A stretch of DNA of 47,964 nucleotides, taken from positions 1-47,964 of the forward strand of contig ONOE01000010.1 of assembly GCA_900319365.1 (NCBI GenBank), read 5' to 3'. Shown here in pieces: positions 1 to 47,964 of this stretch (positions within the stretch are counted from its first letter, which is position 1; the number at the start of each line of letters is the position of its first letter). This DNA comes from an uncultured bacterium (GTDB lineage Bacteria; Cyanobacteriota; Vampirovibrionia; Gastranaerophilales; Gastranaerophilaceae). A program made the position numbers and the translations under genes. The notes beneath the pieces are model-generated. The model did not search any database, was not told the DNA's origin, and worked only from the letters and a program-made list of their open reading frames with translations.

Positions 1-83
1 GTTTGAGAAGTCAAAGAATCCAGACTTTTTTCTAAGTATTTATCGGTATTATATACGGGAATGATTACGGATAATTCAGGCAT
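1..83 (-). CDS. Glycosyltransferase family 2, N-terminal fragment
   Basis: Only the first 27 codons lie in the window; the gene runs off the left edge. The start of the protein reads MPELSVIIPVYNTDKYLEKS, the canonical first beta strand and helix of a GT-A fold family 2 glycosyltransferase (SVIIPVYN followed by K-Y-L). Such enzymes move a sugar from a nucleotide-sugar to a glycan or lipid acceptor at the cytoplasmic face of the membrane. The start is the ATG at 83-81, preceded by AAGGAG about ten bases upstream on the minus strand. Substrate cannot be judged from so short a piece. Confidence 0.8.
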   Translation of the reverse strand, partial: MPELSVIIPVYNTDKYLEKSLDSLTSQ

Positions 84-538
84 TACAGGCACACTCCTTG
101 TATTCTGTTTTGAATTGTCTTTTGTTCTATATTTTTCATAAAAAATGTTGTTTTTCTCAATGCTCTTTCTCGCTTGCTATTATTCTACATATATTTCGTC
201 CTTCTGTAGGGTTCAATATATATTGTGCATAATAATATGTATCTGAATATGCCCTTATGTATTTAAATGTTATCATGAACATATACAAAAATAATTAAAT
301 GTTGTATAAAATGTAATATTTTTAACATTTAATATATACAAATACGGGCTTAAAATTTGTAAGATGTGTGTATTTAATCAACAAAATTTTAAATATAATA
401 TTATACTATTGTATAATATTTAATAACATAATTTAAAAACAGTTAATTTATTTTATTAAATTCCGATGCAGATTTGTTCGATTTTGATATTCGGCGTTAG
501 AGGTTGTTGCGGTTATAAACGTTTTTTTTAGTTGAAAT
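84..538. other. AT-rich intergenic stretch, no protein gene seen
   Basis: Divergent gap between the glycosyltransferase start and a hairpin at 539. It is very AT-rich with stops in all frames. Its last 70 bases (about 465-535) are less AT-rich and lead into a terminator-like hairpin, so a short plus-strand RNA could be made here. I see no recognisable RNA family. Confidence 0.4.
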
Positions 539-572
539 AAGCCCTGATATCTTTTGTGGTATCAGGGCTTTT
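539..572 (+). terminator. Intrinsic terminator-like hairpin without an upstream gene
   Basis: An 11-bp perfect stem (539-549 with 560-570), extended by two more pairs, closes a 6-base loop and is followed by a short T run. Nothing protein-coding on the plus strand precedes it in the window. Confidence 0.6.
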
Positions 573-672
573 ATAAAAGTATTTATATTAATTATTTACT
601 CAAAGCCATAAAAGCCTTGTTTATGACAAATTATTATAATTAAATGATCAAATTATTTATAGGGAAGAACAG

Positions 673-1397
673 ATGAAAAAAGTAATATCAAAAAATGCTT
701 GGTGTCAGGTCTTGTGCTGCCTCTTGCCTGGACAGCACAAGCTGTTTCTGCTGATAAAACTGCCAATATACAGCAGCAACAGGTTAAAAGTACAATGACT
801 GATTATGAGGCTTTAACTCAACTTGTATTATGGGAACGTTTATCAAAGGTTCCCAAGCTTCAACAAGAACCGACAAATTGTTACCGGGAAGATGCAACCG
901 TTACCACAAGTTGGACTTCGGGATCTGCTGCGGATTACTTAAAAACGGGTGCGGCGCAGAAAAATCGTGCAGAATCTTCTTCTAATGAAGTTATTCTAAA
1001 TCGAGGTTTACCGTCTGTTGTTCATCAGGCAGGGGACAGAGCTTATGTTGAATTGCCGACAGATGGCATTCATTGGATAAAAGTTAACGGCGAAGATGCC
1101 ATTTGGACTTCATACATGCGCTTAATTTACCGTTGTGAAAAGTGTAACGGGGTTTGGGAAATAACTGATCTGACTTCAATTTTTGAATCTGATAAACTTG
1201 AACCTGTCGTTGCGGGTACGAATTTACACATTAATCCTAAAGATCTTAAAGGCTTGCGCCCATCATACCGTTGGCTTGCGTATGTTCGCAAACAGGCAGG
1301 CGGGGAAGTATCAAATGACATGCTCGGGACCGACCGTCCCGAAGATGTAGAAAAAATCTATAAACAAGATGAAGAATGGATTCACGCAGAGCAATAA
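673..1397 (+). CDS. Exported SnoaL/NTF2-like protein; frame broken near residue 8
   Basis: The main open frame encodes about 230 residues with a DYEALTQLVLWERLSK opening and a W-x-x-G-S-A-A-DY segment typical of SnoaL-like/NTF2-superfamily barrels, followed by a two-Cys CEKC motif. Family members are small-molecule enzymes or binding proteins; no substrate can be assigned. In this frame there is no ATG. The natural start is the ATG at 673, with AGGGAAG upstream, and it begins a signal-peptide-like MKKVIS. It is one base out of register: adding one A to the A6 run at 690-695 restores MKKVISKKCLVSGLVLPL and a Sec signal ending near AVSA. The run and next base form A-AAA-AAT, a possible -1 slippery site. 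So this may be a frameshift mutation, phase variation, recoding, or a sequence error. Confidence 0.6.
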
Positions 1398-1584
1398 AAG
1401 CAGGTCAGGTTTTAGCCAGACAATTAGAACTGCCGGGTTCACTTCATGCTAACGTACCCTATATTTCTTTCACATCGGCTCATAAGTCCTGCAGACAGCA
1501 CGACATTATCGTCGATAGCTCAAGCCTCTGCTCGGGCGTCGCCGAACTTGAAAAAAGAGCTCTCATCTCTGTCTTTCTATACTA
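1398..1584. other. GC-richer non-coding block, possible structured RNA or remnant
   Basis: About 1475-1560 is clearly richer in G+C than its surroundings and contains several short self-complementary elements, for example CGAC-N6-GTCG near 1501-1514. Only short overlapping frames exist on both strands and none resembles a known protein. I could not match it to tmRNA, RNase P RNA, SRP RNA or a riboswitch. It lies downstream of the tRNA-Gly terminator on the minus strand and after the NTF2-like gene on the plus strand. Confidence 0.25.
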
Positions 1585-1610
1585 GAAAAGAGCCTTTAGC
1601 GGCTCTTAAA
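1585..1610 (-). terminator. Terminator of tRNA-Gly
   Basis: On the minus strand AAGAGCC-N6-GGCTCTT (1607-1588) is followed by TTC, just after the 3' end of the tRNA gene. Confidence 0.7.
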
Positions 1611-1614
1611 AAAA

Positions 1615-1689
1615 TGGAGCGGAAGACGAGATTCGAACTCGCGACAGCCTGCTTGGAAGGCAGGTACTCTACCACTGAGCTACTTCCGC
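1615..1689 (-). tRNA. tRNA-Gly (anticodon UCC)
   Basis: On the minus strand the acceptor arm GCGGAAG (from 1689) pairs with CTTCCGC. The D arm (GCTCAGTGGTAGAG), anticodon loop CTTCCAA and T arm (GTTCGAATC) are all present. The CCA end is encoded (1617-1615). It reads GGA and possibly GGG codons. The anticodon TCC in a CTTCCAA loop is unambiguous. Confidence 0.95.
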
Positions 1690-1831
1690 AAACCTATTTA
1701 ATTTTCATAAATTGATAATAATACAAAAGTTTTTTTTAAGCAATATTTTATATGAAATTTTCCCTTAAAATTTTGCACATTTTTAATCCCAAATTCCCGA
1801 CATCTGCCAAATGTGTAGATTTCGTAATATA

Positions 1832-1859
1832 TTGCATGTTTTCTATCTGTTGGTATAAT
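1832..1859 (+). promoter_or_regulatory. Promoter of the HU gene
   Basis: TTGCAT at 1832-1837 and TATAAT at 1854-1859 are separated by 16 bases, which fits a housekeeping sigma-70-type promoter about 30 bases ahead of the start codon. Confidence 0.65.
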
Positions 1860-1890
1860 TATTATGTTTAGTTAAGAAAGGAGATTTGTT

Positions 1891-2163
1891 ATGAACAAAG
1901 AAGAATTAGTTGCTGAAATCTCTAAATCAGCAAAAGTTTCTAAAAAAGATGCTGCTAACGTTTTAGCTGCTACTATTGAAACTATTGAAAAAACAGTTAA
2001 AAAAGGCGGTAAAGTTACTTTAGTCGGTTTCGGTACTTTCGAAGCTCGCAAAAGAGCTGCAAGAACAGGCAGAAACCCTCAAACAGGTAAAGAAATCAAA
2101 ATCGCTGCTAAAACTGTTCCAGCATTTTCAGCAGGTAAAAAATTCAAAGAATTAGTAAAATAG
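1891..2163 (+). CDS. hup: HU-type DNA-binding protein
   Basis: A 90-residue nucleoid protein that bends and compacts DNA as a dimer. It has the HU/IHF hallmark GRNPQTGKEIKIAAKTVPAF in the DNA-embracing arm (about residues 55-75) and the usual length. The start follows a strong AAAGGAG ribosome binding site nine bases upstream. It is monocistronic: its own promoter lies upstream and a long hairpin follows immediately. Codons are the A/T-rich kind expected of a highly expressed gene here. Whether it is HU rather than IHF cannot be fully excluded, but a single such gene with this arm sequence is normally HU. Confidence 0.95.
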   Translation: MNKEELVAEISKSAKVSKKDAANVLAATIETIEKTVKKGGKVTLVGFGTFEARKRAARTGRNPQTGKEIKIAAKTVPAFSAGKKFKELVK

Positions 2164-2177
2164 TTTTTTGATACTAT

Positions 2178-2216
2178 AAAAAAGACTCAAGGTTTAATCG
2201 CCTTGAGTCTTTTTTA
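2178..2216 (+). terminator. Terminator of HU, usable from both strands
   Basis: AAAAAGACTCAAGG (2179-2192) pairs with CCTTGAGTCTTTTT (2201-2214). A and T runs flank both sides, so it can also end the minus-strand permease transcript that stops at 2237. Confidence 0.85.
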
Positions 2217-2236
2217 TTAATATTTTTTTCCCTTTA

Positions 2237-3781
2237 TTATTGAAGTCTTTTTCTTTCTGCTTTACGTTTTTGTCTGTACCCGTACAGAGCATAAATTAAC
2301 AACCCTAAAAGCATCCAGATGATGAAATAGCTTGAAGATGTTTTTAGTGTCTTTAGCGAGAAGAATATCAATACAAGGCATATTAAAATCCCTGCAATAG
2401 GCAACCACGGGCAAAAAGGAACTTTAAACGGTCTTTCTTTGTCGGGTGCTGTTTTTCTCAAAATCAAAACGCACAGGCAAATGATTACAAAAGATGTAAA
2501 TGTTCCGTAATTGCAAAGGTCTGCCGATATTTTCAAATCCATAAACAAGCCGCAAATGATAACAACAATACCCGAAATCCATGTCATTACATAAGGTGTT
2601 CTGAACTTGCGGTGAATCATTCTCCAAGAGCGAGGTAAAAATCTGTCACGGCTTATTGCATATAAAATTCTTGTTGTTCCCAACTGGTAAACAAGAAGAA
2701 CCGTTGTGAGAGCACATAAAGCCCCGACTGATATCATTCCCGCAAAGATATTTGAAATTCTTCCTACATGAAGATAGCTTATTGCATGCGGTAGAGGTGC
2801 CGTTATATTAATTTTATCAATCGGTACAATCCCTGTTAATACAAGCGCTACGCAAATATATAGAATCGTGCAAAAACCCAAAGTCCCGAGAATGGCAATC
2901 GGTAAATCTCTTTGAGGTTTTTCGGTTTCTTCTGCTGCGGTTGATATCGCATCAACTCCGACATAAGCAAAAAATATCGTAAATGTTCCCATCAAAATGC
3001 CTGCAATCGGGTGTACGGCAGGTAAAAACGGAGTCCAATTTTCGGGTTTAACATAAAAAGCCCCAAAAACAATGAATGACAATATGATAAACATATTTAC
3101 CCCAACCATTATGCTTGCGGCTCTTGTCGATTCTTTTACTCCTCTTATAAGTAAAAGTGTAAGAATTAAAACGATTATTGCTGCGGGCATATTGATTGCG
3201 ATAGGAATTTTGTCAAACAAATACGGAATTTTGTCATGAATGTTCCAACCGTATTTTTCGCACATTGAATATATTGTGCGGTAATCATATTTGAGCCACA
3301 GCGGAATATTTAATATAAAAGCAGGCAAATGTGCCTTAAAGCCTTTCATAAACTGCATAAAATATCCTGACCATGCGCTTGCAACCGTGATATTTCCGAT
3401 AGCGTATTCAAGCATCAAAATCCATCCGACCATCCATGCCATAAATTCACCCATTGTAGCATAGGTGTATGCATAAGCACTTCCCGCAACGGGTATCATT
3501 GATGCGATTTCCGAATAGCAAAGCGCAGGAACAACGCATGCTAATGCTGCCAGAATAATTGAAATAATAATTGCATGACCTGCCCCCGGAGTTTCTGCGT
3601 TCCCCGTAATTGCAGCGCCGATTATTGCAAAAATTCCCGTTCCGACAACTGCGCCTATTCCTATAACTATTAAGTCAAAAACATTCAACGTCTTTTTTAA
3701 TTCAGACTTTTTACCCGTCTGAATTAATTCATCAATACTTCTTTTTTTGAATATATTTCGACTGATTTCTTGAGAATTCAT
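2237..3781 (-). CDS. APC-superfamily amino-acid permease
   Basis: A 514-residue polytopic inner-membrane transporter of the amino acid-polyamine-organocation superfamily. The first membrane segment has the family signature IVIGIGAVVGTGIFAIIG (about residues 38-55), the substrate/Na site around broken helix 1. About twelve to fourteen hydrophobic segments follow, and the C-terminus is very basic. It resembles the cationic amino-acid transporter branch (YfnA/CAT-like). It starts five bases after the stop of a paralogous permease, with only a weak ribosome binding site, so translational coupling is likely. Substrate is unknown. Confidence 0.9.
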   Translation of the reverse strand: MNSQEISRNIFKKRSIDELIQTGKKSELKKTLNVFDLIVIGIGAVVGTGIFAIIGAAITGNAETPGAGHAIIISIILAALACVVPALCYSEIASMIPVAGSAYAYTYATMGEFMAWMVGWILMLEYAIGNITVASAWSGYFMQFMKGFKAHLPAFILNIPLWLKYDYRTIYSMCEKYGWNIHDKIPYLFDKIPIAINMPAAIIVLILTLLLIRGVKESTRAASIMVGVNMFIILSFIVFGAFYVKPENWTPFLPAVHPIAGILMGTFTIFFAYVGVDAISTAAEETEKPQRDLPIAILGTLGFCTILYICVALVLTGIVPIDKINITAPLPHAISYLHVGRISNIFAGMISVGALCALTTVLLVYQLGTTRILYAISRDRFLPRSWRMIHRKFRTPYVMTWISGIVVIICGLFMDLKISADLCNYGTFTSFVIICLCVLILRKTAPDKERPFKVPFCPWLPIAGILICLVLIFFSLKTLKTSSSYFIIWMLLGLLIYALYGYRQKRKAERKRLQ

Positions 3782-3786
3782 TTGAT

Positions 3787-5385
3787 TTATTTACTTTCGT
3801 TTTCTTCTTTTAAAAATCCCTGAACTATTTCTTTATGAATTTTATTTTCGTTATCTCTGTTTCTTACAAAGCCGTAGAACAGATATATTATTGCGCCCAA
3901 ACCGAGCCATACGGGATATAATAAAGCCGAGCTTGAAGATTGCATTGATTTATATACCATTAAACCTCCGCAAGTTAATATTCCGAGTAACGGTACCCAC
4001 GGAGAAAACGGAACTTTGAACGGTCTTTCTCTATCAGGATCGGTATGTCTTAAAATCAATACCGCAGCACAAACAATAATGAATGATGTGAATACCCCGT
4101 AATTGCATAATTCTGTCGCAATATCAAGATTTAATGTCAAAATACCGATTATTGCAATAAGTCCCACAGTCCATGTTAAAAGAGCGGGAGTATGGTACTT
4201 CGGGTGCAATTTCTGAAATCTTTTAGATACAAAATGATCTCTGCTCATTGAATATAAAATTCTTGTAACAGCCATTTCCATTACAAGCAGAACGGAAGTT
4301 AAACCAGCTAAAGAACCGATTGAAATCAATCCTGCAACCCAGTTTTGGTGAACAGCATTCATACAAAATACCAAAGGAGCTTTCACAAATCCTGCGGGAA
4401 CCGCACCTGAAGTATCCTGCATACCTGTTAAAACAAGTGCAACAAGAATATATACAAGTGTTGTTATGAGTAAAGACCCTATAATACCTATGGGTAAATC
4501 TCTTTGCGGATTTTTGCATTCTTCTGCGGATGTTGCTAATGCGTCAAATCCGATATATGCAAAGAATATCAAAAATGCGCCCGCAATTATTCCTTCAAAT
4601 CCGTGCGGTGCAAATGGTGTCCAATTAGACGGTTGAACATAGAATGCCCCGACAAGTACGAACAACGCAATAACCGCAAGTTTTACAAAAACCATTATTC
4701 CCGTCATCTTTGCCGATTCTTTTGTTCCTTTTACAAGAACCATTGTCATTAAAATAACGATTATAATAGCGGGAAGATTTATGCAAATCGGAACTCCGAA
4801 TATTTTCGGTATAAATACATCGGGATTTGCTGCTACAATTTTTCCTGCCGAAAATACATCATTTGTAAGCCATACGGGAGGATGTGCAAGCCATTGAGGC
4901 AGCACTTTGTCAAATCCTGCCATAAATTGGACAAAATAATTTGACCATGCGCAAGATACTGCGATAAATCCGATGCCGTAGCCTAAAATTGAAACCCATC
5001 CGACCATCCATGCCATAAATTCGCCTAAAGTTGCGTAGGTATAGTTATAAGCTCCGCCCGAAACGGGTATCATAGCCGCAAATTCGGAATAGCAAAGCGC
5101 TGAAAAAATACATGCAATAACCGCAATTATCATTGATACGACAAGTGCGGGCCCGGCTCCGACTGATGAACCGTCAACACTCCCCGCTGCCGCAATCCCG
5201 ACAATTGCAAATATCCCCGAACCGATAATTACGCCGACTCCGAGAATAATTAAATCCCAAACGCCGAGAGTTTTTTCTAATCCGCATGCTTTTGCTTCCG
5301 CAATCATTTCGTCAGGTGATTTGATTTTTGTAATATTTTTCAAAAAATTGCGGGTAAATGTTGCTCTGTTAAATTTTTCAGCCAT
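3787..5385 (-). CDS. APC-superfamily amino-acid permease (paralogue)
   Basis: A 532-residue paralogue of the next gene, with IILGVGVIIGSGIFAIVG in membrane helix 1 and the same order of hydrophobic segments (for example the PVSGGAYNYTYATLGEFMAW block). The open frame extends 20 codons further upstream, but the start at 5385 (MAEKFNRATF) is preceded by AAAGGAG, and the extension runs into palindromic repeats, so I use 5385. It heads a two-gene operon with its paralogue and probably imports amino acids. Which ones cannot be said. Confidence 0.9.
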   Translation of the reverse strand: MAEKFNRATFTRNFLKNITKIKSPDEMIAEAKACGLEKTLGVWDLIILGVGVIIGSGIFAIVGIAAAGSVDGSSVGAGPALVVSMIIAVIACIFSALCYSEFAAMIPVSGGAYNYTYATLGEFMAWMVGWVSILGYGIGFIAVSCAWSNYFVQFMAGFDKVLPQWLAHPPVWLTNDVFSAGKIVAANPDVFIPKIFGVPICINLPAIIIVILMTMVLVKGTKESAKMTGIMVFVKLAVIALFVLVGAFYVQPSNWTPFAPHGFEGIIAGAFLIFFAYIGFDALATSAEECKNPQRDLPIGIIGSLLITTLVYILVALVLTGMQDTSGAVPAGFVKAPLVFCMNAVHQNWVAGLISIGSLAGLTSVLLVMEMAVTRILYSMSRDHFVSKRFQKLHPKYHTPALLTWTVGLIAIIGILTLNLDIATELCNYGVFTSFIIVCAAVLILRHTDPDRERPFKVPFSPWVPLLGILTCGGLMVYKSMQSSSSALLYPVWLGLGAIIYLFYGFVRNRDNENKIHKEIVQGFLKEENESK

Positions 5386-5401
5386 CTTTCTCCTTTTACT
5401 T

Positions 5402-5644
5402 GTCAGGCTGAAGCCTGACCTACTTTTTTTTATGTCGGGAAGCAATCCCGACCTACATTTTATTTGTCAGGCTATTGCCTGACCTGCATTCTTTTTATTA
5501 TCCCTCTCCCAGAGGTAGAGGGATGAATTTCAGCTTGAGCCAAAATGGCGAAAGTCAGAAATTCGGGTGAGGGTTTAATCCTCATTTATTTTTATCTGTC
5601 AGGCTAGAGCCTGAGTTTGTTGATTGTCCGCATGGCAATGCCGA
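5402..5644. repeat. Cluster of short palindromic (REP-like) repeats
   Basis: Several imperfect palindromes sit in a row: GTCAGGCTGAAGCCTGAC (5402-5419), GTCGGGAAGCAATCCCGAC (5434-5452), GTCAGGCTATTGCCTGAC (5466-5483), GTCAGGCTAGAGCCTGA (5598-5614) and a degenerate copy at 5626-5644. The first three end in a common CCTAC or CCTGC tail. Between them lies a CCCTCT...AGAGGG palindrome at 5502-5522. They fill the gap between glyQ and the permease operon and may act as terminators or mRNA stabilisers. Confidence 0.8.
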
Positions 5645-5675
5645 CCTGCTGATCTCAACAAAAGCTCATAGTATC

Positions 5676-6572
5676 CTAGTGCCTTAGTGCCATAGTATCT
5701 TTATTACAAAGCGGGAATCCCATTTTTTCTCTTTGTTCTACATAGAGTTTTGCGACTCCTGATGCCATTGTTCTTACTCTGCCTATAAAGTTGTTTCTTT
5801 CGTCCTTACTTATAACCCCTCTTGCATCAAGCAGGTTGAAAGTATGTGAACATTTCAAAACATAATCATAAGCGGGAAGAACAAGTTTATGCTCTAAACA
5901 ATTTTCAACTTCCTTTTGATAAATATCAAAACATTTGAATAAATCATCAGAATTTGAAACTTCAAAATTGTAAACCGATTGTTCGACTTCGTTTTGGTGA
6001 TAAATTTCGCCGTAGGTCAATTTATCATTCCACATAATGTCAAATACGGATTCTTTATTTTGAAGATACATTGCAATTCTTTCCAAACCATAGGTTAATT
6101 CAAGTGCGACGGGTTTGATTTCCAAACCGCCGACCTGTTGGAAATATGTGAACTGGGTTACTTCCATACCGTCAAGCCACACTTCCCAGCCTACACCTGC
6201 AGCGCCTAATGTCGGAGACTCCCAGTTATCTTCAACAAAACGAACATCGTGTTCGTTCAAATCAATTCCCATAGCTTCAAGACTTTTTAAATAAAGTTCT
6301 TGAGAATTATCCGGAGAGGGTTTTAATATAACCTGAAATTGGAAATAATGTCCCAATCTGTTCGGGTTTTCTCCGTATCTTGCATCTGTCGGACGACGGC
6401 AGGGTTCAATCATTGCCGTTGACCACGGTTCAGGTCCAAGAACCCTCAAAAAAGTAGCAGGGTTCATTGTAGATGCACCTTTTTCTATGTCATAGGGCTG
6501 TGAAATTATACATCCGTAATCAGCCCAGAATTTTTGTAAATTAAAAACCAAATTTTGAAAATTTAATGCCAT
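5676..6572 (-). CDS. glyQ: Glycyl-tRNA synthetase alpha subunit
   Basis: A 298-residue catalytic alpha subunit of the bacterial alpha2-beta2 glycyl-tRNA synthetase, which charges tRNA-Gly. The family-specific opening ([17 protein letters not shown]), the block [11 protein letters not shown] and the [20 protein letters not shown] motif around residues 58-78 leave no doubt. Length is normal. The beta subunit gene glyS is not adjacent here, where the alpha gene is often followed by it. No T-box leader is visible. The last codons and stop lie in a repetitive AGTGCC-rich tract next to the palindromic repeat cluster. Confidence 0.97.
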
Positions 6573-6695
6573 AACCTATTCCATTTTAATCTCTTATATA
6601 CTCGTTTCATCATACTATTACTAACATAGTACAATTGCAAATAAATACTAAAAAATGTTAAGGTGAAAAGGATGTTTTTCCATAATTGCGGGGAA

Positions 6696-6711
6696 TATGA
6701 TATAGTGTAAA
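6696..6711 (+). promoter_or_regulatory. Promoter element shared with the helicase gene
   Basis: The 16-mer TATGATATAGTGTAAA occurs here, 12 bases before the kinase start codon, and identically at 7758-7773 before the helicase. TATGAT or TATAGT can serve as the -10 element. The core ATAGTGTA also occurs in the operator of the four-domain regulator at 11286-11298. Confidence 0.45.
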
Positions 6712-6723
6712 AAAAGGATAGTA

Positions 6724-7254
6724 ATGGTTGATAAGATTATAATATTTTCGGGCAAACAGTATTCGGGTAAAGATACGGCAGCAACTTATATGCTAAAGTT
6801 CTTACCTGATTTCAGGCGTTGCGCAATCGGTGATATTATAAAATTAACTTACGGCAGGGAAAACGGTCTTACTTACGACCAAATTGAAGCAAATAAGCCT
6901 TTGTATCGTGCGGGGCTAATTGAACTCGGTAATAAAGGCAGAGCAATTTATGCCGATTACTGGTTGAAAAAAATCTTGAAACAGGACGGAAATCTTATGA
7001 TAACAGATGTAAGAGTTCCTCATGAATATGAAATATTTAAAAATGCGGGAGCGATTACTATTAGAGTAAATGCCTCTCGAAATACAAGAATGCAAAGAGG
7101 CAAACTTGTCGGCGAAAGTGATATAACGGAAACAGGATTAGATAATATAAAAAATTGGGATTACGTTGTTGATAATGATGGAGATTATGAATCCCTGACT
7201 ACGCAACTTGATAAAATAATAGAAGATATTAAAAGAAAACTTCATATATCATAA
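6724..7254 (+). CDS. P-loop kinase, nucleotide/phosphomevalonate-kinase-like
   Basis: A 176-residue P-loop protein. SGKQYSGKDTA (about residues 9-19) is a Walker A loop of the kind used by dNMP kinases and animal-type phosphomevalonate kinases. A later MITDVRVPHEYE block with R...R residues resembles the lid and NMP-binding regions of this group. It probably transfers phosphate from ATP to a small phosphorylated metabolite. The substrate is unclear and the neighbours do not help. The start at 6724 has AAGGAT five bases upstream. It stands alone between glyQ (divergent) and the GIY-YIG gene. Confidence 0.6.
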   Translation: MVDKIIIFSGKQYSGKDTAATYMLKFLPDFRRCAIGDIIKLTYGRENGLTYDQIEANKPLYRAGLIELGNKGRAIYADYWLKKILKQDGNLMITDVRVPHEYEIFKNAGAITIRVNASRNTRMQRGKLVGESDITETGLDNIKNWDYVVDNDGDYESLTTQLDKIIEDIKRKLHIS

Positions 7255-7329
7255 TGAAAAATGTAAAAGTGCTGAAAAAATAAATGTGTAATAATGCGAA
7301 ATGCACAATAAAAAATTCTAATTTTGTCT

Positions 7330-7363
7330 TTGCGAGAAATTCAAAGGATTGAATTTCTCGCAA
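7330..7363. repeat. Perfect 13-bp palindromic repeat
   Basis: TTGCGAGAAATTC (7330-7342) pairs perfectly with 7351-7363 around an 8-base loop. The TTGCGAG...CAATCC pattern resembles the widespread ATTGCGAGG...GCAATCC class of intergenic palindromes. It lies 24 bases upstream of the GIY-YIG start. Confidence 0.75.
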
Positions 7364-7386
7364 TCCGGCTTGTAATATCAACCATA

Positions 7387-7677
7387 ATGCAAGATAAACA
7401 ATATTATATTTACATACTGTTTAACAAAAAGAATGGCACTCTCTATGTTGGTGTAACATCAAACCTTGTAAAAAGAGTTTGGACGCATAAAAATAAAGTC
7501 GCTGAAGGGTTTACTTCAAAATATGGAGTTGATAAATTAGGCTATTTTGAAGTTTGTAATAATATAATGTCTGCAATTACAAGAGAAAAGCAGTTGAAAG
7601 CAGGTAACAGAAAAACAAAAATTGAATTAATAGAAAATAATAATCCTGATTGGAACGATTTGTATTATGAAATATAA
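7387..7677 (+). CDS. Single-domain GIY-YIG endonuclease
   Basis: A 96-residue stand-alone GIY-YIG domain of the YhbQ/UvrC-N-like type. It has YIYIL near residue 7, LYVG near residue 20 (the second signature), a conserved Arg in SNLVKRVWTHK, and the metal-binding Glu in TREKQLK. These enzymes nick DNA, but most small members lack a defined role. The frame is open further upstream from 7324, but that part is the palindromic repeat. The ATG at 7387 begins the conserved fold, so I choose it, although no strong ribosome binding site precedes it. Confidence 0.85.
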   Translation: MQDKQYYIYILFNKKNGTLYVGVTSNLVKRVWTHKNKVAEGFTSKYGVDKLGYFEVCNNIMSAITREKQLKAGNRKTKIELIENNNPDWNDLYYEI

Positions 7678-7757
7678 CACTTATTATATCATTATTTTAT
7701 GCATTATTCAATATTTTTATGTTTCGGATATTTACAATTCCCCCCACGACAAGGAAT

Positions 7758-7773
7758 TATGATATAGTGTAAA
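7758..7773 (+). promoter_or_regulatory. Promoter element of the helicase gene
   Basis: Second exact copy of TATGATATAGTGTAAA, 31 bases before the helicase start. Confidence 0.45.
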
Positions 7774-7804
7774 GATAAGAATAGCGATATAAGGAATAAA
7801 AGTA

Positions 7805-10099
7805 ATGAGTGAATTTCCATTTGAGTTAGACGATTTTCAAAAAGATGCATGCAGGGTCATTGATGAGGGGCAAAGTGTTGTTGTTTGTGCTCCGACGGGT
7901 GCGGGTAAAACCGTAATTGCGCAGCACGCAATAAATAATGCTTTGCGTGAGGGGGTGCGAATTTTCTATACTACCCCTTTAAAAGCTTTGTCAAACCAGA
8001 AATTCTATGATTTTAGCGAGCAGTACGGAAATGACAAAGTCGGTTTGTTAACGGGCGACACCTCCATAAATCGTGATGCTCAAATCGTAATTATGACAAC
8101 CGAAGTCTTTCGTAATATGCTTTATGGCACAAATTTCGGTGCTGTTGCTGACAATTTGAAAAATGTTCGCTATGTCGTATTAGATGAAGTTCACTATATG
8201 AATGACGAACAAAGAGGAACGGTTTGGGAAGAAAGTATAATCTACTGCCCTACAAATATTCAATTTATTGCTCTGTCTGCTACCGTTGCAAACGGTCAGG
8301 AACTTACGGATTGGATAAATACAGTCCACTCAAAAACAACTTTGATTAATACGGATTTTCGTCCTGTTCCTTTGAAGTTTTATTATTTCGATTCTTCGCA
8401 GCCGCTAAAGCTTTTACCGCTATTAACGCCGTCAGGACAGTTAAACAATAAAATTCGTCCCGAAAAACCTATGTGGGTCAGAGGAGGAAGAAAAAGAAAT
8501 AAAAAATCTTATGTTAAGCAAATAATTTCAAATCTCAGCCATAATGATATGTTGCCTGCGATTTATTTTACGTTTTCTCGTAAAAAATGTGATGAGCAAA
8601 TGGAAAAATGCTCGGGGCTTGAATTAAATACAAAAGAGGAACGTAAAAAAATACGTCAGTTTATTGATGAATTTATAGCGGAAAATCCTCACCTTTACGG
8701 AAACAAAAATATAGATTATTTAATTCAAGGGGTTGCCTCTCATCATGCGGGGCTGTTACCTGCGTGGAAAAGTTTGGTTGAAAAGCTTTTTCAACAGGGG
8801 CTTATTAAAGTTGTATTTGCGACAGAAACTCTTGCTGCGGGTATAAATATGCCTGCAAGAACTGCCGTAATAAGTGCTGTAAGTAAAAAGACCGACTCGG
8901 GGCACAGAATGCTTACGGCTAACGAATTTTTGCAAATGTCAGGCAGAGCGGGAAGAAGGGGAATGGACGAAGTCGGATATGTCGTAGTCGTCGGAACTTC
9001 ATTCCAAAGTCCCGACGAAGTCGCACAACTCGTATTAAGCAAGCCGAATCCGCTTGAAAGTAAATTCTCTCCGAGTTATTCAATGGTATTAAACCTGCTT
9101 CAAAGATTTGACCTTGAAGAATCAAAAGAACTTATTTTAAAAAGTTTCGGATATTATTCATCTGATTACAGATTAAAGCCTATTTTAGATCAAATTAAAC
9201 AATATGAGGGAGAAATCAAAGAACGTGAATTTATTTGTCCGTCAAAATTCAGCGATGAAAAGATGAGAGAATATGACAAATTGAGATTTCGTTATGTTCA
9301 GGACAGACAAACTTATAAAAAGATTTTACGTCAGGAAAAATCAAAACACAGACCGCTTTCGCCAGAAGTAATCGAGTTTGGCGAACGCAATAAAAACGAT
9401 TTGCATAAAATGAAAAGTTATCCTTGCGATACGTGTAAATCATATAAAAAACATTCTAAAAATATTGAAGTAACCGCAAGACTTGAAAACAAAATCAAGA
9501 ATCTGAAAAAAGAGATAGAAAAGCAAAAAGATATTTATTGGAACAAATTCTTATCACATAAGGCCGTACTGGAAGATTACGGTTATATCGTGAATAATTA
9601 TCCGACAGATAAGGGCAAAACAATTTCTCAAATTCGTGCAGAAAACGAATTGTATCTGGCAGAAATTATATTCTCGGGTGTACTTGATGCATTAACGCCT
9701 TCTCAACTTGCAGGGGTAGTTTGTGCCGTTACAACAGAAGATTTGAGAATGGAAATCCCTTATGTACCGTTCTCAGAGCCCGTAAGAAAAACTTTAAACA
9801 AAATCAGAAATATTAAACGTAAGCTGGAAAAAGTCCAATCTAACCTTGATATTGAAGATCCCGCATATATAAATCCTTATTTCAGTTCAATGATAGAACT
9901 TTGGGTAGAGGGTGCCGAGTGGGATACCATAACGGGCTCTTTGCAAGATACGGGCGAAGGCGATATAGTACGAGCATTCAAGCGTACTGTAGATGTTTTA
10001 AGACAGTTTACCGTCATTGATAATGTCCCGGAAACTCTTGTATTTACCGCAAAAGAAGCGATAGATAACATTATGAGAGAGCCCGTAAATATTGATTAA
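7805..10099 (+). CDS. Ski2-like DExH RNA helicase
   Basis: A 764-residue superfamily 2 helicase. It shows APTGAGKT (29-36, Walker A), TTPLKAL, DEVH (127-130, motif II), SAT (158-160, motif III) and QMSGRAGRRG (377-386, motif VI). The rest is a long linker and a helical C-terminal part of the Ski2/Mtr4 DSHCT type. Such proteins unwind RNA for degradation or processing, and bacterial copies are frequent in cyanobacteria. A CDTCKSYKKH motif near residue 542 could bind metal. The ribosome binding site AAGGA precedes the start by eight bases. The gene ends four bases inside the convergent regulator gene (10096-10099). Confidence 0.9.
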   Translation: MSEFPFELDDFQKDACRVIDEGQSVVVCAPTGAGKTVIAQHAINNALREGVRIFYTTPLKALSNQKFYDFSEQYGNDKVGLLTGDTSINRDAQIVIMTTEVFRNMLYGTNFGAVADNLKNVRYVVLDEVHYMNDEQRGTVWEESIIYCPTNIQFIALSATVANGQELTDWINTVHSKTTLINTDFRPVPLKFYYFDSSQPLKLLPLLTPSGQLNNKIRPEKPMWVRGGRKRNKKSYVKQIISNLSHNDMLPAIYFTFSRKKCDEQMEKCSGLELNTKEERKKIRQFIDEFIAENPHLYGNKNIDYLIQGVASHHAGLLPAWKSLVEKLFQQGLIKVVFATETLAAGINMPARTAVISAVSKKTDSGHRMLTANEFLQMSGRAGRRGMDEVGYVVVVGTSFQSPDEVAQLVLSKPNPLESKFSPSYSMVLNLLQRFDLEESKELILKSFGYYSSDYRLKPILDQIKQYEGEIKEREFICPSKFSDEKMREYDKLRFRYVQDRQTYKKILRQEKSKHRPLSPEVIEFGERNKNDLHKMKSYPCDTCKSYKKHSKNIEVTARLENKIKNLKKEIEKQKDIYWNKFLSHKAVLEDYGYIVNNYPTDKGKTISQIRAENELYLAEIIFSGVLDALTPSQLAGVVCAVTTEDLRMEIPYVPFSEPVRKTLNKIRNIKRKLEKVQSNLDIEDPAYINPYFSSMIELWVEGAEWDTITGSLQDTGEGDIVRAFKRTVDVLRQFTVIDNVPETLVFTAKEAIDNIMREPVNID

Positions 10100-11256
10100 T
10101 TTTTGATTTCTTCTTTAACGTATTGCGGGTTAACTGCAAGCCATTTGAATGCTTGAGGTGTTTCAATATCGGGGATATCTATGACAAATGTTCCGCCGTA
10201 ACGACCTCTTGAAAATACAAGATACCCTTCCTGTGCAAGATTGTGAAAAGCTTTTCTTATGGTGTTAGGGCTAAGATCAAGCTGTTTTGACAATTCTTTG
10301 ATGGAGGGAAGTTTTTCACCGATATCATAATCGTTAGCAATCATTTTTTTGATAGTGTTTTGAGTCTTTTCATAGTGATAAAAAGCCGTATCCTTTGCGG
10401 GTGCGAAAATTGACATTTCGGGTTTTGCAGGCATGGAGTTATCTTCGGGCATTTTTATTACGGTTGTTCCGTATCTTCCTCTCCTTGGCAGAAGCAAGCC
10501 TTTATCAATAAGGATTTTCAAGGCATCATGCACTGTTTTTGAACTTGTTTTTAATTCTTTTGCAAGAACCGAGTGTGCGGGAAGTTTTTGCCCGATTTTC
10601 ATATTGTCCGTAATATATTTTTCTATGTCTTTTGCAACCATTTCAACCAAGGTTACGGATTTTTCATCGTTAGATGAATCCGTTTCAAAATCAAGAGTTT
10701 TTAAAATCCATCCGTATTCGTTTGAATTTTTGTATTTGTGCTCTAATATTCCTAGCCCTACAAGGTAATCAAGCGCAAGTCTTGTCGTATTTGTCGTGTA
10801 GCCGATTATTGCCGCAACGGCCCTTGTTGAGGTCAAGCTCATTCCGGGTTTAAATCCGCTTGATTTTATATATTTCTTTATGATGTCAGATGCTAAATCT
10901 CTTTTTGATTTGAGCTTTCTTAAAGATGCTGCGGGTTTTGTATAATCTCTGACAATTGTTCCGATGCATTGTTTTGATTCGACATATCCTAAATCTTCAA
11001 TATATCTGAACGCATTTTGCATAGTTCCTATACTTACGCCAAGCAGGTATGCAAAACTTGCTTTTGAGGGCAACAGGTTGTTAACTTTGATTTTGCCTTG
11101 CTTTAATCCGCATTCAATATATGCTACAAGCCATTTTGCGATTGCGGTTGCTTTTGATTCTCTGATATTTTTTAAATCGGGAAGATTTATATCAACATCT
11201 GATATTGAAAATGTTTCAAAGTTTGATTTCTTCGGAATTATATAATTGTCATTCAT
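10096..11256 (-). CDS. Regulator with four tandem GntR-type winged-helix domains
   Basis: A 386-residue protein that looks like four consecutive GntR-family winged helix-turn-helix domains (about residues 36-103, 118-185, 204-267 and 297-359). Each shows the pattern 'L-P-S, L-A-x-x-L-x-x-S-x-x-T-V, A-L-x-x-L-x-x-x-G'. Domains 3 and 4 both end in RGRYG. No effector-binding or aminotransferase domain is visible, which is unusual because GntR proteins normally carry one DNA-binding domain plus an effector domain. The start has AAGGTAAG upstream. A promoter and a palindrome in its own upstream region suggest autoregulation. Convergent with the helicase gene, with a 4-base overlap. Confidence 0.75.
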   Translation of the reverse strand: MNDNYIIPKKSNFETFSISDVDINLPDLKNIRESKATAIAKWLVAYIECGLKQGKIKVNNLLPSKASFAYLLGVSIGTMQNAFRYIEDLGYVESKQCIGTIVRDYTKPAASLRKLKSKRDLASDIIKKYIKSSGFKPGMSLTSTRAVAAIIGYTTNTTRLALDYLVGLGILEHKYKNSNEYGWILKTLDFETDSSNDEKSVTLVEMVAKDIEKYITDNMKIGQKLPAHSVLAKELKTSSKTVHDALKILIDKGLLLPRRGRYGTTVIKMPEDNSMPAKPEMSIFAPAKDTAFYHYEKTQNTIKKMIANDYDIGEKLPSIKELSKQLDLSPNTIRKAFHNLAQEGYLVFSRGRYGGTFVIDIPDIETPQAFKWLAVNPQYVKEEIKN

Positions 11257-11281
11257 GCTTTCTTACCTTTTGTTAATTTTA

Positions 11282-11310
11282 ATGATACACTATGTGTAAA
11301 AAAACATCAA
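11282..11310 (-). promoter_or_regulatory. Promoter and likely operator of the four-domain regulator
   Basis: Read on the minus strand: TTGATG (11310-11305), 17 bases, TATCAT (11287-11282). Between and overlapping the -10 box is the perfect inverted repeat TACAC-TAT-GTGTA (11286-11298), well placed for autorepression. Confidence 0.6.
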
Positions 11311-11346
11311 GATATTTTTTGCGTAAAATTTAATTATTATTTACAA

Positions 11347-11360
11347 AGTAGAATTGTACC
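11347..11360 (+). promoter_or_regulatory. LexA-like SOS box before umuC
   Basis: AGTAGAATTGTACC matches the cyanobacterial LexA consensus RGTACNNNDGTWCB except for one base (G instead of C at the fifth position). It directly abuts the -35 element of the polymerase gene. Confidence 0.45.
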
Positions 11361-11389
11361 TTGATCGAAATTTTATATTATATTATACT
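11361..11389 (+). promoter_or_regulatory. umuC promoter, leaderless configuration
   Basis: TTGATC (11361-11366), 17 bases, TATACT (11384-11389), then exactly six bases to the ATG at 11396. Transcription would begin at or next to the A of the start codon. No Shine-Dalgarno sequence is present. Confidence 0.6.
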
Positions 11390-11395
11390 GTTACT

Positions 11396-12568
11396 ATGCA
11401 TAAACAAAAAGTTATAGCTTTAGTTGATTGTGATTCGTTTTTTGTATCGTGTGAGCAGAAAAGGCACCCCGAGTTAAAAAATAAAGCGGTATGCGTTCTG
11501 TCTAATAAAGACGGTTGTGTTGTTTCCCGTTCTAAAGAGGCAAAGCTTGCGGGGGCACGAATGGGCGAACCTTATTTTATGTGCAAAAAAGAACATTTAA
11601 AAGCAGTTTATCCGATTGCCGATCACACTTATTATGCGCAGGTTTCTAATATGGTTATGTCGGTTTTGAAAAATTCCAGCCCTTATGTCCAGATATATTC
11701 TATAGATGAGGCGTTTGTGGATTTGACGGGACTTGAAAAATATTATAAACGTAATTACTACGAACTGGCGCAGTATTTGCGCCAAATTGTGCTTGATGAA
11801 GTTGATATCCCTGTTTCAATCGGTGTTTCAACTTCAAAAACTCTGGCAAAATTAGCTTCGGATAAAGCAAAAAATGTAGAAAGTCATGTTTATCAAATAA
11901 AAGAGCAGGATTTAAAAGAAGAATTAAAAAATACCCGAATTGAAGAAATATGGGGAATGGGCAGAAAATTAACGACAAAAATGAAGAAGAACGGTATATT
12001 TACGGCACTTGAACTTGTCGAAAAGTCCGATGAATGGCTTGATAAACAGATAGGTATAAACGGTATTGAAATGCGCCATGAGTTGCTCGGTGAAATGACT
12101 TCCCCCGTATCTAATGAGATGTCAACCCCTAAATCAATTCAAAATACAAGGGCGTTCGGAATTTTTACATCTGATTTTAATTTTATTAAAAACGAATTGA
12201 ATATGCACATTCACGCATCCTGTGCAAAATTAAGACGCTACGACACCAAATGTTTGCAGGTCGGTGTAATATTAAGAACTAAAGATTTTAGAGTCTTTTA
12301 TACAAAGAAAGATTTATCTTCTCCGTCTGATTTTGAACTTGAAATTTCCAAAACGGCAATAAATCAGCTTAAAGAAATATACAATCCGAATATTTTATAC
12401 AGGGCTGTCGGGGTAGTTTTGTCAAAAATCGGCGAACAGGGAACAGAGCAGCTTTCACTCTATATTGATAATGAAAAAGAAGAAAAGAAGAAAAAACTTG
12501 CTGGATGTTTAGACAGGTTAGAGCGAAAGTTTAACAAAAATATCGTAAAAACGGGATTTTTTAAATAA
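11396..12568 (+). CDS. umuC: Y-family DNA polymerase, UmuC-like
   Basis: A 390-residue translesion polymerase. The palm motif LVDCDSFFVSCEQ (metal-binding Asp), the YSIDEAFVDLTG motif with catalytic Asp-Glu, and the IGVSTSKTLAKLASDKAK region are all present, then a little-finger domain and a basic C-terminus. It copies damaged DNA, probably under SOS control given the LexA-like box. No umuD homologue is adjacent, so it is either an orphan or uses an unlinked partner. The frame is open 14 codons further upstream, but that part is the promoter. The start at 11396 opens the conserved domain and has no ribosome binding site. Rubrerythrin follows after 39 bases. Confidence 0.92.
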   Translation: MHKQKVIALVDCDSFFVSCEQKRHPELKNKAVCVLSNKDGCVVSRSKEAKLAGARMGEPYFMCKKEHLKAVYPIADHTYYAQVSNMVMSVLKNSSPYVQIYSIDEAFVDLTGLEKYYKRNYYELAQYLRQIVLDEVDIPVSIGVSTSKTLAKLASDKAKNVESHVYQIKEQDLKEELKNTRIEEIWGMGRKLTTKMKKNGIFTALELVEKSDEWLDKQIGINGIEMRHELLGEMTSPVSNEMSTPKSIQNTRAFGIFTSDFNFIKNELNMHIHASCAKLRRYDTKCLQVGVILRTKDFRVFYTKKDLSSPSDFELEISKTAINQLKEIYNPNILYRAVGVVLSKIGEQGTEQLSLYIDNEKEEKKKKLAGCLDRLERKFNKNIVKTGFFK

Positions 12569-12607
12569 TAAGGTTAAATTGCAATCGAAATGAAAGGAGA
12601 AAACATT

Positions 12608-13144
12608 ATGGCTAATTTAAAAGGAACAAAAACAGAGCAAAATTTGCTTGCGGCATTTGCAGGAGAATCTCAGGCAAGAAACAAATATACATATTTTGCA
12701 TCAAAAGCTAAAAAAGACGGATATGTACAGATAGGAAAAATATTTGAGGAAACTGCAAACAATGAAAAAGAGCATGCAAAAATCTGGTTCAAACTTTTAA
12801 ACGGTATAGGTTCAACTGAAGATAACCTTGAAGCTGCATCCGGCGGTGAAAATTACGAATGGACTCACATGTACCCCGAATTTGCAAAAACCGCAAGAGA
12901 AGAAGGGTTTGAAGATATTGCATTTTTGTTTGAAAAAGTGGCTGATATTGAAAAAGAACACGAGGACAGATATCGCAAACTTATTCGAAATCTCAAAGAT
13001 GGATTGGTATTTTCATCAGACGGCGACACGGTTTGGGAATGCTCAAATTGCGGGCATATTGTAATAGGCAGAAAAGCTCCCGAAGTTTGCCCTGTTTGCA
13101 AACATCCTCAAAGCTATTTTGAAAGAAGAAAAAATAATTATTAG
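12608..13144 (+). CDS. rbr: Rubrerythrin
   Basis: A 178-residue peroxide-reducing di-iron protein of anaerobes. The N-terminal ferritin-like four-helix bundle carries [10 protein letters not shown] and [10 protein letters not shown], and the second pair [14 protein letters not shown] near residue 120. The C-terminal rubredoxin-like domain has CSNCGH and CPVCKHP, a Cys4 iron site. Electrons from NAD(P)H via rubredoxin reduce H2O2 to water. The start is the ATG after AAAGGAG. An in-frame upstream ATG at 12590 overlaps that ribosome binding site and is rejected. Confidence 0.96.
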
Positions 13145-13164
13145 TATTCGTGCAAATTTTTAAA

Positions 13165-13213
13165 TATACCTCTCTCAGAATTTAATCAGCATTCAGAGGG
13201 GTATATTTTTTTT
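13165..13213 (+). terminator. Terminator of rubrerythrin
   Basis: ATACC...GAAT (13166-13180) pairs imperfectly with ATTCAGAGGGGTAT (13191-13204) and is followed by eight Ts. Confidence 0.7.
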
Positions 13214-13295
13214 GAAAATCTTATTAGGCAAATTCTTATATTTGTTTTAAAATTTAGTCATAGAGTTAAATAAATATTTAAATAAGGGGAAAATC

Positions 13296-14249
13296 ATGGG
13301 TAAAAGAATAGGAATAGATGTCGGCGGAACGAATGTAAAAATTGCGCTTGTAGATGAAAAAGGTAAAATTATTTATTCAAACAGCGTACCGACTTATGCA
13401 AAAATGGGTTATGAATATACGGTAAATAATATCAAACAATCAATAAGAGATTTGATGAAAGAAACAAGAACCGATGAAAAAACAATTGAGGCAATCGGAT
13501 TTGATTTCCCCGGACAGGTTGATTATAAAAAAGGCATTGTAAAACTTGCCCCCAATATCCCGGGGTGGGTAAATGTTCCCATCGCAAAAATGATTGAAGA
13601 TGAATTTGGTATTCATACAAGAATTGATAATGATGTAAGATGTGCTACACTGGGTGAATTAAATTTCGGTGCAGGTAAAGGATGTGAGAATTTTGTATGT
13701 ATTACAATCGGAACCGGTATCGGTTCGGGGCTTGTAATAAACGGAAAGCTTGTAAGAGGAGCATCAAACGCAGCAGGTGAAATCGGTCATATTAAATTGA
13801 AAGCAAAAGACGGTGCAATTTGCGGATGCGGCGATACAGGTTGTCTTGAAGCTTACGCATCAGGTCCCGCAATCGTTGCAATGGCGCAAGATTATATAAA
13901 AGGCGGGAAATCAACAAAATTCAGAGAGCTTGCAGGGGTTGACGGTGAAATTACTCCCTACCTTGTTGCAAAAGCAGCAGAGGCAAATGACCCCGTTGCA
14001 AAAAGAATTTTTGAAATAATCGGTGAATATATAGGAATCGGTTTAACAAGTGTTGTAAATCTCTTAAACCCTGAAAAAATCATTGTAGGCGGCGGAGTTG
14101 CAGAATGCGGCGAACTTATTCTGGACCCGATAAGAAGAACAATTAAAAACCGTGCAATGGTCATTGCAGGGGAAGCGGTTGAAGTTGTTCCCGCTCTATT
14201 AGGCAACAGCGCAGGCGTAATCGGTGCCAGCATGTTAATTGATGAATGA
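13296..14249 (+). CDS. ROK-family sugar kinase, probable glucokinase
   Basis: A 317-residue ROK kinase. The ATP-binding DVGGTN (about 8-13), the TIGTGIGSG phosphate loop, the substrate-binding GEIGH, and the zinc-binding CGCGDTGCLE motif are all present. Length and sequence fit the ROK glucokinase branch, which phosphorylates glucose with ATP for glycolysis. An N-acetylmannosamine or other hexose kinase cannot be excluded. The start has GGGGA upstream. Own terminator follows, so the gene is probably monocistronic. Confidence 0.88.
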   Translation: MGKRIGIDVGGTNVKIALVDEKGKIIYSNSVPTYAKMGYEYTVNNIKQSIRDLMKETRTDEKTIEAIGFDFPGQVDYKKGIVKLAPNIPGWVNVPIAKMIEDEFGIHTRIDNDVRCATLGELNFGAGKGCENFVCITIGTGIGSGLVINGKLVRGASNAAGEIGHIKLKAKDGAICGCGDTGCLEAYASGPAIVAMAQDYIKGGKSTKFRELAGVDGEITPYLVAKAAEANDPVAKRIFEIIGEYIGIGLTSVVNLLNPEKIIVGGGVAECGELILDPIRRTIKNRAMVIAGEAVEVVPALLGNSAGVIGASMLIDE

Positions 14250-14267
14250 AATTCAAATATAAAGCAT

Positions 14268-14300
14268 AAAAAAGACCTTAAATATTTTAAGGTCTTTTTT
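14268..14300 (+). terminator. Bidirectional terminator between the ROK kinase and alaS
   Basis: A perfect 15-bp stem (14268-14282 with 14286-14300) has a 3-base loop and A6/T6 flanks, so it works for both converging genes. Confidence 0.9.
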
Positions 14301-14322
14301 ATTTTGTCTTTTTGTTTTTATC

Positions 14323-16941
14323 TTAAATTGCAGATTTAACATCTGTTTCGACTTTTGCAAGGATTTCTTCAAGTTTTGAAGCATCTTTTACTCCGCCTTG
14401 AGCAAAGTTCGGACGTCCTCCGCCGTTTGCACCCGTTGCACGAGCGATTTCTCCGACGATTTTCCCCGCATTTATGCCTTTTTTAACAAAGCTGTCAGAA
14501 ACTTTAGCCGCAACCGTTCTGTCGCCGGCAAGAATTACTACATATTCTTTACCAAGTCTGTGTGATAAAAATTCTATACCGATTTTTAAACCGACAGGGG
14601 TCAATTCTTTGACTCTTGAGATAAAGAGTTTGCCGCCGTCAAGATCTTGCGCTCTTTCAACAAACGGAGCAAATCTTGCTCTTGTATTTTCTTCCTGCAA
14701 TTTTTCGATTTCTTTGCGGTCGTGTTTATTTTCTTCTTCAATCTTATCAATACGATCAAGAATTTCATCGTAATGAGCTTTGAATTTTGAAGATAATTCA
14801 TCTGTTACTTCAACTTTTGCATTTACGTATTTAATTGCGGCTTTTGAAGCAACGAGTTCAATTCTTCTTGTACCCGCAGCAATTGCGCTTTCAGAAACAA
14901 TTTTAACCAATCTTAAATCGATTAAGTTTCTTGCGTGAGTACCTGCGCAAAATTCTTTTGATATGCAATCATCACCTTTAATGATTGAAACAATCCGAAC
15001 TTTATCGCCGTATTTTTCGCCAAACAACGCCGTTGCGCCTGTCAGTTTGGCTTGTTCAATATCCATCACTTGAGTTTGGACTTTGTATCCTTCGCCTATC
15101 CATTTGTTCATAAGGTCTTCGGTCTTTTTAATTTCTTCAGGTGTCATTGCTCTTGAGAAAGTAAAGTCAAATCTCATTCTTTCTTCATCGACATAAGAAC
15201 CTGCCTGTTTTACTTCAGAACCCAAAACCTTGACTAAAGCTGCCTGCAACAGGTGAGCTGATGTGTGGTGAACTCTGATTTCTTCTCTTTTGGGGACGTC
15301 AATAGCGGCTTTTACTCTGTCGCCTATTGTAACTTCGCCCTCTAAAATTTGGCATCTGTGAGCATAAAGTTCATTAACTTTGAATGTCGTCAAAACTTCT
15401 GCTTTGAAGTGATCATTTTCTAAAATCCCGCTATCACCTATCTGTCCGCCACATTCGGCATAAAATGGCGTTTTATCAAGGATTATATCCACATATCCTT
15501 CTCCCTCGCCGTCTACGGCTGCAAGAATTTTAGCATCATCACATTCGTTTTCTTCATATCCGAGGAATTTGGTTGAACCGACTTCTTTTTCGATTTTGGC
15601 ATATTTCATTCCGCCCGTAACCGAAATTTTAGCGGCTGCAGCTTTTGCTCTGTCTTTTTGTTCCTGCATCGCAGCTTTGTAGCCTTCTTCGTCAACTTTT
15701 AAGCCGTGTTCTGATGCAATTTCTCTTGTTAATTCCAAAGGAAATCCGAATGTATCATAAAGCGTGAATGCGCTGACTCCGTCGATATCTTTTTTGTTAT
15801 CGATAAATTCATCAAGTAATTTGTAGCCTCTATCAAGTGTTTTATCAAATCTTTCTTCTTCGGCTTTAATTGTTTTGATGATTTTTTCTTTATTTTGAAC
15901 AAGTTCGGGGTATGCTTCGCCGTAATTGTCAACTATAACGTCAACCAATTTGTATAAGAACGGCAGTTCCATACCTAAGATTTTGCCATGTCTTAAAGCA
16001 CGTCTTAAAATCATTCTCAATACGTAACTTCGTCCTTCGTTTCCGGGGATTACACCGTCAGAAATCAAGAAGGTAACGCATCTTGCGTGGTCTGTGATAA
16101 TTCTTAAAGATACATCAGTTTTTTCTGATTTTTTATAAGGCACTCCGCACATTTCGGATACTTTGTCCATAATGGGCTTTAATAAATCCGTTTCAAATGT
16201 GGATGCAACCCCTTGGCAAACCATTGCTATACGTTCTAACCCCATACCCGTATCAACGTTTTTCTTGCCTAAAGGAGATTGGTTGCCTTCTTCATCTTGA
16301 TAAAGTTCCGTAAATACAAGGTTCCAGATTTCTACCCATCTGTCGCATTCGCAGGTATCAATTCCGCAATCGGGTCTGCCGCAAGAGTATTCTTTACCTA
16401 AGTCATAATGAATTTCGGAACACGGTCCGCAAGATCCTGAAGCTCCGGGAGGTCCCCAGAAGTTGTCTTTTTTGCCTTTTCTTTTAATTCTTTCTGCAGG
16501 GACTCCGACGCTGCGCCATAAATCGTATGCTTCGTCATCCGTTTCAAAAACGGTTATCCATAATCTGTCTTTATCAAGTTTCAAAACTTCCGTTACAAAT
16601 TCCCATGCCCAAGGGATAACTTCTTTTTTGTAGTAGTCGCCAAAAGAGAAGTTCCCTAGCATTTCGAAAAACGTATGGTGGCGGGGAGTTCTGCCGACAT
16701 TTTCAATATCTGAATCTTTTCCGCCTGCTCTTGCGCATTTCTGACACGAAGTTGCTCTCGGAGGATTATAAGGACAATCCTGAATTCCTAAAAATATCGG
16801 TAAAAACTGTAACATTCCGGCTGTTGTTAATAAAACCGTCGGATTGTCAGGCACAAGACTTGAACTTTTTACTATGGTGTGCTGATATTTATCGTGAAAG
16901 TAATCTAAATATAATTTTCTTATTTCATTTCCGCTTAACAT
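14323..16941 (-). CDS. alaS: Alanyl-tRNA synthetase
   Basis: An 872-residue class II synthetase that charges tRNA-Ala. The N-terminal catalytic core includes RATSCQKCARAGGKDSD and the HHTFFEMLGNFSFGDYY block. The editing domain has HHTSAHLL and CAGTH, the zinc ligands that hydrolyse mischarged Ser/Gly-tRNA. A coiled-coil segment (about 710-755) leads to the C-Ala domain ending in GGGRPNFAQGG. Length is normal. The start is the ATG with AAGGAT upstream. The tRNA-Ala in this window has the G3:U70 pair the enzyme recognises. Confidence 0.98.
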   Translation of the reverse strand: MLSGNEIRKLYLDYFHDKYQHTIVKSSSLVPDNPTVLLTTAGMLQFLPIFLGIQDCPYNPPRATSCQKCARAGGKDSDIENVGRTPRHHTFFEMLGNFSFGDYYKKEVIPWAWEFVTEVLKLDKDRLWITVFETDDEAYDLWRSVGVPAERIKRKGKKDNFWGPPGASGSCGPCSEIHYDLGKEYSCGRPDCGIDTCECDRWVEIWNLVFTELYQDEEGNQSPLGKKNVDTGMGLERIAMVCQGVASTFETDLLKPIMDKVSEMCGVPYKKSEKTDVSLRIITDHARCVTFLISDGVIPGNEGRSYVLRMILRRALRHGKILGMELPFLYKLVDVIVDNYGEAYPELVQNKEKIIKTIKAEEERFDKTLDRGYKLLDEFIDNKKDIDGVSAFTLYDTFGFPLELTREIASEHGLKVDEEGYKAAMQEQKDRAKAAAAKISVTGGMKYAKIEKEVGSTKFLGYEENECDDAKILAAVDGEGEGYVDIILDKTPFYAECGGQIGDSGILENDHFKAEVLTTFKVNELYAHRCQILEGEVTIGDRVKAAIDVPKREEIRVHHTSAHLLQAALVKVLGSEVKQAGSYVDEERMRFDFTFSRAMTPEEIKKTEDLMNKWIGEGYKVQTQVMDIEQAKLTGATALFGEKYGDKVRIVSIIKGDDCISKEFCAGTHARNLIDLRLVKIVSESAIAAGTRRIELVASKAAIKYVNAKVEVTDELSSKFKAHYDEILDRIDKIEEENKHDRKEIEKLQEENTRARFAPFVERAQDLDGGKLFISRVKELTPVGLKIGIEFLSHRLGKEYVVILAGDRTVAAKVSDSFVKKGINAGKIVGEIARATGANGGGRPNFAQGGVKDASKLEEILAKVETDVKSAI

Positions 16942-17018
16942 TTTTTCTATCCTTTTTCTCTACTAATGCTGTCAATATAATACCCCAAACATAAAATTTC
17001 ATCATGCGTATATTAATA

Positions 17019-17052
17019 AAAAATAAGGTACAAATTGATGTACCTTATTTTT
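17019..17052 (-). terminator. Terminator after the hypothetical gene at 17.1-17.7 kb
   Basis: AAAAATAAGGTACA (17019-17032) pairs with 17039-17052 around a 6-base loop, with T tracts on both strands. Confidence 0.8.
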
Positions 17053-17082
17053 TTTTGAAATATTTTGCTATTTAATTTCTGA

Positions 17083-17673
17083 CTAGATGATTTCGCTAAA
17101 TACTTTCATATCTTTGTATTTTTGGTCAATAGCGCCTGATTTTTTGTCATGATCTCTCAATGCATGGATTGCCGCACCTGCTAACAATACTGCTCCGCCT
17201 ACGATTAAGCCTGCTTTACCTCTTTTATAATATGAAGATTTAGCAATATTGTTACCTGCATCTGCAGTTAATAATAATGTTTTTATTGTACGATTTCTGA
17301 GTTTAGGATTCTTGGTTATATAGTCGACTAATTTATTGCCCCATTTCCCTGCGATTTCAAAAGTTTTTTTACCTAATTTTGTTGCTTTAATTTTTTTTGC
17401 AACAATCGGAGCTTTATTTGCAATATATTTTACGACTTTAGTTATGTGCTCGCCTGTTTTTTGAGCAATTCTTACGGTCGATCTTTTGTTTGCTTTTACC
17501 GCTTTTGAAACAACATAAGGAGTTGCTCCGATTAAACCTAAAGTTGCTGCTGTTCCCATATTATTTGCGAAATGTTCGCCTTTTCTTGTTTTTGCATTTG
17601 CTGCCGTGTAACTTGCTGCACCTACTGCTCCGCCGCCAATTGCTGCTGCGCCTAATCTTGTGATACCAACCAT
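17083..17673 (-). CDS. Unknown basic membrane-associated protein
   Basis: I do not recognise this 196-residue protein. It begins with a Gly/Ala-rich hydrophobic segment (ITRLGAAAIGGGAVGAASY), has a second hydrophobic stretch near 40-58, a strongly basic middle rich in KKIKATKLGKK, and a C-terminal membrane-like helix GLIVGGAVLLAGAAIHAL before an acidic-basic tail. A ribosome binding site (GGAAGGT) precedes the ATG. It may belong to the lineage-specific small membrane proteins seen again at 28.9-30.2 kb. It has its own terminator and lies between alaS and the divergent ABC gene. Confidence 0.6.
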   Translation of the reverse strand: MVGITRLGAAAIGGGAVGAASYTAANAKTRKGEHFANNMGTAATLGLIGATPYVVSKAVKANKRSTVRIAQKTGEHITKVVKYIANKAPIVAKKIKATKLGKKTFEIAGKWGNKLVDYITKNPKLRNRTIKTLLLTADAGNNIAKSSYYKRGKAGLIVGGAVLLAGAAIHALRDHDKKSGAIDQKYKDMKVFSEII

Positions 17674-17882
17674 AAAAACCTACCTTCCATTAAAATTTTT
17701 TCTACCTACTCATATATAAAGTTTTTTCGCTCTTTTGAATTGCTAAAAATTTAATAGTAATTTCGAAAACTATTACTATGATCCGTTTTTATTGGTTTAC
17801 AATTCTTCACAATTTGAAAATTTTTTATAATTTAGGCTTTATATCAGACATTAAAACTATTTACTTAGATTTTCGAAAAATA

Positions 17883-17888
17883 TATAAT
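17883..17888 (+). promoter_or_regulatory. -10 element close to the ABC ATPase start codon
   Basis: TATAAT lies nine bases before the ATG at 17898, with no ribosome binding site between them, so the 5' leader would be only a few bases. A TTTACT at 17860-17865 is a weak -35 candidate at a 17-base spacing. Confidence 0.45.
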
Positions 17889-17897
17889 AAATATACG

Positions 17898-18851
17898 ATG
17901 TCGATTTTGCAAATAGAAAATTTAAATCTCGGATTTAATACCGAAAACGGTTTCAGGCAGGCTTTGTTTGATGTTTCTTTGGCACTTGAAGAAGGCGAAA
18001 CTCATGCTCTCGTCGGAGAATCGGGTTGCGGCAAATCCATGACGGCGTTGAGTATTTTAAACCTTATTCCCAAAAGTGCTTCAATTACATCGGGCAAAAT
18101 TCTTTTTGATGGTGAAAATCTTTTATCAAAACCGCAAAAAGAAATGGAAAAAATAAGAGGTGCTCAGATTGCTTTAATTCCGCAGGATCCCATGACATCT
18201 TTAAATCCTTTGTATACAGTTGGCGACCAACTTTTAGAAGTAATAAAATTGCACAGGCATCTTAACGGTAAAGAGGCTTTGCAAGAAGCAATAAAAGCCT
18301 TTGATGCCGTACAAATTCCCGATGCTAAATCAAGATTAAACAATTATCCGCATGAATTATCGGGCGGAATGAAACAGCGTGCAATTATTGCCATGGCTTT
18401 AGCATGCAACGCTAAAATCCTCATAGCTGATGAACCTACAACCGCACTTGATGTTACAATTCAGGCGCAAATTATGAAACTGTTAAATGACATTCGCATA
18501 AATAATAAAACTTCCATATTATTAATAACTCATGATTTGGCGCTTGTGAGTGAAAACTCTCAGCAGGTTTCTGTGATGTATGCGGGAAGAATAGTAGAAA
18601 GTGCGCCGTCAGGAGAATTTTTCAATCATCCTAATCACCCGTATTCAAAAGCTTTGTTAAATTCTATTCCGAGCTTAAAAAATCAAACACTTGAATCCAT
18701 AAAAGGACAGCCACCGACACTGTCTCAAAATATCAGCGGATGTCGTTTCCACCCCAGATGCAATTATTGCTTTGATAAGTGCTCAATGTCAGTTCCCGAA
18801 CTTGTTGAAATAAATCAAAATCATTTCTGCGCTTGTTTTTTGAATGATTAG
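17898..18851 (+). CDS. Dipeptide/oligopeptide ABC transporter ATPase (DppD/OppD-like), orphan
   Basis: A 317-residue ABC ATPase. It has GESGCGKS (Walker A, about 38-45), the Q-loop IPQDPMTSLNPLYT, the signature LSGGMKQR, LIADEPTTALD (Walker B) and the H-loop LLITHDLAL. The C-terminal oligo_HPY domain contains CRFHPRCNYC, Cys residues that bind an Fe-S cluster or metal in this family. It would power uptake of peptides or nickel chelates. No permease, binding protein or DppF partner is adjacent. The frame is open 40 codons upstream but that region is AT-rich promoter DNA; homology begins at MSILQIENL. Confidence 0.88.
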   Translation: MSILQIENLNLGFNTENGFRQALFDVSLALEEGETHALVGESGCGKSMTALSILNLIPKSASITSGKILFDGENLLSKPQKEMEKIRGAQIALIPQDPMTSLNPLYTVGDQLLEVIKLHRHLNGKEALQEAIKAFDAVQIPDAKSRLNNYPHELSGGMKQRAIIAMALACNAKILIADEPTTALDVTIQAQIMKLLNDIRINNKTSILLITHDLALVSENSQQVSVMYAGRIVESAPSGEFFNHPNHPYSKALLNSIPSLKNQTLESIKGQPPTLSQNISGCRFHPRCNYCFDKCSMSVPELVEINQNHFCACFLND

Positions 18852-18881
18852 AATTTTTAATTTTTAACAAATGTAAATAAA

Positions 18882-18923
18882 TTGACAAAATACCATGACA
18901 AAATTTCATGGATATTTTATTAT
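18882..18923 (+). promoter_or_regulatory. Promoter region with direct and inverted repeats
   Basis: TGACAAAAT occurs twice (18883-18891 and 18896-18904). CCATGA-N7-TCATGG (18893-18911) forms an inverted repeat overlapping the second copy. TTGACA at 18882 is a good -35 but lacks a well-spaced -10. ATGACA (18895-18900), 17 bases, TATTAT (18918-18923) is the other reading. Confidence 0.4.
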
Positions 18924-18940
18924 CGTAGTGTGGAGGGTAA

Positions 18941-19441
18941 ATGTTAGAAACAATGATTAACAATTCATCTGATTTAGATTTAACTTCAAAAAGCTCTTTT
19001 TCAACGGATAATGATATTTTTACATCTCGTTCTTATGCGGCTTTACTTGCGAAAAATAAAGTTCCCCTTTCTCATAAAAGAATTGCGGATAACTATATGG
19101 TCATAAAAAAGATTTTCAAATTTCAGGTAAATCACAACAAAATTTCCAATGCCGAAAAAGAATTATTGAGGAAATATGATTTCAATCTTTTGGAATACAC
19201 AACTATGCAGCAAATGTATGATGAATTGACGTTGCTTCAAAAATGGTCTTTATCTGGCGATGAACAGTTAAGACAGGATTCTGATAATATTTTGCAAATC
19301 AGAGTTAACGAATTGAAATATCTTGAAACAAGCAGCTATGCTGTCATTTCAAATGAAATTTATAACGGTTATCAAGCCTTGGCTCATTATTTACAGGAAA
19401 TCAGCAAGTTTCAATCCGGAACTCAATATTCAATTTATTAA
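18941..19441 (+). CDS. Unknown soluble helical protein
   Basis: A 166-residue protein that I do not recognise. It has a Ser/Thr/Asp-rich N-terminal 25 residues that look disordered. The rest is amphipathic and probably all-helical (NAEKELLRKYDF, TTMQQMYDELTLLQKW), with no signal peptide, membrane segment or Cys pair. A good GGAGGG ribosome binding site precedes the ATG, and the upstream region carries repeated TGACAAAAT elements, so it is likely a real, regulated gene. It sits between the ABC ATPase and the alcohol dehydrogenase, each with its own promoter. Confidence 0.65.
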   Translation: MLETMINNSSDLDLTSKSSFSTDNDIFTSRSYAALLAKNKVPLSHKRIADNYMVIKKIFKFQVNHNKISNAEKELLRKYDFNLLEYTTMQQMYDELTLLQKWSLSGDEQLRQDSDNILQIRVNELKYLETSSYAVISNEIYNGYQALAHYLQEISKFQSGTQYSIY

Positions 19442-19458
19442 TAAATTGTTATTTTTCT

Positions 19459-19486
19459 TTGAAAATTTCTTCTTGTATAATATAAT
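19459..19486 (+). promoter_or_regulatory. Promoter of the alcohol dehydrogenase
   Basis: TTGAAA (19459-19464), 16 bases, TATAAT (19481-19486). A second TATAAT overlaps at 19476. Confidence 0.55.
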
Positions 19487-19531
19487 ATCCGTGTAGTTAG
19501 TGGTGTAGATTATATGAAAGGAGAGTTTATC

Positions 19532-20740
19532 ATGTGGGAAAAAGATATTAATATCAACGAAGTTAAAGAAATTCGTACAAGAACCACGGTTTATCTTGGA
19601 GTTGGCGCAATTCAAAAGATTAATGATATTGCAAAAACTTTAAAAGGTGAAGGCGTTGATAAAGTTATCGTAATGTCAGGTCATCATGCTTACAAATCAA
19701 CAGGGGCATGGGATGTTGTAGAAAAGGCATTAAAAGATAACGGAATCGGTTATATTAATTTTGATCAGGTTACACCAAACCCCAATACTCATCACGTAAA
19801 TGATGCCGCAAAAATGGCAAGAGATTTTGGTGCAAAAGCTGTTATCACAATCGGCGGCGGTTCTCCGACAGATGCAGGTAAATCTGTTGCAATATTGTTA
19901 AAATATCCCGATAAAACGGCAGAAGATATTTTTGAATTCAGATTTACACCTGAAAAAGCAGCTCCCGTTGTTGCGATTAACCTTACACACGGTACGGGTT
20001 CTGAAACAAACAGATTTGCCGTTGTTACAAATCTTGAAAAGAATTTCAAACCTGCAATTGCTTATGATTGCATTTATCCGAGATTTGCAATTGATGATCC
20101 TCAATTGATGACTAAATTATCACCGAAACAAACACGATATGTATCAATTGATGCCGTTAACCACGTAATTGAAGCTGCAACTTCGACCGTTGCATCTCCG
20201 TATTCTATTTCAATTGCAAAACAGGTTATTGAACTTGTTGCAAAATATTTGCCGAAAGCAATTGCAAACCCTGAAGATTTGGAAGCAAGATACTTCTTGG
20301 CTTATGCTGCGATGATGGGCGGTGTCGGATTTGATAACGGTATGCTTCACTATACGCATGCTCTTGAACACCCTCTGAGTGCCGTTAAACCTGAACTTGC
20401 TCATGGCTTTGGTCTTGCAATACTTCTTCCTGCAGTAATCAATACAATTTATAAAGATAGAGCCGCAACATTGGCTGATATCTTGGCTCCGTTGGTTCCG
20501 GGATTGAAAGGCGAGGCATCAGAAGCTAAAAACGCTGCAGATGGCGTTTATGCTTGGTTAAAATCCGTTGATGTTCCCGAAAAATTGGAAGATGCAGGAT
20601 TTACTCAAAATGATATCGATAAATTGACCGATTTGGTCTTCACAACCCCGTCATTGGGCGGTTTAATTGATATCGGACCGAGCGGAAATTCAAGAGAACT
20701 TGTAAGAAATATCTATCAAGAATCTTTGAAAAGAGCATAG
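19532..20740 (+). CDS. Iron-containing alcohol dehydrogenase
   Basis: A 402-residue group III (Fe-dependent) alcohol dehydrogenase, interconverting an alcohol and aldehyde with NAD(P)H. It shows the nucleotide-binding GGGSPTDAGK, the THGTGSETNRFAV motif, and the iron ligands in DAVNHVIEA and the later LHYTHALEHPL and AHGFGLAIL segments. Length is standard. It may reoxidise NADH by making ethanol or a similar product in anaerobic metabolism. The start after GAAAGGAG is chosen over an upstream in-frame ATG at 19514 that lies just upstream of the Shine-Dalgarno sequence. Confidence 0.94.
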   Translation: MWEKDININEVKEIRTRTTVYLGVGAIQKINDIAKTLKGEGVDKVIVMSGHHAYKSTGAWDVVEKALKDNGIGYINFDQVTPNPNTHHVNDAAKMARDFGAKAVITIGGGSPTDAGKSVAILLKYPDKTAEDIFEFRFTPEKAAPVVAINLTHGTGSETNRFAVVTNLEKNFKPAIAYDCIYPRFAIDDPQLMTKLSPKQTRYVSIDAVNHVIEAATSTVASPYSISIAKQVIELVAKYLPKAIANPEDLEARYFLAYAAMMGGVGFDNGMLHYTHALEHPLSAVKPELAHGFGLAILLPAVINTIYKDRAATLADILAPLVPGLKGEASEAKNAADGVYAWLKSVDVPEKLEDAGFTQNDIDKLTDLVFTTPSLGGLIDIGPSGNSRELVRNIYQESLKRA

Positions 20741-20765
20741 TTGATATTTGATAAATAACTAAGAT

Positions 20766-20802
20766 AGTGCGGACTTTAAGACTTTAGAGCCCGCACTTTT
20801 CT
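20766..20802 (+). terminator. Terminator of the alcohol dehydrogenase
   Basis: AGTGCGG (20766-20772) pairs with CCGCACT (20791-20797), a further partial stem lies inside, and TTT follows. Confidence 0.7.
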
Positions 20803-20865
20803 TTTGTCTGAACATTTTTTATTTAATCATTTGTCCTGCTTTTCAAAAAAATTTAAAATAACCTC

Positions 20866-20893
20866 TTTACAAAAAATATTTTTCATGTAGAAT
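20866..20893 (+). promoter_or_regulatory. Promoter of tRNA-Ala
   Basis: TTTACA (20866-20871), 16 bases, TAGAAT (20888-20893). Confidence 0.6.
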
Positions 20894-20938
20894 AATTTTA
20901 CAGGCAGTTTTTTGAATTGCTTGTCTCGGATAAAATCC

Positions 20939-21014
20939 GGGGGATTAGCTCAGTTGGTAGAGCATCTGCTTTGCACGCAGAGGGTCAGGAGTTCGAGTCC
21001 CCTATCCTCCACCA
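20939..21014 (+). tRNA. tRNA-Ala (anticodon UGC)
   Basis: GGGGGAT pairs with ATCCTCC including the G3:U70 identity pair; D arm GCTCAGTTGGTAGAGC, anticodon loop TTTGCAC, T arm GGAGTTCGAGTCCCC, and an encoded CCA end at 21012-21014. Accessory genes follow immediately. Confidence 0.97.
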
Positions 21015-21019
21015 TTTTG

Positions 21020-21047
21020 AAAAAAGAGCCTTAAATGGCTCTTTTTT
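21020..21047 (+). terminator. Terminator of tRNA-Ala
   Basis: AAAAAAGAGCC (21020-21030), loop TTAAAT, GGCTCTTTTTT (21037-21047). Confidence 0.88.
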
Positions 21048-21062
21048 AGTGCGTTTAATCGT

Positions 21063-21800
21063 TTATTGTTTTATAATTTTTGATAATTTTGATATTATTT
21101 TATGATTAAAGTATCTTGCATCAAAAGTTTTCATTTTTTTCAATTCCCCAACCCAATCACCAATTTTATTGATTTTCTTAAATGATTTATCATGTTTTAG
21201 ATTAATGCTATAAACATTCTTGTTGTTATATGCTTGAAACTTGTTTGTTTGATTAATTATTATTAAGTCAAATGTTTCATTTGTCCTATATCTATTTATT
21301 ACTTTTATAAAAAGGTCTACATCTTCAACCGAAATAATCTCAAACGTCGCGACAATAAAGTATATGTGAATTGATTGATTATCTAAAACTTTATATAAGT
21401 TCTTAATTCTATTTTTGTAACGTTTTACAAATTCTTTTTGGGTTAATGAATCATGATTAAATATCATACCTGTTTTATTATTTATCCAATAATTCTTTTC
21501 TTTATCAAAAGTAATGTCATCAAAAAAATTGTTAAAATTTGTTGATAACAATTCCACATTCAGACTGAAATTAGAAAAACATAAATCAAAAGGGTATGAT
21601 TCTTCTCCATATTTTCTTGTTGGTTTAAATCTGTTAATCGTTGTTATTACTCTTGGCAGACAATAATTTCCGAAAGGAACTATTTTATAATTTTTGCAAT
21701 GTTTAGAATAGAAATCAAAATCGGATTTTCCCAAATATGATAACCATAAACTATTAATATATGGAAAATTCTTAAAAATTCTGCTCAATAAAAATCTCAT
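21063..21800 (-). CDS. DUF1796 family putative cysteine-peptidase-like protein
   Basis: A 245-residue protein. The N-terminal block PFGNYCLPRVITTINRF...ESYPFDLCFSNF matches the DUF1796 (papain-like) pattern 'G-x-x-C-x-x-A/P ... S-x-P-F-D-W', where the Cys could be a nucleophile. The rest, including HIYFIVATFEIIS, is consistent with the family. It is markedly rich in Asn, Lys, Ile and Phe, that is, more AT-rich than neighbours, suggesting recent acquisition. These proteins often appear near surface-polysaccharide or phage-like genes, and no reaction is established. GGAG precedes the ATG. Confidence 0.65.
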   Translation of the reverse strand: MRFLLSRIFKNFPYINSLWLSYLGKSDFDFYSKHCKNYKIVPFGNYCLPRVITTINRFKPTRKYGEESYPFDLCFSNFSLNVELLSTNFNNFFDDITFDKEKNYWINNKTGMIFNHDSLTQKEFVKRYKNRIKNLYKVLDNQSIHIYFIVATFEIISVEDVDLFIKVINRYRTNETFDLIIINQTNKFQAYNNKNVYSINLKHDKSFKKINKIGDWVGELKKMKTFDARYFNHKIISKLSKIIKQ

Positions 21801-21865
21801 ATCTTAAATCTCCGTAAATAAGGTACATTTAATGCAAATAATTACGTAAAATATAGTATAACTAT

Positions 21866-21906
21866 ATAAATAAAGTAATTTATTGTCGAAAATTTACTTT
21901 ATTTAT
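21866..21906. promoter_or_regulatory. 13-bp inverted repeat, likely operator of the XRE regulator
   Basis: ATAAATAAAGTAA (21866-21878) and its exact complement TTACTTTATTTAT (21894-21906) are separated by 15 bases. They lie centrally in the divergent gap between the DUF1796 gene and the XRE gene. Confidence 0.6.
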
Positions 21907-21950
21907 GGTTTATTCCGTTCGTTAAATTTCGTATTAAAAAAATAAGGTTT

Positions 21951-22277
21951 ATGATGAACAATATAAAAATTTTATTTGGTAGAAAAATCAAAGAATATCG
22001 TAAAAAACGGAATTTGACCCAAGCTCAACTTGCAGAAATGGTGCATATAGATGATAAGCATATTAGTTGTATAGAAAATGGAAAAAATTTCCATTCTGCA
22101 GATTTACTTGAAAGATTGTCAAACGCATTGAATGTAGAACCCAAAAATCTGTTTGAATTTTATTATTTGCAGGATTATGAGGATTTGAAATCAGATATTA
22201 TTTCAATGTTAAATAATTTAACTCATGATGATTTAGTGTTGGTCCATAAATATATTAGAAATTTTATAATATCCTAA
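21951..22277 (+). CDS. XRE-family HTH regulator
   Basis: A 108-residue protein with a typical Cro/CI helix-turn-helix (KEYRKKRNLTQAQLAEMVHI, then ISCIENGKNFHSADLLERLSNALNVEP, about residues 14-60) and a short helical C-terminus that may dimerise. Two ATG codons in tandem begin at 21951 and 21954; AAGG lies upstream. It probably represses itself and the divergent DUF1796 gene through the inverted repeat between them. Confidence 0.85.
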   Translation: MMNNIKILFGRKIKEYRKKRNLTQAQLAEMVHIDDKHISCIENGKNFHSADLLERLSNALNVEPKNLFEFYYLQDYEDLKSDIISMLNNLTHDDLVLVHKYIRNFIIS

Positions 22278-22393
22278 TTCTGTAAAATTTTCAGATTTAA
22301 AACTCCAAAAGTTATAGATAATTTTTATTTGTTATGTCTAAAGAATTTCCTCGTTATTTATAACGAGGAAATAATTAGTTTATTAAATACTTT

Positions 22394-22690
22394 CTATCCT
22401 TGCATTAGGCTGTCATAATCAAGATGATTTTTTCTTGCATAATTTAAAAATTCTTTTTCTTTTTCGGAAACTCTTACTTGGAATTTTAATACAACTCCGT
22501 TTTTAGGTTTCCTCCCCGCTCCTTTTCTTGCGCCACCTCTGCCATATGTTTCTTTATAGAATTTTTCACCGCTTTCCTCTTCACATTCTTCATGGGTTAT
22601 TTGAGTGTATTCCGGTTTCATTTCTTCAGGATATATTCCTTTAACATATCCTTCTTTGTCTTTGATATAAATTAAATTTTTATCTGCCAT
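22394..22690 (-). CDS. Antitoxin-like protein with an AT-hook-like motif
   Basis: A 98-residue protein encoded just after a HigB/Gp49-like toxin. It has GRGGARKGAGRKPK near residues 50-63, a motif resembling an AT-hook that often sits before a ribbon-helix-helix in small antitoxins, and a C-terminal VLKFQVRVSEKEKEFLNYARK segment consistent with a ribbon-helix-helix. An acidic N-terminal half could neutralise the toxin. The ribosome binding site AGGAGGT is strong, as expected if antitoxin must be made in excess. Confidence 0.65.
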   Translation of the reverse strand: MADKNLIYIKDKEGYVKGIYPEEMKPEYTQITHEECEEESGEKFYKETYGRGGARKGAGRKPKNGVVLKFQVRVSEKEKEFLNYARKNHLDYDSLMQG

Positions 22691-22699
22691 AATGACCTC

Positions 22700-22990
22700 C
22701 TATAAATTTTTGATACGTTTTCTTGCTGCTTTTTTTCCCCATTCAGGTGTTTTAGTTTTTATAAATATTGTTACAACAATAATTAAAGCACCATCACGAT
22801 ATGTGTATAATGATCTTAAATTTGAAGTTTTGATTTCATACATATCTTTTTCAATTTTTTTAGTTAGAACTCTTTCAAGTCCCTCATTTTCAATAAGAGA
22901 ATAATCATCATCTAACAGTTGTTTTTGTTCTGTTGTTAATGTGTCATATTCTTGATCGGCTTGTTTAATTTTTACGACTTTAGATTTCAT
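22700..22990 (-). CDS. HigB/Gp49-like toxin (RelE superfamily)
   Basis: A 96-residue protein with the Gp49/HigB pattern: E-x-G-L-x-R-V-L-T-K-K-I near the middle, YEIKTSNLRSLYTYRDGALIIV, then FIKKTKTP-like FIKTKTPEWGKKAARKRI. Such toxins cleave mRNA on the ribosome. It precedes its antitoxin by nine bases in the HigBA order, and its ribosome binding site is weak compared with that of the antitoxin. It lies in the accessory patch after tRNA-Ala. Confidence 0.75.
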   Translation of the reverse strand: MKSKVVKIKQADQEYDTLTTEQKQLLDDDYSLIENEGLERVLTKKIEKDMYEIKTSNLRSLYTYRDGALIIVVTIFIKTKTPEWGKKAARKRIKNL

Positions 22991-23075
22991 CTCAAACCCT
23001 GTATATTCTTATTATAGCATATTTTTAGAATTTGTCAACATATTCAAAGCCTAGCCGATTATTATGTTATATTTT

Positions 23076-23392
23076 TTATGCACTTAGGAGTTTTAGTCCT
23101 GTGATGCCGCAAAGTATCATTCCAATGCACAAAAATTTTACAAAACTTATCGGCTCTTTAAATAATAATATCCCGAGGATTACCGTTCCCGTTGTACCTA
23201 TCCCCGTCCAAATTGCGTATGCCGTGCCAAGCGGGATTTCTTTTAACGACAACGCAAGAAAATAGTAGCATGCAATCATTCCTATTACCGTAACTGTTGG
23301 GCTGATTGGATTCGTAAATCCGTTTGAAAGTTTCAACCCTACGGCCAACTGATTTCAAAAATTCATGCAATTATTAAATAAATCCAAGACAT
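23076..23392 (-). pseudogene. SMR-family guanidinium exporter (Gdx/SugE-like), disrupted
   Basis: The C-terminal 88 residues (VGLKLSNGFTNPISPTVTVI, IPLGTAYAIWTGIGTTGTVI) are a typical small multidrug-resistance transporter lacking its first helix. The missing part is present in another frame: ATG at 23392 after AAAGGA gives MSWIYLIIA, then an in-frame TGA, then IFEISW, then a one-base deletion (TGGCC where TGGGCC is expected). Two independent lesions make a sequencing error unlikely for both. The guanidine-I riboswitch directly upstream says that the intact gene exported guanidinium. A shorter protein from an internal TTG is possible but would lack the essential first-helix glutamate. Confidence 0.85.
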
Positions 23393-23423
23393 AATTTAAT
23401 CCTTTCTCTTGCCTTATATAAAA

Positions 23424-23462
23424 CAAAAAAGCTTCGGGAAAAACTTATTCTCCCAGGCTTTT
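23424..23462 (-). terminator. Expression-platform terminator of the riboswitch
   Basis: On the minus strand, AAGCCTGGGA pairs with TCCCGAAGCTT, followed by a T6 run. The 5' arm overlaps the 3' end of the aptamer, as expected for ligand-controlled termination. Confidence 0.7.
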
Positions 23463-23545
23463 ATCCTTCCGTGAGGGCGCATAAAAACTTATACTCCCTG
23501 TTTTCTCTCAGACCGGTCCATTAAAACTAATGCGGAACCTTAGAA
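23448..23545 (-). ncRNA. Guanidine-I (ykkC) riboswitch
   Basis: On the minus strand the conserved ykkC elements appear in order: CTAAGGTTCCGCA (23543-23531), GGACCGGTCTGAGAGAAA, then CACGGAAGGATAAAAGCC and GGGAGA ending at 23449. These match the consensus CTAGGGTTCCG ... GGTCCGAGAGAAA ... ACGGxGGGAxAAAAGCCCGGGAGA. Free guanidine stabilises the aptamer and prevents the overlapping terminator, switching on detoxification genes. Here the controlled gene is the broken SMR exporter. Confidence 0.9.
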
Positions 23546-23606
23546 AACATATTTCTATTAACTTGTTTAAGTATGATACCATAAAAATTCGCAATATGTT
23601 TGTTTA

Positions 23607-23615
23607 TGCTAAAAT
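23607..23615 (+). promoter_or_regulatory. Extended -10 promoter, leaderless configuration
   Basis: TGC-TAAAAT (TAAAAT at 23610-23615) is followed by exactly six bases and the ATG at 23622, with no ribosome binding site. TTCGCA at 23588-23593 is a possible -35. Confidence 0.5.
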
Positions 23616-23621
23616 TACTTG

Positions 23622-24125
23622 ATGAATGAATGTAAAAGTTTCTTGCCTAATGCAGATAATAATTCAAAAATTTTAATTCTCGGGTCAATGCCCGGGGTGA
23701 AATCGCTAAGCGAACAGCAATATTATGCGCACCCTCAAAATCGTTTTTGGAAAATCATGGCAAAGTTTTGCTCCTGTGAAAATCTCACCGCACTTTCTTA
23801 CCCTCAAAAATTAAAAACTCTTCTTCAAAATCATATCGCCCTGTGGGATGTAATTGAATCTTGCCAAAGACCGGGCAGTTTGGATTCTGATATTCAAAAT
23901 GAAACACCGAATGACATTGGGCGCTTGCTTAAAAAATACCCCAATATTAAAACAATTTGCTTAAACGGAAATAAATCGTACTCTTCATTTAAAAAATATT
24001 TCCCGAATCTGTTAAACTCTTATCAATGTTTTAAATTACCCTCCACAAGTCCTGCCAATGCACGCTACCGTTTTGACGATTTATACAAGGTTTGGTATGA
24101 AGCTTTAGTGTCAGTTGCAAAATGA
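23622..24125 (+). CDS. Family 6 uracil/hypoxanthine-DNA glycosylase (DNA-deoxyinosine glycosylase)
   Basis: A 167-residue member of the uracil-DNA glycosylase superfamily, of the hypoxanthine-DNA glycosylase (HDG) kind. Motif 1 is ILGSMPGVKSLSEQQYYAHPQNRFW (about 19-43 in two pieces) and motif 2 is LPSTSPANA near residue 145. It removes deaminated bases (hypoxanthine) from DNA as the first step of base excision repair. It is monocistronic, convergent to nothing, and starts at the ATG seven bases after a -10 box. An in-frame TTG three bases upstream is less likely. Confidence 0.85.
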   Translation: MNECKSFLPNADNNSKILILGSMPGVKSLSEQQYYAHPQNRFWKIMAKFCSCENLTALSYPQKLKTLLQNHIALWDVIESCQRPGSLDSDIQNETPNDIGRLLKKYPNIKTICLNGNKSYSSFKKYFPNLLNSYQCFKLPSTSPANARYRFDDLYKVWYEALVSVAK

Positions 24126-24367
24126 TTGTGAAGAAATGTAAATGCAAATTAAAATTAGTGTATTTTTGACAATTTATTCAAAATAATTTTCTAAAAATAT
24201 GGATTAATTATCATAATTCTAATTTTTTACTTTTCGTAACGCCGTTTTTTGAGTCTTTTTGTGTAAAATCTTAAAACTTTGTCATCTTAAAATACATAAA
24301 TCAGAAACCTCTTTAATTGACAAAATGCTACTTGTGTAGTAGGTTAATTAAAAAGGGGGTGTATCTA

Positions 24368-25885
24368 TTGAGAATATCAGCTATACAAAGTTATTATCGT
24401 ACAAGCAACACTTATTCAAACAACAGAAAGAACAACATTTTAGGACAGGTTCCTGCAGCTCAAAATAATATGGGAATGATACCGGTGGTTTCAAGACCCG
24501 ATTTAAAGGCTGTGAATTTTACAGGGGTTTATTCTCCGCTATCTATTGTAAAGAAGTTCCCGTTAGATGACAGGTTGGCGGATTTGTTCAATTTGTCAAT
24601 TTCAGGGGATATGATTGTAGCGGCAAAAGATTTAAAAACTGCGCAAAAAGCCCTGAGAAACAATGTTAAAAATATCGGGCACGTAATTAAAAGATTGTTT
24701 TTGGTTCCCGAGGACGGACTTGACGGAGTTGCAGCATTTGCAAGAACTCCCGACGGATCGCTTGAAGTATTTAACCCTAATGAAGCAAACATTTACGTAA
24801 ATTACTTCAGGGGCAAGCATGGTTTTATTAAAACAGGTGAAAGCGCTTATGTTGTAAACGGCGACGTTGTAAAATTGGGCGACAGGCACATAAAAATTAA
24901 AGATCACCCCGATGCTGATATTTCCGTAAGCAGGCATATTTTTGCAAAGGTTATCGATAAAACTCACGAAGTCCAAAAAGATGTTCAAAATGCTGTAGAA
25001 AGAGCTAATACAAAAACTTTAACATCTTTAACTTCCGCTCAAAAAACCAAATACAAACCGATTACTTTTGCAGATATTGGCGGTCAGGATAGTGTAATTA
25101 AAGATCTTAAAAAAGGAATTTTGTATCCGATTAAATATCCTGAAGCATACAAAAATTCAATACCTAACCACGGGTTCATTTTATACGGGCCTCCGGGAAC
25201 GGGTAAAACTTTGATAGCCCAAGCTCTTGCTAACGAATCAAATGCAAGTTTTATCAAATTAAACGGACTTGAAATGGAATCTATGTGGGTCGGAGAATCT
25301 GAAAAGAACTGGCGTAAATTATTTGATAATGCCCGCAAAAATCAGCCTGCAATCATATTTATAGATGAATTTGATGCGGTAGCCAAGAAACGTGGCAGTA
25401 TTGATGTTTACGGTGATAAGGTCGTTAACCAGTTGTTGACATTGATGAGCGATGTAGAGAAAAACGGCGATGATATTTATGTCGTAGCTGCGACAAACAA
25501 CCAAAAAGCTCTTGATGAAGCGATTACACGTTCGGGACGTTTCGGTAAGCATATTGAAGTAAAAGCTCCGGACAATGTTAAGGCTGTTTCTCAAATTCTT
25601 GATATTCACACGAAAAACAAAACTCTTGCGCCTGATTTAAACAAAGCTGCAATTTCTGAAAAATTGCTCAAAAAGAGGGCTACGGGTGCCGATATTGCTC
25701 ATATCGTAAATGCTGCGAATGAAAATGCATTTGAAAGAGCAGGAATTTACGAAAAAATGGAAAACGGAACTTTTGCAAATGAAGATATTGAAAAACTTCA
25801 AATAACGGAAGATGATTTCAACAAAGCAATTGATGCATTTGCAAATAAAAACAATCAAAGAAAGCCTGTCGGCTTTAACAAATAG
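24368..25885 (+). CDS. AAA-type ATPase with lineage-specific N-terminus
   Basis: A 505-residue protein. The C-terminal half is one classical AAA domain of the FtsH/Cdc48/Rpt type: ITFADIGGQD, GPPGTGKT (274-281), FIDEFDA (331-337), and the second region of homology ending RSGRFGKHI, plus a helical lid. It probably remodels or unfolds proteins as a hexamer. No protease domain or membrane anchor is visible. The N-terminal 230 residues are not recognised and start MRISAIQSYY with a PDLKAVNFTG segment near 44-53. The start is TTG at 24368 behind an AAAAGGGGGT ribosome binding site. TTGACA lies 46 bases further upstream. Confidence 0.8.
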   Translation: MRISAIQSYYRTSNTYSNNRKNNILGQVPAAQNNMGMIPVVSRPDLKAVNFTGVYSPLSIVKKFPLDDRLADLFNLSISGDMIVAAKDLKTAQKALRNNVKNIGHVIKRLFLVPEDGLDGVAAFARTPDGSLEVFNPNEANIYVNYFRGKHGFIKTGESAYVVNGDVVKLGDRHIKIKDHPDADISVSRHIFAKVIDKTHEVQKDVQNAVERANTKTLTSLTSAQKTKYKPITFADIGGQDSVIKDLKKGILYPIKYPEAYKNSIPNHGFILYGPPGTGKTLIAQALANESNASFIKLNGLEMESMWVGESEKNWRKLFDNARKNQPAIIFIDEFDAVAKKRGSIDVYGDKVVNQLLTLMSDVEKNGDDIYVVAATNNQKALDEAITRSGRFGKHIEVKAPDNVKAVSQILDIHTKNKTLAPDLNKAAISEKLLKKRATGADIAHIVNAANENAFERAGIYEKMENGTFANEDIEKLQITEDDFNKAIDAFANKNNQRKPVGFNK

Positions 25886-25912
25886 TTATTCATACATTTT
25901 CTTTATATTATG

Positions 25913-25964
25913 AATACCGAAGAAGCTTGATATTTATTAATATTAGCCGATTCGGTATTTTTTT
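25913..25964 (+). terminator. Terminator of the AAA ATPase gene
   Basis: AATACCGAA (25913-25921) pairs with TTCGGTATT (25951-25959) across a long loop, then a T run. Confidence 0.65.
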
Positions 25965-25980
25965 ATGAATATTTAAATTT

Positions 25981-25996
25981 TGTTGGATTTACAACA
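25981..25996. promoter_or_regulatory. Small palindrome upstream of hcp
   Basis: TGTTG-GATTTA-CAACA is a possible operator for a nitrosative-stress or redox regulator ahead of hcp. The arms are short, so this is tentative. Confidence 0.25.
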
Positions 25997-26052
25997 TACT
26001 ATTTCTTTTATTTCGTTTTTAATAACAATGTACAGTTTAAAGGAGAAACGAT

Positions 26053-27573
26053 ATGTCAATGTTTTGTTTTCAATGTGAACAAACCGCCAAAGGTCAAGGC
26101 TGCACGGTTTGCGGAGTATGCGGGAAAAAAGAAGATACCGCTCATTTACAAGATGATGTTATAAGTTCATTAATTGAGATTGCATCTGTTAACAAACCCA
26201 ATGATGAAACTACAAAATTTATTATAGACGGATTATTTACAACAATTACGAATGCTAATTTTGATAATGATGCATTAAAAACTATGATAAAAAATCCTAA
26301 ATACGATATGAATAATATTTGGGGCGCAAATGAAGATATCAGAAGTTTGAAATCTTTAATTTTGTTCGGCATAAAAGGTATGGCAGCTTATGCTCATCAT
26401 GCTTGGGCGCTTGGTTATAAGAATGAAGAAGTTAACAATTTCTTCTACGAAGCTTTAAGTTCGTTATCAAAAGATTTATCTGCCGATGATTTATTAAAAC
26501 TTGTTTTAAAAACAGGGGAAGTAAATTTGAAATGTATGGAAATGTTGGATAAAGCAAATACAGAATCATACGGCAATCCCGAACCTACTCAGGTTACGAA
26601 AAATATTGAAAAAGGTCCGTTTATCATAGTAACGGGACACGATTTGCATGATTTGAAAATGTTGTTGGAACAAACAAAAGATAAGGGTGTAAATATTTAT
26701 ACACATGGCGAAATGCTTCCTGCTCATGCTTATCCCGAACTAAAAAAATACCCTCAGTTGAAAGGTAATTTCGGTACAGCATGGCAAAATCAGCAAAAAG
26801 AGTTTGACAATGTTCCCGCTGCAATTTTGTATACAACAAACTGCTTAATGCCCGTTAAACCGTCTTATAAAGACAGAGTATTTACAACGGCCGTTGTTCA
26901 TTATCCCGAGTGCTTTTATATAAAAGAAGATGAAAACGGCAATAAAGATTTTTCTCCTGTCATAAATAAGGCACTTGAACTTGGCGGATATAGTGAAGAT
27001 AAGAAAATGCCCGGAATTAACGGCGGCGAAACATTAACGGTAGGATTCGGACATCACACGGTTTTAGGCGTAGCGGATAAAGTTATTGATGCCGTCAAAT
27101 CGGGAGCTTTAAAGCATATATTCTTAGTCGGTGGATGTGATGGTGCAAAACCGGGAAGAAACTATTACACGGAATTTGTAAAACAAACACCTGCGGATGC
27201 TCTTGTTTTGACCTGCGCATGCGGCAAATACAGATTTAACGATATGGATTTGGGTAATATCGGCGGAATCCCGAGATTACTTGATATGGGACAATGCAAT
27301 GATGCGTACTCAGCCATAAAAGTTGCAGTCGAACTTTCAAAGGCATTTAATTGCACCGTTAATGAGCTTCCTCTTTCAATTGTCCTTTCGTGGTATGAAC
27401 AAAAGGCTGTTTGTATTCTTTTAACCCTGTTATACCTTGGTATAAAAAATATCAAACTCGGACCGAGTCTCCCTGCATTTGTATCGCCCAATGTTCTTGA
27501 TATTTTGGTTAAGAATTTCAACATTGCACCTACTACGACTCCCGAACAGGATTTGAAAGAAATTCTCGGATAA
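26053..27573 (+). CDS. hcp: Hydroxylamine reductase (hybrid-cluster protein)
   Basis: A 506-residue hybrid-cluster (prismane) protein. The N-terminal cluster motif is C5-x2-C8-x8-C17-x5-C23. Later Cys residues in the expected blocks (TTNCLMP, HYPECF, VGGCDGA, TCACGKYRF, GQCNDAYSA) ligate the Fe-S-O hybrid cluster. It reduces hydroxylamine and, in vivo, NO, protecting anaerobes against nitrosative stress. The start has AAAGGAG upstream. The separate NADH oxidoreductase gene hcr is not adjacent, which is common in strict anaerobes. Own terminator follows. Confidence 0.96.
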   Translation: MSMFCFQCEQTAKGQGCTVCGVCGKKEDTAHLQDDVISSLIEIASVNKPNDETTKFIIDGLFTTITNANFDNDALKTMIKNPKYDMNNIWGANEDIRSLKSLILFGIKGMAAYAHHAWALGYKNEEVNNFFYEALSSLSKDLSADDLLKLVLKTGEVNLKCMEMLDKANTESYGNPEPTQVTKNIEKGPFIIVTGHDLHDLKMLLEQTKDKGVNIYTHGEMLPAHAYPELKKYPQLKGNFGTAWQNQQKEFDNVPAAILYTTNCLMPVKPSYKDRVFTTAVVHYPECFYIKEDENGNKDFSPVINKALELGGYSEDKKMPGINGGETLTVGFGHHTVLGVADKVIDAVKSGALKHIFLVGGCDGAKPGRNYYTEFVKQTPADALVLTCACGKYRFNDMDLGNIGGIPRLLDMGQCNDAYSAIKVAVELSKAFNCTVNELPLSIVLSWYEQKAVCILLTLLYLGIKNIKLGPSLPAFVSPNVLDILVKNFNIAPTTTPEQDLKEILG

Positions 27574-27599
27574 TTTACCTCGTTCTATATACAAAGAAA

Positions 27600-27632
27600 A
27601 ATACGACAGACCGAAAGTTTGTCGTATTTTTT
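27600..27632 (+). terminator. Terminator of hcp
   Basis: AATACGACA (27600-27608) pairs with TGTCGTATT (27620-27628), followed by a T tract. Confidence 0.8.
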
Positions 27633-27662
27633 AATGCAAACGGTTTATAATTGTCATTTTTA

Positions 27663-27691
27663 TTTACAACTTTAAAATAAATTGATATAAT
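27663..27691 (+). promoter_or_regulatory. Promoter of the alpha/beta hydrolase
   Basis: TTTACA (27663-27668), 17 bases, TATAAT (27686-27691). Confidence 0.7.
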
Positions 27692-27736
27692 AAAATCAGG
27701 TAAGTTTATTATCAAAAAAAAGGAGAAATAAATGTT

Positions 27737-28807
27737 ATGTTTAAATTATTGGCAGGTTTAATTATTGCACTCGGTGCAAGTTTCGGGCTCAGCGTATGGG
27801 CGACGTCAGATGATAAAGAAAACGCATTCATTCCTGATGAGAATTACAAACCCGATATGTCCCGTGGGGCAAATAATTTTTATCAAAGCGATTTGGTAAA
27901 TCACAAAAAAGTATCATTTAAAAACATTTACAATATGAAAGTCGTCGGGAATTTGTATACTCCCAAAACAATGGCAGCAGATGCAGTTTTACCCGCAATC
28001 GTTGTCGGTCATCCGATGGGTGCCGTTAAAGAACAAAGCGCAAGTTTGTATGCTCAAAAAATGGCTGAAAAAGGATTTGTTACCCTTGCAATAGATTTGA
28101 GCTTCTGGGGTGAAAGCGCAGGCAAACCCAGAAACAGTGTTTTGCCCGATGTTTATTCGGAAGATTTCAGCGCTGCGGTTGACTATTTGAGCTCTTTAAA
28201 ATATGTTGATAAAAACAAAATCGGTGTAATCGGCATTTGCGGAAGCGGCAGTTTTGCAATAAGCGCTGCAAAAATCGATTCACGTATCAAGGCAATTGCA
28301 ACGGTCAGCATGTACAATATGGGCAATGCCGCAAGACATGGTTTGAACAACTCTTTATCATTAGACCAAAGAAAAGCTTTAATTGATGAGATTTCTCAAA
28401 AAAGAACCGAAGAGTTCGGCAATAGAACTCATGAATTAACAGGCGGAACGGTCGATGAATTGAAAGAGGATACAGATTCAATTCAAAGAGAGTTTTACGA
28501 TTTTTACCGCACCCAAAGAGGGGCATGCGGAGATAAAACCTCCACTCATCCGACTTTGACATCTTATGCAAAATTTTTGAATTTCTATCCGTTTGAAGAT
28601 ATTGAGTCAATTTCCCCGAGAGCTATGTTATTTATAACGGGTGATTGGGCTCATTCAAAAGAATTTTCGGAAGATGCGTACAATCGTGCAGCCGAACCTA
28701 AAGAAATTTATTATGTAAACGGCGTCGGCCATACCGATTTATATGACAGAGTTGATATTATTCCGTTTGACAAATTAGACAGTTTCTTTAAAGAACATTT
28801 AAATTAA
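27737..28807 (+). CDS. Exported alpha/beta hydrolase (YcjY-like)
   Basis: A 356-residue hydrolase with an N-terminal signal peptide or anchor (MFKLLAGLIIALGASFGLSVWA). The fold is clear: VVGHPMGAVKEQS (oxyanion side), the nucleophile elbow IGVIGICGSGSFAISAAK, an Asp in FITGDWAHS, and a catalytic His in NGVGHTDLYD. This combination is typical of YcjY/dienelactone-hydrolase-like enzymes acting on esters or peptides, probably in the periplasm. AAAGGAG precedes the start. The substrate is unknown. It is flanked by terminators, so it forms its own unit. Confidence 0.85.
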   Translation: MFKLLAGLIIALGASFGLSVWATSDDKENAFIPDENYKPDMSRGANNFYQSDLVNHKKVSFKNIYNMKVVGNLYTPKTMAADAVLPAIVVGHPMGAVKEQSASLYAQKMAEKGFVTLAIDLSFWGESAGKPRNSVLPDVYSEDFSAAVDYLSSLKYVDKNKIGVIGICGSGSFAISAAKIDSRIKAIATVSMYNMGNAARHGLNNSLSLDQRKALIDEISQKRTEEFGNRTHELTGGTVDELKEDTDSIQREFYDFYRTQRGACGDKTSTHPTLTSYAKFLNFYPFEDIESISPRAMLFITGDWAHSKEFSEDAYNRAAEPKEIYYVNGVGHTDLYDRVDIIPFDKLDSFFKEHLN

Positions 28808-28837
28808 TAATTTTATAACAATTGTAAAAACATACGC

Positions 28838-28880
28838 TATAAAAGGATTACAAGCTGATATCATGCTGTAATCCTTTTAT
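28838..28880 (+). terminator. Terminator of the hydrolase gene
   Basis: A perfect 14-bp stem, ATAAAAGGATTACA (28838-28851) with 28867-28880. Confidence 0.75.
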
Positions 28881-28897
28881 ATTTCTTAACAACCCAC

Positions 28898-28925
28898 TTG
28901 ATTTTTTTTCGCAAAGTAATATAAT
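28898..28925 (+). promoter_or_regulatory. Promoter of the paralogue pair
   Basis: TTGATT (28898-28903), 16 bases, TATAAT (28920-28925). Confidence 0.65.
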
Positions 28926-28969
28926 GCAAGTGTAAAAAGTACAATTAATATAAAGAATGCGTACTGATT

Positions 28970-29578
28970 ATGACATTTATCCAAAATACAACAAAGATAG
29001 CGGAAGCAACCGCAGAGAAAAAACAAACATTTATCCAAAAAATTTGTAACAAGTTAGGCGAAAATAACAAGCCGATTTTTACCGTAATGGCTATTGCAAC
29101 AGGCAAAGGAATTGTCCGTCCTTCATTAACCATAACCGATAAAAAAGAAAGACCTGATGCAAGAAAATATGCAGCATTGAGAGAACTTATGACAGAGTTC
29201 ATCGGAGTTCCGACAACATTTGTTGCAGGTTGGGTTGCAGAAAGTTTAACGGGTTTGTTAGCTAAAAAAGGAACGCTGCAATACAAAAATACAAAGTCTG
29301 TTTTATCATTACTTGGTATATGTAGTGCGGCCGGTTATTTTGTTCCTCATTTTTGTAACAAATTTATGCCGCCGATTATGAAAAAGTTGATGCCGAATTA
29401 TGATCCGAATGCTTCAACTTCGCAGCCTGTTCATGTAGCTGATTTGGTTCCTCAAAAACAGGAGTTCGGTTCGTTTGCAGGCGCATTGAAATCTGTCGGC
29501 ACTCCTAAAATCAATATGGCACAGTTAAATACTTATCCGAAGTCATCATTATATTTAAATTCGGGAATGAAGGTGTAA
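28970..29578 (+). CDS. Unknown membrane protein, first of a paralogue pair
   Basis: A 202-residue protein that I cannot assign. It has two hydrophobic segments (about 75-95 and 110-130: TTFVAGWVAESLTGLL, SVLSLLGICSAAGYFV) and a hydrophilic, proline-containing C-terminus. It shares the block 'A-x-A-T-G-x...RP-x-x-x-x-x-DK-x-x-x-P-x-x-(R/K)-KYAA-x-(R/K)-E' with the next gene, so they are diverged duplicates. It lacks a clear Shine-Dalgarno sequence but has a good promoter 45 bases upstream. It is translated together with its paralogue, only one base apart. Confidence 0.7.
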   Translation: MTFIQNTTKIAEATAEKKQTFIQKICNKLGENNKPIFTVMAIATGKGIVRPSLTITDKKERPDARKYAALRELMTEFIGVPTTFVAGWVAESLTGLLAKKGTLQYKNTKSVLSLLGICSAAGYFVPHFCNKFMPPIMKKLMPNYDPNASTSQPVHVADLVPQKQEFGSFAGALKSVGTPKINMAQLNTYPKSSLYLNSGMKV

Positions 29579-29579
29579 G

Positions 29580-30185
29580 ATGAACGTAGCTCCTATTCAA
29601 CCAAAATTAAATACAATTCAAAGAATTTTATCAAATCCGAAAGCTGCAGCGTTTGCGCAAAACACGGTTTGTGCCATTGCGGTTGAAACAACCTTGAAAG
29701 CAACAGGCAGACCGTTGTTCATCTATCATGATAAAAATGCTAACCCTCAATCTAAAAAATATGCTGCAACAAAAGAATTTTTATACCAGTCATTTTGCTT
29801 GGGGTTGTATTTAGGTTTTATTAACCCCATTAAAAAATTCGTTTACGATAAAATGAGCAAATGGCAAGCAGGCAAGGATCCTGAAAATAAACGTAAGATT
29901 GATTTATACAATGCTTTCCAATATAAAATTGGTAAGGCTCCCGATAAAGAGTCGAAAAAAGCTTTAGAAGCAAAATTGGGAGAACTTTTACATACGAATA
30001 AAGATTATCGTTTCGGTAAAGGTCTGAAAGAATTGAGCGCAATTGTTTCCACCGTATTTATTCTTGCAGGCTGTGCTCCCGTTCTTTCTCAGATTATACT
30101 TCACCCCGTTATGGACTTAATTTTCGGCAAAGGCAACAAAAATCAAAAAAATCAACCTGCCAAAACAGCTCAAGCAAAGGCATAA
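29580..30185 (+). CDS. Unknown membrane protein, second of a paralogue pair
   Basis: A 201-residue diverged paralogue of the preceding gene: KATGRPLFIYHDKNANPQSK then KYAATKEFLYQ aligns with the first protein's RPSLTITDKKERPDARKYAA region. It has hydrophobic segments near 67-85 and 155-180 (ELSAIVSTVFILAGCAPVLS) and a basic Lys/Gln-rich tail. It starts one base after its partner's stop, with AGGTG as ribosome binding site, indicating an operon and perhaps a heteromeric membrane complex. Function unknown. Confidence 0.7.
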   Translation: MNVAPIQPKLNTIQRILSNPKAAAFAQNTVCAIAVETTLKATGRPLFIYHDKNANPQSKKYAATKEFLYQSFCLGLYLGFINPIKKFVYDKMSKWQAGKDPENKRKIDLYNAFQYKIGKAPDKESKKALEAKLGELLHTNKDYRFGKGLKELSAIVSTVFILAGCAPVLSQIILHPVMDLIFGKGNKNQKNQPAKTAQAKA

Positions 30186-30204
30186 CTGGATTTTGTTAAT
30201 AAAT

Positions 30205-30243
30205 AAAACGCCGCATAACAATTAATGTTTGTGGCGTTTTTGT
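30205..30243 (+). terminator. Terminator shared by the paralogue pair and the flavoprotein gene
   Basis: AAAACGCC (30205-30212) pairs with GGCGTTTT (30233-30240) with A/T flanks on both sides. Confidence 0.75.
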
Positions 30244-30260
30244 ATGCTTCATAAAATTCT

Positions 30261-30878
30261 TTATCTTATAAAATTCGTTGCAATCCATTCTTCTTTTTCG
30301 GGCAAACCGAATTTTTCTTTCCCTAACGCTATACTTTTCATTAAGAAAGACATATTGTTTGCAAGAGTTCTCATTGTTTGCAAGCCTTCGGCATCTTGAG
30401 ATGCTTCGCCTTGTTTTCTGCCGTGAACGCTGTTCCAATATTGGCTTGAAGCGATAGGCATATTCGAGATTGTAAAGAATTTGTTCAATTCATCAAATGT
30501 TGCGCTGCAGCCGCCTCTCCTTGATACAACTACGCTTGCGCCGACTTTCATTGTTTTATCAAAATGTGTGCTGAAAAATAATCTTTGGACAAAAGCGACT
30601 AACGTGGCGTTTGCGCATGCATAATAAACAGGGGTGGCAATTATTAAACCGTCGGCTTTTTCAAATTTGGGAGCTGTTTCGTTTACCAAATCGTTAAATA
30701 CACATTTGCCCGTTTCTGCGCATTTGTAACATGCAATACAGCCTCTTATATCTTTTGGACCGACGTTTACGACTTCTGTTTCGACTCCGTTTTTGTCAAA
30801 TGTTTTTACTAGTTCGTTTATTGCGATGGAAGTATTTCCTTTAAGGTGCGGACTTCCGTTAATAATTAATACGTTCAT
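30261..30878 (-). CDS. NADPH-dependent FMN reductase/iron-sulfur flavoprotein-like
   Basis: A 205-residue flavodoxin-fold protein. NGSPHLKGNTS at the N-terminus is the FMN phosphate loop. It is followed by CIACYKCAETGKC (about residues 47-59), the compact Cys motif of archaeal/anaerobe iron-sulfur flavoproteins that can hold a 4Fe-4S cluster. ATPVYYACANATLVAFVQRL is the second FMN-binding region. It probably reduces quinones, O2 or other acceptors with NAD(P)H. The ribosome binding site AAAGGAGG is strong. It is monocistronic. Confidence 0.87.
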   Translation of the reverse strand: MNVLIINGSPHLKGNTSIAINELVKTFDKNGVETEVVNVGPKDIRGCIACYKCAETGKCVFNDLVNETAPKFEKADGLIIATPVYYACANATLVAFVQRLFFSTHFDKTMKVGASVVVSRRGGCSATFDELNKFFTISNMPIASSQYWNSVHGRKQGEASQDAEGLQTMRTLANNMSFLMKSIALGKEKFGLPEKEEWIATNFIR

Positions 30879-30923
30879 ACAAACCTCCTTTTTTGTTGTT
30901 ATAACATAAAACTTTTTTCAAAT

Positions 30924-30952
30924 AAAAAGCCCTGAATAATATTTTCAAGGCT
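30924..30952 (-). terminator. Terminator of the GH57 gene
   Basis: On the minus strand AGCCTTGAA (30952-30944) pairs with TTCAGGGCT (30936-30928) before TTTTTATT. Confidence 0.65.
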
Positions 30953-31065
30953 CTGTAATATAAAATGAATTGTAAAAATTATTTTTAAAGTTTATAGGTG
31001 TATAAGTTCATAAGTGATTTACAAAATTTTGAACTTAATAAATATTACTTGTTTCTTATCAGGCT

Positions 31066-32793
31066 TTAGTCCGTATATAACGGCGCTAATTTCTTCGATT
31101 GCTGAGGAATTACTCCTTCTTCAATCGACATATACACTCTGTAATCAATATCTGCAAAGCAGTTATCAATGCTTTCGATTTGTTTTAATTTTGCATCGTC
31201 AATATTATTAGCATCAATCATATCGGCAATTTGTTCAAATCTGTCAACGTGTTCTCTGAATCTGTCCGTTGCATAATCTTTAGCCTGCCATGTTGTGATA
31301 AGGAAAGGCCAATCAGAACTTTGCAATAACAGATTTTCTCTTGCAAGTTGGTTCAATGCTCTATGCAACAATTTGTTATCGGGAATTGTCGGATATCTGT
31401 CGGCAATTTCTGTAATACGTTTTTCACAAGAGTGAATAATCGGCCACATCCATTCAGTCAAATGGTTGTTCCAAACATAGAAATGTCCGCCTTGTCCCCA
31501 TGATGATTCGGGGATTTGGATAGCTTCCGTCGGAGGATGAGCGTGTAAATATTCACCTGCCGTCATTCTTTCAACTTGAGGCAAGAAGTTGTTTAATTTT
31601 CTGATAACCTGTTTGATAAATTCAATACCCTCAAACCACCAATGTCCGAAAAGTTCCGTATCAAATGATACCATAACAAGCCCTTCTTTGCCGTTGTGAG
31701 ATTGTTTGTAATCGTTTAACAAATGATAAATCAATGTTGTATAGTGATCGGAATTTGAATTAACCTGATTTAAAGCTAATACCGGGTCATAGAGCATTTT
31801 GTCGCCCAAATCGGTTTTAGGAGAAGTAATTCTCCAGTAATTCATACCTGATTTATCATCTTTTTTATGAAATTCTCTATAGCATCCGTCGCCGGGGTAT
31901 CCGTCAGCTGCTGACCATACCTGATAGCCTGCTCTGTCGTTTCTTCCCATAACTGCAACCTGTGCATCAGGCAACCAATATGCAGAATATGTATCATATC
32001 CTGTCGGTTCTCTGTCAGGTAACGGAATGTATTCAATATTACCGTAAATTCCGACTACACGTCTGCAACCGATAGAATTTCCGCCTTCTATTACGTGAGA
32101 TTCTGTAAAAAAGTATTCAATATCGTTATTTTGGAGAGTAACTTCAATTGCGGGACGCCAATGTTTTTTCCCGTCTTTGCCTACAAATTCGTAACCTTGA
32201 CGGTATGCACATTCAGGCAGCCAAGCCCCTTTTGCTTTTTTGCCGAATAATTTTTTAGTAGTATCGGAACCTACTTTAAATTGTGCATTTAAGTTGTTAT
32301 CCGTTGCAAGTAACGGTGAAAAACCGTGAGTTGCGCCTGAAGTTGTAATTTCAATACAACCGAGGTCTTGCAAATTCTTAAAAGCTGAAATTAAATCTTT
32401 ATGATATTTATTTACAAAAGAATCTTTAATATTTGAATACCAATCGAAATAATATTTAGCAAGATATTTCAAATGCTGTGAATAAGGAACTTTAGGATCG
32501 GGATATCTTTCCAAATCCTTTGAAACGCTTTCAATTTTATTATCCAAATATTTAACGAAACCGTTTTGCAAATATTCATCATTCAATTGTTCTGCAAGAA
32601 TAGGGGTAATACCTACGGTCAGTTTTGCTTTAATGCCTTCTTCGTAATATAAATCCGAGATTGCATTTACCAAAGGAACATAAGTTTCTGCCATGCATTC
32701 ATACAGATTTTCTTCCCCGAAAGGCCACATACCTGCTTTTCTGTAGAAAGGTAAGTGGGAGTGTAACATAAAAACAAATTGTCCTGTTGCCAT
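31066..32793 (-). CDS. GH57 / DUF1957 1,4-alpha-glucan branching enzyme-like protein
   Basis: A 575-residue glycoside hydrolase family 57 protein with HSHLPF (about 11-16), the nucleophile motif GAWLPEC (Glu near 194), the acid motif SFDTELFGHWWFEG (Asp near 378), and a C-terminal helical DUF1957 region. This architecture is the GH57 branching enzyme of cyanobacteria and thermophiles, which introduces alpha-1,6 branches in glycogen. The start at 32793 has GGAGG ahead of it; the frame is open 15 codons more upstream without a ribosome binding site. An alpha-amylase or glucanotransferase role cannot be excluded. Confidence 0.88.
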   Translation of the reverse strand: MATGQFVFMLHSHLPFYRKAGMWPFGEENLYECMAETYVPLVNAISDLYYEEGIKAKLTVGITPILAEQLNDEYLQNGFVKYLDNKIESVSKDLERYPDPKVPYSQHLKYLAKYYFDWYSNIKDSFVNKYHKDLISAFKNLQDLGCIEITTSGATHGFSPLLATDNNLNAQFKVGSDTTKKLFGKKAKGAWLPECAYRQGYEFVGKDGKKHWRPAIEVTLQNNDIEYFFTESHVIEGGNSIGCRRVVGIYGNIEYIPLPDREPTGYDTYSAYWLPDAQVAVMGRNDRAGYQVWSAADGYPGDGCYREFHKKDDKSGMNYWRITSPKTDLGDKMLYDPVLALNQVNSNSDHYTTLIYHLLNDYKQSHNGKEGLVMVSFDTELFGHWWFEGIEFIKQVIRKLNNFLPQVERMTAGEYLHAHPPTEAIQIPESSWGQGGHFYVWNNHLTEWMWPIIHSCEKRITEIADRYPTIPDNKLLHRALNQLARENLLLQSSDWPFLITTWQAKDYATDRFREHVDRFEQIADMIDANNIDDAKLKQIESIDNCFADIDYRVYMSIEEGVIPQQSKKLAPLYTD

Positions 32794-32995
32794 TAATTGC
32801 CTCCATTCTTCTGAAATATATACTTTAATATAAATCAATTATGTATAAAATACATATACCACAAATGACTAAAAAATATAATACTTTTTAACTAATTCGG
32901 TTGAATAATTTTACAAACGGTAATAATTATATTTAAGTATATGTTTGTAATATATTAAGTGTAGAATAATATTAATTTGTAAGGAGGTATTTGTT

Positions 32996-33331
32996 ATGTT
33001 AAGTGATGCATTATTTTTATTACTAATAAGTTTAGGGGTATCTATCATATTTTTAACCTGTATGGCAATGTATTTTTTACCGTCAATTATTGCGTTTATA
33101 AGAAATCATCCTCATAGAATTGCAATATTGATTTTAAACCTTATAACCGGTGCAACGGTTGTCGGTTGGATTGCATCTTTCATCTGGGCATTTATTGATA
33201 AACCCGCAATCAAACTTGAAGATAAACCAACCACGGCACAAGAAATTAAAGAGCTCGCTCAACTCAAAGATCAAGGCATCATAACCGAAGAAGAATTTGA
33301 AGCAAAGAAAAAAAATTTGCTTGATTTATAA
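32996..33331 (+). CDS. Superinfection-immunity-like membrane protein with SHOCT tail
   Basis: A 111-residue protein with two membrane helices (about 5-28 and 40-66, with the IAILILNLITGATVVGWIASFIWAF signature split between them) like the phage T4 Imm family. A C-terminal SHOCT motif follows (EIKELAQLKDQGIITEEEFEAKK). In phages Imm blocks DNA entry of related phages. In bacterial chromosomes the domain is common and its job is unknown. AAGGAGG precedes the ATG. Confidence 0.8.
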   Translation: MLSDALFLLLISLGVSIIFLTCMAMYFLPSIIAFIRNHPHRIAILILNLITGATVVGWIASFIWAFIDKPAIKLEDKPTTAQEIKELAQLKDQGIITEEEFEAKKKNLLDL

Positions 33332-33437
33332 TTTTTAAAAAAGTCATTGTTTTGAAGTTACATCGTTAAGAAATCATTAAAAAATCGCAATAAATACAAA
33401 TCATGTATTATCATATATTGTAGGAGATTATAAAATT

Positions 33438-34520
33438 ATGAAATACAAAGATTACTATGAAATATTGGGAGTAAAAAGAGGTGCAACGGAGGCGGAAATC
33501 AAATCCGCATACCGTAAACTTGCAAGAAAGTATCACCCCGATGTAAATAAAACAAAAGATGCCGAAGCAAAATTCAAAGAAATAAATGAAGCTTACGAAG
33601 TTTTAGGAGATAAAGCTAAAAGAGAAAGATATGACAGTTTGGGTTCAAACTGGCAAAGCGGGGCTGATTATACTCCGCCTCCCGGATTTGAAAATTTCGG
33701 ATTTAATCCAAATGGCGGAGGATATCAGCAGTTCCGGTTCTCAAGCGGAGATATGGGCGGAATGGGAGGATTTTCCGATTTCTTCAGCTCTCTGTTTGGC
33801 GATATGATGGGCGGAGCAGGTACAACAAGCCGCAGAACTTCAAGAAGAAGCTCAGGCGCACGTAATTTCGGAGGATTTGATTTCGGTTCGATGGGCGCAG
33901 ATCAAACAGGTGCAACAGGCGCAAGAACAACAAGAAGAAGTTCCGCAGCATCTAAAAGTCAGGATTTAGACATAACTTTAAATCTTAACGTAACGGCTAA
34001 GGATTTATTTAGTGATGCTCCGATTAATGTTCATTACAATGTGATGGAAAAATGCCCGTATTGTAACGGCAGCGGCTATTGCTCGCATTGTGGAGGAACG
34101 GGGATTTTAAATGAAAATAAATCCATAAAAGTTCGTCTGCCTAAGGGTATAAAAGACGGTCAGAAAGTTCGTTTAAAAGGTGAGGGTAAAACTGATGCAT
34201 ACGGTCAAAAAGGCGATATGTATTTGATTGTTCACCCTAAAGATTCCGAATATGAAATCAAAGACAGCGATTTGACAAAAGATGTTGAAGTTACTCCGCC
34301 CGAAGCTGTTTTAGGCTGCAAAAAAGAAATTAAAACTTTGCACGGTGATATTTCAATCCAAATCCCTGCAATGACTTCATCAGGCAAAATGCTCAGACTT
34401 AAAAATCTCGGCTTGCCGAAAAAAACAGGCGGATACGGAAACTTAAACGCAAGAGTGAAAATCGTTTTGCCGTCAAAGTTAACCCAAAAACAAATTGATT
34501 TATATAAACAATTATTATAA
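33438..34520 (+). CDS. DnaJ-like co-chaperone with half a zinc finger
   Basis: A 360-residue J-domain protein. The J domain (1-65) has KYHPDV with the catalytic HPD that stimulates DnaK ATPase. A Gly/Phe- and Ser/Arg-rich linker (about 75-175) follows. The zinc region has only two CxxCxGxG units ([16 protein letters not shown]) instead of four. The substrate-binding C-terminal domains I and II follow normally. It is therefore intermediate between class A DnaJ and class B CbpA. AGGAG precedes the start. It abuts the convergent NAGPA gene with no gap. Confidence 0.88.
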
Positions 34521-35324
34521 TCAATAAACCAGCATGAATGATTTAACCGCACGTCCTGCTCCGTCGCCTTTTAAGGAGGTAACTTCAATTTCTTTTTTAT
34601 AATTCATTGAAGTCGAACTGCCGCCGTCAAATGCCATTGCTCTGTCCAGTCCCAATTCTTTGCACAAATCTGAAACTTCATACATATCCATCGGGTGTTC
34701 GTCTGTTATTATTAAAATGTGGCATTCGTCCGTGCCTTTTAAACCTATAATTGTTCTGGAAGTTTTATGCAGAACCGATGCGGATTCTCTTATAATTTGT
34801 CCTTGAGTATTTTTTGCGATAAATCCTTCTTCTTCAAGTTTTAATTCGGGATACACCAAAGGACCTCCCTGAGAGGAAGTTATGATTGTGCATTCAAAAG
34901 GTATTGCTGCTTTGTGCGGGGATATTTCATATTGAAACTTGTTGCCGCATTGCATTACACGAAATTCGCTTCGATTTAGAATTTTATTCATATTTTTGCG
35001 AATAAACGAATTTGTGTAAAGAGATTTGTTAAAAATAGGATCCGCAACGGTCATTCTGTCTGTTACGATGTATGAAATCGTTTGAGCGTTTTTCGGATCA
35101 AAAAATCCCGCATTTATAGTCAATCTGTCTTTGGCTTTTTCGTGCGCCTCTTTATTTGTTATTAAATCGTCGCTTGATACGAATTTAATTTTCTTTTTGA
35201 TTTTTTCGCCTTTTAGAACAATATGATATATTCCGTCATTGTGTGAAATCTCAATATCTTCAGCAAATGCGGGAGTAAAACACATGATGAGTGTAAAAAT
35301 TAAAAACAGTTTCAAAAATTTCAT
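34521..35324 (-). CDS. Exported phosphodiester glycosidase (NAGPA) family protein
   Basis: A 267-residue protein with a signal peptide (MKFLKLFLIFTLIMCFTPAFA). The NAGPA-domain core includes TINAGFFD, SSQGGPLVYPE, SRTIIGLKGTDE and the C-terminal FDGGSSTSMNY motif of the phosphodiester glycosidase family (PF09992), which hydrolyses GlcNAc-phosphodiesters in other organisms. It probably acts in the periplasm on envelope glycans. It is the last gene of the pth-lptB-lptF operon: AAGGA overlaps the end of lptF and spacing is one base. Confidence 0.87.
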   Translation of the reverse strand: MKFLKLFLIFTLIMCFTPAFAEDIEISHNDGIYHIVLKGEKIKKKIKFVSSDDLITNKEAHEKAKDRLTINAGFFDPKNAQTISYIVTDRMTVADPIFNKSLYTNSFIRKNMNKILNRSEFRVMQCGNKFQYEISPHKAAIPFECTIITSSQGGPLVYPELKLEEEGFIAKNTQGQIIRESASVLHKTSRTIIGLKGTDECHILIITDEHPMDMYEVSDLCKELGLDRAMAFDGGSSTSMNYKKEIEVTSLKGDGAGRAVKSFMLVY

Positions 35325-35325
35325 A

Positions 35326-36444
35326 TTATAAATCCTTTAATTTATAAAATCCGTAAATGGCTCCGATAAAGCCCAAAGTCGGAACGATTGCCGTAATATA
35401 CGGAGATAAAATTCCTTTTTCTGCAAGTAAATCGAAAAACGGCAGAGTTATATAGTAAAGGAATACACACCCGATACCTACGGTAAAGCCCCAAACTCTC
35501 TGTTCTCTGGGTCTGCTGAACCCAAGCAAACAACCAAGAATTGCAAGTAAAATACAGACTAACGGTGTTAAAAATCTCTGCAAATACTTGTTGAGCATAT
35601 AATTGTATTCTTCATCAAGATTTTCATATTTTAAAAGTTTTAAATATTTCTTTAATTTTGGAGTCGAAATATCCCTTTCTTTAACAACAGAATATTTCAT
35701 CAGCATGTAAGCATTATGCGCCGAGTGATTGTCCAAAATATTCAAATGGTCAATATGGTCAATATCAATATAAATCCCGTCATTTGAAATTTTATATCTC
35801 GTAACGTCATTCAATGTCCATTTATCGTCATTTGCCGTGCCGTTTTTAGCATAGTAAATCGTAGATAATTCATGAACATCCTGATAAACCTGATTGGAAA
35901 AATCAAGAACTATAACGTTTTCAATATTTCTTTTTACCCCTCTTGAAACAACAACAGCAAGCAAAGGATGCCCCGATTTATCTTTTTGGGTATAAATATA
36001 CTGCGCCGCAACAAAATCCCCTCTTATTGCTCTTAATTTGTTCTCTGCAAAAGGTGTACCTCTGTCTTTCAACAAAAAGCAAAACGAGGAGAAAAACATT
36101 GCAAATATGACAACGGGAACAATAATTCTTTGAAACGACATACCCGTTGCTCTAAATATTGTCATTTCGGAATCTTTACTCAATCTGTCGAAAGTGAACA
36201 ATGTTCCGAGCAATAACCCTACAGGGATTGCTTTATCAAGAACTTTTGGCAGTTCGTAATACAGAAGTAAAATTGCCGTTTTAAAGCCGTATTCTCCTGC
36301 CAACGCTCTTTTAATCGTATTTAAAAGAATCTCGGGGGCAATCCATACAATCGTAAATAACAGGACTGCACCGATTGTTGCAAATGCGACCTGCTTAAAT
36401 ACGTATCTGTCATATATGCTTATTTTAGGAATTTTAATATTCAT
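35326..36444 (-). CDS. lptF: LptF/LptG-type lipopolysaccharide export permease
   Basis: A 372-residue YjgP/YjgQ-family permease. It has an N-terminal cytoplasmic/TM part (YDRYVFKQVAFATIGAVLLF), a large central periplasmic beta-jellyroll (about 120-265), and four C-terminal membrane helices (LVCILLAILGCLLGF..., GIGCVFLYYITLPFFDLL). With LptB it drives LPS from the inner membrane toward the outer membrane. Only one permease is present, where proteobacteria have separate LptF and LptG. Its ATG overlaps the stop of lptB (TAATG), indicating coupled translation. Confidence 0.9.
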   Translation of the reverse strand: MNIKIPKISIYDRYVFKQVAFATIGAVLLFTIVWIAPEILLNTIKRALAGEYGFKTAILLLYYELPKVLDKAIPVGLLLGTLFTFDRLSKDSEMTIFRATGMSFQRIIVPVVIFAMFFSSFCFLLKDRGTPFAENKLRAIRGDFVAAQYIYTQKDKSGHPLLAVVVSRGVKRNIENVIVLDFSNQVYQDVHELSTIYYAKNGTANDDKWTLNDVTRYKISNDGIYIDIDHIDHLNILDNHSAHNAYMLMKYSVVKERDISTPKLKKYLKLLKYENLDEEYNYMLNKYLQRFLTPLVCILLAILGCLLGFSRPREQRVWGFTVGIGCVFLYYITLPFFDLLAEKGILSPYITAIVPTLGFIGAIYGFYKLKDL

Positions 36445-37169
36445 TACAGCTTGAAGTCCTCACCCAGATAATGCTTTTTGGCAACAGGATCATTTGCGAC
36501 ATCAATACTTCTGCCTTGAATTTTAATTTTTCCGTCAAAGATAACGTAAGCTCTGTCGGTAATTGATAAGGTTGCTTTCGGGTTGTGGTCGGTAATTAAA
36601 ACCCCCAAACCTTTGTCAACAGACAGCGTTCTGATATTTTCTTTAATTTCACCGATTGCGATAGGGTCAATACCCGTAAACGGTTCATCAAGCAGAATGA
36701 AATCAGGACTTGCGGCAAGTGCTCTTGCAAGTTCGACCCTTCTTCGTTCACCGCCCGATAATGATATAGCGGCTTCTTTTCTTAATTTTTTTACCCCAAA
36801 TTCATCAAGCAAATCTTCAAGTTTTTGTTTCTTCTCATCTTCTGATAATTTATCGTTCATCTGTAAAACGAGTTTGATGTTATCTTCAACAGATAAACTT
36901 CTGAAACTTGATGCTTCCTGCGGAAGATATCCGATACCTGCTCTTGCTCTCAGGTGCATAGGCATCTTGGTAATATCTTTGCCGTCTAATAAAACTTCGC
37001 CTTTATTAGGTTTTACAAGTCCGACAACCATATAGAATGTTGTCGTTTTTCCTGCTCCGTTAGGTCCCAAAAGCCCGACGACTTCGCCTTTATTTATTTC
37101 AAAAGAAATATCGTTTACAACTCGTCTGTGCCCGTATATTTTTACAAGATTTTTAGTTTCAATTTTCAT
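36444..37169 (-). CDS. lptB: LptB, ATPase of the LPS exporter
   Basis: A 241-residue ABC ATPase with GPNGAGKTT (Walker A), the LptB-typical ASSFRSLSVEDNI, LSGGERRR (signature), FILLDEPFTGIDP (Walker B) and LITDHNP (H-loop). Length and sequence match LptB. It hydrolyses ATP to extract lipopolysaccharide with the LptF-type permease encoded directly after it. The gene implies an outer membrane. AAGGG precedes the ATG. The order pth, lptB, lptF, NAGPA-like forms a minus-strand operon. Confidence 0.95.
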   Translation of the reverse strand: MKIETKNLVKIYGHRRVVNDISFEINKGEVVGLLGPNGAGKTTTFYMVVGLVKPNKGEVLLDGKDITKMPMHLRARAGIGYLPQEASSFRSLSVEDNIKLVLQMNDKLSEDEKKQKLEDLLDEFGVKKLRKEAAISLSGGERRRVELARALAASPDFILLDEPFTGIDPIAIGEIKENIRTLSVDKGLGVLITDHNPKATLSITDRAYVIFDGKIKIQGRSIDVANDPVAKKHYLGEDFKL

Positions 37170-37225
37170 TTTGTACCCTTTTTATTTTTTAATTTTATCA
37201 GTAAAATTAAAGATTGTAAATGATT

Positions 37226-37783
37226 TTAATTATACATGTTTTGCGCTTTTTCCATGCCGTTTTCAAGGTAATATTCAATTCCTTCTACAGCGGTTTTTAA
37301 AACAGGTTTCAATTTATCAAGCTGATATTTGTAAAAGTTTTGCAAAACAAAATCTTCGGCAGGTATGGGCGGCTGGGGACCGATACCTATTTTGAGCCTT
37401 GCAAATTCTGATGAGCCGAGGCTTTTTATTATTGATTTAATCCCGTTGTGCCCGCCGTCTGATCCTGATGGACGAAAACGTATTCTGTCCAGTTCTAATG
37501 ATAAATCATCGTAAACTATTAAAATATCTTTAACATCAATTTTGTAATAGCTCATAACGGCAGACACCGCATCGCCCGACAAATTCATATATGTGGTCGG
37601 CTTTATCAAAATGATGTCATTTAATCCTTTCGGGAATTTCGTAATATAGCAATGCAGCTTTTTATTTTCCTTAAATTGCACATCGTTATTTATAGCCCAT
37701 TTGTCGGCAACCATAAAGCCGGCATTGTGCCTTGTCCATCTGTATTTCTCTCCGATATTGCCTAATCCGGCGACTAATTTCAT
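37226..37783 (-). CDS. pth: Peptidyl-tRNA hydrolase
   Basis: A 185-residue essential enzyme that releases peptides from tRNAs stalled off the ribosome. Motifs include GLGNIGEKYRWTRHNAGFM (catalytic His), KPTTYMNLSG, and DDLSLELDRIRFRPSGSDGG followed by HNGIKSII. Length is normal. It probably leads the lptB operon, 56 bases upstream of it. AAGGGAT serves as ribosome binding site. Confidence 0.96.
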   Translation of the reverse strand: MKLVAGLGNIGEKYRWTRHNAGFMVADKWAINNDVQFKENKKLHCYITKFPKGLNDIILIKPTTYMNLSGDAVSAVMSYYKIDVKDILIVYDDLSLELDRIRFRPSGSDGGHNGIKSIIKSLGSSEFARLKIGIGPQPPIPAEDFVLQNFYKYQLDKLKPVLKTAVEGIEYYLENGMEKAQNMYN

Positions 37784-37901
37784 GATTTTATCCCTTTTTA
37801 TTATTTTAACTCAAATAAATATTACCATAATGATATAGAAACTTTAAGCTTAAAAATTTAATAAATAGCAAATAAATTAGGGTACAAATGAGGTTAAATT
37901 T

Positions 37902-38459
37902 ATGAAAAACAAAACAGTTAAAGAAAAAAGTTCGCAAAAGGTTTTAAAATTTTTAAAGAAAAATTCATTGCATAAGAAAGATTTTGCGCAAATGATAGGG
38001 GTTACATTGTCTTATGTGTACAATTTGATAGATGAAAGTATTCCGTTTTCGACAAGAAGTTCAACGTTAGAGCGAATAGCAACGGTCATGGATATAAAAC
38101 CCGAAGAATTTGAGGAGTATAAAATCCCGCAAGAGCCGATTTTGGAAGATGATTCCGTTGCGATGATAAAGGGACTTTTAAAAAAGAAAAAAATAAGCAC
38201 GGTTAATTTTTTAAAATCGTTCCCGAGGAAAAAGAGGGTTTATATTGTAGACATGCTGCGGGGGGCTTATCCTTTGCCGATTGATTTTAAGGAATTGCAA
38301 ATGATAGGGCAGACTTTGGGGTTGTCAAAAAATGATATTTTCAATTTGTGGGAGGACAGAATGAAACAGGTGCTTGAAACAAACGGTATGAATATTCAAT
38401 CGAATCTTGCTTTAGTCAATGCAATGCTTGATTGTGCAAGGAAGTATATTGAAATATAG
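37902..38459 (+). CDS. HTH protein, XRE-like, possibly two HTH units
   Basis: A 185-residue protein. An N-terminal Cro/CI-like HTH (about 12-65: VLKFLKKNSLHKKDFAQMIG then ERIATVMDIKPEEFEEY) is clear. A second, similar pattern at about 88-145 (MIKGLLKKKKISTVNFLKSF then FKELQMIGQTLGLSKNDIFNLW) could be a diverged repeat. The last 30 residues are helical. GAGGT precedes the start. It is divergent from pth and has its own terminator. Targets are unknown. Confidence 0.75.
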   Translation: MKNKTVKEKSSQKVLKFLKKNSLHKKDFAQMIGVTLSYVYNLIDESIPFSTRSSTLERIATVMDIKPEEFEEYKIPQEPILEDDSVAMIKGLLKKKKISTVNFLKSFPRKKRVYIVDMLRGAYPLPIDFKELQMIGQTLGLSKNDIFNLWEDRMKQVLETNGMNIQSNLALVNAMLDCARKYIEI

Positions 38460-38483
38460 ATATAACAATATGAACGGGGAATA

Positions 38484-38524
38484 AAATGTGAGTATAATAA
38501 TTAATCTGTTATATTCACATTTTT
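38484..38524 (+). terminator. Terminator of the HTH gene
   Basis: AAAATGTGA (38484-38492) pairs with TCACATTTT (38515-38523), with an inner TATAA/TTATA extension, then more Ts. Confidence 0.75.
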
Positions 38525-38526
38525 GC

Positions 38527-38555
38527 TTGACAATAAAAAATGTTCTTGATAGTAT
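38527..38555 (+). promoter_or_regulatory. Promoter of tRNA-Lys
   Basis: TTGACA (38527-38532), 17 bases, TAGTAT (38550-38555). Confidence 0.7.
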
Positions 38556-38598
38556 GAACTTACACGGAAGAAACCGAATTATATGAATAGCGTAATAT

Positions 38599-38671
38599 GC
38601 GCTTGTAGCTCAGCAGGTAGAGCACTCCCCTTTTAAGGGATAGGTCACGCGTTCGAATCGCGTCAAGCGCA
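38599..38671 (+). tRNA. tRNA-Lys (anticodon UUU)
   Basis: GCGCTTG pairs with CAAGCGC, D arm GCTCAGCAGGTAGAGC, anticodon loop CTTTTAA, T arm GCGTTCGAATCGC. The CCA end is not encoded, unlike the Gly and Ala tRNAs here. A restriction-modification island begins downstream. Confidence 0.96.
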
Positions 38672-38672
38672 T

Positions 38673-38706
38673 AAAAAAGACAAGGACTTTTGTTCTTGTC
38701 TTTTTT
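38673..38706 (+). terminator. Terminator of tRNA-Lys
   Basis: AAAAAAGACAAG (38673-38684) pairs with CTTGTCTTTTTT (38695-38706). Confidence 0.88.
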
Positions 38707-38737
38707 ATTGTATATTTTCACAGATATTTCAATATTT

Positions 38738-38922
38738 ACAACCAGTTTGATATTATTTCTGCAAAGCCAATGTTAGTAATACTTTTCGATGTTCCAAGTT
38801 CGTGAAATTAAAAATATCAAACTAATTGAAAGTGCATGTTTTATATCTCAAAGCGGCAATCCCAAGAATTTTAATATTATTATATTTCACAAAAGTTTGA
38901 GAATAACAACCAGTTTGATATT
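38738..38922. repeat. 17-bp direct repeat with an inverted partial copy
   Basis: ACAACCAGTTTGATATT occurs exactly at 38738-38754 and 38906-38922. A partial inverted copy (AATATCAAACT) lies between, near 38812. This is in a 377-base stretch (38672-39048) where I see no convincing gene. A plus-strand frame there is AT-rich, lacks a ribosome binding site and resembles nothing. Confidence 0.6.
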
Positions 38923-39048
38923 TTCGGGAAACATCATTTTAAAATTTCAAAGTCGGAAGAAAAATTTTTTAACAATCAATTTGAGAATTTTCGACATGGA
39001 AATTTTTTCATTTGATTTGCATTTTATTTGCAGAAAATTTGAAAAATT

Positions 39049-39752
39049 TTAATTTATAAAATTTTTTACCTCACAATACTTATCATAGATAGCACTAATA
39101 TCTGAAAAGACAATATACACTTTACATACCCAAACATAAAAAGAAAACAAATCTATTTTAATATTGTTGTATGATACATAAAATTGTTTTTTCATTTCTG
39201 TATTTAAGGGGTACCTACAAAATGTCATGTAATCAGTTTTTGCGTAAATTATTTCTATAAATTTTAAAATAAAATTCATATTTTTTAAAAGGTATTTATT
39301 GTCTTCGTCTTGGGGCTCGCATCTTTTATTTTTGCAATCACTGTTTGGCAAAGTTGTTTTATGTCATGATTTTTCTCAATTTTATATTTATTTTCCTCAT
39401 TTAATTTTGTTAAATTTTTATATTTTGTATAAAGTGAACTAAAGCCTTTTAAATATATTTCAATACCATGTATAATATTAAATAGAATTGGAAAAATCCA
39501 TATATCAGCTTTTTTACTATATGAATCTTTTATGCACTCTTTTAAGAGAAAAATTGCTGTTTCAAAATAACTTTCAGCCATATTAAAAAATTGGACTTCT
39601 ATTATATCATGAGGATCAAATCTCCAATTTAAGAATGCAGAATGAGCTACATTGTTTTTTGAACCGAAGAATGTAGGATATTCATTATATATATCTTCAA
39701 AACTTGTTTCCCTTATTGATTCCTCTATTTCTTCAAAATTAATTTTACACAT
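39049..39752 (-). pseudogene. Unknown, possibly HEPN-like gene split by a one-base deletion
   Basis: The first frame (39752 down to 39285) codes for about 155 residues, starting MCKINFEEIEESIRE behind AAGGAA. It contains a helical FNIIHGIEIYLKGFSSLY and KNHDIKQLC segment reminiscent of HEPN-type proteins. It ends abruptly. The overlapping next frame (to 39049) continues DEDNKYLLKNMNFILKF and later TFCRYPLNTE, which looks like the natural C-terminus. Restoring one C in the run at 39312-39315 fuses them through KDASPQDEDNKY. Either a frameshift pseudogene, a sequencing error, or two proteins. Very AT-rich and close to degenerate restriction genes. Confidence 0.5.
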
Positions 39753-39791
39753 ATTTACTTTCCTTTTTGTATTGTGCATTTTTGTTGAACT

Positions 39792-40016
39792 TTATTTAAA
39801 TATAAACTCCCAATGTCCCCTTGTTGCTAATAGAACCTTTCTCAGAGAGGCTATTATGTTTCTTATATTATCAACAGTATACTTATTGATTATTTTTTGT
39901 TTATTATCCATTGTATCACTATTTTCTATTTTATATTGTTGTATTATTGCTTTTTTAACCTTATTATGCCAATATGAGTAAGGCAGAGAGTTGTTTTGTG
40001 TTTTAAGATAAAGCAA
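39792..40016 (-). pseudogene. Degenerate coding fragment
   Basis: A 74-codon open stretch without a proper start (first codon TTG, no ribosome binding site). It encodes WHNKVKKAIIQQYKIE and a basic end. The frame just upstream contains FNKNIMYSNIIDALTYFLKS before a stop, so this looks like the tail of a decayed gene, possibly fused in the past with the Vsr-like piece at 40071-40292. I do not recognise it. Confidence 0.35.
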
Positions 40017-40070
40017 CCTTTATTTGAGATTTTAAAAAGTATGTTAAAGCATCTATAATATTTGAGTACA

Positions 40071-40292
40071 TTATATTCTTATTAAATTTTTCAATTTGCA
40101 AATCGTTATTATTTTTAATAAAACTTCCAATACATTTCTAACATCGGGTTTAGCAGAAAGATTTTTTACGTTATTTTTATATCTATTCTCATTATCCCAT
40201 AACGTTTTGCGTACAAGTAATTCAAATTTTGTATCGAAACACTTTATAAAAAACATGTTTTTATGGTGCTGTATTTTAGTTAAATTATCCAT
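40071..40292 (-). pseudogene. vsr: Very-short-patch repair endonuclease (Vsr), 5' remnant
   Basis: The first about 52 residues align with Vsr: MDNLTKIQHHKNM (family M-D-x-L-T-x-E-Q-R-x-x-N-M), IKCFDTKFELLVRKTLW (family I-x-x-x-D-T-K-P-E-x-x-V-R), NRYKNNVKNLSAKPDV (family F-R-Y-R-x-x-x-x-x-L-P-G-K-P-D-I). After KPDV the similarity stops, so the catalytic half (the FWHG region) is missing and the frame ends 20 codons later. Vsr repairs T:G mismatches made by deamination of 5-methylcytosine and usually sits beside a C5 methyltransferase, exactly as here (divergent, 95 bases away). TATACT lies six bases before the ATG. Confidence 0.75.
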
Positions 40293-40387
40293 GACTGAAG
40301 TATAATATAAAAATTAAGTATAGTTATAAAATGTAAAATTCTTGCTTTTTCTTTTACTTTTATGCTATTTTATTAAAGAGGAATAGA

Positions 40388-41470
40388 ATGTTAAATTGTA
40401 TTGAAAGGGATAAAAAAGAGGTCAAAAATAAAATTTTGACTATAAAATTAGGGGAGTTATTCTGCGGTCCTGGTGGAATAGGATTAGGTGCATCACTTGC
40501 AAAAGTCCCTAATGTTGAAATAGAGCATGTTTGGGCTACAGATTATGATGAAGACTCTTGTAATACATACCAGCAAAATTTACATCCTAAGGGTATTATA
40601 TGTGAGGATATCCGAAAATTAGATTTCAAAAAATTATTAAAATATGGAGAAATAGATTGTTTGACTTTTGGTTTTCCTTGTAATGATTTTAGTACTGTTG
40701 GTGAACAAAAAGGCTTGCATGGAGTATATGGCAGATTGTATGAATATTGTGTAAAAGCTTTAAATACTTTTAATCCTAAATACTTTGTTGCAGAAAATGT
40801 CAGCGGATTAAGAAATGCTAATGATGGCAAAGCTTTTAAAAAGATTTTAAATGCTTTTGAAAACGCAGGCTATACTTTGTATCCAAATTTATACTGCTTT
40901 GAAAATTATGGAATACCTCAAAAACGTCATAGAGTTATTATTGTAGGTATAAGAAATGACATTAATATTGTCTACAAAATCCCTGCTACAAAACCGTATT
41001 CTAATATAGATAATTCAGTTAAAACAGCATTGAGCAATATTCCTCCGAATGCGACTAATAATGAGCCGCCAGTTCAATCAAAAATTGTAGTAGAACGGCT
41101 AAAATATATAAAAGAAGGCGAGAATGCCTTTACTGCAAATTTACCTCCAGAATTGCGATTAAATGTAAAGGGTGCAAAAATAAGCCAAATTTATAAACGT
41201 TTAAAGGCAGATGAGCCCTCATATACAATTACGGGTAGCGGCGGAGGCGGTACTCATGTATATCATTATAAGGAAAATAGAGCATTAACAAATAGAGAGC
41301 GGGCTCGATTGCAAACTTTTACAGATGACTATGTCTTTACCGGGACGAAAGAAAGTGTTAGAAAACAAATAGGTATGGCTGTTCCACCGAAAGGCATAAA
41401 AATTATTTTTGAGGCATTATTGAATAGTATTGCAGGAAATGAATATGAATCAATGGAGGCAAATCTGTAG
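40388..41470 (+). CDS. DNA (cytosine-5) methyltransferase, system 1
   Basis: A 360-residue type II C5 methyltransferase. It has ELFCGPGGIGLG (motif I, about 23-34), FGFPCNDFSTVG (motif IV, catalytic Cys98), AENVSG (motif VI), QKRHRVIIVG (motif VIII), a target-recognition region, and RERARLQTFTDDY with IGMAVPP (motifs IX and X). Motif IV reads PCN where PCQ is usual. It protects host DNA from the nuclease encoded immediately after it: the stop TAG overlaps the nuclease start GTG by one base. AAGAGGAA precedes the start. Confidence 0.93.
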   Translation: MLNCIERDKKEVKNKILTIKLGELFCGPGGIGLGASLAKVPNVEIEHVWATDYDEDSCNTYQQNLHPKGIICEDIRKLDFKKLLKYGEIDCLTFGFPCNDFSTVGEQKGLHGVYGRLYEYCVKALNTFNPKYFVAENVSGLRNANDGKAFKKILNAFENAGYTLYPNLYCFENYGIPQKRHRVIIVGIRNDINIVYKIPATKPYSNIDNSVKTALSNIPPNATNNEPPVQSKIVVERLKYIKEGENAFTANLPPELRLNVKGAKISQIYKRLKADEPSYTITGSGGGGTHVYHYKENRALTNRERARLQTFTDDYVFTGTKESVRKQIGMAVPPKGIKIIFEALLNSIAGNEYESMEANL

Positions 41471-42447
41471 TGGAGTCGATAATACTTAAAGAAAACTTGT
41501 TTAATGAAATATTAATAAAACCTTCAAAGACATATGATACATTATGTGTTATATCGGGTTTTGCAACACCTTCAATGGTTGCACATCATTTAGAAACAGT
41601 TAAAAGTTCTTTTGAAATTGAAGATACAAAAATTAAGCTTATAATTGGCATGACTCCAAACGGTATATCTAAATTCCATCATGAAAATTTTATAAAATTA
41701 ATGAATGAAAGAAATGGGTTATTTGAATGTTCTTATATTAATTCAAATTCATTTCCAGTTCATACCAAATTATATACATGGTTAAAAAATGATGAACCTG
41801 TTAAAGCTTTTCTTTCTTCTGCGAATTATACATTAACAGGATTTAAACGACCCCAAGATGAATTAGCCTGTATATGTAATCCTATAGAGGCATATGATTA
41901 CTACAATTCAAAAATTGATAATTCTTTGTATTGTACTTGTGATGAAGCAAATAATATGGCAATAGAGCCACTAAAATTAAAAAAACTTAATGCTCAACAA
42001 GGAGAATTACGAGAAGAATTTAATAAAAATAATGAAATAGCAAGCGTTGAATTGCCGTTATTTTCTGAAAGAGATAATAAGGTTCAAGCTCGTAGCGGTC
42101 TGAACTGGGGACAAAGAGCAGGTCGAGAACATAATCAAGCATATATTCCCATACCTAGTGAAATTGGACGTGCAGACTTTTTCCCGCCAAGAGGTGAACA
42201 ATTTTCTGTATTGACAGAAGATGGTTTTCCGTTTATTTGTGTAGTTGCTCAAGATGGGAATAAAGCAATTCATACCCCTAACAATAACAGTGAATTAGGA
42301 GAATATTTTAGGAATAAACTTGGAGTTCCTCTAGGTGCTCCAGTAACTCTTGCTGATTTAGACAGATATGGCAATAGATATGTCAAATTTACCAAAATAG
42401 ACGAAGAAGAATATTACATGGAGTATTCTCCGCATAAAAATAATTAA
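41470..42447 (+). CDS. NgoFVII-family type II restriction endonuclease
   Basis: A 325-residue protein. The N-terminal half is a phospholipase-D-fold nuclease of the NgoFVII family: CVISGFATPSMVAHHL, PVHTKLYTWL (H98-x-K100) and AFLSSANYTLTGF, followed by an acidic QDELACICN. The C-terminal half, including PSEIGRADFFPPRGEQF and LGVPLGAPVTLADLDRYG, is likely the DNA-recognition part. The start is GTG with GGAGG upstream, one base overlapping the methyltransferase stop, so R is coupled to M. NgoFVII cuts GCSGC; the site here is not known. Confidence 0.85.
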   Translation: MESIILKENLFNEILIKPSKTYDTLCVISGFATPSMVAHHLETVKSSFEIEDTKIKLIIGMTPNGISKFHHENFIKLMNERNGLFECSYINSNSFPVHTKLYTWLKNDEPVKAFLSSANYTLTGFKRPQDELACICNPIEAYDYYNSKIDNSLYCTCDEANNMAIEPLKLKKLNAQQGELREEFNKNNEIASVELPLFSERDNKVQARSGLNWGQRAGREHNQAYIPIPSEIGRADFFPPRGEQFSVLTEDGFPFICVVAQDGNKAIHTPNNNSELGEYFRNKLGVPLGAPVTLADLDRYGNRYVKFTKIDEEEYYMEYSPHKNN

Positions 42448-42561
42448 TCAAATACTCAATCTATCTGTTACAAATTCTAAAACTAAGTGTTACTTTACAT
42501 ATTGTTTGATAGCGTAGAGAATGCGACTTTCGCATTTATGGTTAATGAAGCAAGACAAATT

Positions 42562-43680
42562 TTATACAAGTCTTTCGTACATAATTGATAAATCTTGGAA
42601 TTTCTTATCTATATAACATTTCGCTTCGGGGGTTCCGTTAAATTGACCGTGTGAATATCGAAGTTCGTTTCTAAATACTATTTTGTTCCCATTTTTAATG
42701 TTTAGAATTTCCGTATAAAAATTCAATTGAGATTTCGGAACTTCAAAAGATATATTATTTATAACAATATGTTTACTTGCTTCCTGAGCTGGCGGGACTT
42801 TATAAATTGCTAAGGAGTTGTTGGTCGTTTTTGCATAATAATATTCCTCATCAATTATTCTGAAAAATCGCAGTAGAGATTGTGGGGAAGTTTTTTCGCA
42901 GGGTTTAACCGATTTTAATAAATTTTGACCCGCCGTTATTGCACAAAGCTTTTTGGATTGTATATAGTTTTCATCATTTTCAACCGCTGCTTTTATCCAT
43001 TTGCTAAATACATATTCTCTTAAATGACTGTTTGTGCGCTTTGCAAATTCTTCGTATTGTAAATGACTGATGTCATCAAATTCTACAATTTCTGAGGAAT
43101 TATAATTTAGCATCATAGAATTATTAAAAAGCTTGCCCGTTACATTGTATTTATTTGTCCGAACTTTATTAAAGGTTGTTGGTCCGTCTTTTAGCAGGCA
43201 ATTACAAGTTATATGAAACCAGTTTTCAAATTCGGTATTTGCAAATTCTTTAAAAACATGCATTCCCGAATTATAAGTATTTGTGTTTAAAAGTATGTTT
43301 AATAATTTGTATAGCCCCATATTTTCCAGTATAAAACTTTCTTCTTTTAAGGAAAATTTATAGTTATCAATAATCAAATCTATCGGTTAATCAGATTGCG
43401 TATCGCATCCGACCCATATAATTTCAGGTTCTTTTTGAATCTTAAAGTTATCGCTAATTGCTTTTGCCAATTTGAATGCATTTTTAATCGTTTGCATTTC
43501 TCTATCCGAGAAATTGGTACTATCTTTTGCAATCATTGATATGGTTAAATTGTGAGGTATTTTTATATTATTTGTGCACGTATTATAAAAATATGAAGGA
43601 TTTATGTCTTTTAAATCTTTTTTACAATAAAAATAAAATGCAACTCCTAACTCTCGTAAATGCGGATATACATCAGCCAA
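42562..43680 (-). pseudogene. Type II restriction endonuclease with in-frame TAA, system 2
   Basis: One continuous frame of 372 sense codons is interrupted by a single TAA at 43389-43387 (codon 98). The upstream part begins MADVYPHLRELGVAFYFYCK and ends EIIWVGCDTQSD. Directly after the stop the frame resumes PIDLIIDNYKFSLKEESFI, which has the layout of a PD-(D/E)xK nuclease (Asp101 ... Ser-Leu-Lys112). The remainder is about 270 residues. It lies divergent from the second methyltransferase (77 bases), which carries a nonsense codon too. I cannot name the family. Two separate functional proteins are unlikely because the active site straddles the stop. Confidence 0.75.
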
Positions 43681-43722
43681 GCTGCTTTTCTCCCCTTATC
43701 TCTTAACAATTTTAGCATAAAC

Positions 43723-43751
43723 TTCGCAAGTTTTGATTTTCTGTGTATAAT
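43723..43751 (+). promoter_or_regulatory. Promoter of methyltransferase 2, leaderless configuration
   Basis: TTCGCA (43723-43728), 17 bases, TATAAT (43746-43751), then six bases to the ATG at 43758 and no ribosome binding site. Confidence 0.55.
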
Positions 43752-43757
43752 AACGGT

Positions 43758-45053
43758 ATGGGTATGACTACGGATTGCAAACATAAAACTGATAAGAAAA
43801 ATGTTCTTTCTCTTTTTAGCGGTTGCGGAGGTATGGATTTAGGTTTTGAGGGAGATTTTAATGTTCCTGTTTCTTGTGTAAATGAAAAAATCCACCCTGA
43901 CTGGATAAAAGAACGAAACGGACAATTTGTAAAGTTACAACCGACAAATTTTAATATAGTTTTTGCAAATGATATTATGGATATTGCTAAAACGGCTTAG
44001 ACATCTTATTTTAAAAAATTCGGATATAAAAATATCTTTCATTTGGAAAGCATTGTTGATTTGGTAAAAGCATATAAGAACGGAAAATATAAATTTCCTC
44101 AAAATGTCGATATTGTTACAGGCGGGTTCCCTTGTCAAGATTTCAGCGTGGCAGGGAAAAGAAAGGGCTTTAATTCAGAAAGAAGTCATAACGGGAAAAA
44201 GGATTATGATGTTCCGACTACTGAAACAAGAGGAATGTTGTATTTGTGGATGAAAGAGGTAATAGAAATTACCAAGCCTAAAGCATTTATTGCCGAAAAT
44301 GTCAAAGGTCTTGTATCTTTCGGTGATGTAAAACAAATAATTGAAAATGACTATAGAAATATTGATAAGGGTTATTTGGTTGTTCCGGCACGTGTATTAT
44401 TTGCAAGGGATTATTGGGTGCCGCAAAAAAGGGAACGTGTTATTTTTATCGGTTTTAACAAGAAATATTTAAAAAGTGATGCCTTATCTGCGCTCAGCCA
44501 AAGCGTAATTTCCAAAAAATATGACCCGTATCCCGTTAAAACACATTATGATGTGTCTGATAAATCAATGCAATTAAGTGTATTACAAGATACTTCAAAG
44601 CTCAAGCCGTATGTTACTACTTCGGAAGTTATAAGAGATTTAAATGAGCCGCAAGATGAAACAAAAGATTTGGCTCAGATGAGCTATTCAAAGGCTAAAT
44701 ATTGCCCACATTCTCAGGGACAAACCGAAATTAATTTAAAAGGTCTTGCCCCGACCATTCGTGCCGAGCACCATGGAAATATTGAATATAGAAGATTATC
44801 TCGAATGCATGGAGGAAAGCATACAAATGAGTTAAGCCAAGGACTTGAAGAAAGGCGGCTTACGGTAAGAGAATGCGCACGTTTCCAAACATTCCCCGAT
44901 GATTATTTATTTGTACAGGCTGCCGAAAAAACAGGACGATATAAATTAAGTGCAAGCAGCGCATATAAGCTGATTGGTAATGCAGTTCCTCCATTATTGG
45001 CTTATAATATAGCCAAACGACTTGAAGAATTGTGGGACAAGCTTTTTGTATAA
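43758..45053 (+). pseudogene. DNA (cytosine-5) methyltransferase with in-frame TAG, system 2
   Basis: A 432-codon frame, including the stop, with one internal TAG at 43998-44000 (codon 81). Before it: VLSLFSGCGGMDLGF, motif I. After it, in the same frame: TGGFPCQDFSVAGKRKGF (motif IV, Cys126), AENVKGLVSF (VI), PQKRERVIFIGF (VIII), LTVRECARFQTFPDDY and LIGNAVPPLLAYNIA (IX, X). All motifs are otherwise intact. Loss of the first 80 residues removes SAM-binding motif I, so the gene is probably dead unless the stop is suppressed or the halves reassemble, as in naturally split enzymes such as M.AquI. No ribosome binding site precedes the second part. Confidence 0.85.
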
Positions 45054-45056
45054 ATT

Positions 45057-45551
45057 TTATTTCCCTTGTTTATGTTTAAATTGCAGGTATCTTTCGCATT
45101 GAGCCGCATTGTCATACCCGAGCATTGTCCCCAGAATAAAGTCCTGTTCAGGCGACAGTTTACTTAAATCTTTATCAAATGTTTTTACAACTTCAATACA
45201 TTGTTTCTTGCCAAAATACACATTTATAAGGTGTTTATTTTTATGTTCCCCTATAAAATAATCAATCTTTTCTTCGTTTAAGCGATTTTTAATGGTATCA
45301 AGATATTTGGATTTTTCGGTTGTTAAAATAAGATTTCTTATCCCTTTTTTAAATTCATATATATGGTGATTGAATACTCTTAAATCCGAAATCTGCTCAA
45401 GCTGCGCTCTTGTTAGTCTTGGTTTTGAGCTAAACGATACCGTATCTGTTTGAAGTTCGTTTAATGAGGGTTTTATTCGCATGGCTTCAGGTGCTTTTGC
45501 AGGAGTGTTACCATTGTAATGTTTAAAATTGTTAATTGCGTGAATAAGCAA
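45057..45551 (-). CDS. DUF2023 family protein with lineage-type N-terminus
   Basis: A 164-residue protein. The C-terminal 110 residues match the DUF2023 pattern: NHHIYEFKKGIRNLIL, KIDYFIGEHKNKHLINVYFG, CIEVV, and SPEQDFILGTMLGYDNAAQCERYL. No function is known. The first 60 residues are low-complexity and resemble the AAA ATPase start: MLIHAINNF here, MRISAIQSY there, followed by TVSFSS here, AVNFTG there. The start is taken as TTG at 45551, preceded by AAGGGGGT, exactly the arrangement used by the AAA gene. The frame stays open 17 more codons upstream without a ribosome binding site. Its end is three bases from the convergent methyltransferase. Confidence 0.72.
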   Translation of the reverse strand: MLIHAINNFKHYNGNTPAKAPEAMRIKPSLNELQTDTVSFSSKPRLTRAQLEQISDLRVFNHHIYEFKKGIRNLILTTEKSKYLDTIKNRLNEEKIDYFIGEHKNKHLINVYFGKKQCIEVVKTFDKDLSKLSPEQDFILGTMLGYDNAAQCERYLQFKHKQGK

Positions 45552-45679
45552 ATCATACCCCCTTACGCCTTTATATAAGACCTTTTTCAAAAATATTACC
45601 ATAAAGGTGCAAATTTTATCAATTTTTTATTAAAGAATATTTCATATTTGCCGTCAGAAATATTGAAAGGTTGATTACC

Positions 45680-46510
45680 ATGCAAAACGATATTCCTATA
45701 AGCAGTTTAAAAGGTATTGATAAAACAATCGCTACAATGTGTGATAAAAATGGCGACGGCAAATTGCAAAGTATGCTTGGCGAAGTAAGCATATTTAACA
45801 AGGTTAAAAGTACCGTAAAAGGCGATACCTTTCAATTTGAGGGTAAAGTTTATAACAAAGACGGCACTATAAATTATATAATGAAACCGACAAATGAATC
45901 CTTTTTTACTATTCAAGCCAATTCGGATAATCAGTCTCAAGCAACAGGAGATAAAACATCTAAAACTAATACCGATAAAAGTCAAAAATTACCTGATTTT
46001 AAGCAGGAAAAACTGCCGCCCATAACAAGTAAACCTGTCAGTACAAGGGTTGCAAAACCTGTTATAAGCAGACCTGTACCGATGAAATTATCATCTGATG
46101 TGCGCACAAATTATAATTGGTCGGTTGAAGCTTTTGAGGGTGTAATTGATAAAATGACACCAAAATCAAGTGTATTGCGAGGTAGGGCAAAAGATTTTAT
46201 TGATGCCGCAAAAGCAAACGGTGTAGATCCGAGATTTTTACTCGGCATTGCGATGTTCGAATCGGGCGGTGGAACTTCCGTTCGTGCAAAAGATAAACAT
46301 GATGTCGGCGGGTTGCTCGGGCGTAAATTTACATCAGTATCTCAAAGTATTCAGGCTATAGCAAAAACGATTAGTACAAATTACGGCAAAGGTCATAAAT
46401 CTGCCGATTCTATCGCATTTCCTTATACCCGCAGCAAGGCTTCAGCGCCTTTGTGGAAAAGAAAAGTTGTAGAATTTGCAAATCTTGCGACAAAATATTA
46501 TAAAGCCTAG
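45680..46510 (+). CDS. Glucosaminidase/lysozyme-like protein with an EF-hand-like loop
   Basis: A 276-residue protein. The N-terminal region has a calcium-loop pattern DKNGDGKL (22-29). A Ser/Pro/Lys-rich linker (about 90-140) follows. The C-terminal domain FIDAAKANGVDPRFLLGIAM then FESGGGTS, DVGGLLGRKF and a Tyr/His-rich end resembles glucosaminidase (GH73-like) muramidase domains, with the Glu in MFESGGG as the candidate catalytic acid. It may trim peptidoglycan. No signal peptide is visible, so it may be exported by another route or act on lysis. AAAGG precedes the ATG. Confidence 0.7.
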   Translation: MQNDIPISSLKGIDKTIATMCDKNGDGKLQSMLGEVSIFNKVKSTVKGDTFQFEGKVYNKDGTINYIMKPTNESFFTIQANSDNQSQATGDKTSKTNTDKSQKLPDFKQEKLPPITSKPVSTRVAKPVISRPVPMKLSSDVRTNYNWSVEAFEGVIDKMTPKSSVLRGRAKDFIDAAKANGVDPRFLLGIAMFESGGGTSVRAKDKHDVGGLLGRKFTSVSQSIQAIAKTISTNYGKGHKSADSIAFPYTRSKASAPLWKRKVVEFANLATKYYKA

Positions 46511-46535
46511 TCATGTTCAATTTAAAATCAAAATA

Positions 46536-46564
46536 TTGACATTTTCTTTTTCGTAAATTACTAT
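46536..46564 (+). promoter_or_regulatory. Promoter of the M48-like gene
   Basis: TTGACA (46536-46541), 17 bases, TACTAT (46559-46564). Confidence 0.6.
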
Positions 46565-46606
46565 ATACTAAACTAAAACTTTAGGAATATGGGAAGCAGA
46601 GTAAAT

Positions 46607-47305
46607 ATGAAAAAGTCGTTTTTGACATTAATTTTTGCGGGATTTGTTTGCTTTTTTGCGTGTGGAACGCTATTTGCCGAGCAATCGACGGCTGATGCTT
46701 CAATTCAAAATCGCATACAAAAAGTCGGTACAAGAATTTTAAAGAGCAACAGAATAACAAATACCGTTACTTTTGTTTATGACCCGAGTGAAAAGTCCGC
46801 AAAGTTATCTTCAACAAAGATGCTTGTTTCAAGGAAAATCACGGTTTATTCGGGGGCATATAAAAATTTCGGTACGGATGAAGAACTGGCAGCGTTTCTT
46901 GCACGAAACATTGCACTTGTTGTCCGATCTTATGACGGGGTGTTTTTGGGGCGTTTAAGAACATTGCAAATTAAGGCAGCTCCGAAAAAATATCAGATTG
47001 TAGCTGACAAAATAGCAGCTGACTATATGGTAAAAGCAGGTTATGACCCTGTAGCGCTAATTGTTCTTATTCAAAAAGTCGATCCGCAGAAAAAATATTC
47101 TGCAATCTCTTCTAAAAACTCAACTTCAAAAAGACTTGCCGTGCTTTATGAATATATATTTTCAAAATATCCTTACTATCTTTTGAATAATAAATATTAT
47201 GAAAATACTTATTATCAGCAATTTTTGACAGAATCTGAGGCAAACAGAAAATTGCTTGAACAAAAACTCAAATCTCATTCAACCGAGGAGCTTGATTATG
47301 AATAA
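46607..47305 (+). CDS. Exported M48-like protein lacking the HExxH zinc motif
   Basis: A 232-residue protein with a signal peptide (MKKSFLTLIFAGFVCFFACG, cleaved near LFA). The body follows the M48 peptidase layout: NTVTFVYDP, KITVYSGAYKNFGTDEELAAFLARNIALVV, later VADKIAADYMVKAGYDPVAL. In active M48 enzymes the ELA-x-V/F-L-x segment continues HExxH; here it is ARNIAL, and the later E-x-x-x-D keeps only the Asp. It is therefore probably a pseudo-protease with a scaffolding or binding role in the periplasm. The in-frame ATG at 46589 has its ribosome binding site too close, so I start at 46607. It overlaps the next gene by eight bases. Confidence 0.75.
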   Translation: MKKSFLTLIFAGFVCFFACGTLFAEQSTADASIQNRIQKVGTRILKSNRITNTVTFVYDPSEKSAKLSSTKMLVSRKITVYSGAYKNFGTDEELAAFLARNIALVVRSYDGVFLGRLRTLQIKAAPKKYQIVADKIAADYMVKAGYDPVALIVLIQKVDPQKKYSAISSKNSTSKRLAVLYEYIFSKYPYYLLNNKYYENTYYQQFLTESEANRKLLEQKLKSHSTEELDYE

Positions 47306-47855
47306 AATTATAATAGCATTATTGGCTATATTTACGATGGCACTTCCTGCGTGTGCGGTTAATGAAGATTTTATCGTAGAAGAATTTTTGAAAGGCAAAA
47401 ATATTCAAAAGCCTCTTGAAAATATTAACGGCAGTTTAAATGTATCCAATGCTGTCCCTATCTATATGACGATTTCTACACCCGTAAAATCGGAACAGGA
47501 TTTGTATGAGGGACAGATTATAAAATTTGTGGTATCTCAAGATGCAAAATACAACGGTAAAATGATAGCTAAACAAGGAACCGTCGTAAAATCAAGAGTT
47601 GAAACGGTTATTGATAACGGAATGAATGGTATTCCCGCAAGTGTTGTACTGGGAGATTTTATGATTCCCGGAATAAGCCCGAATAAATTAACTTTTTATT
47701 ATGAAAAATACGGACATGATTTGAGTTTGCTTGTTTATCCGCTTAAATGGGTCTTAACACCTTTATGGCCGACAGGCTCATTGACAAACTTTATTAAAGG
47801 CGGTCATGCAAAAATCGGTGCAAATACAAAAGTAACCATATATTATTACCCGTAG
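47298..47855 (+). CDS. Exported unknown protein, partner of the M48-like gene
   Basis: A 185-residue protein with a signal peptide (MNKIIIALLAIFTMALPACA). LPAC could be a lipobox, or signal peptidase I may cut after ACA. The mature part is beta-rich with YEGQIIKFVVSQDAKYNGKM and a KQGTVVKSRVETV strand-turn-strand, resembling the SH3-like or OB-like 'transfer' domains of envelope proteins, but I cannot name a family. Its ATG overlaps the end of the M48-like gene, and GAGGAG serves as ribosome binding site, so both are made together. It probably acts in the periplasm or at the outer membrane. Confidence 0.7.
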   Translation: MNKIIIALLAIFTMALPACAVNEDFIVEEFLKGKNIQKPLENINGSLNVSNAVPIYMTISTPVKSEQDLYEGQIIKFVVSQDAKYNGKMIAKQGTVVKSRVETVIDNGMNGIPASVVLGDFMIPGISPNKLTFYYEKYGHDLSLLVYPLKWVLTPLWPTGSLTNFIKGGHAKIGANTKVTIYYYP

Positions 47856-47881
47856 ATTTTATTTAATTTCAAAAAACAAGT

Positions 47882-47909
47882 CAAAAAAAAACGACTAATA
47901 AAAGTCGTT
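47882..47909 (-). terminator. Minus-strand hairpin and T run
   Basis: On the minus strand AACGACT (47909-47903) pairs with AGTCGTT (47896-47890) and is followed by TTTTTTTT. There is no T run in the plus direction. No minus-strand gene is visible to its right within the window, so it may belong to one beyond the edge. Confidence 0.5.
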
Positions 47910-47950
47910 GGAAAATCAATAGGAAAAAAGGGAAAGGAAAGTATTTGTAT

Positions 47951-47964
47951 ATGAGCATAAAGCT
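47951..47964 (+). CDS. Start of an unknown gene cut by the window edge
   Basis: ATG AGC ATA AAG opens at 47951, with AAAGGAAAG eight bases upstream as a good ribosome binding site. Four codons are too few to identify it. Confidence 0.4.

Follow-up and report, generated by a model that had tools for sequence, protein, structure and literature searches.

A predicted metal-free M48 protein and a VirB10/ComB10-like partner encoded as a conserved gene pair in Gastranaerophilaceae

Introduction

What can an M48-type protein do once its zinc site has gone, and what does it do beside the exported protein whose gene overlaps its own? The hallmarks of M48 proteins are an HExxH motif, a Glu ligand and the active-site plug motif HPx4R, and the zinc of BepA is bound by H136, H140, E201 and H246 (excerpts of PMC7950410). 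BepA (YfgC), a periplasmic M48 metalloprotease of E. coli with a role in outer-membrane assembly, either promotes or degrades LptD, has a chaperone-like activity beside proteolysis, and is held in check as a protease by its plug His (excerpts of PMC8423444). The wider question is what makes an M48 protein of this kind degrade an outer-membrane client in one case and help it in another.

The window, by which we mean the whole stretch of DNA that was analysed (47,964 nucleotides), is one entire contig (G000:C14) from a bacterial genome of 1.95 Mb that is 99.89% complete. A sequence-only reading had proposed that a catalytically dead M48-like protein and an exported partner are encoded near its right end, as a pair acting in the envelope and perhaps in outer-membrane quality control.

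Results

Organisation of the locus

As read from the open reading frames, gene 1 starts at ATG 46607 and the stop codon of gene 2 ends at 47855, and the gene pair proposed for 46607-47855 is found there, complete with an overlap of eight bases. The gene 2 frame opens earlier, at TTG 47256; ATG 47298 is its likely start, and the 8-base overlap follows from taking it as such. The features of the pair are as follows.

46607..47305, + strand: gene 1, predicted exported M48-fold pseudoprotease, 232 aa (open reading frame, Pfam and profile matches, AlphaFold2 model)
46607..46678, + strand: signal-peptide-like N-terminus of gene 1, running to LFA with E as the next residue (sequence, by eye)
46904..46918, + strand: RNIAL (R100-N101-I102-A103-L104, in the context ARNIAL) at the HExxH place, with R100 at the first zinc His
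46994..46996, + strand: third zinc-ligand place, Gln130 in the window protein and Glu in 90/94 clade members
47114..47134, + strand: K170-N171-x4-R176 where M48 proteins have the active-site plug HPx4R (motif from excerpts of PMC7950410)
47147..47248, + strand: C-terminal helical extension of gene 1, YEYI...YPYYL...YYQQF...R (alignment rows)
47298..47305, + strand: 8-base overlap of genes 1 and 2, ATGAATAA (sequence)
47298..47855, + strand: gene 2, predicted exported VirB10/ComB10 C-terminal-domain-like protein, 185 aa (model, Foldseek, VIA, profiles)
47298..47357, + strand: signal-peptide-like N-terminus of gene 2, running to ACA with V as the next residue (sequence, by eye)
47712..47804, + strand: hydrophobic hairpin of gene 2, GHDLSLLVYPLKWVLTPLWPTGSLTNFIKGG, residues 139-169, roughly at the place of the VirB10 antenna (model, hydropathy)

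The window genome has two matches to Omp85, which reveals an outer membrane. Gene 1 has 324 relatives, and the best 80 of these, which we refer to as the named loci, are labelled mostly Candidatus Gastranaerophilales, uncultured bacterium or Melainabacteria/cyanobacteria, with a single Fusobacterium sp. CAG:439 label; it is these relatives that place the host.

Just 5' of the pair lies a gene for a protein with a C-terminal Glucosaminidase domain (45671-46510, + strand; PF01832, E 2.6e-7), a neighbour not prominent among the families that recur in the 80 loci. Further to the left are a DUF2023 protein (45057-45602, - strand; E 1.6e-37) and two same-frame open reading frames split by a stop (43743-44000 and 44043-45053, + strand), which contain SLFSGCGG... 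and GGFPCQDFS... and which we take to be one split DNA cytosine-methyltransferase-like gene (43743-45053). Two other settings for the pair were considered and rejected. For a defence system, PADLOC gave no match to gene 1 and one to gene 2 at E=0.02 only; for a phage origin, PHROGs yielded nothing for gene 2 and, for gene 1, two entries without a known function, at E 2.6e-4 and 0.025.

Gene 1 retains a predicted M48 fold

A single-sequence Pfam search matches Peptidase_M48 to the window protein at E=0.04 with 14.2 bits, below the 20.3 cut-off, and PF01435 is matched by 18 of 21 relatives at E<=0.1, the best at 2.1e-17. When a profile built from these relatives is compared with the PDB, its best match is 3c37, a single-domain M48 peptidase of G. 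sulfurreducens of similar size (E 2.7e-17), and BepA is matched at 4.6e-7. Structural alignment of the AlphaFold2 model (pLDDT 84.2) places BepA first (Z 12.8; 139 residues, rmsd 3.0) and 3c37 second (Z 11.4), and the row after these has Z 7.3. Structure-alignment Z values below about 13, such as these, may mean little for helical models, and Foldseek E-values are only 0.12-0.13, so that the sequence profile bears much of the case for an M48 fold. With profile and model in agreement, the M48 scaffold noticed in the sequence appears to be preserved, and the absence of a predicted M48 fold can be ruled out. Pfam gave no TPR match at E<=1 anywhere in the 232 aa. Structure alignments took in gene 1 from 48 of the 80 loci and gene 2 from 47, in each case with the window protein, and some gene 1 rows were trimmed at the N-terminus.

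In the alignment, the four zinc-binding positions of BepA correspond to other residues in the window protein: H136 to R100, H140 to L104, E201 to Q130 and H246 to K170. The place of the catalytic Glu is held by N101 and that of the plug Pro by N171, while the plug Arg is retained as R176, such that HPx4R reads KNx4R; where 3c37 has HEINH, gene 1 has RNIAL. Judged by this alignment, the window protein is without any of the BepA zinc ligands. The earlier remark that HExxH had become RNIAL-like is therefore accurate, and the change extends to all four zinc positions.

Loss of the zinc site is shared by a well-supported clade

We assembled an R-type set of 94 distinct proteins from the genome relatives and the 80 named loci, with two broken or truncated copies (L096, L078) excluded from the tree and the residue counts. 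The first zinc His is replaced by Arg in 93 of these, the last His of HExxH is present in none, and the plug Pro has become Asn in all 94 (window Asn171; Pro in 0/94), with the plug Arg (window Arg176) likewise retained in 94/94. At the third ligand Glu is found in 90 proteins and Gln in four; the plug His survives in 30/94, the window protein not being among them. The residue at the second motif position is free to vary and may be E, G, D, K, Q, R or N, and the HExxH Glu is kept in 43/94. The lone exception at the first zinc place is L018 (G024), which has His there (HEIST), encoded by CAT as compared with AGA in a near relative; its last His and plug Pro are still absent.

The branch leading to this clade has support of 100/99, and among the relatives its members come from six genera within a single family. 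The tree took in 17 of the 80 named loci and carries a long-branch warning that includes the window row, whose branch length is 0.94. In the 60 pairs with the lowest dS, which mix the clades, dN/dS is 0.03-0.22, with dS near saturation in wider pairs. Because dN/dS is low and several places have been refilled by other fixed residues, the site does not appear to have merely decayed. A loss that is recent and confined to the window species, which orthologues with an intact HExxH would have suggested, is ruled out, as the loss is common to the supported 94-protein clade; relatives with an intact motif and the partner do exist (10/10), but they are distant and the loss is clade-wide.

The zinc site is inactivated several times beside the same kind of partner

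A second clade (HSH-type; support 100/100) has the catalytic Glu changed to Ser, giving HSxxH, in 14/14 proteins, and in all 14 the Glu ligand has become Asp with both His retained. Partner-bearing proteins of a third type (HEH-type) have a complete canonical site in 10/10, and further motifs beside the partner are REISY (G068), SIELAR and SHEIAQ (two copies in G050) and AHELAQ (G039). As the distant HEH-type pairs keep a complete site, the pair predates the inactivation. The tree gives five changes between a complete and an incomplete site, of which the starred branches force at least four, a count that takes in a partnerless group having its own losses. No genome among the relatives has both an R-type and an HSH-type protein (25 R-type versus 14 HSH-type genomes, the 25 including G024 with its His and a truncated copy in G014). 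We consider a single inactivation for the two types unlikely, since the Glu lost in the HSH-type is kept in 43/94 R-type proteins and both His lost in the R-type are kept in the HSH-type, although the branching of the two is weakly supported and L018 is an exception at the first His. As the parts of the motif that the two types retain complement each other, the simplest history has both descend from an ancestor with an intact site. On the sequences, then, the zinc site is inactivated several times beside the same kind of partner.

The window genome has one PF01435 match at E<=0.01, another M48 protein that reads NELGH (G000:C17:106219-106854, L094), and no M48 protein with an intact HExxH was found in this 99.89% complete genome by that search. 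The partnerless paralogue group to which it belongs is also broken, as NELGH (L094), SHELGG (L100, G046:C25) and SQELGR (L093, G057:C1), and by its motifs this is another inactivation.

Two variant arrangements were seen. At L088 (G039:C5) a divergent pair has its gene order reversed, with the partner 5' of the M48 gene that reads AHELAQ. At L082, L083 and L079 (G055, G053 and G051) an intact M48 gene precedes a tandem pair of VirB10-like genes or a single gene that seems to have two domains (by eye).

Gene 1 and gene 2 form a conserved unit

The partner lies directly 3' of gene 1 in 80/80 named loci and the overlap is exactly 8 bases in 77 of them when gene 2 is started at the in-frame ATG closest to the stop of gene 1, and the gene 1 frame is open in all 80. 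The sequence-only reading of a tightly coupled pair is thus extended to a conserved one among the best 80 of 324 relatives, although these were selected for their resemblance to the window gene and say little on the other 244. HSH-type pairs have a 1-base gap in 14/14 rows and the intact pairs vary. When open reading frames of at least 110 aa around the 80 loci are compared, only the partner recurs (clustered in 79/80), the next family being present at 17/80, which argues for a unit of two genes and against a wider operon. Among the 98 relatives, a gene 1 match is found in 69 genomes (paralogues included) and a gene 2 match in 56. No gene 2 match was found in eight genomes of the same genus (G005, G008, G011, G015, G017, G031, G042 and G043), of which three are less than 90% complete and five (G008, G011, G015, G031 and G043) are 94-99% complete; the pair is not universal.

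Sequence features of the two proteins vary together. A YQNF-type C-terminal motif is present in 130/133 M48 rows with the partner and in 0/16 without it, rows not being deduplicated; two of the 16 are pieces of broken, partner-bearing copies, which leaves 0/14. The partners of R-type rows carry GMNG in 104/105 and the hairpin motif KWxLT in 103/105, and the row whose partner has neither (G068) falls outside the main clade. Both motifs are absent in the partners of HEH-type (10) and HSH-type (14) rows, such that the gene 2 hairpin differs where the gene 1 site differs. On the tree, the YQNF/partner and hairpin/site associations are mostly single events and are suggestive only.

Gene 2 resembles the VirB10/ComB10 C-terminal domain

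The AlphaFold2 model of gene 2 (pLDDT 84.7, pTM 0.65) is beta-rich. A Foldseek search with it returned type IV secretion core-complex chains in all of its first 11 rows (CagY, VirB10, TraF, TrwE and others), with a best E of 6.5e-3, a probability of up to 0.99 and none at E<=0.001. With VIA, the top 11 entries are all of this kind (Z 5.2-7.5), and type IV secretion complexes make up 14 of the top 15 rows (Z 5.0-7.5); one unrelated row has Z 5.2 and the others are at or below 3.4. Since Z values below 8 are weak alone, the fold assignment needs a profile link as well. When profiles are compared, gene 2 is linked to the TrbI-like proteins of related genomes at prob 95.8 (E 7.8e-9, 81 columns) and with a narrower profile at prob 83.2, compared with 2.8 for a gene 1 profile as control; the TrbI-like proteins in turn match structures of ComB10 (4e-8), CagY (2.1e-4) and VirB10 (0.0012). 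Pfam TrbI (PF03743) is not matched directly by any of 21 gene 2 members at E<=0.1, Pfam and NCBIfam give no direct name for gene 2 beyond scattered sub-threshold matches, and the only solved structure matched by its sequence, HisF (E 0.0068), was taken as a chance match.

A VirB10/ComB10 C-terminal-domain-like fold is thus the likely identity of gene 2 as modelled. The proposal of an exported beta-rich partner agrees with the model and with the N-terminus, a hydrophobic segment with an AxA site recognised by eye only, which resembles a signal peptide. That the partner is "unknown" is not borne out, given the Foldseek, VIA and profile results; of the proposed envelope pair, the dead M48 scaffold and the conserved coupling stand, and the partner of unknown fold does not. 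The hairpin consists of short helices (143-152 and 162-165) in a partly low-confidence region of the model, with a best 19-mer hydropathy of 0.88. With a hairpin this short and mildly hydrophobic, Z values below 8 and no Foldseek match at E<=0.001, the formation of an outer-membrane pore by gene 2 is doubtful.

Among ten genomes searched, none has VirB9 (PF03524) and none has VirB4-N (PF03135) over the cut-off, one weak match being seen in G034 (E 0.004); the control Caulobacter matches both families. TrbI is matched at E<=1 in 84/98 relatives and over the cut-off in 5/98, and the former tally is lax, as the same search matches 5/14 control genomes, a monoderm and an archaeon among them. At E<=0.001 the gene 2 profile has a match in 44/60 genomes of the class, with all matches below 1e-50 falling in the family of the window genome.

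TrbI/VirB10-CTD-like exported proteins at L191, L195, L197 and L198 adjoin a TonB-like gene (by Pfam at L191, by eye at the others), three of these loci also having a third exported protein, and they are perhaps a second solitary VirB10-like unit. At L194:1077-2402 (G067) a frame scored at 1.1e-8 by the TrbI search contains three S-layer homology stretches; for the whole protein SLH is the sole Pfam match at E<=0.1, and its TrbI part is unsure.

Discussion

Comparison with known systems

Gene 1 is like BepA in its predicted M48 fold and export, in the alignment of the HExxH, third-ligand and plug-arginine positions, and in a link to outer-membrane proteins; it is unlike BepA in that the zinc ligands are gone, there is no Pfam TPR match, and it has a C-terminal extension of its own and an operon partner. 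Nor is the edge-strand motif of BepA seen. A crude pattern for it, NA[FYGTV], is found in 0/14 HSH-type, 4/106 R-type and 15/21 HEH-type rows (8/10 HEH-type rows with the partner), and AlphaFold places a low-confidence helix at this part of gene 1. A plain reuse of the BepA edge strand therefore cannot account for partner binding, the pattern being absent from the HSH-type rows and rare in the R-type rows and a helix being modelled there, and the C-terminal extension would be the better candidate for a contact. The YQNF/partner association, counted here in favour of binding, is in large part the property of one clade on the tree.

Gene 2 is like the C-terminal domain of VirB10, ComB10 and CagY (TrbI, PF03743) in its predicted fold and in its profile link through TrbI-like proteins. 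It is unlike VirB10 in being a stand-alone exported protein of 185 aa with a short hairpin, in genomes of which the ten searched have no VirB9 and no VirB4-N over the cut-off. In secretion systems VirB10, VirB7 and VirB9 work together in a ring of 14-fold symmetry (excerpts of PMC6536674), and two VirB10 antenna helices form an outer-membrane pore (excerpts of PMC6536674 and PMC11845990). Gene 2 shares its fold family with TrbI-like proteins of Cyanobacteria and Vampirovibrionia that are untied to a known secretion system, and four TrbI-like proteins have been placed in the cyanobacterial ancestor (excerpts of PMC3141437). The TrbI-like proteins fetched from related genomes carry glycine-rich hydrophobic stretches and several adjoin a TonB-like gene; no M48 gene was seen beside them in 12 loci fetched with short flanks and inspected by eye. 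Among the matches listed in our literature search (titles and the starts of abstracts, with few subscription journals covered), none reports a pair of an M48 pseudoprotease and a VirB10-like protein.

A proposed role for the pair

The reading that we prefer, and whose chances we regard as about even, is that gene 1 encodes a metal-free M48 pseudoprotease whose dedicated task in the periplasm is to escort or scaffold one VirB10-like envelope protein that stands alone. The two genes would make one envelope unit, with co-translation favoured by the 8-base overlap. The gene 2 product, a solitary VirB10/ComB10-CTD-like beta protein, would probably reside at the inner face of the outer membrane, and the gene 1 product would be an M48 fold turned metal-free and non-proteolytic. 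A conserved polar set (the Arg, the Glu or Gln of the third ligand, the Asn in place of the plug Pro, and the plug Arg) may lock the active-site plug shut. The gene 1 product would then bind the gene 2 product in the periplasm, as a dedicated escort, assembly factor or scaffold, docking probably through its family-specific C-terminal YQNF extension. The sequences show the loss of the site, the conservation, the selection and the coupling of the genes, and the folds are predicted, whereas we infer the physical binding of the two products, the salt-bridge lock, the outer-membrane site and the escort role.

Outer-membrane quality control, as first suggested, is a guess. The zinc ligands being absent, proteolytic quality control by the window protein is very unlikely, and the more likely function is that of an escort or scaffold without proteolysis. 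By analogy, the dead proteins would look like permanent versions of BepA in its checked state. Loss of catalysis alone does not give a working chaperone, since in protease-dead BepA(E137Q) the chaperone-like activity is weakened (excerpts of PMC8423444) and the mutant is dominant negative (excerpts of PMC7950410). A broader proposal is of a non-secretion envelope machine in Gastranaerophilales, in which VirB10-type rings standing alone in the outer membrane would each be accompanied by an M48 pseudoprotease made by co-translation. The latter would act as a locked, closed-plug BepA-like chaperone with an Arg-Glu salt bridge in place of zinc, and the conversion would have occurred several times beside the same partner; taken as a whole, this is distinctly unlikely.

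Alternative explanations

The main rival, possible although on the unlikely side, is that the pseudoprotease stays in place as a structural part of an oligomeric VirB10-like ring or channel, in a role like that of VirB9 or VirB7, and is no transient escort. The one-to-one pairing and the overlap would suit such a subunit, as would the ring that VirB10 forms with VirB7 and VirB9 (excerpts of PMC6536674), VirB9 not having been found in the ten genomes. However, the gene 2 hairpin is short compared with the two-helix antenna of VirB10, and excerpts of PMC7950410 give the M48 proteins of E. coli a role in quality control and do not present them as structural subunits.

Control of an active M48 paralogue, with the pseudoprotease as inhibitor, decoy or substrate adaptor, fits genomes such as G051 and G053, where an R-type pair coexists with an intact M48 protein. 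It is very improbable, as the sole PF01435 matches at E<=0.01 in the window genome and in G046 read NELGH and SHELGG, and for the window genome this contradicts it unless an M48 protein escaped the search. More doubtful still is a persisting enzymatic activity, with another metal or with a new site made of Arg100, Glu/Gln130, Asn171 and Arg176: a conserved polar cluster does stand in for the zinc site, but the window protein has no metal-ligand set left and many different residues occur at the second motif position. That gene 1 is a decaying gene carried along by a useful neighbour, as the long branch of the window protein (0.94), the loss of its third ligand as well, an internal stop in a second G003 copy and the split of the G014 copy into two matches might suggest, is hardly credible against a dN/dS well below 1, new residues fixed at the former zinc site and a frame open in 80/80 named loci (the best 80 of 324).

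We return to the preferred reading, of a metal-free escort or scaffold paired with a solitary VirB10-like protein, for what it would mean. A conserved unknown protein of gut Melainabacteria gains a likely fold, and the pair points to VirB10-type domains at work in a setting in which the search of ten genomes yielded no type IV secretion genes. The complete site, HSxxH and RxxxX form a natural comparison series beside the same partner, one that could separate the two functions of M48 proteins.
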